From Solobacterium sp. (GTDB taxonomy: Bacteria > Bacillota_I > Bacilli_A > Erysipelotrichales > Erysipelotrichaceae): a stretch of 38,367 nucleotides of DNA. Location of the stretch: positions 1 to 38,367 of the forward strand of contig JAFOIY010000191.1 of NCBI GenBank assembly GCA_017420505.1, given 5' to 3'. The position numbers and the translations under genes were made by a program. Under the pieces are notes generated by a model. The model was not told the DNA's origin. It ran no database searches and was given only the letters and a program-made list of their open reading frames with translations. Shown in pieces: positions 1-38,367 of the stretch. The stretch's first letter is position 1, and each line of letters opens with the position of its first letter.

Positions 1-19
1 AACCGATAGGAGGTGTACC

Positions 20-286
20 ATGGCGAATATCAAGTCCCAGAAAAAGCGTGCGCTTACAAACAGAAAGAGCCAGCTTGCGAATGCCAGCAAGAGAACTGCC
101 GTAAAGACAGCGATCAAGAACGTTCAGAAGGCTGTTGAAGCGAAGGACAAGGAAGCTGCGGCTGCTGCGTTCAGCAAAGCGAATTCTGTACTGGACAAGG
201 CCCTGGTTGACGGCATCAAGACAAAGAACTACGTTGCCCGTCAGAAGTCCAGACTGGCTAAAGCAGTGAATTCTATCGAAGGCTGA
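20..286 (+). CDS. rpsT: 30S ribosomal protein S20
   Basis: An 88-residue, Lys/Ala-rich protein that matches ribosomal protein S20, which binds 16S rRNA in the body of the small subunit early in assembly. It starts MANIKSQKKR, has helix-forming Ala/Lys stretches throughout, and ends with the usual short basic tail. A good Shine-Dalgarno (AGGAGGTG, about positions 8-15) precedes the ATG. The gene stands alone, and its promoter lies outside the window. It faces the M42 peptidase gene tail to tail across a shared terminator. Length and composition are normal for the family. Confidence 0.96.
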   Translation: MANIKSQKKRALTNRKSQLANASKRTAVKTAIKNVQKAVEAKDKEAAAAAFSKANSVLDKALVDGIKTKNYVARQKSRLAKAVNSIEG

Positions 287-297
287 AAATAATAAAG

Positions 298-328
298 AAA
301 CAGGCATGACCTGTTTTTTTCATGCCTG
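298..328. terminator. Bidirectional rho-independent terminator between rpsT and the M42 gene
   Basis: On the plus strand AAACAGG (298-304) pairs with CCTGTTT (310-316) and runs into a T tract ending at 320. On the minus strand the 9-bp stem CAGGCATGA/TCATGCCTG (301-309 with 320-328) is followed by TTTCTTT. The two hairpins use overlapping bases, so each transcript folds a different stem. Confidence 0.8.
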
Positions 329-337
329 CTCCTTTGT

Positions 338-1372
338 TCAGCGGATGCCGATGTATGCCATCAACAGTCCGTAGGTATTCTTTATACCCTCCAGATGGGT
401 GCGCTCGTAGCCGTGGGAATTGGCTGTACCGGGTCCGAGCGCTGCGTGACGGATATCGTACCCCGCCAGGATACTGCCGTCCGCGTCCGTACCGTAATGC
501 GGCGTAAAGATATCCATCACATAGTCGATTCCGGCATCGATCGCTGTCCTGCGCAGTTCGTTTGTCAGCCCGTAGTGGTACGGGAAGCGGGAATCCTTGG
601 CAAAGATCGATACTTTGCGCTCATCCGAATTCTGGTCCGGTCCCGTCGGTGCGATATCCACTGCGATGATATCCTTGACATCTGCCGGCAGCCAGGTCGT
701 TCCGTGCCCGATTTCTTCATAGACACCGAAGTAGAAGTATACCTTCCTGTCCGGGCGAAGACCCTCTTCCTGCATTACTTTCATCATTTCCAGCAGGACT
801 GCCGCACATGCCTTATCATCCACAAAGCGGGACTTGATATAGCCGTTGGCCAAATGGAACCGTGGCTCCAGGGCGATCATGTCACCGGTCTCAATGCCCA
901 GCCGGCGTACATCCTCACTGTTCTTCACATCTTCATCCAGAACAACGCATACATTCTTCCGGAAATCGCCGAGCGTTGTACGCAGTTCTTCCTCCGTTAC
1001 GTGAACGGAGTTCGGTGTCCGGCAGACTGTACCGGTGAACACTTTGCCGTCCCTGGTATATACACGTACGTTCTCCGTGACACAGTAGCCCGGATACAGC
1101 CCGCCTACCGGGCAGACGTTCAGGGTGCCGTCCGCGTTGATGTGCCTGACCATCAGGCCAATATCATCCAGATGCGCTGTGATGACCAGCGGGTCCCCTC
1201 CTTCTCCTGCGGTGCAGATGACACCGCCCTTGTGCAGCCGGTGAGCTGAATATCCCATGTCTTCCGCCATACGGCAGACCAGTGCCTGGATCTCTTCATA
1301 CTGGCCGGTGGTGCTGTCCGCGTCCAGCAGTGCTTTGAAAGTGTCCAGATATCTCTCTTCCTTGAATCCCAT
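338..1372 (-). CDS. M42 family metallo-aminopeptidase (FrvX/glutamyl aminopeptidase type)
   Basis: Encodes 344 residues of the M42 dinuclear-metal aminopeptidase family, cytosolic enzymes that trim N-terminal residues from peptides, usually as large tetrahedral assemblies. The expected ligands are present: H67 in AHLDDIG, D185 in RFVDDKA, the Glu pair E219-E220 in YEEIGHG (general base plus ligand), D239 in AVDIAP and H326 in RTHLEG. The ATG at 1372 follows an AGAGAGG ribosome site about 8 nt upstream. An upstream in-frame start would run back through the trmK end and terminator and was rejected. Substrate preference cannot be read from the sequence. Confidence 0.9.
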   Translation of the reverse strand: MGFKEERYLDTFKALLDADSTTGQYEEIQALVCRMAEDMGYSAHRLHKGGVICTAGEGGDPLVITAHLDDIGLMVRHINADGTLNVCPVGGLYPGYCVTENVRVYTRDGKVFTGTVCRTPNSVHVTEEELRTTLGDFRKNVCVVLDEDVKNSEDVRRLGIETGDMIALEPRFHLANGYIKSRFVDDKACAAVLLEMMKVMQEEGLRPDRKVYFYFGVYEEIGHGTTWLPADVKDIIAVDIAPTGPDQNSDERKVSIFAKDSRFPYHYGLTNELRRTAIDAGIDYVMDIFTPHYGTDADGSILAGYDIRHAALGPGTANSHGYERTHLEGIKNTYGLLMAYIGIR

Positions 1373-1397
1373 ACAGTTACCTCTCTGTTCTGTGATC

Positions 1398-1403
1398 ATT
1401 ATA
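1398..1403 (-). promoter_or_regulatory. Candidate -10 box for the M42 gene
   Basis: A perfect TATAAT lies 25 nt upstream of the M42 ATG and just beyond the trmK terminator. No good -35 box is visible at 16-18 bp, so strength is uncertain. Confidence 0.4.
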
Positions 1404-1431
1404 CAAAGAAAAGGGAGTGTCCTACACTCCC
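1403..1431 (-). terminator. Terminator overlapping the trmK stop codon
   Basis: On the minus strand the 8-bp stem GGGAGTGT/ACACTCCC, with a 3-nt loop, is followed by CTTTTCTTT. The 5' arm contains the last codons of trmK and the arm/loop boundary falls in the TAG stop. It ends the rpoD-trmK transcript. Confidence 0.8.
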
Positions 1432-2087
1432 AGATATTCTTCCAGAATGCGCTCTGCCTGCACCAGATCTTCATCTGCAGGCTGTGCGCACTCCCTCCGA
1501 AGGGCATTGATGCGCTTCGCCTTATCATACTGCCTCCGGAGATAGTCCAGCCATTCTTCCCCCTTCTGCTTCATCAGGCAGGGTCCGAGGCGGATTTCGG
1601 ATTCCGTATAGGGGATGTGCGCCGCGGTACGGAAGGCAATGACCTCATAGTCCTTTCCCCGTTCCCGTACGTAGCGCTCATCCACAATCTCCCACTTGTG
1701 TTCACTGATCCAGCGGCGCATACGGACCGCTTCGTTGTTCACCTGGACGATGATGCGCTTCATAGCAGGCAGTCTGTCTGCCGCTTCTTCCAGAATGTGC
1801 GCTGCCGTGAAGAAGCCCATACCGGCTATTACGGCGCAGTCCGCATCGGACGGAATGTGCTTGAAGCCATCGGACAGTACCGTTGCGATACGGTCCTGAA
1901 GGCCTTCGCGGGCTATGTTCATGCGGGCGGTCTGCAGCGGGCCTTCTGCAATATCCGCTGCACAGGCCTTCGGACAGATGCCCCGCTTCACCAGAGCAAT
2001 GGGCAACTGTGCATGATCGGTGCCGATGTCTGCCACCACACTGCCTGCAGGCACCAGCGACGCAACGGCTTCCATCCTCGGTGTCAT
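1422..2087 (-). CDS. trmK: tRNA (adenine(22)-N(1))-methyltransferase TrmK
   Basis: Encodes 221 residues matching TrmK (YqfN), a SAM-dependent enzyme that makes m1A22 in tRNA. The SAM loop VADIGTDHAQLPI is near the N-terminus and the AGMG motif follows about residue 90. The C-terminal part is charged and helical, as expected for the family. The ATG at 2087 lies 1 nt after the rpoD stop, so translation is probably coupled; the rpoD-trmK order is the standard Bacillota one. The stop codon is TAG, immediately inside a terminator hairpin, which shows that TAG ends translation in this genome. Confidence 0.9.
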   Translation of the reverse strand: MTPRMEAVASLVPAGSVVADIGTDHAQLPIALVKRGICPKACAADIAEGPLQTARMNIAREGLQDRIATVLSDGFKHIPSDADCAVIAGMGFFTAAHILEEAADRLPAMKRIIVQVNNEAVRMRRWISEHKWEIVDERYVRERGKDYEVIAFRTAAHIPYTESEIRLGPCLMKQKGEEWLDYLRRQYDKAKRINALRRECAQPADEDLVQAERILEEYLGV

Positions 2088-2088
2088 A

Positions 2089-3510
2089 TTATTTGTCGAA
2101 GAAATCGCGCAGGCGCTTGGAGCGCGTCGGGTGCTTGAGCTTCCGCAGGGCCTTGGCTTCAATCTGACGGATACGCTCACGGGTGACATTGAATTCCTTG
2201 CCGACTTCCTCCAGTGTCCTTGTACGGCCGTCATACAGGCCGAAGCGCAGGCGGAGAACCTTTTCCTCACGTTCTGTAAGACCGCTCAGGACGTTGTTGA
2301 TTTCGTCCCTCAGGAGCTGATTGTTGGCATACTGGTCCGGGCTCATGGCATCCTTGTCCTCAATGAAGTCACCCAGATGGGAATCATCCTCTTCACCGAT
2401 CGGTGTTTCCAGGGATACCGGCTCCAGAGCAATCTTCTGGATCTCCCTTACCTTCTCAGGAGAAATGCCGTCCAGGCGGGCACTGATCTCTTCCGCTGTC
2501 GGATCCCGGCCGAGCTCCTGTACGAGCTGGCGCTGTACACGCGTAAGCTTATTGATGGTTTCCACCATGTGGACCGGGATACGGATGGTCCTTGCCTGGT
2601 CGGCAATCGCTCTTGTGATTGCCTGGCGGATCCACCAGGTTGCGTAGGTACTGAATTTGAATCCTTTGGTATAATCGAATTTCTCTACAGCCTTTACCAG
2701 GCCCATGTTGCCTTCCTGGATCAGATCCAGGAACAGCATGCCTCTGCCGACATACTTCTTGGCGATGGACACGACCAGACGCAGGTTGCTGGAAATCAGG
2801 ATGCTGCGGGCTTCCTCGTCCCCCTGCTCGATCCGCTTGGCAATCTCCAGCTCATCCTCCGCTTTCAGCAGCGGGACGCGGCCGATCTCCTTCAGGTACA
2901 TTTTGACCGGGTCGTTGAGCTGTACGGAACCGGAATGACCGATATCCGTGGAATTGATGATGGCGTTGATATCCGCGACGACATCGCTCTCTTCATCCAG
3001 ATCATCACCCTCTTCATCCAGCAGATCCATGCTGGTATCATTCATCTCTTCGACATCTTCATCTTCAGAGATGTTGATCTCTTCATCATCGAACCAGACA
3101 TAGAGGTTTTCCATTTCCTCATCACTCAGTTCAAGATGCTCTAGGGCGCTCAGAATATCCTTCTGGTAGATTACACCCTCATTCAGGTAATACTCCCGGA
3201 AGTTCTCCTTCAGTTCCTCAAGGGTCTTGAGCTCCCTGCCTGCCGCATCACTGCGGTAAGCACTGATATCCACAACGGTCTTTGCAGCAGGAACTGCCTG
3301 GATTTCCACGGTTTCTTCCACGATGGGCTCTGCAGTTTCCTTCTTTCCGGCAAGTTTCATCATCCGGTAGGAGCGTCTTTTCAAAGATGCAGCGACGGCC
3401 TTCTCCATATCCGCTGCTTCTGCCCGGACATACGCTGCCCTGCGCTTTGCATGGATTCTGTTCCTGGCCGCATTGACCGGCCGTTCCGTCTCATTGACTA
3501 TCATCTTCAT
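2089..3510 (-). CDS. rpoD: RNA polymerase primary sigma factor (RpoD/SigA)
   Basis: Encodes the housekeeping sigma factor, 473 residues. Region 1.1-like sequence spans about 94-145, an acidic Asp/Glu linker 146-190, region 1.2 at [17 protein letters not shown] (199-215), region 2 at 235-310 including the 2.4 helix [15 protein letters not shown], region 3 at 315-395 and region 4 at 405-473 with the helix-turn-helix [19 protein letters not shown]. The ATG at 3510 follows AAGGAGG with 7-nt spacing; a TTG one codon earlier is less well placed. The first 20 nt overlap the end of dnaG. About 93 basic, Arg/Ala-rich residues precede region 1.1, making it roughly 100 residues longer than B. subtilis SigA. 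Confidence 0.95.
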
Positions 3511-5230
3511 CAATATACCTCCTTCTTTCCTGCATGCTTTCCTGGTATTTCTGCAGCAGGATCATTCTGCTTTCTTCGTTCATCGGCTGTTTCAGCTGTT
3601 CGGACAGGCTCTCGATATTCTTCTCTGTTACATAGCTTCTGACTCTGCGCATCGCACCGTCGAGAACGCTCTCATTGTATTCACGGTCGAAACGCTCGTC
3701 CGTTGCCAGCTTCGTTACCAGCTTCCGTACGTCTTCATTCTCTGTTGCGTCGATCAGATCCGCCGGTGTACAGGTGTTCTTCTTCCTTGTACGGTCGACG
3801 ATCAGCATCGCTGTCTTCGATCTGACCGGATCGCTGAGGAAACCGAGCTTCTCCGTAAAGCGTGTGACTGCGTACGGATAGCGGATCATGTACATCAGGA
3901 TCGTTTCTTCGGCTTCTTCAATGCCTTTCGGGATCCGGACATTGTTCCGGCGGACCGGTTCCTTCTTCGGCTTCTGTTTGTTCTCCAGATGCAGTCCGGT
4001 CATCTTTTCGATCTCTTCCCGGAAGTGCTGGATGTCGAACGCATCACCGCCGGCTTCGATCTCCTGCAGCGCTTTCCTGGCGAATTCCTTCTTTTCCAGG
4101 TAGTTGTCAAAGTTGACATTCCTGCCGAGATACTGCAGTACAAACTCTCCCCAGGAGATTTCATTCTTCAACAGGCTGAGCAGGGCTTCCTTGCCGCCGG
4201 AGCGGATGATCTCATCCGGGTCCATTCCGCCGGTATTGCGGATCACCGATACATCTGCACCGGCGTTCATCGCCATCTTGGCAGCACGGAAGGTCGCATT
4301 CTGCCCTGCATCGTCTCCGTCATAGCAGAAGACGATCTTCGGCGCCAGATCCTTTAATATCCTGATCTGGTCCTTGGTACAGGCAGTGCCCAGGGTACAG
4401 ACACAGTTCTGCACGCCCGCACGGTCGAACGCAATTACGTCCGTTACACCTTCTGTGACATAAATCCTGCCCTGCCGGCGGGCTTCCCCCGATGCCCGGT
4501 GAGCGTTGTAGACGAGCTTCCCCTTTTCGAAGATCTCGGTCTCGTTCGTATTGATGTACTTGGAAGGATTCTGCGGATCCAGGGTACGGGCGGAAAAGCC
4601 GGCCGGGTGCCCTTTTGCATCATGGATCGGAAACAGGATCCGGTCGGTAAAGACATCCTGGAAGCCCTGGGAAGTACTGCGGATGACATTGCAGGCATAC
4701 AGATCCTAGTCTGTATACCCTTTTGCCTTCAGAAAGCGGTACAGTGCGTCGTTCGGCGGATTGTAGCCGATCTCAAAGCGCTGCCGTACCCGTTCATCCA
4801 GTCCTCTTCCTTCCAGGTACTGCTTCTTCGCCTCGGTATTGTTCAGTTCATACATGGAATACTTGATGGTATCTTCCAGAATCCGGTACAGTGTTTCCTT
4901 ATGGGGATCGATCTTCTCCCGCACGTCATCCGCTTCATAGTCCAGCGGATAATCGATCAGGGACGCAACCTTGACCACTGCTTCGGGAAATGTAATCTTC
5001 TCATAGTTCTGTACAAACGAGAACACATTGCCGCCGGCTCCGCATACAAAGCACTTGTAGATCTGCTTGTCTTCGGAGATGGACAGCGAGGGTGTGTGAT
5101 CATCGTGAAAAGGGCAAAGCGCGGTATAGGATTTGCCCTTTCTGTAAACAGGAAGATAGCGGCTGATGATGTCAACGATTCCGGCTTTGTTCCGGATTTC
5201 GTTGATATCATCTTCGCGGATTCTGACCAT
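3491..5230 (-). CDS. dnaG: DNA primase DnaG, interrupted by an in-frame TAG at codon 175
   Basis: Full-length primase reading frame of 579 codons, close to the usual ~600. The zinc-ribbon domain (C39, H42, C60, C63) is followed by the catalytic core. The TOPRIM domain has E260 in TEGVTDV and D304/D306 in CYDGDDAGQ, and a DnaB-interacting helical C-terminus follows. Codon 175 (4706-4708) is TAG; both sides continue in one frame with family-like sequence (FLKAKGYTD, stop, DLYACNVIR, then [12 protein letters not shown]). There is no frameshift and no other stop. No in-frame ATG with a ribosome site follows the TAG, and a restart at GTG 4414 would lose E260. It could be a sequencing error, a recent nonsense mutation or a suppressed stop. 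It begins 14 nt after glyS, with AAAGGA 7 nt before the ATG, and overlaps rpoD. Confidence 0.85.
4706..4708 (-). other. In-frame amber (TAG) codon inside dnaG
   Basis: The codon reads GAC-TAG-GAT on the coding strand. One base change from CAG, GAG, AAG or similar would create it. It falls between the zinc/N-terminal core region and the rest of the catalytic core. Confidence 0.9.
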
Positions 5231-5244
5231 CAGGATCCTTTCTA

Positions 5245-6621
5245 TCAGAACCGGATTTCTTTTCTGATCTTCTCGCTGACCTCTGCGACAGTCATACGCT
5301 CCTGTGCCATGGTGTCACGGTAGCGGATCGTCACGGTTCCGTCTTCGGCCGTCTGCTCATCGACTGTGATGCAGAACGGTGTACCGACCATATCCTGACG
5401 GCGGTAGCGCTTGCCGATGGAACCGGCTTCATCGTAGTCTGTCTCAAAGTCATAGGACAGTTCCTTGCGGATGTCCTTCGCCAGCTGGGCATGCTTCTTC
5501 TGCAGCGGCAGAACAGCTGCCTTCATCGGAGCCAGTACCGGATGGAAATGCATCACGATACGTGTGCTGCCGTCCGCCAGTGTCTCTTCATCGTAGGCAT
5601 CTGTAAAGAACATGAACAGCAGACGCTCTACACCGACTGACGGTTCTACAACATACGGTACATACTTCTCGTTCGTCTTCGGATCCAGATAGCGAAGATC
5701 CTCGCCGGAGAACTTCATGTGCTGGGAGACATCGTAGTCTGTACGGTCCGCAATGCCCCATACTTCACCCCAGCCCCAAGGGAATTTGTACTCAATATCC
5801 GTCGTGCCTTTGGAGTAGAAGCTGAGCTCTTCCTTGGAGTGGTCACGGAAGCGGAGATTCTCTTCCTTTCCGCCCAGGCTCAGGATCCAGTCCATGCAGA
5901 ACTTTCTCCAGTAAGGGAACCAATCATCATCTGTTCCCGGCTCGCAGAAGAACTCCAGTTCCATCTGCTCGAATTCACGGGTACGGAAGATGAAGTTGCC
6001 CGGTGTAATTTCATTCCGGAAGCTCTTGCCGATCTGGCAGATGCCGAACGGCAGCTTCTTGCGGTAGGTACGCTGTACATTGCGGAACTGGACGAACTGT
6101 CCCTGCGCTGTTTCCGGCCTCAGATAGATGACGCTCTTGGAGTCCTCCAGGGTGCCCTGGAAGGTCTTGAACATCAGGTTGAACTGGCGGATCGGTGTGA
6201 AGTCATGCGCACCGCAGTCAGGACAGGGAATGTGGTTCTCTTCGATGTACTGTTCCATCTGTTCGTTGGTCCAGCCGTCTGCGCTGACTGTACCGTGGGA
6301 GAAATCACTGATCAGATGGTCCGCACGGTGCCGGGTATGGCAGTGACGGCAGTCCATCAGCGGATCAGAAAATCCCTTCAGGTGTCCGGAAGCTTCCCAT
6401 ACACGGGGATTCATCAGAATCGCCGCCTGAAGCTCAACGTTGTTTTCATCCTCCTGAACGAATTTCTTCTGCCAGGCCCTCTTGATATGATCTTTCAGAA
6501 GAATACCGTAGGGACCGTAATCCCAGGTATTGCTGAGACCGCCGTAGATCTCTGAACCCTGGAATACAAATCCCGTATTCTTCGCATGCGATACGATCTT
6601 GTCAAATGTCTTCTCCATCAT
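5245..6621 (-). CDS. glyS: Glycyl-tRNA synthetase, single-chain (alpha2) type
   Basis: A 458-residue class II synthetase of the eukaryote/archaea-like single-chain type, which charges tRNA-Gly. It is not the GlyQ/GlyS two-subunit enzyme found in B. subtilis. The N-terminus KTFDKIVSHAKNTGFVFQGSEIYGG, cited here only in part as FVFQGSEIYGG, is characteristic. Two CxxC pairs (CRHC near residue 91 and CPDC near 154) form the insertion zinc site. The class II motifs FRNEITPGNFIFRTREFEQ and the GVERLL motif 3 are present. The ATG at 6621 follows AAAGGAG with about 8-nt spacing. It has its own strong promoter at the end of recO and no T-box leader. Confidence 0.95.
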   Translation of the reverse strand: MMEKTFDKIVSHAKNTGFVFQGSEIYGGLSNTWDYGPYGILLKDHIKRAWQKKFVQEDENNVELQAAILMNPRVWEASGHLKGFSDPLMDCRHCHTRHRADHLISDFSHGTVSADGWTNEQMEQYIEENHIPCPDCGAHDFTPIRQFNLMFKTFQGTLEDSKSVIYLRPETAQGQFVQFRNVQRTYRKKLPFGICQIGKSFRNEITPGNFIFRTREFEQMELEFFCEPGTDDDWFPYWRKFCMDWILSLGGKEENLRFRDHSKEELSFYSKGTTDIEYKFPWGWGEVWGIADRTDYDVSQHMKFSGEDLRYLDPKTNEKYVPYVVEPSVGVERLLFMFFTDAYDEETLADGSTRIVMHFHPVLAPMKAAVLPLQKKHAQLAKDIRKELSYDFETDYDEAGSIGKRYRRQDMVGTPFCITVDEQTAEDGTVTIRYRDTMAQERMTVAEVSEKIRKEIRF

Positions 6622-6653
6622 TAAAATGCTCCTTTCCGGATATAAGCTTATGC

Positions 6654-6682
6654 ATTATAGCAAATAAAACAGCCTCATTCAA
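6654..6682 (-). promoter_or_regulatory. Promoter of glyS (-35 TTGAAT, 17 bp, extended -10 TGC-TATAAT)
   Basis: TTGAAT (6677-6682) overlaps the recO stop codon. A 17-bp spacer and a perfect TATAAT (6654-6659) with an upstream TGn follow. The predicted start is about 25 nt before the glyS ATG. Confidence 0.75.
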
Positions 6683-7415
6683 TGGCACGGACGGAATAAT
6701 AGAAGCGCAGGGACGCCAGGTCCGTACTGAGGAATTCCCGCAGGAAAGCACTCAGTACCCGCAGGGCGGACAGCCCGTCCTCGACGTATTCCGCAAGGAT
6801 ATCATAGTCCTTCATGGACGCATGGTTGATCAGCCGGAATGCGCGCAGCTCTTCCCGGGTGGACAGTGGAATCCCCTCGCTTCTGGCTACGGATTCAGAG
6901 ATGAATCCACCGTCGCGGACACTGATTGCCGCAACCCGGGTATCACCGGTCACGGCACAGCAGTCCACCTGCGGTGCAGTACCGAGGATGCTGAGCATCC
7001 TTGCGAGGAAAACATCAAGCACCAGGGCGCTGTCTGCTCCTTTCTCAAGCAGTTCCAGCGCGTCCAGCAGAAGGTCATACACGGAATCATCCTGTTCGGT
7101 ATCCATGACTCTGGTGAGGAGTTCCCCCATGACACCGGCAGCTGCTCCGGCCTCCAGATCTTCATGGACATGGCGGAACATCTTCCCGGTATGGGAACTC
7201 TTCAGAGGAAACAGCGTTCTCCCCTCTTTGTAGTCGAACAGGAACTCCGACTCTGTAAAAGGCAGTATGTGCAGCGCATTGTGGCTGGTGAGCTTCCTCG
7301 CTCCTTTGGCAGTAAAGGAAAGCAGGCCGTACTCCCTGGTCAGTACCTGCAGGAGTACAGCGCTGTCCCTGTAATCGCTCTGTTTCAGGACAATTCCGTC
7401 CGTTCTGTCATTCAT
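6675..7415 (-). CDS. recO: DNA repair protein RecO
   Basis: Encodes 246 residues matching RecO, which loads RecA onto SSB-coated DNA together with RecR in recombinational repair. The N-terminal OB fold is seen in TDGIVLKQSDYRDSAVLLQV and the YGLLSFTAKGARK segment. A helical C-terminal domain follows. Only two adjacent cysteines (DCCAVTG, about 152-153) remain where many RecO proteins carry a four-cysteine zinc site. The ATG lies inside the end of era (8-nt overlap, ATGAATGA), indicating translational coupling. The stop codon lies within the -35 box of the glyS promoter. Confidence 0.9.
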   Translation of the reverse strand: MNDRTDGIVLKQSDYRDSAVLLQVLTREYGLLSFTAKGARKLTSHNALHILPFTESEFLFDYKEGRTLFPLKSSHTGKMFRHVHEDLEAGAAAGVMGELLTRVMDTEQDDSVYDLLLDALELLEKGADSALVLDVFLARMLSILGTAPQVDCCAVTGDTRVAAISVRDGGFISESVARSEGIPLSTREELRAFRLINHASMKDYDILAEYVEDGLSALRVLSAFLREFLSTDLASLRFYYSVRAIE

Positions 7416-8295
7416 CGATGTTTCCGTATCCGTATTCTGTTATCAGTTTATCCCGGTCACGCCATTCTTTTTCCACCCGGACATACAGGGAAAGATACAC
7501 TCTTTTCCCCAGAAGCGCTTCGATCTCGGGGCGCGCCATCGTGCCGATCTTCTTGAGCATAGCCCCCTGCTTCCCGATCATAATGCCCTTCTGTCCCTGC
7601 TTCTCCACGAGGATCAATGCACCGACTTCTGCGCTTTCCTTCTTTGTTTTCAGGGTTTCTACATAGACTGCTGAAGCGTGCGGGACTTCTTCTTCCGTAC
7701 ACATCAGGATCTTCTCCCGGATGATCTCACCGATCCGGAAACGGATTCCGGCATCCGTGAGCGTTTCTCTTGGATAGAACGGTTCCCCTTCCGGCAGGTA
7801 TTCCAGTGTTGTCCTGATCAGGTCTTCATAGCTTTCCTGCTTCAGAGCAGATACCGGAAAGAACTCAGCGAAGTCATGTTTTTTCTGCCACAGTTCCAGG
7901 TAGCGCAGTACGTCTTCTTTCTTCATCCGGTCGATCTTGTTGAAGATCAGGAACGCCGGGATGCCGGACTGCTTGACCATCCGCAGAACAAATTCATCCC
8001 CACGTGAAAACGGTACAGAACCGTCACTCACCAGATAGATCAGATCTACGCCCTGCATGACATTGGAAGCTTCCTTGTTCATCCGGCTGCCCAGAAGATG
8101 CTCCGGCTTGTGGATCCCGGGCGTATCCGTAAATACGATCTGGGCATCCTCCAGATTCAGAATGCCCCGGATCTCACTGCGCGTCGTCTGCGGCTTATCC
8201 GATACAATTGCGACCTTCTGCTTCATCAATGCATTCAGCAGCGTGCTCTTGCCGGCATTGGGCCGTCCGACCAGTGCTACAAACCCGCTCTTCAT
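7408..8295 (-). CDS. era: GTPase Era
   Basis: Encodes 295 residues. Era is a Ras-like GTPase that binds the 3' end of 16S rRNA and checks 30S assembly. The G1 loop GRPNAGKST (10-18), G2 threonines (about 37-38), G3 DTPG (57-60) and G4 NKID (119-122) are intact. The C-terminal KH domain contains GIMIGKQGAMLKKIG. The ATG overlaps the cdd stop (ATGA), and recO begins inside its own end. The cdd-era-recO order is conserved in Bacillota. Confidence 0.97.
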   Translation of the reverse strand: MKSGFVALVGRPNAGKSTLLNALMKQKVAIVSDKPQTTRSEIRGILNLEDAQIVFTDTPGIHKPEHLLGSRMNKEASNVMQGVDLIYLVSDGSVPFSRGDEFVLRMVKQSGIPAFLIFNKIDRMKKEDVLRYLELWQKKHDFAEFFPVSALKQESYEDLIRTTLEYLPEGEPFYPRETLTDAGIRFRIGEIIREKILMCTEEEVPHASAVYVETLKTKKESAEVGALILVEKQGQKGIMIGKQGAMLKKIGTMARPEIEALLGKRVYLSLYVRVEKEWRDRDKLITEYGYGNIDE

Positions 8296-8693
8296 CCGAG
8301 TACGTCTTTCCTGTTGAACTGCATCGGCAGAAGACGCTGGATGTTGGTCTCCATCTCTTCCGTTCCGTTGGACAGATAGATCGGTGTCAGCGGTTCCAGC
8401 AGCTCACAGAGTACCTGCCGGCAGGCTCCGCAGGGTGCAGAAATGCGTGCACCGTTCGATACAATGGCAATCGCCTCGATATCCTTCTCCCGGTATCCTC
8501 TGGAGTAGCAGGCAAACACTGCACTGCGCTCTGCACAGTTGGTGACGGGATAGGACGCATTCTCGATATTCGTACCGTAGAACAGTGTACCGTCCCTGCA
8601 CAGGATACAGGCGCCAACCTTGAAATTCGAATAGGGTGAATAGGAATTCTCCAGCGCTTTGAACGCTTCTTCAATCAATGCTTTCCGGTCCAT
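8292..8693 (-). CDS. cdd: Cytidine deaminase
   Basis: Encodes 133 residues, the size of the homotetrameric T-CDA class that deaminates cytidine and deoxycytidine for pyrimidine salvage. The zinc site is complete: C53 with catalytic E55 in NCAERSA, plus C88 and C91 in PCGACRQ. The ATG at 8693 follows GAGGAGG and lies inside the end of ybeY (23-nt overlap). The dgkA gene that often sits between ybeY and cdd in Bacillota is missing. Confidence 0.96.
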   Translation of the reverse strand: MDRKALIEEAFKALENSYSPYSNFKVGACILCRDGTLFYGTNIENASYPVTNCAERSAVFACYSRGYREKDIEAIAIVSNGARISAPCGACRQVLCELLEPLTPIYLSNGTEEMETNIQRLLPMQFNRKDVLG

Positions 8694-9147
8694 TTGTACC
8701 TCCTCTGGGCAGTATGGGATCCAGGATCCTTTCCTGCAGTGCGAACATTTCCGCTTCCTCTTCTTCCGTCATATGATCATAGCCGAGGCAGTGCAGCAAT
8801 CCGTGTGTGAACAGGAAGCCTGTCTCCCGCTCATAGCTGTGCCCGTAGGCTCTGGCCTGGCGTCTTGCATAGTCTACGTTGATGAACAGATCACCGAGAT
8901 CCTTCATCTCTTCCGGCAGGATGAACCCTTCATCCTGTACAGCGAAGCTGATTACATCCGTCGGCCGGTCGATTCCCCGGTAATCACGGTTGATGGTATG
9001 CATCGTCCGTGAACGTACGAAAGTAACCGATATCTGCAGGTCATCTGCCAGCTTCAGTATGGTTTCCGCATGGTCTGCGATCTTCGTGAACAGCGGCAGG
9101 AATGCTTCTGCGTCTGTATTGGTCCGGTTGATGAGTGTGATCTCCAT
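8671..9147 (-). CDS. ybeY: Endoribonuclease/rRNA maturation factor YbeY
   Basis: Encodes 158 residues matching YbeY, a metal-dependent RNase that helps process the 16S rRNA 3' end and 70S quality control. The three zinc histidines lie in HGLLHCLGYDH (H115, H119, H125). The conserved RPTDVISF and GDLFIN segments precede them. A terminator separates it from phoH upstream. A perfect TATAAT ends 6 nt before the ATG, so this gene may be read from a leaderless transcript. Alternatively AAAGG, 12 nt upstream, may serve as a distant ribosome site. Confidence 0.94.
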   Translation of the reverse strand: MEITLINRTNTDAEAFLPLFTKIADHAETILKLADDLQISVTFVRSRTMHTINRDYRGIDRPTDVISFAVQDEGFILPEEMKDLGDLFINVDYARRQARAYGHSYERETGFLFTHGLLHCLGYDHMTEEEEAEMFALQERILDPILPRGGTNGPESID

Positions 9148-9153
9148 ATTCCG

Positions 9154-9159
9154 ATTATA
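9154..9159 (-). promoter_or_regulatory. Candidate -10 box of ybeY, six nt before the ATG
   Basis: A perfect TATAAT, with no clear -35, lies between the phoH terminator and ybeY. The predicted start would coincide with the ATG. Confidence 0.45.
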
Positions 9160-9170
9160 CCTTTCTGTGC

Positions 9171-9196
9171 TTGAAAAAGCATCCGTGCGGATGCTT
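9171..9196 (-). terminator. Terminator after phoH
   Basis: On the minus strand the stem AAGCATCC/GGATGCTT with loop GCAC is followed by TTTTTC. The stem overlaps the TAA stop of phoH. Confidence 0.85.
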
Positions 9197-10154
9197 AGCG
9201 GCTCTTCTCGTATTTTTCTATAATCTTCTGTACGAGCGGGTGACGGACGACATCATCACTGGTCAGATGAAGGATGGTGATTTCATCGATGCCGCCGAGG
9301 ATCTCTGCCGCATCGATCAGTCCGCTCTTTGTACCGATTTTCAGATCAATCTGGGTTACATCGCCTGTAATGACCATTTTGGAACGGAAGCCGAGCCGGG
9401 TCAGGAACATTTTCATCTGGGCCGGTGTCGTGTTCTGTGCTTCGTCCAGGATGACGAACGAATCATCCAGTGTACGTCCTCTCATGAAGGCCAGCGGAGC
9501 AATCTCGATCGTCCCCTTTTCGATCAGTTTCTCCGTCTGTTCCACTCCGAGCATGTCATGCAGGGCATCGTACAGCGGTGTGAGGTAAGGATCGACCTTT
9601 TCCTTCATATCTCCGGGCAGGAAACCCAGGTTCTCTCCGGCTTCCACTGCCGGTCTGGTCAGTACGATCCGTTTGACCTCACCCTTTTTCAGGGAACTGA
9701 CGGCCTTGATGACCGCCAGGTAGGTCTTGCCGGTTCCGGCAGGGCCGATGGCGAATACGATGGACTTCTGTTCCATCGCGCGTACGAACGCCAGCTGTCC
9801 CTTTGTCTTGGGCGCAATGGTCTTGCCTGTCAGGGTTCTGCCGATGACGGTGTTCCCGAGTTCTTCAAACCCGACTTCTTCGCTTTTGGATACCAGACGG
9901 CAGGCATAGATGACATCCTGCTCCGTCACCGGCTGGTTCTTCTTCGCTACTTCATACAATGCGTGGATGACATCCGTGATCTGTCTGCAGATCACATCAT
10001 CACAGTTCTGTACCGTGAATGTATTGTCACGGAATGATATTTCCTTTCCGAAACAGTCGGACAGTGTCTTCAGGTTCCTGTCCTCCGTTCCGATCAGGCT
10101 GATGGCCTGAAGCGCCGTCATACCGTTCAGGCTAATGTTTTTTGTTTCTTCCAA
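9195..10154 (-). CDS. phoH: PhoH family ATPase (PhoH-like protein)
   Basis: Encodes 319 residues, the same length as B. subtilis PhoH, a cytosolic RecA-fold ATPase thought to act on RNA together with YbeY. The Walker A GPAGTGKT is at about 138-145, and the Walker B FVILDEAQNT lies near 230. The N-terminal KH/helical part ISLNGMTALQAISLIG matches the family. The TTG at 10154 is chosen because it gives the family length and has an AGGGGG site about 10 nt upstream. ATG at 10121 is the alternative. It lies between two terminators and so may be transcribed partly alone or by readthrough from rpsU. Confidence 0.9.
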   Translation of the reverse strand: MEETKNISLNGMTALQAISLIGTEDRNLKTLSDCFGKEISFRDNTFTVQNCDDVICRQITDVIHALYEVAKKNQPVTEQDVIYACRLVSKSEEVGFEELGNTVIGRTLTGKTIAPKTKGQLAFVRAMEQKSIVFAIGPAGTGKTYLAVIKAVSSLKKGEVKRIVLTRPAVEAGENLGFLPGDMKEKVDPYLTPLYDALHDMLGVEQTEKLIEKGTIEIAPLAFMRGRTLDDSFVILDEAQNTTPAQMKMFLTRLGFRSKMVITGDVTQIDLKIGTKSGLIDAAEILGGIDEITILHLTSDDVVRHPLVQKIIEKYEKSR

Positions 10155-10189
10155 GGCAGAATTCCCCCTACGGAACCATTGTAATGCAT

Positions 10190-10220
10190 AGAGAAAGAAA
10201 AAAGAAGCATATCGCTTCTT
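10190..10220 (-). terminator. Terminator/attenuator after rpsU
   Basis: On the minus strand AAGAAGC (10214-10220 complement) pairs with GCTTCTT across a 5-nt loop, followed by a T-rich run (TTTTCTTTC). It lies just past the rpsU stop. It probably lowers expression of phoH relative to S21. Confidence 0.75.
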
Positions 10221-10221
10221 C

Positions 10222-10404
10222 TTACTTTCTGCGCTTTCTCGCCTTGCGTGCAGCTTCACTCTTCAGCTTGCGCTTGACGCCCGGCTTTACGTAGTACTCT
10301 CTCTTGCGTGCTTCCGCGAGGGTACCGTTACGGGATACCTGACGCTTGAATCTGCGCAGCGCATCATCCAGATTTTCGTTTTCCTTTACGACAACCCGTG
10401 CCAT
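10222..10404 (-). CDS. rpsU: 30S ribosomal protein S21
   Basis: A 60-residue basic protein matching S21, which lies next to the anti-Shine-Dalgarno end of 16S rRNA and promotes initiation. The conserved core is [20 protein letters not shown], with KREYYVKPG and a highly basic RKARKRRK end. A GGGGGGAG ribosome site precedes the ATG. It has its own promoter downstream of deoC, and a terminator follows. S21 upstream of phoH/ybeY is a common arrangement in Bacillota. Confidence 0.96.
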
Positions 10405-10440
10405 TTCCGAATCTCCCCCCTTTCTTCACACAGCATGTCT

Positions 10441-10469
10441 ATCATAGCAGACCGTTTTTCAAAAAGCAA
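10441..10469 (-). promoter_or_regulatory. Promoter of rpsU (TTGCTT, 17 bp, TGC-TATGAT)
   Basis: TTGCTT (10464-10469), a 17-bp spacer and TATGAT (10441-10446) with an extended TGn motif lie in the 70-bp gap between deoC and rpsU. Confidence 0.6.
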
Positions 10470-10474
10470 CCGCT

Positions 10475-11110
10475 TTACATCAGGTCCTTGCCGCGGCTGG
10501 TTCCGATCCTCTCCGCACCCGCCGCAATCATTTCATCCATGTCTTCCCTGGTTCTGACACCGCCGGCCGCCTTGACTTTTACACCATCACCGACCGTTTC
10601 CTTCATCAGCCTGACGTCAGCCACCGTTGCTCCGGCCGTAGAGAATCCGGTCGAGGTCTTGACGAAGTCAGCGCCGGCATTCTTTGCGCACCGGCAGGCA
10701 AAGACCTTCTCTTCATCCGTGAGCAGGCAGGTTTCAATAATGACCTTCAGCACACAGCTGCCTACCGCTTCCTTGATCCTGCGGATCTCTTCCGTGACAT
10801 AGGCCTCATCATGGTCCTTGACCTTGGCAATATTGACAACCATATCCACTTCATCCGCACCGGCACGCACTGCGTCCTCTGCTTCAAAGACCTTCGCTTC
10901 CGTGCGCATTGCTCCGAGCGGGAATCCGATCACGGTGCATACCAGTACTCCGCTGTCCTTCAGTTCTTCCTTTGCCAGCGGAATCCAGCAGGGATTGATG
11001 CATACGGACATGAAATCATAGTCGATGGCTTCCCTGCACAATGCGCGGATATCCGCTTCCTTTGCGTCCGCCTTCAGCAGTGTATGATCAATGTATTTAC
11101 TGCGCTTCAT
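10475..11110 (-). CDS. deoC: Deoxyribose-phosphate aldolase
   Basis: Encodes 211 residues of a class I TIM-barrel aldolase that cleaves 2-deoxyribose-5-phosphate to acetaldehyde and glyceraldehyde-3-phosphate during nucleoside breakdown. The catalytic lysines are in VLKVIIE (about 135) and the Schiff-base segment [11 protein letters not shown] (about 163), with VKAAGGVR near the end. The ATG at 11110 follows AAGGAG with 7-nt spacing and overlaps murE by 14 nt. Longer starts would run deeper into murE and are not needed. It sits with cell-wall and translation genes, while cdd, another salvage enzyme, is further along the same strand. Confidence 0.95.
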
Positions 11111-12572
11111 CTTCCTTCTCCTTCTGCAGCTCTTCACTACGGTATTTTCTCAGTGCGTCACGGGCAATATCATCATCCCCTTCATACGGTTCTCTGCCGA
11201 ATTCCCGGTAGATGAACTTCTCGTCTCCTTTGCCCAGGATGAGAATCGTATCCTTCGCGTCTGCGAGCTCTACGGCCTGTATGATGGCCTGCGCCCGGTC
11301 CTCGATGATGACATAGGGCTTGCGGCTGATACCGGACGCGATCTCATTGCATATATCAAGCGCTTTCTCGTTGCGCGGGTCATCTTCCGTCAGGATGATC
11401 AGGTCCGCGTATTTGTCCAGCAGCTGGCCGAAGACCGGACGCTTGGCTGTATCCCGCTTTCCGGCACTGCCGGTAATCGCAATGATCCGTTTTGTCTTGG
11501 GTGTGATCTCCGAAGCGAAGCGGCAGAGCTGTTCGATACCGTCCGGTGTATGCGCGAAGTCAACGATGATGTTGAAGGGCTGGCCGAGATCACTCCGCTC
11601 CACACGGCCTTCCACCTGAGGAATGGTCCTGAGCCAGGGCACCATCTGGGTGATGGATATCCCCTTCTGGTTCAGTGCCGCAATGACACCGAGCAGGTTG
11701 TACAGATTGAACTTTGCAACAAGATTGGTCTCCAGTTCATAGTCTATCCCGTTGCAGCGAAGTGTGAATACCGTCCTGTCAGCCATCAGCTGGTAGCGCA
11801 GGATCTGGTAGTCCGCCGGCTTGTCTATTCCGTAGGTCACAACCTTGCAGCGGCAGTCCTCCACCATCTTCATGCCGTACGGGTCATCCGCGTTCGTTAC
11901 CGCGACGGCACTCTCCTTCAGACGGTCGAAGAATTTCTTCTTCGCCCGGAAGTAGTTGTCCATGGTTCCGTGGTAATCCAGGTGATCATGGGTCAGATTA
12001 GTGAAGATTCCGACATCGAAATCAATGGAATCCACCCTGCCCTGTTCAATGCCGATGGAGGAAACCTCCAGCGCACAGGCACGGATGCCGGCATCGACCA
12101 TATCATGGAGGATTCCGTGCAGGTCATCAATATCCGGGGTTGTCAGCAGCGGAGGCAGCTTGACATTGCCGTATTCAATGGAGATTGTGCCTACATAGCC
12201 GGTCGGACGGATGTTGCTCATCAGGTCCCGGATGATGCTCGCAATGGAGCTTTTGCCGTTGGTGCCGGTTACGCCGAACATAAGCAGTGTATGGGACGGA
12301 TAGCCGTAGAACGCATCCGCTACCTTGTTGAAGACATCCACGACATCCCGCACTTTGATATACACAACATCTTCATGGGTCCGCTCAATCGTCTCGGAAT
12401 GAATGATGACCTTTGCGCCGTTCTCTATGGCCTGTTCCACAAAACGGTGTCCGTCAAACATCATTCCCTTGACGCAGAAAAAGATGGAATCCGGGCGTTT
12501 GGTCCGGCTGTCCGCCATCAGGCTCCTGATCTCTATGTCAGGTACATTCTCAAAAAGTTCACTCAGCTTCAT
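11097..12572 (-). CDS. murE: UDP-N-acetylmuramoyl-tripeptide synthetase MurE
   Basis: Encodes a 491-residue Mur ligase that adds the third amino acid to UDP-MurNAc-L-Ala-D-Glu in the cytoplasm. The N-terminal UDP-binding domain comes first. The ATP loop GTNGKSS (103-109), the central HDHLDYHG segment (about 195-202) with the expected lysine region KKKFF, and the C-terminal ligase domain follow. At the substrate-specificity site the sequence is D397-D398-P-R400, not the DNPR of diaminopimelate-adding enzymes. DDPR is seen in some lysine-adding enzymes such as that of Thermotoga, so the third residue could be L-lysine. The start at 12572 overlaps mtaB by 14 nt and has CAGGAG upstream. Confidence 0.93.
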
Positions 12573-13845
12573 AGCTCACTCCTGTACAGATCAAACGATG
12601 ATCCTTTGTATCCACGGCATGGACATGTATAATCCGGCCGACGGGGCATTCTCCCTCCACCGCTGCCGGTACGTATTCCGATGTATATCCGTAGCTGATA
12701 CCATCTTCGCACTTTTCCACCAGCACGTCCACATCCCTGCCTGTCCATTTCCTGCGGTAATCGTCATACAGCTCTTCCGACAGCGCTGCAGCTTCCGCTG
12801 CCCGCTGCTTCTTTACTGCCGGGGCAATATGATCCGGCAGCTGCTGCGCTGCCGTACCATCCCGCAGGGAGAACGGGAACACGTGCAGGAAGGACAGCTC
12901 GCACTTCCGCAGGAAGCTGAGGGTGGATAGGAACTCCTCCTCCGTCTCTCCCGGGAAACCGACGATCAGGTCGGTGGAAACAGATACATCCGGCAGAGAC
13001 CGGCGGATCTCCTGCAGATGATTGTAGTATTCATCCGTTGTGTACGGACGGTTCATCCGCTTCAGCGTTGCGTCACAGCCGGCCTGCACGGGGATATGCA
13101 GATGGCGGGCTACGCGCTTGTCTTCCTTCATCAGAGCAATCAGTTCATCGTCGATCTCCGTGATCTCTATCGAGGAAATCCGCAGGCGGAATGTCTCCGG
13201 TGCTTCCGCCAGGATCCTTTTCATGATCTGTGCCAGGGAGACACCGTATTCCCTGCCGTACCTGCCGGTATGGATGCCGGTCAGGACGATTTCCTGGTAT
13301 TTCGTACACAGTTTCCAGGCTTCTTCTACGACGCGCTCCGGCTCCATGGAACGCTCTCTTCCCCTGGCATAGGGAATTACGCAGTAGGCACAGAATTGGT
13401 TGCAGCCGTCCTGTATCTTCAGGTATACCCTGCTGTGGGTACCGAGATGGTCCAGTACCAGATCTTCGAAAGGAACCACTTCGATCTTCTCTACATCCAT
13501 GATCGGCTCCTGTTTCCTGATGTACTGTTCGATATACTCCGGTATCCGCTTCTTGTGCGCGCTGCCGACGAGGATTTCGGCATCCTTCAGGGCCTGGGGA
13601 TCGATCTGGGCGTAGCATCCGGCAACGGCCAGGATGCTGTCCGGGTATCTGCGCCGGATGCGGTGGATCTGCTGGCGGCTCTTCTGGGCTGCCGTATTCG
13701 TTACTGCACAGGTAAAGACCACCGTTGCATCCCGCGCTTCATCATTGGAAACCCGTACATGCCCGGCTTCCTCCAGCATGGATGCCACGCTCTCGCATTC
13801 ATAGGCATTGACCTTGCAGCCGAGGTTGACTACGGAAAAACGCAT
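12559..13845 (-). CDS. mtaB: tRNA (N6-threonylcarbamoyladenosine(37)-C2)-methylthiotransferase MtaB
   Basis: Encodes a 428-residue radical-SAM methylthiotransferase that converts t6A37 to ms2t6A37 in tRNAs reading ANN codons. The UPF0004 domain supplies C10, C46 and C77 for the auxiliary [4Fe-4S] cluster. The radical-SAM CxxxCxxC is C148/C152/C155 in DGCNQFCAYC. A C-terminal TRAM-like part (about 365-428) follows. MiaB is the sister family, but the NLGCKVNAYE start and the location beside rsmE favour MtaB (YqeV). Its ATG overlaps the rsmE stop by 1 nt (TGATG). Confidence 0.9.
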   Translation of the reverse strand: MRFSVVNLGCKVNAYECESVASMLEEAGHVRVSNDEARDATVVFTCAVTNTAAQKSRQQIHRIRRRYPDSILAVAGCYAQIDPQALKDAEILVGSAHKKRIPEYIEQYIRKQEPIMDVEKIEVVPFEDLVLDHLGTHSRVYLKIQDGCNQFCAYCVIPYARGRERSMEPERVVEEAWKLCTKYQEIVLTGIHTGRYGREYGVSLAQIMKRILAEAPETFRLRISSIEITEIDDELIALMKEDKRVARHLHIPVQAGCDATLKRMNRPYTTDEYYNHLQEIRRSLPDVSVSTDLIVGFPGETEEEFLSTLSFLRKCELSFLHVFPFSLRDGTAAQQLPDHIAPAVKKQRAAEAAALSEELYDDYRRKWTGRDVDVLVEKCEDGISYGYTSEYVPAAVEGECPVGRIIHVHAVDTKDHRLICTGVSYEAE

Positions 13846-14567
13846 CAGTGCTGTCTCCTTTCCGCATCATCGCCGATGACGCTCAGAGCATAGATGGCCG
13901 CTGTCTCTGCCCGCAGGATCCGGCTGCCGAAGCTGACCGTACGGTATCCTGCCGCTTCCAGATCTTCGATCTCCTTGACGGAGAACCCGCCTTCCGGACC
14001 GATGACCACTGTTGTATCATTGCCCTGCAGGGCTTCTCCCAGCATCGGTTTCTCCCCGAATACATTCTCGTAGCCGACAAAACCGTCCGTGCCCAGATAC
14101 TGGCCGAGATCCTTGATGTCCACGGTCGGTTCCAGAACAGGCACCCGGTTGCGCTTGCACTGGTTGGACGCTTCTTCCAGAATGCTCTGCCAGCGCTGTA
14201 CCTGGCGCTCGCTGCGATCCTTCTTTTCCTTCACCACACAGCGGGAAGACACAAAAGGTACGATCCTGGAAACACCGAGTTCTGCGGCCTTCTGCAGGAC
14301 CAGCTCCATCTTCTCACGCCGGATCAGCGCCATGCAGAGCGTTACGTGCACCGGGAGTTCATTGTTCCGGGGATCCTCGCGGAGCACTTCTGCAGCGAAG
14401 TCTTTGCCGTCCTTGAAACCAAGCGCATACCATGCCCTGCCGTTGTATATCAGCCGGATCTCTTCATGATCCAGATGAAGTACGTTCAGCGCATGGTGTG
14501 CCTGGTCCCTGTCCAGGTACACCGTTTCACCGGGATGCAGCTCATGATTGCACAGATACTGATGCAT
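13845..14567 (-). CDS. rsmE: 16S rRNA (uracil(1498)-N(3))-methyltransferase RsmE
   Basis: Encodes 240 residues of the SPOUT-class methyltransferase that makes m3U1498 in 16S rRNA. The N-terminal PUA-like domain contains DQAHHALNVLHL; the SPOUT knot has KAAELGVSRIVPF and the SAM-binding GPEGGFSVKEIE, ending with LRAETAAIYAL. The start is uncertain: ATG 14567 gives the usual family N-terminus (MHQYLC), GTG 14576 adds three residues, and neither has a ribosome site nearby. The strong AGGAGG/AAGGA lies upstream of an out-of-frame ATG at 14590, so coupling through a short leader ORF is possible. First gene of the long minus-strand series. Confidence 0.9.
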   Translation of the reverse strand: MHQYLCNHELHPGETVYLDRDQAHHALNVLHLDHEEIRLIYNGRAWYALGFKDGKDFAAEVLREDPRNNELPVHVTLCMALIRREKMELVLQKAAELGVSRIVPFVSSRCVVKEKKDRSERQVQRWQSILEEASNQCKRNRVPVLEPTVDIKDLGQYLGTDGFVGYENVFGEKPMLGEALQGNDTTVVIGPEGGFSVKEIEDLEAAGYRTVSFGSRILRAETAAIYALSVIGDDAERRQH

Positions 14568-14590
14568 AACATACACAGAAAGACGAACAT
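14486..14590 (-). CDS. Possible short upstream ORF overlapping the rsmE start
   Basis: A 34-codon frame starting MFVFLCML with the best ribosome site of this leader (AAGGA, 8 nt before the ATG). It is out of frame with rsmE and overlaps its first ~80 nt. No family match is recognised. It may only serve to carry ribosomes to the rsmE start, or it may be chance. Confidence 0.25.
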   Translation of the reverse strand: MFVFLCMLCISICAIMSCIPVKRCTWTGTRHTMR

Positions 14591-14650
14591 TGCCGTCTTC
14601 CTTTTCCTCCTCTTGGCCGGTCCATCCGCTGAAGGCCGGACTCTTTCAAT

Positions 14651-14679
14651 AATATATCATTCTACGCATAGCGGTGCAA
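14651..14679 (-). promoter_or_regulatory. Promoter of the rsmE-mtaB-murE-deoC series
   Basis: TTGCAC (14674-14679), 17 bp, then TATATT (14651-14656) preceded by TGa. The -35 bases overlap those usable by the divergent promoter of the amidotransferase gene. Confidence 0.6.
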
Positions 14680-14701
14680 ACAGCCGTCTGCACGCTATAA
14701 T
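14674..14701 (+). promoter_or_regulatory. Promoter of the C26 amidotransferase gene
   Basis: A perfect TATAAT (14696-14701) lies 21 nt before the ATG. Only a weak -35 (GTGCAA, 14674-14679) is seen, at 16-bp spacing. Confidence 0.5.
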
Positions 14702-14721
14702 AGAGAAAACGGAGAAAGACT

Positions 14722-15444
14722 ATGAAACGAATGCTGATTGCAATTACACCGCGCTTTTCCATCAACCCTCTCGGCATGGAGGTTTATCAGGATCTGTACA
14801 CCTATTTCAATTTAGTAAGAAGAGAAGATACCCTTCCCGTTATGATGCCCATCTGCAGTGAAGAGGAAGCGGCTGCGGCCGCTGAACTGTGCACCGGTCT
14901 GATCATTACCGGCGGTGAGGATCTGGATCCTGCCATGTACGGAGAAGAGAACACCGACTGTTCCCTGACGGATCCCCGCATTGATGCGACCGATCTTTAC
15001 CTGTACAAAGCGTTCCGTGCCCTCGGCAAGCCGGTTCTGGGCATCTGCAGAGGTCACCAGCTCATTGCGGTTGCCGAAGGCGGTACCCTGATGCAGGATA
15101 TCCATAAATACAATCCTTCCTTCCACAATCACAACCAGTTCAAGGACCCGAGCATTCCTGTCAACGGCTTCCTGCATGACTGCACCTTTGTGGAAGGCAC
15201 GCGCCTCTACAGCGTCTTCGGTGAACGTGCACCGGTCAGCAGTTCCCACCATCAAGCAGTAAAAAAAGCCCCGGAGGGCTGGACCATCAGCGCCTGGTCC
15301 GATGACGGACTGATCGAAGGCATGGAGAAGGACAACGTCATCGCTGTCCAGTGGCACCCGGAGCGCGTCCAGCAGGATGAGCGCCAGAGAGCACTGGGCG
15401 AGATGTTCCTGGAAGACTGCCGTGCCTATCTGAGAAGACCGTAA
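14722..15444 (+). CDS. Peptidase C26 / gamma-glutamyl-gamma-aminobutyrate hydrolase family protein
   Basis: Encodes 240 residues of a class I glutamine amidotransferase-like hydrolase (PuuD type), which hydrolyses gamma-glutamyl amides. The nucleophile C109 in GICRGHQ, H212 and E214 in QWHPE make a complete triad, and the oxyanion region TGGEDLDP precedes. PuuD acts in putrescine breakdown, but no polyamine genes are nearby, so the substrate is unknown. GGAG lies 8 nt before the ATG. Its 3' end overlaps the convergent HAD gene by 19 nt. No U-tailed terminator is visible. Confidence 0.9.
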   Translation: MKRMLIAITPRFSINPLGMEVYQDLYTYFNLVRREDTLPVMMPICSEEEAAAAAELCTGLIITGGEDLDPAMYGEENTDCSLTDPRIDATDLYLYKAFRALGKPVLGICRGHQLIAVAEGGTLMQDIHKYNPSFHNHNQFKDPSIPVNGFLHDCTFVEGTRLYSVFGERAPVSSSHHQAVKKAPEGWTISAWSDDGLIEGMEKDNVIAVQWHPERVQQDERQRALGEMFLEDCRAYLRRP

Positions 15445-16184
15445 AGGTCTACGACAACATAGGAAGGACGTACGGACTCCTCGAAGAGATCCTCTTCCAT
15501 GGAAGCCGGTACATAGACCGTCGTCATGCCTGCATCATTGCCGCATTTGATTTCGCGCTGCAGGTCACTGCCGACCAGTACTGCCCGGTCCATGGTCGTA
15601 CTGAGCCAGTTGACGGCTCCCTTCACCATGAACGGAGAAGGAAAGCATACCTGGGCGGCCTTTTTTCCGGAAGCGTATTCCAGAAGCCTGACAAACGATC
15701 CTGCCCCGACGGCGGGACCGTTTTTCGTTTCCCGGTACGGGCGCATATCCGTCGCAATCAGCTGGGCGCCGCCGCGCAGCAGCCTCAGTGCGTAGTTGAA
15801 GTCATTGATCTCTGCTTCCCGGTCATAGCCTACGAACACCCAGTCCGCGCGGTCCGTATCCAGGGAGAATCCAGCTTCCCTGAGCGTCGAGCGCAGGCCT
15901 GCACTGCCGATGACACCGGCATTGCGGTGTCCCGGCGTCATTTCCGTGATGCGGTCCGCAGCGGCCAATACACTGGTATAGATATCATCCTTGGTGATAA
16001 AGGAAAGACCCTGATCAATGTACAGGACAGCCTGATCCTCGCGGGTACGTACCGTATCTTCGCTCAGTATGACAAACGAACAGTCATTGTCATGAAGAAA
16101 GCGCAGGAAGACGGCAGCGTCTTTCCGCAGGGTGCCGCCCTTCCAGAGGCAGCTTTCACAGATCAGCCAGGTATCACTCAGCAT
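15426..16184 (-). CDS. NagD-like HAD-IIA family protein with degenerate catalytic motifs
   Basis: A 252-residue protein with the HAD-IIA (NagD/AraL) layout, including the cap signature PAVGAGSFVRLLEY and the C-terminal VLVGSDLQREIKCGNDAGM. The catalytic motifs are lost: motif I DxDG is C9-E-S-C12, the motif III lysine of the GKPSP element is F181 in CFPSP, and motif IV GDxxxTD is GSDLQRE. It is therefore unlikely to be a normal phosphatase. The stop is TAG. ATG 16184 has no ribosome site but follows TGG-TATAAT by 6 nt, suggesting a leaderless mRNA; TTG 16205 is an unlikely alternative. Divergent from a metallophosphatase-fold gene. Confidence 0.8.
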   Translation of the reverse strand: MLSDTWLICESCLWKGGTLRKDAAVFLRFLHDNDCSFVILSEDTVRTREDQAVLYIDQGLSFITKDDIYTSVLAAADRITEMTPGHRNAGVIGSAGLRSTLREAGFSLDTDRADWVFVGYDREAEINDFNYALRLLRGGAQLIATDMRPYRETKNGPAVGAGSFVRLLEYASGKKAAQVCFPSPFMVKGAVNWLSTTMDRAVLVGSDLQREIKCGNDAGMTTVYVPASMEEDLFEESVRPSYVVVDLYGLLR

Positions 16185-16190
16185 ACCGTG

Positions 16191-16199
16191 ATTATACCA
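16191..16199 (-). promoter_or_regulatory. Extended -10 (TGG-TATAAT) of the HAD gene
   Basis: The hexamer is at 16191-16196 with TGG upstream at 16197-16199. It ends 6 nt before the ATG, so +1 would be the A of the start codon. Confidence 0.6.
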
Positions 16200-16218
16200 T
16201 ACCAAGGATGGTTGGATG

Positions 16219-16227
16219 TGCTATCAT
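16219..16227 (+). promoter_or_regulatory. Extended -10 (TGC-TATCAT) of the metallophosphatase-like gene
   Basis: TATCAT (16222-16227) with TGC before it ends 9 nt before the ATG at 16237. No -35 is evident. Any 5' leader would be only 2-3 nt. Confidence 0.5.
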
Positions 16228-16236
16228 TAAACAGGA

Positions 16237-17100
16237 ATGAAGATCTGGCATAAAATACTGATCGTTCTGAGCATACTGGCATTCTTCTGCGGCGTACTGC
16301 TGTACGACGCCTTTTATACGGCGCCGCAGCGTTTCGTCGTCCGTACCGAAACGATTTCCTCCCTGTACATCCCGGTATCCATGGATAACGTGGATGTTCT
16401 GTTCTTCAGCGACCTGGACTACGGACAGTACATGGATGAGGAACGGATGGACAAACTGGTGGAGACCATCAACGAAGTTGCACCCGATGTGGTCATCTTC
16501 GGCGGTGATGTGTTTGATGAAACCGTCGGTCCGCAGGATACGGAGAAGCTGAACGCTGTGTCGGAACGCCTGGCACAGATCAAGGCCCCTCTCGGCAAGT
16601 TTGCGATCCTCGGGGATACGGACAATACACCCGAGATGCGCCGGCCGGTGGAGGAAGTGCTGTATCTGGGCGATTTCGAGATCATCGACAACCGCAGCCA
16701 GTCCATTCACAACGACAGCGGAGAAGCCATTGCCATCGTCGGCATAGAGAACGGTGTAAACGGATATTCGGACATTACCGGTTCCTTTGCGAACATCTCT
16801 CCTTTGATCTTTTCAATCGTTGTCTGCCATACTCCGGATACTGCGGTCTATGTACCGGCAGACCTGACCAAATACATGCTGGCAGGCCACAGCCACGGTG
16901 GCCAGGTATACTGGATCTTCGGATCACTGCTGAACTACGACGGTGCTCTGCAGTACTTCCGGGGAAAGCACATCATAGACGGCCGGTTCACGCTGGATAT
17001 CTCCACCGGTACAGGCACAAGGGAACGGGACATCCGCTTCCTTAGCAATGCGGAAGTGGTGGTCTATCATCTGGAGCATAAAGCCATTACGGATCAGTGA
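16237..17100 (+). CDS. Membrane-anchored metallophosphatase-fold protein with altered metal site
   Basis: Encodes 287 residues related to YkuE/YaeI-type calcineurin-like phosphatases. One N-terminal membrane segment (about 7-24) probably anchors the domain outside the cell. Motif II GGDVFD (D91, D94), the H198 motif CHTPD and motif V GHSH (217-220) are kept. Motif I is D59-L-D61 where the family has DxH, and motif III is G126-D-T-D where the family has GNHD/E, so a metal ligand and the catalytic His are replaced. Activity is doubtful or changed. The AGGA before the ATG is too close to act as a ribosome site. The divergent HAD gene shows similar decay of its active site. Confidence 0.8.
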   Translation: MKIWHKILIVLSILAFFCGVLLYDAFYTAPQRFVVRTETISSLYIPVSMDNVDVLFFSDLDYGQYMDEERMDKLVETINEVAPDVVIFGGDVFDETVGPQDTEKLNAVSERLAQIKAPLGKFAILGDTDNTPEMRRPVEEVLYLGDFEIIDNRSQSIHNDSGEAIAIVGIENGVNGYSDITGSFANISPLIFSIVVCHTPDTAVYVPADLTKYMLAGHSHGGQVYWIFGSLLNYDGALQYFRGKHIIDGRFTLDISTGTGTRERDIRFLSNAEVVVYHLEHKAITDQ

Positions 17101-17118
17101 GAATACTGATCCTTTTTT
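17091..17118 (+). terminator. Terminator of the metallophosphatase-like gene
   Basis: The 8-bp stem GGATCAGT/ACTGATCC (17091-17098 with 17105-17112), loop GAGAAT, is followed by TTTTTT. The stop codon lies within the hairpin. Confidence 0.88.
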
Positions 17119-17133
17119 ATTGCAGGTATTATT

Positions 17134-17234
17134 CTGCTCACCTTCGGTCAGATAAAGGAAAAAGCGGTTTCCCGCTTTTTCACAGTATTCTCTTCAGTTT
17201 CTTTGCGTACTTGTATCTGTCCGAAGGTGAGCAG
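17134..17234. repeat. Imperfect inverted repeat of about 24 nt flanking the end of the small gene
   Basis: CTGCTCACCTTCGG at 17134-17147 is matched exactly, in inverse orientation, at 17221-17234. The match continues as TCAGATAAAG against ACAGATACAAG. The right arm is coding sequence of the 79-residue gene and the left arm lies beyond its terminator. Confidence 0.75.
17152..17180 (-). terminator. Terminator of the ezrA-nifZ-thiI operon
   Basis: On the minus strand AAAAAGCGG pairs with CCGCTTTTT across GAAA, followed by CCTTTA. It lies directly after the stop codon of the small gene. Confidence 0.75.
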
Positions 17235-17419
17235 TTTGCCAGCAGTGTCAGCCTTTCGTAGATCTTCAGCTTCTTTCCGGTACTGTAGACATCATTGACT
17301 TCCACCATCCGTACAATGATGTTCAGACTGTCCAGAAACTCACTCTCTGACTGGTTCATCCCCTGCTGGAAGATTTCTTCGAACCGGTCCGCAACATTCT
17401 TGTCTTTACCACCGAACAT
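17180..17419 (-). CDS. Small protein of unknown function (79 aa)
   Basis: I do not recognise this 79-residue, charged, probably helical cytosolic protein. It starts MFGGKDKNV, contains FEEIFQQGMNQSESEFLDSL and ends in the basic KYAKKLKRIL. There are no membrane segments and one cysteine. It starts 2 nt after the thiI stop, with GAGGAGG at the end of thiI about 13 nt upstream of the ATG, so it is probably co-translated with thiI. Its 3' part carries one arm of an inverted repeat. Position and ribosome site support a real gene. Confidence 0.65.
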   Translation of the reverse strand: MFGGKDKNVADRFEEIFQQGMNQSESEFLDSLNIIVRMVEVNDVYSTGKKLKIYERLTLLANCSPSDRYKYAKKLKRIL

Positions 17420-17421
17420 AT

Positions 17422-18612
17422 TTACAGGAAATCCTCCTCTTCATTGCTGTCTGGATACATCGTAATGGTCTCTGTATTCGCCAGGCATTCCTGGATCAGG
17501 GCCTGGTAATCGAAGCGGGCTTCGTAGCTTTCTGCTTTCTCAATGGACGGCTTGGTCACCGGGTTCTTCGGATCGAAGATGGTGCAGCAGTCCTGGTACG
17601 GCAGAATGGATGTTTCATAGGTGCCGATCTGTGCGGCAATGCGGATGATCTCCAGTTTATCCATGCAGACAAGAGGCCGGAGCACAGGCATGTGGACGAC
17701 ATCATTGATGCATACCATGGATTCCAGTGTCTGTGACGCTACCTGTCCGATGCTTTCGCCGGTTGCGATGGCCAGGCAGCCATGCTTCCGGGCAGTCTCT
17801 TCCGCGATCCGGAACATCATCCTGCGCATCAGGGTTACGGCATACGGATCACCGGCTGTCTCGTAGATCTTCAGCTGCAGATCCGTGAAATTCACTACAT
17901 GCACCCGCATGCTGCCCTGATGGATGCTGACAATGGAAGCCAGGTCCAGCACCTTCTGCCGGGCGTTTTCCGACGTATACGGCGGAGATGCGAAGTGTAC
18001 GGCTTCTACCTTCAGACCGCGCTTCATGAGCTCGTATGCCGCTACCGGTGAATCAATGCCGCCCGACAGCAGCAGCAGTACTTTTCCGTTGATTCCTGCC
18101 GGATAGCCGCCGGCTCCGGGAATCTTTTCCGATGTCAGATACGTATCATATTCCCGCACTTCAATGCGGATCTCGAAATCCGGATGATGGACGTCCACCT
18201 TATGGTCCGTATTGCGCAGGATCTCTCCGGCTACTGTACGGTTGATGGCATCACTGTTCATCGGGAAGCTCTTGTCATGCCTGCGGGTAATCACCTTGAA
18301 GGTGCTCCCCTTCGCTTCCTGAGCCATACGCAGCGCTGTTTTCTTGATCTCTTCGATATCCGACGGTACTTTCTCCGTAAAGGAGAAGGAACTGATGCCG
18401 AACACTTTCTGCAGGCGTTCCTTGATGACAGCCGGATCAGCTCCGTTGAGCCTGATATAGATCCTGTCATAGGTCCTCTGGTATTCCAGATTCTCCTGGT
18501 CCTTGAGGATCCAGCGGATATTCTTGTCCAGTTTCCGGATGAAATCCTTCCGGTTCTTTCCTTTCGTGCTCAGTTCGCCGTAGCGGATGAGCACTGTATC
18601 ATAATCAGCCAT
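17422..18612 (-). CDS. thiI: tRNA 4-thiouridine synthetase ThiI
   Basis: Encodes 396 residues. ThiI adenylates U8 of tRNA and transfers sulfur from a cysteine desulfurase persulfide. The N-terminal ferredoxin-like and THUMP domains (about 1-165) are followed by a PP-loop ATPase with LLSGGIDSPVA (about 180-190). The C-terminal rhodanese domain of the E. coli enzyme is absent, as is normal in Bacillota. The ATG overlaps the end of the desulfurase gene by 8 nt; that pairing supports dedicated sulfur delivery for s4U. Confidence 0.95.
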   Translation of the reverse strand: MADYDTVLIRYGELSTKGKNRKDFIRKLDKNIRWILKDQENLEYQRTYDRIYIRLNGADPAVIKERLQKVFGISSFSFTEKVPSDIEEIKKTALRMAQEAKGSTFKVITRRHDKSFPMNSDAINRTVAGEILRNTDHKVDVHHPDFEIRIEVREYDTYLTSEKIPGAGGYPAGINGKVLLLLSGGIDSPVAAYELMKRGLKVEAVHFASPPYTSENARQKVLDLASIVSIHQGSMRVHVVNFTDLQLKIYETAGDPYAVTLMRRMMFRIAEETARKHGCLAIATGESIGQVASQTLESMVCINDVVHMPVLRPLVCMDKLEIIRIAAQIGTYETSILPYQDCCTIFDPKNPVTKPSIEKAESYEARFDYQALIQECLANTETITMYPDSNEEEDFL

Positions 18613-19738
18613 AGTTCTTTATGACCTCCTTCAGACTGACCAGGAAACGGTCAGCCTCTTCCATCGTATTCTGCCTTGAGAAGCTCAGCCGGATACAGCT
18701 GGATGCCCTGGCGTCGCTCATTCCCATTGCCTTGAGCACATAGCTTGTCTTTGCCGACCGGCTGTGGCAAGTGCTGCGGGCGGATACCATGAATCCTTCC
18801 CGGTTCAGGGCATTCTGCATGACTTCGCTCGGTATGCCTTCGTAGGAGAAGTTCAGGATGGACGGTATTCCGTCTGCCGGGCTGTTGATCTCAATGCCTT
18901 CTATCTGTTCCAGACCCTTTTTTGTATAGTCATGAAGCGCCTGGATATGATCACTGTACTTCGCTTCGTTCTCCAGGGCAAGCCGCAGGGTTCTGGCAAA
19001 GACCATATCTGCCGCGGCGTTGCTGGTGCCCCCGCGCAGTCCGCCTTCCTGTTCGCCGCCGCAGATCAAGGGCTCCAGCGGTACATGGATCCGGCGGATC
19101 AGAAGACCGCTTCCCTTCAATCCTTCCAGTTTGTGCGCAGATGCTGTTGCCAGGTCAATATGCTTCAGATCCACCGGTATCTTGCCCAGGGACTGTGTCA
19201 GATCGGAATGGAAGAATGCATGGCTCTCCTTTTTCACGATCTCCTTGATTTCGTCGACCGGGTTGATGGAACCTGTTTCATTGTTCACATGCATGATGGA
19301 GACGAGTGCCGTATCTTCCCGCAGACTCCGGCGTACATCTTCCGGGCGCACTTTTCCTTCCGGCGTCACCGGAAGATACGTTACCCGGTAGCCGAACAGC
19401 CTTTCCAGCTGATCACAGCAGTTCATGATGCTCGCGTGCTCTATGGACGATACAATGATGTGCTTCTTCTGCGGCTGTGCAAAGCATACACCCTTCACTG
19501 CCGTGGAATTGGATTCACTGGATCCACCGGTAAAGATGATCTCATCTGCCCGAACGCCTAAAAGTCCGGCTATTGCAGACCGGGCTTTTTCCATGTTTCT
19601 GTTGATTTTTGCGCCTTCATCGTAGAGGGACTCACTGTTGGCATACTGGGTCTGCAGCAGATCCATATATGCCTTCAGTACCTCCGGATGAATATCTGTC
19701 GTGCTGGAACTGTCGAAATAGACTCTATTCTTCAGCAC
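18605..19738 (-). CDS. Cysteine desulfurase (NifZ/IscS-like), ThiI partner
   Basis: Encodes a 377-residue PLP-dependent class V aminotransferase-fold enzyme that takes sulfur from cysteine. The PLP lysine is K203 in SAHKLEGLKG, with the usual HASIMN (101-106), NNETG (152-156) and RGGTSN motifs. The mobile-loop cysteine is C324 in RSTCHS. Placement between ezrA and thiI matches the NifZ desulfurase serving ThiI rather than the Suf/Isc cluster enzymes. The ATG lies inside the end of ezrA (14-nt overlap). Confidence 0.92.
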   Translation of the reverse strand: MLKNRVYFDSSSTTDIHPEVLKAYMDLLQTQYANSESLYDEGAKINRNMEKARSAIAGLLGVRADEIIFTGGSSESNSTAVKGVCFAQPQKKHIIVSSIEHASIMNCCDQLERLFGYRVTYLPVTPEGKVRPEDVRRSLREDTALVSIMHVNNETGSINPVDEIKEIVKKESHAFFHSDLTQSLGKIPVDLKHIDLATASAHKLEGLKGSGLLIRRIHVPLEPLICGGEQEGGLRGGTSNAAADMVFARTLRLALENEAKYSDHIQALHDYTKKGLEQIEGIEINSPADGIPSILNFSYEGIPSEVMQNALNREGFMVSARSTCHSRSAKTSYVLKAMGMSDARASSCIRLSFSRQNTMEEADRFLVSLKEVIKNYG

Positions 19739-21458
19739 CTTTGGCGTTCTCCTTCACCATCTTCTCATAATTGCCCGGATGGATCTTCTCGATCGTCTCA
19801 ATGGCAATATTGAGCGCCTGTGTATACTCACCGTTGCGGAAGCACAGTTCACTGCGCGTCAGCTCGGAATCGATGTCGGAATACGTCGAACGGTAGCGGT
19901 TGCCGAAGACGATCGTATTCTCCACCATGATGACGGCGCCGACAACGTTGTTCACGTTGTTGAACAGCTTGTAGATATAATCGATCGCTTCCGTGAGCGT
20001 TGCATTGAGCAACTGTACATTCAGCGGTGTCTCGTCGATCAGATCCTGGATGCGGCGGATATACTCGTTCGCCCGGTTCATATCGTCTTCGTACTCTCTG
20101 CTGATGTTCGGCAGCTTGTACTTGCGGATGGAGACCTGCATCTGGTTCATGATTGCCTTCAGCTTGATCAGCTGCTTCTTGGCGTGCTCTTCATCTCCGC
20201 TGTAGGTATCCAGTTCCGTCTTGATACCCTTGATGCCGTCGTGGATTTCCTGCAGGCGCTCGTTCAGCTTCTTCACAGCGATCAGGCTTTCACTGCACGG
20301 TGCTGTCAGGGAAGCTGCCATCGCCTCGGCTCTTTCCTTCTCCGGAGCGACTTCCGTCAGACCGCTGCGGAGTTCATCGATATGCGTACGCATTTCCGTC
20401 AGTCCGAAGCGTTCGTTTGCCTTTGTGTACTGGCCTTCGATCTCATCCAGTGTATCCAGGCTGCTCCGGTACAGACGGTCTGTCTCCTTGGCTGCAGCCG
20501 TGAGTTCATCAAAGCTTGCGCTCTCGTTCTTGATTGCTTCATCGATCTGGTTCAGACGGGTCTTGTAGTCCTCCAGATTCGCTGTAACATCCTTCGGATC
20601 GCCTTCCTTCAGGGAACGCAGATCCTGCTTCAGGTTGCCGGAAATCAGCGTCAGGTTCTTCTCCACCTCAAGGTGATCCAGGTAGACGCCCCTTTCCTTC
20701 TCGGCTGTATATTCATGGTGTACCACTTCCAGCAGCTGCGGTACAACACCTCTGGCGTCTTCCAGAATGTTCGGAAGATCATGCACCAGTTCCCGTGCTG
20801 TATTGATATCGGCACGGATGCCGGCCAGTTCCTGCTCGGACTTGTTGAAATCGGAAGCGTACATCCACTCTTCGAAGGAAGAGAACTTGGATTCGATGTC
20901 TGCGAATACATTCTGCAATGCAGTCCATACATAGGAAAGCTGTGTCTGGTTCTCGGTCGCTTCGTCCTTGATCTCCCGGAACTGGTTCTTCAGCTCCGTG
21001 ACCTCTGCCCGCTGATCGGTCTCCTTCTGCAGGATACCGTCCAGGAACTGGTCCAGCTGAGCGATCTGTGTTTCACCCAGGGAGATGCTTGCGGCAATAT
21101 CATCCAGATCCGGACGCACTTTCTTCAGCCTGCCCATCAGGATTTCATCTTCTGTATCGGCCAGGGCCTGGGCGATCTGCTTCAGGTTCTCCCCTGCTTT
21201 GTTGAATTCATCCTTGGTGCTGTCGATCTTCTGCATGGTTTCCGGATCGACGCGGCTGATTGCGACAGCCTTGTTCATCTTGAAGGAAAGCGGAACGCTC
21301 CGGAGGTTGTTGTAGCGTACCTCCAGCTCCTGAAGTTCTTTTTTATAATTGTTCGACCGGATCTTCTTTACGATCATGAAAACAATGATCAGCAGCGCCA
21401 GGACTGCGATCGCAATCAACACCCGAATATCGGACAAAACCTTCAACACCTTATCCAT
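19725..21458 (-). CDS. ezrA: Septation ring formation regulator EzrA
   Basis: Encodes 577 residues, matching the usual ~560-575 of EzrA, which binds FtsZ and restrains Z-ring formation away from midcell. One N-terminal membrane helix (about 12-30) is followed by a basic KKIRSNNYKK stretch. The rest is long spectrin-like coiled-coil repeats in the cytoplasm. The stop codon is TAG and overlaps the start of the desulfurase gene. An extended -10 lies 30 nt upstream. The complementary strand is open over almost the full length, but that is a shadow of codon use. Confidence 0.92.
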   Translation of the reverse strand: MDKVLKVLSDIRVLIAIAVLALLIIVFMIVKKIRSNNYKKELQELEVRYNNLRSVPLSFKMNKAVAISRVDPETMQKIDSTKDEFNKAGENLKQIAQALADTEDEILMGRLKKVRPDLDDIAASISLGETQIAQLDQFLDGILQKETDQRAEVTELKNQFREIKDEATENQTQLSYVWTALQNVFADIESKFSSFEEWMYASDFNKSEQELAGIRADINTARELVHDLPNILEDARGVVPQLLEVVHHEYTAEKERGVYLDHLEVEKNLTLISGNLKQDLRSLKEGDPKDVTANLEDYKTRLNQIDEAIKNESASFDELTAAAKETDRLYRSSLDTLDEIEGQYTKANERFGLTEMRTHIDELRSGLTEVAPEKERAEAMAASLTAPCSESLIAVKKLNERLQEIHDGIKGIKTELDTYSGDEEHAKKQLIKLKAIMNQMQVSIRKYKLPNISREYEDDMNRANEYIRRIQDLIDETPLNVQLLNATLTEAIDYIYKLFNNVNNVVGAVIMVENTIVFGNRYRSTYSDIDSELTRSELCFRNGEYTQALNIAIETIEKIHPGNYEKMVKENAKGAEE

Positions 21459-21488
21459 CCAAGATACCGCCTTCCGTATACGCAGTTT

Positions 21489-21497
21489 ATTTTATCA
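21489..21497 (-). promoter_or_regulatory. Extended -10 (TGA-TAAAAT) of ezrA
   Basis: TAAAAT at 21489-21494 with TGA upstream. The predicted leader is about 24 nt. No strong -35 is present. Confidence 0.5.
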
Positions 21498-21526
21498 CAG
21501 AAACCAGTATCAATGATAGGAAACGA

Positions 21527-21556
21527 TTGACGAATTAAACAGAAATTTGTTATATT
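21527..21556 (+). promoter_or_regulatory. Promoter of rpsD (TTGACG, 18 bp, TATATT)
   Basis: TTGACG at 21527-21532 and TATATT at 21551-21556. A 9-bp palindrome begins inside the -10. Confidence 0.75.
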
Positions 21557-21574
21557 ATTCAAGCGTTGAATAAT
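21554..21574 (+). repeat. Perfect palindrome over the rpsD -10 and start site
   Basis: ATTATTCAA, GCG, TTGAATAAT: two 9-bp arms with a 3-bp centre. The predicted start (about 21563) lies in its middle, so it is more likely a protein-binding operator than an RNA hairpin. Confidence 0.6.
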
Positions 21575-21727
21575 GGCAGCATGCGGAGTCATGCGCAAGG
21601 CGTTGCTGGCAGAAGAACTGTTACCGGAGTACCTGGCTGCATTCAGTGAAACGGTCCGCAGCAACACCCCGCACCGATGATCCGCACCTGTTGTTGTTTC
21701 TCGGCCATAAGAAGGAGGAAACAATAC
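21575..21727 (+). promoter_or_regulatory. Structured rpsD 5' leader, candidate S4 autoregulatory element
   Basis: About 150 nt of untranslated leader precede rpsD. Visible pairings are GCATG/CATGC near 21580-21597 and the long-range GTTGCTG (21602-21608) with CAGCAAC (21659-21665). The latter segment could instead pair with GTTGTTG shortly before the ribosome site. CCGCACC occurs twice in tandem. In Bacillota S4 represses rpsD through such a leader, so this is the likely role. I could not fit it to the known consensus. Confidence 0.5.
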
Positions 21728-22330
21728 ATGGCACGTTACACAGGACCGGTATGGAAGAAGGCAAGACGCCTGAGCTTCTCAGTACTCGAAACCGGCGAAG
21801 AGCTCAAGAAAAGAACCTATGCTCCGGGTCAGCACGGCCCGACAAAGCGCATCAAGCTGAGCGGCTACGGCACCCAGCTGCGTGAGAAGCAGAGAGTCCG
21901 CAACATGTACGGTGTTACAGAGCGTCAGTTCTCCAACACCTTCGTAAAGGCTTCCCGTATGGAAGGTATGGCAGGCTACAACTTCCTGGTACTGCTTGAG
22001 AGCAGACTGGACAACCTGGTCTACCGTATGGGCTTCGCGGTCACCCGCAAGGCAGCCCGCCAGCTCGTCAACCACGGACACATCGCTGTTGACGGCAGAA
22101 AGGTCGACATCCCTTCCGCAGAGATCAAGCCCGGACAGGTCATCTCCATCAGAGAGAAGAGCCTGAACATGAAGCCGATCGTTGAATCCCTGGAATCCAA
22201 CTACACAGCTCCGGCGTTCGTTACAGTAGACAAGGAAAACAAGAAAGGCACCTATGTCCGCATTCCCGAGCGTTCCGAACTGAACCAGGAAATCAACGAA
22301 GCACTGATCGTTGAATACTACAACCGGTAA
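21728..22330 (+). CDS. rpsD: 30S ribosomal protein S4
   Basis: Encodes 200 residues of S4, a primary 16S rRNA-binding protein. The start [15 protein letters not shown] is of the type without zinc cysteines. The S4 RNA-binding fold is in [20 protein letters not shown], cited here as [12 protein letters not shown], plus [14 protein letters not shown]. The AAGGAGG ribosome site lies 9 nt before the ATG. It is monocistronic, with its own promoter, a long leader and a terminator. Confidence 0.97.
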
Positions 22331-22332
22331 GT

Positions 22333-22365
22333 GAAAAGAAGGCGCAGAAATGCGTCTTTTCCTTT
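22333..22365 (+). terminator. Terminator of rpsD
   Basis: The stem GGCGCA/TGCGTC around GAAA is extended by A/T pairs and followed by TTTTCCTTT. Confidence 0.75.
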
Positions 22366-22394
22366 GCAAAAGAAAAGCAGGCTTCATGCCTGCT
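22366..22394 (-). terminator. Terminator of gmk
   Basis: On the minus strand AGCAGGC pairs with GCCTGCT around the TGA stop, followed by TTTCTTTT. Confidence 0.82.
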
Positions 22395-22953
22395 TCATAT
22401 GATTCAGAATGATGTTGCGGATGATCTCCGCTGCTTCGGCTACCGTCTCGTTGCAGACAACATAGCTGTATTCGTTGATCTGCTCCATCTCGATCCTGGC
22501 CTTGGCCAGACGTCCTTCGATGACATCCTCCGGCTCTGTCTGCCTGCCCCGGATCCTTCTCTCCAGTTCTTCCATGTTCGGTGGAATCACGTAGATCGTC
22601 AGTGCATCGGGACACTTCTTCTTTACCTGCTTGCACCCCTCGATCTCGATCTCCAGAAGAACATTCTTTCCCTGGGCGCGGAGCTCCTCCACGCCCTTTA
22701 CGGGCGTGCCGTAGTAATTGCCTACAAATTCCGCCCACTCCAGCAGTTCACCGCGTTCCACCGCTTCCTGGAATTCTTCCTTCGTAACATACCAGTAGTT
22801 CACTCCGTTGGTTTCCCCTTCCCTCATTTTCCTTGAGGTCATGGAAACGGAATAGGCAATCTTCAGTTCCTCATCGTCCATCAGTTCAGCCAGGATCGTA
22901 CCTTTGCCGACACCGGACGGTCCGCTCATGACAATCAGCAGCCCTTTGTTCAT
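22384..22953 (-). CDS. gmk: Guanylate kinase
   Basis: Encodes a 189-residue enzyme that phosphorylates GMP to GDP with ATP. The P-loop GPSGVGKGT spans 11-19, the GMP-binding SVSMTSRKMREGE (35-47) and YYGTP follow, and the lid segment RIRGRQTE is intact. An ACAGGAG site precedes the ATG. The gene is divergent from the NFACT gene; no convincing promoter is seen for this side. In many Bacillota gmk lies near rpoZ, which is absent here. Confidence 0.96.
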   Translation of the reverse strand: MNKGLLIVMSGPSGVGKGTILAELMDDEELKIAYSVSMTSRKMREGETNGVNYWYVTKEEFQEAVERGELLEWAEFVGNYYGTPVKGVEELRAQGKNVLLEIEIEGCKQVKKKCPDALTIYVIPPNMEELERRIRGRQTEPEDVIEGRLAKARIEMEQINEYSYVVCNETVAEAAEIIRNIILNHMKQA

Positions 22954-22998
22954 CTCATTCTCCTGTCCTGTATACTTGCTATTCTACAACAGGAATCA

Positions 22999-23007
22999 TG
23001 GTATAAT
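22999..23007 (+). promoter_or_regulatory. Extended -10 (TGG-TATAAT) of the NFACT gene
   Basis: A perfect TATAAT at 23002-23007 with TGG before it, 19 nt upstream of the ATG. No clear -35. Confidence 0.55.
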
Positions 23008-23026
23008 CGAGCAAAAGGCAGACGAA

Positions 23027-24664
23027 ATGGCACTGGACGGCATTATTCTGCATAAAGCAGTGCAGCAGATCAGGGAAATCCTGCCCTGCCGCATTCAGAA
23101 GATTTACCGGATCTCCGGCAATGAGATCCTTTTCCTGCTGCATACACCGTCGGGGAAACAGCAGATGCTGATCTCCTGCCATTCCCAGTACAACCGGATC
23201 CTGCTGACAAAGAGGAACTATCCGACACCGGACGAGCCGTCGAACTTTGTCATGCTGCTGCGGAAGTACATGGAGGGAGCGATGTTTGTATCCGTGGAGC
23301 AGGCCGGTCTCGACCGGTGGTGTACGTTCCGCGTACGCAGGCACAATGGCATCGGGGATCAGGAAGAGCTGGATCTCGTTGTGGAACTGATGGGCAAATA
23401 TGCCAATCTGATCCTGGTCTCTCCGGACGGTAGGATCATCGATGCCCTCAAGCGCATTCCTCCTTTTGAGAACAACCGCCGCACCGTCCAACCCGGTGCT
23501 GTATTCAAGCCTACACCGGACCAGAACAAGAAGAATCCCTTCCTGGATCCGGTCATTGAAGCAGACACCCCTCTGTACCAGCAGTTTGCCGGCTTCTCCC
23601 CCTTCCTGGCGGAAGAAGCCGAAACCCGGATGCGGGAAGGTCAGTCCTTTGCGTCCTTCATGGACGAGGTAGACCGCAGCACCTGCCTGTACATTGCCAA
23701 CCGGAAGAACGAAGCAGTATTCCACTGTGTACCGCTGCACTCCGTCGGTGAGTGCGTCAGCTATCCCCTGATGGAAGGCTTTGACGTACTCTTCTACCAC
23801 AAGGAAGAAAAAGAGCGGATCAAGGAAATCACCGGCAATATCCATCAGGTGGTCAAAAGAGAACTGAAGCACCAGAAGATCAAGCTTCCCCGCCTGCTCA
23901 AGGAATATGATGAAGCACTGGACTGCGACCGCTGGAAGACATACGGTGAACTGCTCTATGCCTACAATATCAACGATACCAAAGGGATGAAGGAGATCAC
24001 CCTCAACCGCTTTGAGGATGACACACCGGTCAGGATCCCTCTGGATCCCCGCCTGGACGGAAAAGGCAATGCCCGGAAGTGCTATACCCGCTACAGCAAG
24101 CTGAAAAAGGGACAGACATACCTGCAGGAACAGATCCGGATCTGTCAGGATGAAATCACCTACTTTGAAGGTCTGATCGAACAGCTGGGATATACCGATT
24201 TCGAAACGGCCGGCGGAATCCGGGAAGAGCTGATCAAGGGCGGGTACATGAAGGAAGACGCCAAAGCCCGCAGAAAGAAGAAAAAGAAAGCGGAAACACC
24301 GTTCCGTACTTTTGAATATGAAGGCGTCCGGATCTCTTTCGGACGGAACAACCTGCAGAACGAAGCGCTTACCTTCCACAGTGCCCGCAAAAACGAGATC
24401 TGGCTTCATGCCAAGGACTACCACGGCGCTCATGTCGTCATTCACGACAGCAGCCCGTCCGAGGCGGTTCTGCGCATGGCAGCCAATGTGGCGGCATACT
24501 ACTCCGGCGGCCGGAATTCCTCTTCTGTGCCCGTCAATTGGTGCCCGGTGAAGGAACTGAAGAAAATACCGGGTGCGAAGCCCGGTATGGTACAGCTTGG
24601 TTCGTACCGGACGATCTACATCGATCCGGATCCGGGGACGATTCCCCCGTCTGCACTGAGCTGA
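23027..24664 (+). CDS. rqcH: NFACT family protein, RqcH/FbpA (YloA) type
   Basis: Encodes 545 residues. RqcH homologues bind stalled 50S subunits and add C-terminal alanine tails to the blocked chain; older names describe fibronectin binding. The NFACT-N domain covers about 1-200 and includes the tRNA-contacting D96-R97 pair in GLDRWCTFRV. A coiled-coil middle (about 270-400) and the NFACT-R domain near the end (EIWLHAKDYHGAHVVI) follow. The ATG at 23027 is preceded by AAAGG. An earlier in-frame ATG would run into gmk and lie upstream of the -10. The last 49 nt overlap the convergent rluB. Confidence 0.92.
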   Translation: MALDGIILHKAVQQIREILPCRIQKIYRISGNEILFLLHTPSGKQQMLISCHSQYNRILLTKRNYPTPDEPSNFVMLLRKYMEGAMFVSVEQAGLDRWCTFRVRRHNGIGDQEELDLVVELMGKYANLILVSPDGRIIDALKRIPPFENNRRTVQPGAVFKPTPDQNKKNPFLDPVIEADTPLYQQFAGFSPFLAEEAETRMREGQSFASFMDEVDRSTCLYIANRKNEAVFHCVPLHSVGECVSYPLMEGFDVLFYHKEEKERIKEITGNIHQVVKRELKHQKIKLPRLLKEYDEALDCDRWKTYGELLYAYNINDTKGMKEITLNRFEDDTPVRIPLDPRLDGKGNARKCYTRYSKLKKGQTYLQEQIRICQDEITYFEGLIEQLGYTDFETAGGIREELIKGGYMKEDAKARRKKKKKAETPFRTFEYEGVRISFGRNNLQNEALTFHSARKNEIWLHAKDYHGAHVVIHDSSPSEAVLRMAANVAAYYSGGRNSSSVPVNWCPVKELKKIPGAKPGMVQLGSYRTIYIDPDPGTIPPSALS

Positions 24665-25365
24665 AGCAGTGCATCGATCTCGTGTTTCTTCAGGCGCCGG
24701 TATTCACCCCGCCTGAGCTTTCCGGCATCCAGATTCCCGTAGCGGACCCTGTCCAGCCGGGTGATGCGGAAGCCGAAGTGTTCCATCATCCGCCGTACTT
24801 CCCTGTTGCGTCCTTCAAAGATGGTAATCTGCAGGACGCTTTTGTTTTTGCCCGGATTGCGCAGTATGATCTTCACCTCTGCCGGCAGCGTCATCCCGTC
24901 TTCCAGTTCAATGCCGCGGCTCAGCTGTTCTGCCTGTTCATCCTGGATCAGTCCCTCAATGGCAGCTTCATACGTCTTCGGCAGATGATTCCTCGGGTGC
25001 ATCATCCGGTTGGCAAAATCACCGTCGTTCGTCAGCAGCAGTACTCCTGTCGTATCGTAATCCAGCCGTCCCACCGGATAGACCCGTTCCTTGACATCCA
25101 TCAGATCCAGAACGGTCTGCCTGCCCCGGTCATCTTTCCGTGTACATACGGTATGCAGGGGCTTGTTCATCAGCCAGAAGACCTTTTCTTCCTTCTGCAG
25201 CAGCTTCCCGTCCACTTCCACCGTATCCCGGCTGCTGACTTTTGTTCCAAGGGTGCGCACCGTTTCTCCGTTGACTTTTACCCTGCCTGCCAGGATCAGC
25301 TCCTCCGCTTTCCGGCGGGAAGCGATGCCGGCAGCCGCAATCACCTTCTGCAGCCGTTCTTCCAT
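24616..25365 (-). CDS. rluB: 23S rRNA pseudouridine synthase RluB/RsuA family
   Basis: Encodes 249 residues. An N-terminal S4 RNA-binding domain (about 1-60, RLQKVIAAAGIASRRKAEE) is followed by the RsuA/RluB catalytic domain. The catalytic aspartate is D102 in VGRLDYDTTG, and the EGRNREVRRM motif is present. By family it probably modifies U2605 of 23S rRNA, but RsuA-type specificity cannot be excluded. The stop is TAG. The ATG overlaps the TGA of the ParB-like gene by 1 nt (TGATG), so the two are translationally coupled. Confidence 0.9.
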   Translation of the reverse strand: MEERLQKVIAAAGIASRRKAEELILAGRVKVNGETVRTLGTKVSSRDTVEVDGKLLQKEEKVFWLMNKPLHTVCTRKDDRGRQTVLDLMDVKERVYPVGRLDYDTTGVLLLTNDGDFANRMMHPRNHLPKTYEAAIEGLIQDEQAEQLSRGIELEDGMTLPAEVKIILRNPGKNKSVLQITIFEGRNREVRRMMEHFGFRITRLDRVRYGNLDAGKLRRGEYRRLKKHEIDALLQLSADGGIVPGSGSM

Positions 25366-25640
25366 CAGTGCCGGTTCCTCGTATTGCCCCAGTACGCGCT
25401 TCCGGCCTTGGTGAAATCATCTGTGATCATCACCGGGACGCGGCGGTATTTATCATCCTTCTGCGCAAGAAGCGCACAGGCGGACAGCCTGCGGCGTCCG
25501 TCGGTGCAGTACCATCCTGCTTCATCCCTCGCAATCTGTACCGGTATGGCTACACCTCTTTCCGCGATGGAATCCAGCAGATCCCCCGGTTCTTTGTACT
25601 CCCAGCGGATCTCATTCAGATCGATCATCGTATTGATCAT
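25365..25640 (-). CDS. Small ParB-N-like domain protein (91 aa)
   Basis: A 91-residue protein that consists almost only of a ParB/Srx-like core. The segment IDLNEIRWEYKEPGDLLDSI is followed by ERGVAIPVQIARD, and DGRRRLSACALL resembles the GERR nucleotide-binding motif of ParB. The helix-turn-helix and dimer domains of ParB are absent, so a chromosome-partition role is unlikely. The ATG 25640 has AGGAG at 7-nt spacing. It overlaps the glucosaminidase gene by 29 nt and rluB by 1 nt. Function is unknown; CTP binding is only a possibility. Confidence 0.8.
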   Translation of the reverse strand: MINTMIDLNEIRWEYKEPGDLLDSIAERGVAIPVQIARDEAGWYCTDGRRRLSACALLAQKDDKYRRVPVMITDDFTKAGSAYWGNTRNRH

Positions 25641-28551
25641 CTTCCGTCTCCTGTGCTGCTTTGCGTATCTCATCGAGGCGCAGTACTTCCGTCTCAAAGA
25701 TTGTCAGTGCCTGCGTGACATCCACCGGAGGCAGCGGTTCCCTTGCCTTTTCCAGGTTGATCTCCTCCCGCCTGAGCAGCACTTCCTGCTCCAGACGCCT
25801 GCGCTGCCTGCGTGAGAGGATCATGCCCAGCAGGAACAGGACACCAGCACCGATCGTGATGTACATATAGATGTGTTCAAAGTCAAAGGAAGAGTTCGAA
25901 ATGCTCAGAGACTCCACCGGATCCTCCCCGGTATAGTGATTGGAGGTCCTTCTGCCGGATACCAGGTATTCACCGTCATGGTTGCCCATGAAGGTAATTG
26001 CGTTCGCTGTCTGCCGGGTATAGCACTTCTCTACATCCCCGTCCTCCGGGTCATAATAGAATACCGTGAACACTTCCCCTTCATCCGCACCGTCCGGCTT
26101 GCGTATGGTACAGAGGAACGGACCGTCCAGGCTGAACTCCGAATAGTTCCTGCGGAGGCTGAGCGTAAATGATTCATGCACGTCCGTATTCAGGAATTCC
26201 GCGGCGCTGCTCATGGATTCCAGCGCCTCCGGCGTTACACCGTCCCTGACCCGCACACGGTAGGTATCACGGAACAGGCTCTGCTTTTCCAGAGAATCGG
26301 AAAGCGGTACGGAGACCGACAGTCCCGATACCCCGGTCACATAGGCATTGTCTTCCAGAATGTAGCTGATCCTATCACCGACGACCATGCGCATGATGCG
26401 GTCGAAAGAACGCAGCTGGGTCTGAGTCAGATAAGGGATCGCGTGAGCGTCCAGATCGCTCTTGAGCGACAGCAGGTATTCCTTGTCGATTTCATCCAGA
26501 GAATCCCGGTGTTCATAGGTGCGCACTGTATCAACAATCCGGTTCTTCAGCTGCGTACGTACAGCGTCTGCCTCTGCGTTCACGACGATATCATAGCTGC
26601 ATTCCCGGCCTGCCCAGCGCACCTTGACACTGTAGTTCCCTGCTTTATCCATGGTATAGCCGGAAATCATCGCTGTTGTCAGATCCACGCTCTCCTCTTC
26701 GCCGTCCGCAAAGAAGACATGCACTTTGCCGCCTTTGACACTGATCCGGTCATAGACTTCGTAGTCCGTTCTCGGCAGGGTTTCCATTTCAATGCGGTCC
26801 ACTGCCCGCCACACCGCTGTGAACTCTGTATCTGCAGAGACACCGCTCGTTTCCTTGTTCCATCCGGCAAACAGATAGCCGTCCCTGTCCGGTACGGTGC
26901 ATACAGCATCCCGCCCGGCAGGCATTACGTAGGAAACGCTTTCCTGTCCGTCAGTGAAACGGCCGCCGTCTGTCGTAAAGCTGACACGGACCAGTCCGCT
27001 CTCTTCTCCCGTTCCGGGCAGGACGAGCTGAATATCCTCCGCCTTGATATAGCCGATATTGTTGGAGAAATCGTATTCATAGGTCAGGGCGACTTCCGAA
27101 TCTGCGTTCATCGTCGCTTCGCACTGGACCTTGTACCAGTAGGTATTATCGTTGTATACCTCGGAGATGATCACGAATGCTTCGTCAGGGTTTTCTCCGC
27201 TCAGATACAGCACCCTGGAGCCGTTTTCCGGATACTGATAGACCATGATGGTCTTCGCATCGGTCTTGATTCCCAGGGTTTCCTTCCCGCTGTCCGCTCC
27301 GCCGCAGGCTTCATCCAGCAAACGGTATCTCTCAGCAGCCTTTTCTCCCCAGTAGGGATCCGGTGAATAGGAAACGTTCATGCCGGATGACTTGTTGCCG
27401 AAGAATCCGCCGTGGAACTGCGATTTCAGCGGTGAACAGTAGGAACCGGAAATAAAGTACTTTGCGTGCGCATACAGTGAATTGGCCGGTGTATAGTAGC
27501 GCATGGCACCGGCTTCTTCATCGTTGTCATAGGCCGCGTGGGAGAACAGGTTGTTCCGTGAGAAGCTCAGGGAACTCCTGCCGCTGCCGGATTCTTCCTG
27601 GCTTACCGCCAGCATCATCAGTACATTCGCCCCGTACTCATAGGCATACTGCAGGAAGGATTCCTCCAGACCATAGTACTGGGAACGGGTCAGGGTATCA
27701 TCAAAGGAATCCTTGTCATCATCCCGGTAGGTATCCACCGGTCCCTTGATTCCCATGGATCCGTAGAACAGATCCCGGAGTTCCGCCAGTCCGGCAGAGC
27801 TGATGGAACGATGCGATACAAACTGATAGTAGTCATAGTACGGTTCTTCCGGATTCAGGCTGTGTTCCCTTGTACCGGCGATATAGTCCTCCAGCATCAG
27901 TACAAAGTCATCCTCGCTGTAGAAATAATGACCGTCATAGCTGCTGTAGTTCTCTCCTTCCTTCATCCAGGAGGGAGCCGGACCGTTGTTTATGATGCTG
28001 GCGTAGTAGTCATCCTTCATCTGGCCCTTGATCTCGTGGTAGAGGGTGCCTCCACTGACCGTATACCCGGACAGACGCACAGCAACCTCTTCCACGGGAA
28101 TGATGACCGCATCCTCCAGGGAGATCCTCGCCTTCAGCCCGGAAATCATCACGATCGCCTCCGACGCATGATCATTGGTACCGAGATACGCCGCATCCTT
28201 GCCGTAGCATCCGTTCAGCGTACCGCTCTGTCCATCAATGCTGGAAGTGTAGCGGACATCCACCGTACAGTCATCGGAACCGATATAAACGACCGCGTGC
28301 TCCGCTGCCAGGACCTTATCACGGAATACAATGCCGATGTTCTCGTAGTTGTTCCGCCGGTTCTGCATGGCATAGTGCGCGTAGGCGTAGTTGTAGAAGA
28401 CATCGATCTCTTCCCCTGCCGCAAAGTCCACAACATGATAAAAATCATCCTGAAAACGCAGCGGCGTGTTTTCCGCGTGCACAGGAAGCGGGTTGAGCAC
28501 TGCTGCACTCAGCAGTATAATCAGCAGTTTCTGTATCTTCTTCAAAAACAT
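25612..28551 (-). CDS. Secreted, membrane-anchored glucosaminidase (multi-domain)
   Basis: Encodes 979 residues. A signal peptide (1-26, cleavage after PVHA) is followed by an unassigned region (27-285). A glucosaminidase domain of the GH73/LytG type spans about 290-415, with likely catalytic Glu in AVSQEESGSG and NNLFSH. An SH3-like part (425-510), an InlB/Listeria-Bacteroides repeat (520-582, ending FAGWNKETSG and FTAVW) and an Ig-like domain (584-657) follow. A long unassigned region, one membrane helix (893-912), a basic stop-transfer and a 67-residue charged cytoplasmic tail complete it. It should cut peptidoglycan at the cell surface. The ATG has no proper ribosome site; TGG-TAAAAT ends 7 nt before it. 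Confidence 0.85.
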   Translation of the reverse strand: MFLKKIQKLLIILLSAAVLNPLPVHAENTPLRFQDDFYHVVDFAAGEEIDVFYNYAYAHYAMQNRRNNYENIGIVFRDKVLAAEHAVVYIGSDDCTVDVRYTSSIDGQSGTLNGCYGKDAAYLGTNDHASEAIVMISGLKARISLEDAVIIPVEEVAVRLSGYTVSGGTLYHEIKGQMKDDYYASIINNGPAPSWMKEGENYSSYDGHYFYSEDDFVLMLEDYIAGTREHSLNPEEPYYDYYQFVSHRSISSAGLAELRDLFYGSMGIKGPVDTYRDDDKDSFDDTLTRSQYYGLEESFLQYAYEYGANVLMMLAVSQEESGSGRSSLSFSRNNLFSHAAYDNDEEAGAMRYYTPANSLYAHAKYFISGSYCSPLKSQFHGGFFGNKSSGMNVSYSPDPYWGEKAAERYRLLDEACGGADSGKETLGIKTDAKTIMVYQYPENGSRVLYLSGENPDEAFVIISEVYNDNTYWYKVQCEATMNADSEVALTYEYDFSNNIGYIKAEDIQLVLPGTGEESGLVRVSFTTDGGRFTDGQESVSYVMPAGRDAVCTVPDRDGYLFAGWNKETSGVSADTEFTAVWRAVDRIEMETLPRTDYEVYDRISVKGGKVHVFFADGEEESVDLTTAMISGYTMDKAGNYSVKVRWAGRECSYDIVVNAEADAVRTQLKNRIVDTVRTYEHRDSLDEIDKEYLLSLKSDLDAHAIPYLTQTQLRSFDRIMRMVVGDRISYILEDNAYVTGVSGLSVSVPLSDSLEKQSLFRDTYRVRVRDGVTPEALESMSSAAEFLNTDVHESFTLSLRRNYSEFSLDGPFLCTIRKPDGADEGEVFTVFYYDPEDGDVEKCYTRQTANAITFMGNHDGEYLVSGRRTSNHYTGEDPVESLSISNSSFDFEHIYMYITIGAGVLFLLGMILSRRQRRRLEQEVLLRREEINLEKAREPLPPVDVTQALTIFETEVLRLDEIRKAAQETEDDQYDDRSE

Positions 28552-28558
28552 CCTAACT

Positions 28559-28567
28559 ATTTTACCA
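28559..28567 (-). promoter_or_regulatory. Extended -10 (TGG-TAAAAT) of the glucosaminidase gene
   Basis: The hexamer is at 28559-28564, TGG at 28565-28567; +1 would fall on or next to the ATG at 28551. Confidence 0.5.
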
Positions 28568-28588
28568 TGAACAGGCGGATATAGGAAA

Positions 28589-29194
28589 TCACTCGCTCAG
28601 AGCACACAGCGCCGCGGTAATTCCCTTCACCATATCCTCCAGGCTCATGCTCGGTACATCCATCCCCTTGTCTGTACTCTGTGCAGGCAGGAACGGTACA
28701 TGGATGAAGCCGCTCTTCTTGCCGGGATACTCCCGTTCCAGCCAGTAGCGGATACCGTACAGCACATGGTTGCAGATAAAGGTGCCGGCAGTATTGGATA
28801 CCGCTGCAGGTACACCTGCATCATTGATGTACTGTACAACCTTCTTCACCGGAATGCTGGCAAAGTAGGCATCCGGACCGTCTGCGTAGATCGCTTCATC
28901 GATGACCTGCTTCCCATCGTTGTCCGGGATCCGCTGGTCATCCACATTGATGCCGATCCGTTCCACCGTCAGCTTCGCCCGGCCGCCTGCCTGTCCCAGG
29001 GACAGGATGATGTCCGGGTCCGAACGCTTGATCTCTTCCCGGATCATATCAATGGACCGGTAGCGCACCACCGGCACCAGCATCGTAATGATCTTGGCGC
29101 TGTTGATGGTTTCCGGCAGCTGCTTCAGTATTTCAGCTGCGGGGTTGATCGTTTCTCCCCCGAAAGGTTCAAATCCTGTGACCAGTATCTTCAT
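28589..29194 (-). CDS. pcp: Pyroglutamyl-peptidase I
   Basis: Encodes 201 residues of peptidase family C15, which removes N-terminal pyroglutamate from peptides in the cytosol. The start MKILVTGFEPFGGETINPA is typical. The triad is E79 in TVERIG, C141 in GTFICNHVLYG and H165 in GFIHVPFLP. The ATG at 29194 has AGGAG 6 nt upstream and lies inside the end of the histidine kinase gene (26-nt overlap), so it is the third gene of the two-component operon. Confidence 0.94.
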   Translation of the reverse strand: MKILVTGFEPFGGETINPAAEILKQLPETINSAKIITMLVPVVRYRSIDMIREEIKRSDPDIILSLGQAGGRAKLTVERIGINVDDQRIPDNDGKQVIDEAIYADGPDAYFASIPVKKVVQYINDAGVPAAVSNTAGTFICNHVLYGIRYWLEREYPGKKSGFIHVPFLPAQSTDKGMDVPSMSLEDMVKGITAALCALSE

Positions 29195-30566
29195 TCTCTT
29201 CTCCTGCCGGCAGTGCAAACCAGAATGTACTGCCTTCTCCTTCCTTGCTGCGGACACCGTACTGCGCCCCGTGAAGCTCCAGGATCTCCTTCACGATTGC
29301 CAGTCCCAGTCCGCTTCCGCTCACCGGGCGCACATGGGTCCGGTCGACCTTGTAGTACCGTTCCCAGACGTCCTTCAGCTTTTCTTCCGGTATCCCTTCT
29401 CCGTGATCCTCCACTTCTGTGATCACCTGATTGTCCTGTCGGAAGCACCGGACACCGATCCTGCGGTCTTCCGCGGAGTAGTTCACTGCATTGCTCAGGA
29501 AGTTGTTGACGACCTGGGCAATCCGCTGTTCATCCGCACGGACGTACAGATGCTCTTCGGCGGAACACACGAATTCATACCCGTCCTGTACTTTGAAGAC
29601 ATCGTACTTGCGCAGTTCCCGGCGCACCAGCTCATCCATGCTGAACACTGAATACTGCAGGCTGATCCTTTCATCCTGCAGTCTGGACAGATCCAGCAGG
29701 TCATTGACCAGGCTGTTCAGCCGCCTGGATTCATCGATGATGACCTGCAGGTTCTCGTCTGTCTTCTCTCCCGGAATGTCCCGCATCATCTCACCGTATC
29801 CGCCGATCATGGTCAGCGGCGTACGCAGATCATGCGACACATTCGCCAGCAGATCCCGCTTGGCCCGGTCGGCTTTGCGGATATCCGCGGCTGCCTGTTC
29901 CAGGGTACGGTTCAGTTCCACGGCTTCCTTGAATACATTGGTGGATTCATCTGTATGGTAGCTGCCTTCCGGAAGACTCTCCGCCTCCCGGGTGATCTTC
30001 ACCAGCGGATCGCCGATCCACCGGTTCAGCACCAGTACCAGCAGCAGCGTTGCGATGACCAGAATCCCGGCGATGAACAACATCTGGACCCGCAGCGTAC
30101 GCACCGTTGCGTTCAGCGCCGTCAGATTGGTACTGACCATGATTACCGTACCATCCTCCTGTACACGGGTACTGACGATGCTCTGCAGTCCTTCCGCACC
30201 ATGCTTGTCTTCCAGGATGCTCAGCCAGCTGCCGCCGTTCTCCTCGGCAAGTCCGATCTGTTCCTGGATTTCCCATGGACTCATCCGGTTCAGTACACAG
30301 CCTACTGCCTGATCCGTTACTTCGTACGTATCCGCAACGATCCGGATGCAGGCATCGTTTTCCCTGCTCAGCCGGTAGACGCTGTCCAGGTATGTATCGG
30401 TATCCAAGGCTTCTGCGATCTGCTCAGTGACTGTATTGACACTGCGGATCTTGGAGTGGGTATACATCGGCTGCAGCAGTACTGCCTGGAAAATGAAAAT
30501 CAACGCAATGATGAGCACTGCGTAGATTCCCAGCAGCCTGCCGGTTTTATGTTTCAGATCAGGCAT
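29169..30566 (-). CDS. Sensor histidine kinase (HAMP-HisKA-HATPase)
   Basis: Encodes a 465-residue membrane sensor kinase. Two membrane helices (about 11-31 and 160-181) flank an extracytoplasmic sensor of about 125 residues. A HAMP domain (182-235), a HisKA domain with H245 in NVSHDLRTPLT, and an HATPase_c with N-box NNFLSNAVNYS, G1 DHGEGIP and GSGLGLAIV follow. The signal is not evident. The ATG at 30566 is inside the end of the regulator gene (8-nt overlap); TTG 30575 is possible. Partner of the adjacent OmpR-family regulator. Confidence 0.93.
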   Translation of the reverse strand: MPDLKHKTGRLLGIYAVLIIALIFIFQAVLLQPMYTHSKIRSVNTVTEQIAEALDTDTYLDSVYRLSRENDACIRIVADTYEVTDQAVGCVLNRMSPWEIQEQIGLAEENGGSWLSILEDKHGAEGLQSIVSTRVQEDGTVIMVSTNLTALNATVRTLRVQMLFIAGILVIATLLLVLVLNRWIGDPLVKITREAESLPEGSYHTDESTNVFKEAVELNRTLEQAAADIRKADRAKRDLLANVSHDLRTPLTMIGGYGEMMRDIPGEKTDENLQVIIDESRRLNSLVNDLLDLSRLQDERISLQYSVFSMDELVRRELRKYDVFKVQDGYEFVCSAEEHLYVRADEQRIAQVVNNFLSNAVNYSAEDRRIGVRCFRQDNQVITEVEDHGEGIPEEKLKDVWERYYKVDRTHVRPVSGSGLGLAIVKEILELHGAQYGVRSKEGEGSTFWFALPAGEENEDTGHRI

Positions 30567-31233
30567 CTTTTTCAAAGCGGTAGCCGACTCCTCTCAACGT
30601 TACAATGCATTTGCCGTAGGGACCGAGATTCTTTCTCAGAAGCTTCATATGTGTATCCAGCGTACGGTCATCTCCGAAATAGTTGTATCCCCACACATGC
30701 TCCAGAACAGCCTCTCTTGTTACAGCAATGCCCCGGTTGCGGATCAGATACACCAGCAGTTCATACTCCTTCGGCGAGAACGCCACCCGCTCCCCGTCAA
30801 CCGTTACCACACGTGCAGAATAATCCACTTCCAGACCGCCCATGACGAAACGGTCCTCTGCGGCTTCTCCGCCGGTGCGCTTGAGGATCGCCTTTACACG
30901 CATCATGAGTTCCTTGCCGGAGAACGGTTTGACAACATAGTCGTCGGCGCCGACATCGAAGCCATGGATCCGGTCGTATTCCTCGCCCAGCGCCGTCAGC
31001 ATGATCACGGGGATCTGCGGATTGAACCTGCGGATGTCCTTGACAGCCGAAAACCCGTCCAGCTCCGGCATCATGACATCCATGATCACCAGATCATAAT
31101 GCCGGCTGCGGCACATCTCCACCGCCTGCATCCCGTCCGGTGCTTCATCGGCCTCAAAGCCTTCATATACGGCGTATTTCCGGATCATCGTCCGGATGTT
31201 CGCTTCATCATCGACAATCAACAGTCTGGTCAT
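30559..31233 (-). CDS. OmpR/PhoB-family response regulator
   Basis: Encodes 224 residues. The receiver domain has D8/D9, the phosphorylation site D52 in VIMDVMMP, T/A switch ALG and the lysine in VVKPFS. A winged-helix DNA-binding domain (about 125-224) contains FSPKEYELLVYLIRNRG and VGYRFE. ATG 31233 is favoured because a TATACT ends 6 nt before it. There is no ribosome site, and the TTG at 31254 has none either. Direct repeats spaced by 11 bp lie upstream and may be its own operator. Confidence 0.94.
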   Translation of the reverse strand: MTRLLIVDDEANIRTMIRKYAVYEGFEADEAPDGMQAVEMCRSRHYDLVIMDVMMPELDGFSAVKDIRRFNPQIPVIMLTALGEEYDRIHGFDVGADDYVVKPFSGKELMMRVKAILKRTGGEAAEDRFVMGGLEVDYSARVVTVDGERVAFSPKEYELLVYLIRNRGIAVTREAVLEHVWGYNYFGDDRTLDTHMKLLRKNLGPYGKCIVTLRGVGYRFEKDA

Positions 31234-31239
31234 AGTGTG

Positions 31240-31274
31240 AGTATAGCTGTCCAATCTGAACTTCCGGTGAACTT
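31240..31274 (-). promoter_or_regulatory. Promoter and candidate operator of the response-regulator operon
   Basis: The -10 TATACT is at 31240-31245. The 7-bp repeat AAGTTCA occurs twice on the coding strand (31268-31274 and 31257-31263), offset by exactly 11 bp, where the -35 would be. This is the usual geometry of OmpR-family sites. Confidence 0.5.
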
Positions 31275-31275
31275 T

Positions 31276-32124
31276 CTACAATGTTTCGATGAGATCCGCG
31301 GCTTTCTTCAGCGGTTCTACTTCCAGGTCCTCAATATCGCCCGCATCGCTCGCCCTGGCATTCTTTTCATCCAGCGGAATTCTTGCCAGAACTTCTGTAC
31401 CGAACTTTGCGGCCACTTCTTCAATGTGCGATTCACCGAACACATACATCTTCCTGCCGCAGTCCGAGCACTCCACCCAGCTCATGTTCTCGACCAGGCC
31501 AAGTACTCTGATATTCATCATCCGGGCCATATTGATGGCCTTCTCTACGACCATGGATACCAGATCCTGCGGACTGGTGACCACGATAATCCCGTCCAGC
31601 GGGAAGGACTGGAAGGCGGTCAGAGGCACATCTCCGGTTCCCGGAGGCATATCTACGAACATATAGTCCACTCTGTCCCAGAACACTTCCTGATAGAACT
31701 GCTTGATCAGGCCGGCAACGACCGGACCGCGCCAGACGATGGGCTGGTCATCGCTCTGCAGCAGCATGTTCGAGGTAACGACCTGGATGCCGGTTTTTGT
31801 GAACGCCGGATACATCAGTTCCCCGTCTCCCATTGCTTTCTCTGTAACACCGAAGACCTTGCCCATGGAAGGACCGGTGATATCCGCGTCCAGTACGCCC
31901 GTACGGTATCCTCTGCGCTGCATCTCGGAAGCCAGTGCAGACGTTACGAACGACTTGCCAACACCGCCCTTGCCGGATACAATGCCGATCATTTTCCTGA
32001 TGGAAGAGCGCGGATGCGGCTCTATTCTGAAATCCGGTGCTCCGCCTGTCCGGGAAGGACAGTCTGTGCCGCAGGTTTCACATGCACCGTTGCAGCTTTC
32101 CGGATTCTGGTTTCTGTCTGTCAT
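31276..32124 (-). CDS. mrp: Mrp/NBP35 family Fe-S cluster carrier ATPase
   Basis: Encodes 282 residues of a ParA-like P-loop ATPase that assembles and delivers [4Fe-4S] clusters. The deviant Walker A is GIVSGKGGVGKS (about 38-49), with DADITGPS and DMPPGTGD following. C-terminal CSDC (CxxC) is the dimer-interface cluster site. The N-terminus has four cysteines, C11-x3-C15-x2-C18-x3-C22, as in NBP35-type proteins. The MIP18 domain of classical Mrp is absent. AAAGGAG lies 8 nt before ATG 32124. The stop codon is TAG. Confidence 0.92.
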   Translation of the reverse strand: MTDRNQNPESCNGACETCGTDCPSRTGGAPDFRIEPHPRSSIRKMIGIVSGKGGVGKSFVTSALASEMQRRGYRTGVLDADITGPSMGKVFGVTEKAMGDGELMYPAFTKTGIQVVTSNMLLQSDDQPIVWRGPVVAGLIKQFYQEVFWDRVDYMFVDMPPGTGDVPLTAFQSFPLDGIIVVTSPQDLVSMVVEKAINMARMMNIRVLGLVENMSWVECSDCGRKMYVFGESHIEEVAAKFGTEVLARIPLDEKNARASDAGDIEDLEVEPLKKAADLIETL

Positions 32125-32152
32125 GTTGTTTTCTCCTTTATGTCTATTCAGT

Positions 32153-32181
32153 ATTGTAGCAAAATTATCCCTGAATGCCAC
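32153..32181 (-). promoter_or_regulatory. Promoter of mrp (GTGGCA, 17 bp, TGC-TACAAT)
   Basis: -35 GTGGCA at 32176-32181, 17-bp spacer, -10 TACAAT at 32153-32158 with TGn. The leader is about 20 nt. Confidence 0.6.
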
Positions 32182-32187
32182 GGATTC

Positions 32188-32196
32188 TGTTATGAT
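32188..32196 (+). promoter_or_regulatory. Extended -10 (TGT-TATGAT) of the gene divergent from mrp
   Basis: TATGAT at 32191-32196 with TGT before it, 16 nt upstream of ATG 32213. Confidence 0.45.
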
Positions 32197-32212
32197 CCCT
32201 TTGGAGGTGCCT

Positions 32213-32956
32213 ATGCCTGTACATATCGAATGCTTTATCGATCCGGCCAATGAATCGGACCTGATTTCCGAGCTGCTTCATCTGCTGCAGAAGAGACCGG
32301 ACCATACATATACCAACAGTGAAAACCAGCATATTCTGTCTGTATACGATATCAAGGATACTGAGGGAGAAACGGTCCTGCAGGCTGCTTTCCATCTGGC
32401 GATGACCAACGGGATCATGGAGATCAAGGATCTGGATCTGGTGATTGCGGACAGCCCTGTACTGGACATGGAATACGTCTTCCGGCTGGATCTCCCGCAG
32501 GAAGGCAATGAATGCTATGAGGCAGTCATACAGGACCAGCACATCCAGGCAGAGACCGTCAGCCGGGAGCGGATTCCCGGAAAGCTTGAGGGCACTGTAC
32601 AGAGAACCGCAGTCTGTCTGTTTCCGTTCGACTATACGCTCTATTCTACGGAAGAAGCTTTCCATGTGGACTTTCCCGACGAACCCGAACCGTTCCTCGC
32701 TCTTTCCGGCAGTCTTCTGCCGAAGGAAGGATCGTCGGAAACCTTCTCCTTCATCATCGGTACCATCGTTTCCGGACGGACCCATTACCTGCAGTTCGGT
32801 GATCTCCTGTGCGGATGTACCATCCTGCAGGTGAATACCCCTGTAGGCATCCTGCCTGCCATCGTCTCTCTCGATGCCAATGAGGAACTCCAGGAAGGAA
32901 CCATCATCGCCATGTACTGCGATGTCAAAGCCAATCTGGCCGTAGACGATGCCTGA
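32213..32956 (+). CDS. Protein of unknown function (247 aa)
   Basis: I do not recognise this 247-residue acidic protein. It has no signal peptide or membrane helix. The N-terminal half (HIECFIDPANESDLISELL, cited in part) is alpha/beta-like. The C-terminal part contains FIIGTIVSGRTHYLQFGDLL and a small-beta-barrel-like end. GGAGG lies 5 nt before ATG 32213; the in-frame ATG 32193 overlaps the -10. It is divergent from mrp and ends at its own terminator. Real gene, role unknown. Confidence 0.75.
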   Translation: MPVHIECFIDPANESDLISELLHLLQKRPDHTYTNSENQHILSVYDIKDTEGETVLQAAFHLAMTNGIMEIKDLDLVIADSPVLDMEYVFRLDLPQEGNECYEAVIQDQHIQAETVSRERIPGKLEGTVQRTAVCLFPFDYTLYSTEEAFHVDFPDEPEPFLALSGSLLPKEGSSETFSFIIGTIVSGRTHYLQFGDLLCGCTILQVNTPVGILPAIVSLDANEELQEGTIIAMYCDVKANLAVDDA

Positions 32957-32984
32957 TTGCCTGAATACACCAGGTCATTGAACC

Positions 32985-33007
32985 GGATTCCGCAGGGAAT
33001 CCTTTTT
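32985..33007 (+). terminator. Terminator of the unknown gene upstream of ktrB
   Basis: GGATTCC/GGAATCC (7 bp) around GCAG, followed by TTTTT. Its T run is also the beginning of the first KdpE-like repeat. Confidence 0.88.
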
Positions 33008-33022
33008 AACGGAATTTTAACG
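33004..33022 (+). promoter_or_regulatory. Candidate KdpE/OmpR-type operator upstream of ktrB
   Basis: TTTTAACG occurs at 33004-33011 and 33015-33022, offset 11 bp (TTTAAC-N5-TTTAAC). It lies 43-61 bp upstream of the ktrB -10, an activator position. A weaker copy (TCTTAATG) is at 33047-33054. Confidence 0.55.
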
Positions 33023-33064
33023 CAGAGGCAGGCAACCCTAACACCGTCTTAATGCCCTGAATCC

Positions 33065-33070
33065 TATAAT
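33065..33070 (+). promoter_or_regulatory. -10 box (TATAAT) of the ktrB operon
   Basis: A perfect TATAAT 22 nt before ATG 33093 with no good -35, consistent with a promoter that needs an activator. Confidence 0.6.
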
Positions 33071-33092
33071 GGGCTCAGAACAGGAGTTCTCT

Positions 33093-34433
33093 ATGAAGGA
33101 TTTCAGGACATTTCTGCAGGATCATTTCACATCATTCCGCACCATTCTGCTCAGTTTTCTATCCCTGATCTTTATCGGTGCGTTCCTGCTGTGCCTGCCG
33201 GTCTGCTCAGCATCCGGCCGCAGCACGCCGTTTCCTGATGCCCTGTTCACCGCTACATCGGCGGTCTGCGTAACCGGACTGGTCGTCTGCGATACGGCAG
33301 CTTCCTGGTCCGTATTCGGCAAATGTGTACTGCTGTTCCTGATCCAGATCGGCGGGCTGGGTGTTATGACCATTGCGGTCGCTGTCTTTGTCCTGACCGG
33401 GCAGCGGATCAGCATCCTGCAGCGCAGTACGATGCGTGATTCCATCTCTGCCCCGCAGATCGGCGGAATTGTCCGCCTGACCGGCTTTATACTGAAGGTC
33501 ACCCTGCTCATTGAGGCCATAGGCACTGCACTGCTCTCCTTCGTCTTCATCCCGCGCTACGGTGTGATGACGGGGATCGGCTATGCATTGTTCCATTCCG
33601 TATCCGCTTTCTGCAACGCAGGCTTTGACCTTATGGGCACCAACGCTCCCTACGCCTCGCTGACCGCCTATGCTGCAAACATACATGTCAATCTGATCAT
33701 CATTTCGCTGATCATCTGCGGCGGGCTCGGGTTCCTGACCTGGCAGGATCTGCTGCAGAACCGTTTCCGTTTCCACAGACTCCGGCTGCAGACCAAGATC
33801 ATCCTGACAACAACCCTGTGCCTGATCGTCTTCCCCTTCGTGATTCTGTTCTTCTTTGAATTCACGGATGTACCGGTCAAGGAGAGGATCCTGCTGTCCC
33901 TGTTCCAGTCTGTAACCCCGCGTACAGCCGGCTTCAATACCTATGATTACGCAAGCATGTCGGAGAACAGCCTGCTGATGACCATCCTGCTGATGCTCAT
34001 TGGAGGCGCACCGGGATCCGCTGCCGGCGGTATGAAAGTTACAACCTTCTACGTCGTCGTCGCTTCCGCTTTCTCCTCCATGAGGCAGAACAATGATGTC
34101 AACTGCTTCATGCGGAGGCTGGAGCCGTCCACGGTACGCAATGCCCATACCCTGCTCTGCCTCTATCTGTTCCTTCTTATTACAGGAGCGTACATCATCG
34201 CCGCGAGGGAACACCTGCCCATCATCCGTACCCTGTTCGAATGTGCTTCGGCACTGGGCACCGTCGGTCTGACGACCGGAATTACACCCGGGCTGTCCCA
34301 CCTGTCCCGGGCAATACTCATCCTGTTCATGTATTTCGGACGTGTCGGCGGGCTGACGCTTGCCTACGCATCCGTATCCGGAATCCGCATCAGGACCAGC
34401 AAGTATCCGCTGGAAAAGATCAGCGTCGGCTGA
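33093..34433 (+). CDS. ktrB: Potassium uptake protein KtrB/TrkH family
   Basis: Encodes a 446-residue membrane channel subunit, the length of KtrB. Four M1-P-M2 repeats are recognisable by their filter segments: TSAVCVTGL, SVSAFCNAGFDL, SVTPRTAGFNT and ASALGTVGLTTG, each with the selectivity-filter glycine. The ATG 33093 follows CAGGAG by 6 nt; an upstream ATG at 33069 overlaps the -10 box and was rejected. It forms the K+ translocating part, gated by the KtrA ring encoded 12 nt downstream. Confidence 0.95.
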   Translation: MKDFRTFLQDHFTSFRTILLSFLSLIFIGAFLLCLPVCSASGRSTPFPDALFTATSAVCVTGLVVCDTAASWSVFGKCVLLFLIQIGGLGVMTIAVAVFVLTGQRISILQRSTMRDSISAPQIGGIVRLTGFILKVTLLIEAIGTALLSFVFIPRYGVMTGIGYALFHSVSAFCNAGFDLMGTNAPYASLTAYAANIHVNLIIISLIICGGLGFLTWQDLLQNRFRFHRLRLQTKIILTTTLCLIVFPFVILFFFEFTDVPVKERILLSLFQSVTPRTAGFNTYDYASMSENSLLMTILLMLIGGAPGSAAGGMKVTTFYVVVASAFSSMRQNNDVNCFMRRLEPSTVRNAHTLLCLYLFLLITGAYIIAAREHLPIIRTLFECASALGTVGLTTGITPGLSHLSRAILILFMYFGRVGGLTLAYASVSGIRIRTSKYPLEKISVG

Positions 34434-34445
34434 TCAGGAGGCTGA

Positions 34446-35090
34446 ATGAAAAACATACTAGTGATCGGTGCCGGAAGATTCGGACTGTACACCTGTTCTG
34501 CCCTGCATGATATGGGCCACCAGATCATGCTCGTAGACAAGAACGAGGACCGGATCAACCAGGTACTGCCCTATGTAACCAACGCTCAGATCGGTGACAG
34601 TACGGACGAAGCATTCATGAAATCGCTCGGGATCCGGAACTACGATCTCTGCATCGTCGCAATCGGTGATGACTTCATGAGTTCCCTGGAGACTACCTAT
34701 CTGCTTCATGAACTCGGTGCGGAAAAGGTCGTCTCGCGGGTCACGAGCGGCTCCCAGGAGAAATTCCTGCTGCGCAATGGTGCGGACGCGGTTGTCTTCC
34801 CTGAGCGCCAGCTGGGGGCGTGGACAGCCATCCGCTACTCATCCGACGCCATCTCCAACTACATCGAAGTCATGGACGGCTACTCCATCTTCGAGCTCAA
34901 TGTACCGAAGGAATGGGACAACCTTCCTGTCGGGACCATCAATGCCCGGAACAAATACGGAATCAATATACTGGGTGTAAAGAACGGCAAAATGGAAATG
35001 AACATTACAGGTGATACTGTACTGCATTTCGGACAGACCATGCTGGTTCTTGGAAAAACCCAGGAGATACAGAAGATGTTCAGTCTGTAG
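34446..35090 (+). CDS. ktrA: Potassium uptake regulator KtrA (TrkA family)
   Basis: Encodes a 214-residue cytoplasmic RCK protein that forms an octameric ring gating KtrB. The RCK_N Rossmann fold has VIGAGRFGLYTC, with LVDKNEDR for nucleotide binding and GDSTDEAFM. An RCK_C domain (about 140-214) follows. In Staphylococcus RCK_C of KtrA binds c-di-AMP; whether this one does cannot be judged by eye. AGGAGG lies 5 nt before the ATG. The stop is TAG. Confidence 0.95.
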   Translation: MKNILVIGAGRFGLYTCSALHDMGHQIMLVDKNEDRINQVLPYVTNAQIGDSTDEAFMKSLGIRNYDLCIVAIGDDFMSSLETTYLLHELGAEKVVSRVTSGSQEKFLLRNGADAVVFPERQLGAWTAIRYSSDAISNYIEVMDGYSIFELNVPKEWDNLPVGTINARNKYGINILGVKNGKMEMNITGDTVLHFGQTMLVLGKTQEIQKMFSL

Positions 35091-35102
35091 GACGGTAGAA
35101 TC

Positions 35103-35426
35103 ATGAATGAACTGATCGTTATCGTGTGCTGCTTCGCTTTCTCTGCAGCCATCATCTACATCACCATCAACAGAATCTATGATGAGATTCTGCCCGAACA
35201 GAGTGAACCGGAGCGTTCCTATGCACCGGAATACCGGATTCTGACCGACAACCTGGATATGCTTCACTATGTACGCAAGCACTTTGAACCGGGCGAGTAT
35301 TCCCTCTGTCTGAAAAGCAGACGGGAACTGCTGAATGAATGCCGCAAGGAAAGCCAGAGCATTGCCATTCTGGAGCCGGTCAAGGACCATGCGAACAAAA
35401 ACCGGATGAGTATATCGGGGCGTTAG
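35103..35426 (+). CDS. Small single-pass membrane protein of unknown function (107 aa)
   Basis: I do not recognise this 107-residue protein. A hydrophobic helix (about 3-22, LIVIVCCFAFSAAIIYI) is followed by a charged, probably cytosolic part with HYVRKHFEPGEYSLCLKS and RRELLNECRKE. AGGACGG precedes the ATG. It starts 12 nt after ktrA and ends 47 nt before the KdpD-like gene; the stop is TAG. Its place between transporter and kinase suggests a link to K+ uptake, by inference only. Confidence 0.65.
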   Translation: MNELIVIVCCFAFSAAIIYITINRIYDEILPEQSEPERSYAPEYRILTDNLDMLHYVRKHFEPGEYSLCLKSRRELLNECRKESQSIAILEPVKDHANKNRMSISGR

Positions 35427-35427
35427 G

Positions 35428-35456
35428 TTGAGGTTCCGGCACAGCCTGCATACAAT
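35428..35456 (+). promoter_or_regulatory. Promoter of the kdpD-like/kdpE pair (TTGAGG, 17 bp, TACAAT)
   Basis: TTGAGG at 35428-35433, 17-bp spacer, TACAAT at 35451-35456. The leader would be about 10 nt. No strong ribosome site. Confidence 0.65.
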
Positions 35457-35473
35457 AAGAGTTAAATACGGAT

Positions 35474-37387
35474 ATGACTGCTGACAAGAACGCAAAACAG
35501 AACATACTGGTCTGCCTTTCCCCCTCCCCGAGCAATCCGAGGGTCATCCGAACAGCCGCAAAACTGTTCAACAAACGGACGGACAGTTTTATTGCGCTGT
35601 ATGTAGGCAGTCTGAATGAGGACCTGAGCGAAGACAGCCAGCTGCGCAGGAACATCGCCTACGCAGAATCCTGCGGGGCAGAAGTCCAGATCATCGAAAG
35701 CAGCGATATCGTCCTGACCATATCCGAATTCGCCAGGTTTACAGGAGCAACCGATCTGTTCATCGGCTACAGTGTTCCCTCGCACATCATCCAGTCCCGC
35801 AGCATCCCCGAACAGCTCATATCCGCGCTGCCGGAGACCGATATCCATATTATTCCCGATACCAAGGCTTCCTCCTACCATCTTGCAAGAAGGCATTCGG
35901 AGGCACCGGTATGGAATATGAAGGACTTCCTGCTGGTAATCATCATCATGGCAATCGCCACAGGAATCTCCTACTGGTTTGACAGATCCATCTACAGCAA
36001 CTCCAACATCATTACGATCTATATCCTTGCCGTGCTGATCGCTTCCATTCTGAGCTCCCACCAGATCTACGGCATCCTCGCTTCCGTGTTCTACATTCTG
36101 CTGATCAATTTCCTGTTCATAGAGCCACGGTTTACTTTCCTCTTCTATGACTCTTCCTACATTGTCACCTACTTCGTCTCTTTCCTGGCTGCGCTGATCA
36201 CCGGAACCCTGGCTGTACGGTTGAAGGACATTGCCCGCCAGGCAGCGGAAAACGCCTACCAGGGAAAGGTCCTGCTGGACACTTCGGACCAGATGAAGAA
36301 AGCGACCGGCAGGCAGGAGATCATCCGGATTGCCTGTACGCAGCTGGGCGACCTGCTGAAGCGGCCGGTGGTGTTCTTCAGCCCCGATGATACATCCGAA
36401 GACCAGGAAGAAACAGAGATCCTGCGCTCGGTCTGTGAAGGCAAGCAGCAGGCAGGTGCCTATACCGGCCGGTTCTCCCAGCACCCCTACAGATATCTCC
36501 GGATTGCCTCGGATCAGACAGTATACGGTGTTCTGCGCATTGACATGAAAGGCCGGTCCTTTACCGAATTCGAGAATACCCTTCTTCTCTCGATCATCAA
36601 TGAGTTCATTCTTGCCCTGAACAACGAGCACACCATGCAGGAGAAAGCAGCGGCGGAGATCCAGGCAGAACAGGAGCGCTACCGGGCAGGACTGCTGCGT
36701 TCGCTGTCCCACGATCTGCGCACACCGCTGACCTCCATCATCGGCAATACTTCAAACCTGATCTCCATGGGTTCCTCCATGGAAGAAAACGACAAGCAGA
36801 CCATCTATGAAGACATCCGGGAAGATTCCTTCTGGCTTGCGTCACAGATGGAGAATATACTGTCTATGAGCCGTTTGGAGAACAACCGGTATATCCAGCC
36901 GAGCATAGAAAACGTTGAAGATGTCATCCAGGAGAGCCTGAACCATCTGGACTACCGGGCCAGCGAGCACACAATCACCTTCCAAAGGCCGGAGGAAGCA
37001 CTGTTCGCTGAAATGGATTCCCGCCTGATCCTGCAGGTCCTGACCAACCTGATCAACAATGCCATCAAGCATACACCTGCGGGATCAGCCATAACCATCC
37101 GCTGCACCAAGGAAGATGGTCTTATCTTCATTTCGATAGCGGATGATGGTGATGGGATTCCTGATGGAATGAAGGAACACATCTTCGATCTCTACTATAC
37201 CGGGCACAGAGGACTGTCCGAAACAAACCGGAGCATGGGAATCGGTCTGAATCTCTGCGCTATGATACTGCAGGCACACGGTCAGAAGATCGAAGTGCTG
37301 GACAACCATCCGAAAGGAACCATATTCCGTTTCAGTCTGAAAGCAAAGGAGCTGCAGGATGAAAGAATCCAGAATACTGATTGTTGA
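35474..37387 (+). CDS. KdpD-like sensor kinase without the N-terminal KdpD domain
   Basis: Encodes 637 residues; full KdpD proteins are near 890. It begins directly with a USP domain (10-130) and lacks the ~210-residue KdpD domain with its Walker motifs. A DUF4118-type block of four membrane helices (about 151-250), a GAF-like part (265-385), HisKA with H413 in LSHDLRTPLT and HATPase_c (NLINNAIKH, DDGDGIP) follow. S16-P-S18, 20 residues, then F39-I-A41-L-Y43 matches the published SxS-X20-FTAxY c-di-AMP motif of KdpD except for I40. Downstream of ktrAB, with no kdpFABC in view. Confidence 0.9.
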   Translation: MTADKNAKQNILVCLSPSPSNPRVIRTAAKLFNKRTDSFIALYVGSLNEDLSEDSQLRRNIAYAESCGAEVQIIESSDIVLTISEFARFTGATDLFIGYSVPSHIIQSRSIPEQLISALPETDIHIIPDTKASSYHLARRHSEAPVWNMKDFLLVIIIMAIATGISYWFDRSIYSNSNIITIYILAVLIASILSSHQIYGILASVFYILLINFLFIEPRFTFLFYDSSYIVTYFVSFLAALITGTLAVRLKDIARQAAENAYQGKVLLDTSDQMKKATGRQEIIRIACTQLGDLLKRPVVFFSPDDTSEDQEETEILRSVCEGKQQAGAYTGRFSQHPYRYLRIASDQTVYGVLRIDMKGRSFTEFENTLLLSIINEFILALNNEHTMQEKAAAEIQAEQERYRAGLLRSLSHDLRTPLTSIIGNTSNLISMGSSMEENDKQTIYEDIREDSFWLASQMENILSMSRLENNRYIQPSIENVEDVIQESLNHLDYRASEHTITFQRPEEALFAEMDSRLILQVLTNLINNAIKHTPAGSAITIRCTKEDGLIFISIADDGDGIPDGMKEHIFDLYYTGHRGLSETNRSMGIGLNLCAMILQAHGQKIEVLDNHPKGTIFRFSLKAKELQDERIQNTDC

Positions 37388-38057
37388 AGATGACCGGTCC
37401 ATCATGAACCTCATCTCAACAACATTGAAACTGAACCAGTATGAATATGTATGTGCTTCCGGCGGAAAGGAAGCCGTTTCCCAATGTGCTTCCTATGCAC
37501 CGGCATTGATCCTGCTGGATCTCGGTCTTCCCGATATGGACGGCATTGACGTCATCCGTACGGTCAGAACCTGGTCGCAGGTACCGATCATCGTAATCAG
37601 TGCCCGGGGAGAGGATTCCGACAAGATCGAAGCACTGGACAACGGTGCGGATGATTACCTGACCAAACCTTTTTCCGTCGATGAGATGATGGCCAGGATC
37701 CGGGCTGCCCTGCGCCGCAGCATACAGCTGGCTTCCGGCTCCTCGGAATCCGTCTACCGCAACGGAGATCTGTTCATAGACTATGCAGCGTCCATTGTCA
37801 AGCGCGGTGAGCGGGAAATCCACCTGACCCCGATCGAGTACAAACTGCTCTGCCTGCTGAGCAGGAATACAGGCAAGGTACTGACCCATTCCTACATTAT
37901 CCAGCATATCTGGGGCAGTACGATGGAAACGGATATTGTATCCCTTCGTGTCTATATGACTTCGCTGCGCAGGAAGCTGAGCCAGGATGAATCCGAAGAA
38001 GCATTGATCCGTACCCACGTCGGAATCGGATACCAAATGGTCCGTGCAGAAGAATAA
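37359..38057 (+). CDS. kdpE: KdpE-like response regulator (OmpR family)
   Basis: Encodes 232 residues. Receiver D10-D11-D12 acidic pocket, phosphorylation site D54 in LILLDLGLPD, and K103 in YLTKPFS. The winged helix (about 130-230) contains LTPIEYKLLCLLSRNTGKVLTH, cited as LTPIEYKLL, and HVGIGYQMV. The ATG follows AAGGAG by 7 nt and overlaps the kinase gene by 29 nt. With the kinase it probably controls K+ uptake. The TTTAAC repeats ahead of ktrB are its best candidate target. Confidence 0.92.
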   Translation: MKESRILIVEDDRSIMNLISTTLKLNQYEYVCASGGKEAVSQCASYAPALILLDLGLPDMDGIDVIRTVRTWSQVPIIVISARGEDSDKIEALDNGADDYLTKPFSVDEMMARIRAALRRSIQLASGSSESVYRNGDLFIDYAASIVKRGEREIHLTPIEYKLLCLLSRNTGKVLTHSYIIQHIWGSTMETDIVSLRVYMTSLRRKLSQDESEEALIRTHVGIGYQMVRAEE

Positions 38058-38065
38058 CAATAAAA

Positions 38066-38108
38066 AACCGGCCTTGAAGCCTTCGCTTCAGGACCGGATC
38101 TTTTTTAT
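38066..38108. terminator. Bidirectional terminator between kdpE and the amidohydrolase gene
   Basis: The hairpin CCGG-C-CTTGAAGC, CTTC, GCTTCAGG-A-CCGG (38068-38097) is flanked by A6 on the left and T6 on the right, so it works in both directions. Confidence 0.9.
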
Positions 38109-38367
38109 TCTTCTACCCGCTTTCCATCAATGAAAACAGCGATGAGCCTGCCTGTCGTCTCCAGAGGATCCCCCTCATAGATGTTGATATCTGCGTCCTT
38201 GCCGGGTTCAATACTGCCGACGCGGTCTTCAATGCCCAGATGCTCGGCCGCATTGATCGTGATTGCTTTCAGAGCGTCAAAGCGCTTCATTCCGGCTTTT
38301 GCCGCCATACCGGCATAGAGCGGGAAGCTGTATTCCAGTGCGAACGGATGGTCTGTAATGATGCATA
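38105..38367 (-). CDS. Amidohydrolase (imidazolonepropionase-like), C-terminal part
   Basis: Partial gene: 87 codons of its 3' end are in the window and the frame stays open to the window edge. The residues TDHPFALEYSFPLYAGM contain the metal-binding Asp region of the TIM-barrel amidohydrolases. ALKAITINAAEHLGI and DRVGSIEPGKDADINIYEGDP are typical of the imidazolonepropionase-like group, whose members include peptidases of the HutI/prolidase-related type. Substrate unknown. Stop TAA lies next to the shared terminator. Confidence 0.88.
   Translation of the reverse strand, partial: CIITDHPFALEYSFPLYAGMAAKAGMKRFDALKAITINAAEHLGIEDRVGSIEPGKDADINIYEGDPLETTGRLIAVFIDGKRVEE

Follow-up and report, generated by a model that had tools for sequence, protein, structure and literature searches.

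The ktrB promoter of the window (the whole stretch of 38,367 nucleotides analysed here) very probably carries, at positions 33005-33053, a double operator for the response regulator KdpE, which would drive a ktrB-ktrA-small ORF-kdpD-kdpE operon in place of kdpFABC. Throughout the genus, this operator and its two-component switch appear to have been retained, while the K+ transporter placed beneath them is KtrAB and not KdpFABC. This would be a case of regulatory rewiring that supplies its own natural controls, in versions that are linked, unlinked, lost or changed in their half-sites; the double-box layout also leads to a concrete prediction for E. coli K-12. A literature search, mostly of open-access papers, found no report of KdpE operators at ktr genes.

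All the features of this promoter and operon lie on the forward strand. The distal pair of half-sites, TTTAACGGAATTTTAAC (33005-33021), consists of TTTAAC at 33005-33010 and again at 33016-33021, starting 11 bp further on; both 6-bp half-sites are T/A-rich, and 5 bp separate them, as in a KdpE operator. The original prediction had drawn attention to this direct repeat, and the observation stands: TTTAACN5TTTAAC matches only once on the two strands of the 38 kb, none of 100 dinucleotide shuffles contains one, and the repeat extends to two 8-bp copies of TTTTAACG (33004-33011 and 33015-33022) offset by exactly 11 bp. The operator proposed from it had two half-sites, however, and the one found here has four. 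A proximal tandem repeat, CCTAAC-N5-CTTAAT, occupies 33037-33053, with half-site 3 at 33037-33042 (21 bp past half-site 2) and half-site 4 at 33048-33053 (11 bp past half-site 3), all four being predicted KdpE half-sites. The proximal box starts 32 bp after the distal one, about three helical turns. The leading TT is present in both distal half-sites; the proximal ones begin with CC and CT. A -10 box, TATAAT (33065-33070), begins 17 bp downstream of the first base of half-site 4, and a promoter scan upstream of ktrB found no acceptable -35 partner for it, in agreement with what had been noted at first; the proximal pair covers the expected -35 position, which accounts for the absence. Judged by the position of the -10 only, the distal box would span about -72 to -56 relative to the predicted transcription start, much like the KdpE footprint of E. 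coli (-72 to -50). Translation of ktrB starts at the ATG at 33093, preceded by AGGAG at 33082-33086.

We compared the DNA upstream of ktrB in 70 genomes of the same genus, mostly drafts. Nearly all loci in which ktrB is linked to kdpDE share the same layout, with four TTTAAY half-sites at spacings of 11, then 20 or 21, then 11 bp. In a dereplicated set of 29 sites, the information content of the TTAA cores is 1.6-2.0 bits per column, and the distance from the first base of the fourth half-site to that of the -10 is 17 bp in every one. The four-half-site element is found at all 46 ktrB promoters with kdpDE downstream (a number that includes three on contigs ending before kdpDE) and at none of the 15 without kdpDE, so that the repeat is indeed conserved ahead of ktrB in related genomes. 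For testing, the weight matrix left out the tested site and those similar to it. The window site then scores 44.2 bits, and no shuffle exceeds -11; all 46 linked promoters score above all 60 shuffles, and 0/15 unlinked ktrB promoters do. In a matrix scan of the window, the site reaches 49.6, and the best score at any unrelated place is -4.9. The second TrkH gene of the window genome (C103) and the region before kdpD are without the element. KdpA was found in only one of the 70 genomes of the genus, and its absence from the other 69 upholds the claim that a Ktr system, and not a Kdp ATPase, is at stake.

These counts have to be read against the phylogeny. Linked and unlinked ktrB genes fall largely in different clades, and there are therefore few independent co-changes: linkage and element co-vary at five changes on the tree, of which only two are well-supported pairs, too few for a tree-based sign test to have power. 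A strict form of the pattern is present once and only once in each of 43/70 genomes, and its reversed control has no match in these 70; across a set of 273 genomes the reversed control gave 5 matches. G027, which belongs to the 43, has the look of a chance match, as it lies in A+T-rich DNA of a genome without kdpD, and the matches in G148, G172, G191, G239 and G252 likewise have the appearance of A+T-rich chance occurrences, that of G239 failing the matrix. At G157 the ktrB promoter scores above shuffles but has a poor proximal box and -10, and at G007 (L108) a degenerate copy can be seen by eye, yet it does not beat the shuffles. A single-protein scan of named genomes returned one locus, from a Solobacterium sp. 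rumen MAG whose KdpD is 99% identical.

A matrix built from ktrB promoters only was run over the 600 bp ahead of kdpA in 20 genomes, which represent 13 other genera. A KdpD relative is present in 20/20 of these genomes. The kdp promoter of G006 was left out of the analysis, since the end of its KdpA contig looks chimeric. Outside genus g24, the kdpFABC promoters of all 15 genomes (12 genera) score above each of 100 shuffles, always with the -10 at 17, and in another family of the order the promoters of two genomes likewise beat their shuffles. The kdpFABC promoters of the same family (L152-L163, L166) have the four half-sites, the spacing and the -10 distance seen at ktrB, but they control a Kdp ATPase, mostly together with a full-length KdpD of about 900 aa. 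Sequence comparison establishes the element and its geometry and shows that it is linked to kdpDE and that it is the element found at the kdpFABC promoters of relatives; in our view the match of a ktrB-derived matrix at kdpFABC promoters is the decisive evidence pointing to KdpE as the regulator. It also supports the original proposal that KdpE would control the Ktr system, as does the presence of the same element before other operons that carry kdpDE. The kdpFABC promoters of genus g24 itself (L164, L165, L167-L169) show one clear tandem pair, beside the -10, in a single-box version.

Where kdpDE adjoins other K+ genes, the four-half-site layout goes with kdpDE. In G016, G018 and G039 the element precedes a ktrA-kdpD-kdpE operon located away from ktrB, and the ktrB copies of G018 and G039 are without it. 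In G064, kdpDE lies behind a TPR-trkA-trkA-trkH cluster, and the element stands in front of that operon. Conversely, the KtrB of G055 shares 84% identity with the protein of a linked relative, the ktrB promoter of G055 has no element, and no kdpD was found anywhere in this 92%-complete genome. In G065 (L110, near 5980-6050), where a cluster like that of G064 stands beside kdpDE, the geometry of its promoter is unchanged and every half-site has gone from TTAAC to CTCAC, the four CTCAC half-sites lying at offsets 3, 14, 34 and 45 and a TACAAT at 61. The recognition helix of the KdpE of G065 is altered as well (LRALMAALRRKI versus LRVYMTSLRRKL), making this a possible natural case of an operator and its regulator changing together. 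The alternative cluster of a TPR protein, two trkA and trkH was seen in L107, L108, L109 and L110, with kdpDE behind it and a protein of about 180 aa between them in L107-L109, and with kdpDE beside the cluster in L110. A lone TPR gene in G006 (L103) retains the element without trk genes.

Half-sites in tandem at 11-bp intervals are a general feature of the OmpR/PhoB family, and TTAAC-like half-sites occur in other members. PhoB/PhoP-type tandem boxes, in particular, have half-sites 11 bp apart beside a -10 without a -35, a layout like that of the window site, although regulator, half-site and regulon are different. The site might then be the operator of another regulator of this type, PhoP or WalR for example, or that of the PhoB-like pair, with a second response regulator, that the window encodes at 29169-31254. 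We consider this very unlikely, because the element follows kdpDE through three types of operon, was lost together with kdpDE in G055 and precedes kdpFABC in other genera, and because one copy per genome is unlike a phosphate or cell-wall regulon.

The membrane subunit KtrB (33093-34433) belongs to the TrkH/KtrB family (PF02386), and the RCK subunit KtrA (34446-35090) has TrkA_N and TrkA_C domains, the two components of a Ktr/Trk K+ uptake system. The kdpE gene (37359-38057) encodes an OmpR/PhoB-type response regulator whose best NCBIfam family is KdpE, at 213 bits (below the equivalog cut-off of 325), and whose closest solved structure is E. coli KdpE (4kny). Residues R193, R200 and T215, which E. 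coli KdpE needs for DNA binding (PMC3264566), are conserved in it. In the KdpDE-like pair first reported at the end of the cluster, the regulator is best called KdpE-type, and the kinase (35474-37387) is a short form, with a USP region, DUF4118, HisKA and HATPase. It lacks PF02702, for which reason we call it KdpD-like, and it scores 234 bits against a KdpD equivalog cut-off of 1123. Its USP region fits exactly, as CLSPSPSN with a Y 22 residues on, the motif (A/G/C)XSXSX2N...(Y/F) of KdpD proteins that bind c-di-AMP (PMC8214093), and an effect of c-di-AMP is therefore possible; the full motif is present in 26/59 KdpD sequences of the genus.

Between ktrA and kdpD, a small protein of 107 aa (35103-35426) has one apparent N-terminal membrane helix, as judged by inspection, and no match in Pfam or NCBIfam. 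Most loci (L066, L067, L080, L084, L089 and others) have a small, fast-evolving protein of 50-166 aa in this slot, likewise with one apparent N-terminal membrane helix, its position being kept among relatives and its sequence not. It may serve as an accessory subunit, or may connect the transporter with the kinase. Just before kdpD, a promoter-like TTGAGG-N17-TACAAT (35428-35456) could provide basal KdpDE independently of the operon promoter.

From these elements we infer the following circuit. At low K+ the KdpD-like kinase would phosphorylate KdpE, two dimers of which would then occupy the tandem boxes, both on the same face of the double helix. The proximal dimer, by analogy with PhoB at pho boxes, would most likely touch RNA polymerase in place of a -35 and recruit it to TATAAT. 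Activation would transcribe ktrB-ktrA-small ORF-kdpD-kdpE, yielding KtrBA and more KdpDE, and, kdpDE being the tail of the operon, induction would feed back positively. A high level of c-di-AMP could dampen this circuit by way of the USP region of KdpD.

KdpE might instead bind as a repressor, or mainly to autoregulate kdpDE, with ktrBA transcribed from a basal promoter; this would suit the position of the proximal box over the -35/-10 spacer region and the ktrA-kdpDE operons that the element would drive without ktrB in G016, G018 and G039. Such an arrangement is highly improbable, given that a -10 without a -35 is what activator-dependent promoters have and that E. coli KdpE activates kdpFABC from an equally distant site (PMC3264566). 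There is next to no chance that the repeat is a by-product of the upstream gene, whose terminator-like hairpin (GGATTCC-GCAG-GGAATCC then TTTTT, 32985-33007, with the stem-loop at 32985-33002) runs from 33003 into half-site 1 and the first repeat copy with its T-tract, together with a TTTTAAC copy arisen by chance in A+T-rich promoter DNA: the comparative data already refute it, as relatives that have half-site 1 as CTTAAT and no T-tract, and relatives without the terminator, retain the half-sites at fixed spacing to the -10, and shuffles never attain the site scores.

Two systems from other bacteria come near to this arrangement. The closest precedent is M. tuberculosis, where deletion of kdpDE alters trk expression (PMC8358298), so that KdpDE can reach a Trk-type transporter; that species differs in that a Kdp ATPase is also present, and the abstract mentions no operator at the trk genes. 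In B. thuringiensis, a Gram-positive bacterium in which transcription of a K+ transporter is likewise controlled, kdpFABC is under a c-di-AMP riboswitch (PMC6488665), whereas an Rfam search of the window found no riboswitch family.

The site in E. coli to which the window operator is to be compared is TTTATA-N5-TTTACA at kdpFABC, where one footprint of 23 bp covers -72 to -50 (PMC3264566). The leading TT is invariant in the kdpFABC half-sites (PMC3264566), and its absence from half-site 3 of the window counts against the match. Both operators have a pair of T-rich 6-bp half-sites separated by 5 bp, the contact residues of KdpE are conserved, and the distance from the start of half-site 1 to the -10 is 60 bp in the window and 59 bp in E. 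coli. They differ in the half-site (TTTAAY in the genus of the window, TTTAYA in E. coli), in the genes controlled (ktrBA and kdpFABC, respectively) and in the number of boxes, one having been described in E. coli and two being clear in the window.

We tentatively suggest, as something that could be so but that we would put at slightly less than an even chance, that the double box, with sites 31-33 bp apart and the second replacing the -35, is the general and ancient layout of promoters under KdpE; that E. coli kdpFABC would then carry an undescribed second box, TTTGCG-N5-TTTGCA; and that the module has moved, with kdpDE, between kdpFABC, ktrBA, ktrA and trkAAH operons. A second repeat was not seen at the kdpFABC promoters of Deinococcus or S. 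fredii, and in R. leguminosarum the score is not clearly above those of the shuffles. Second 11-bp direct repeats, some of them weak, occur at kdpFABC of Enterobacter, Duffyella, Ideonella, Mycetohabitans and Acetobacter, and lie 31-33 bp past the known KdpE box in E. coli and several other Proteobacteria (L173, L185, L186, L187, L189 and L193). Upstream of kdpF in E. coli K-12 (L173), in an exploratory search made after the fact, TTTGCG-N5-TTTGCA was found 32 bp after the known box.
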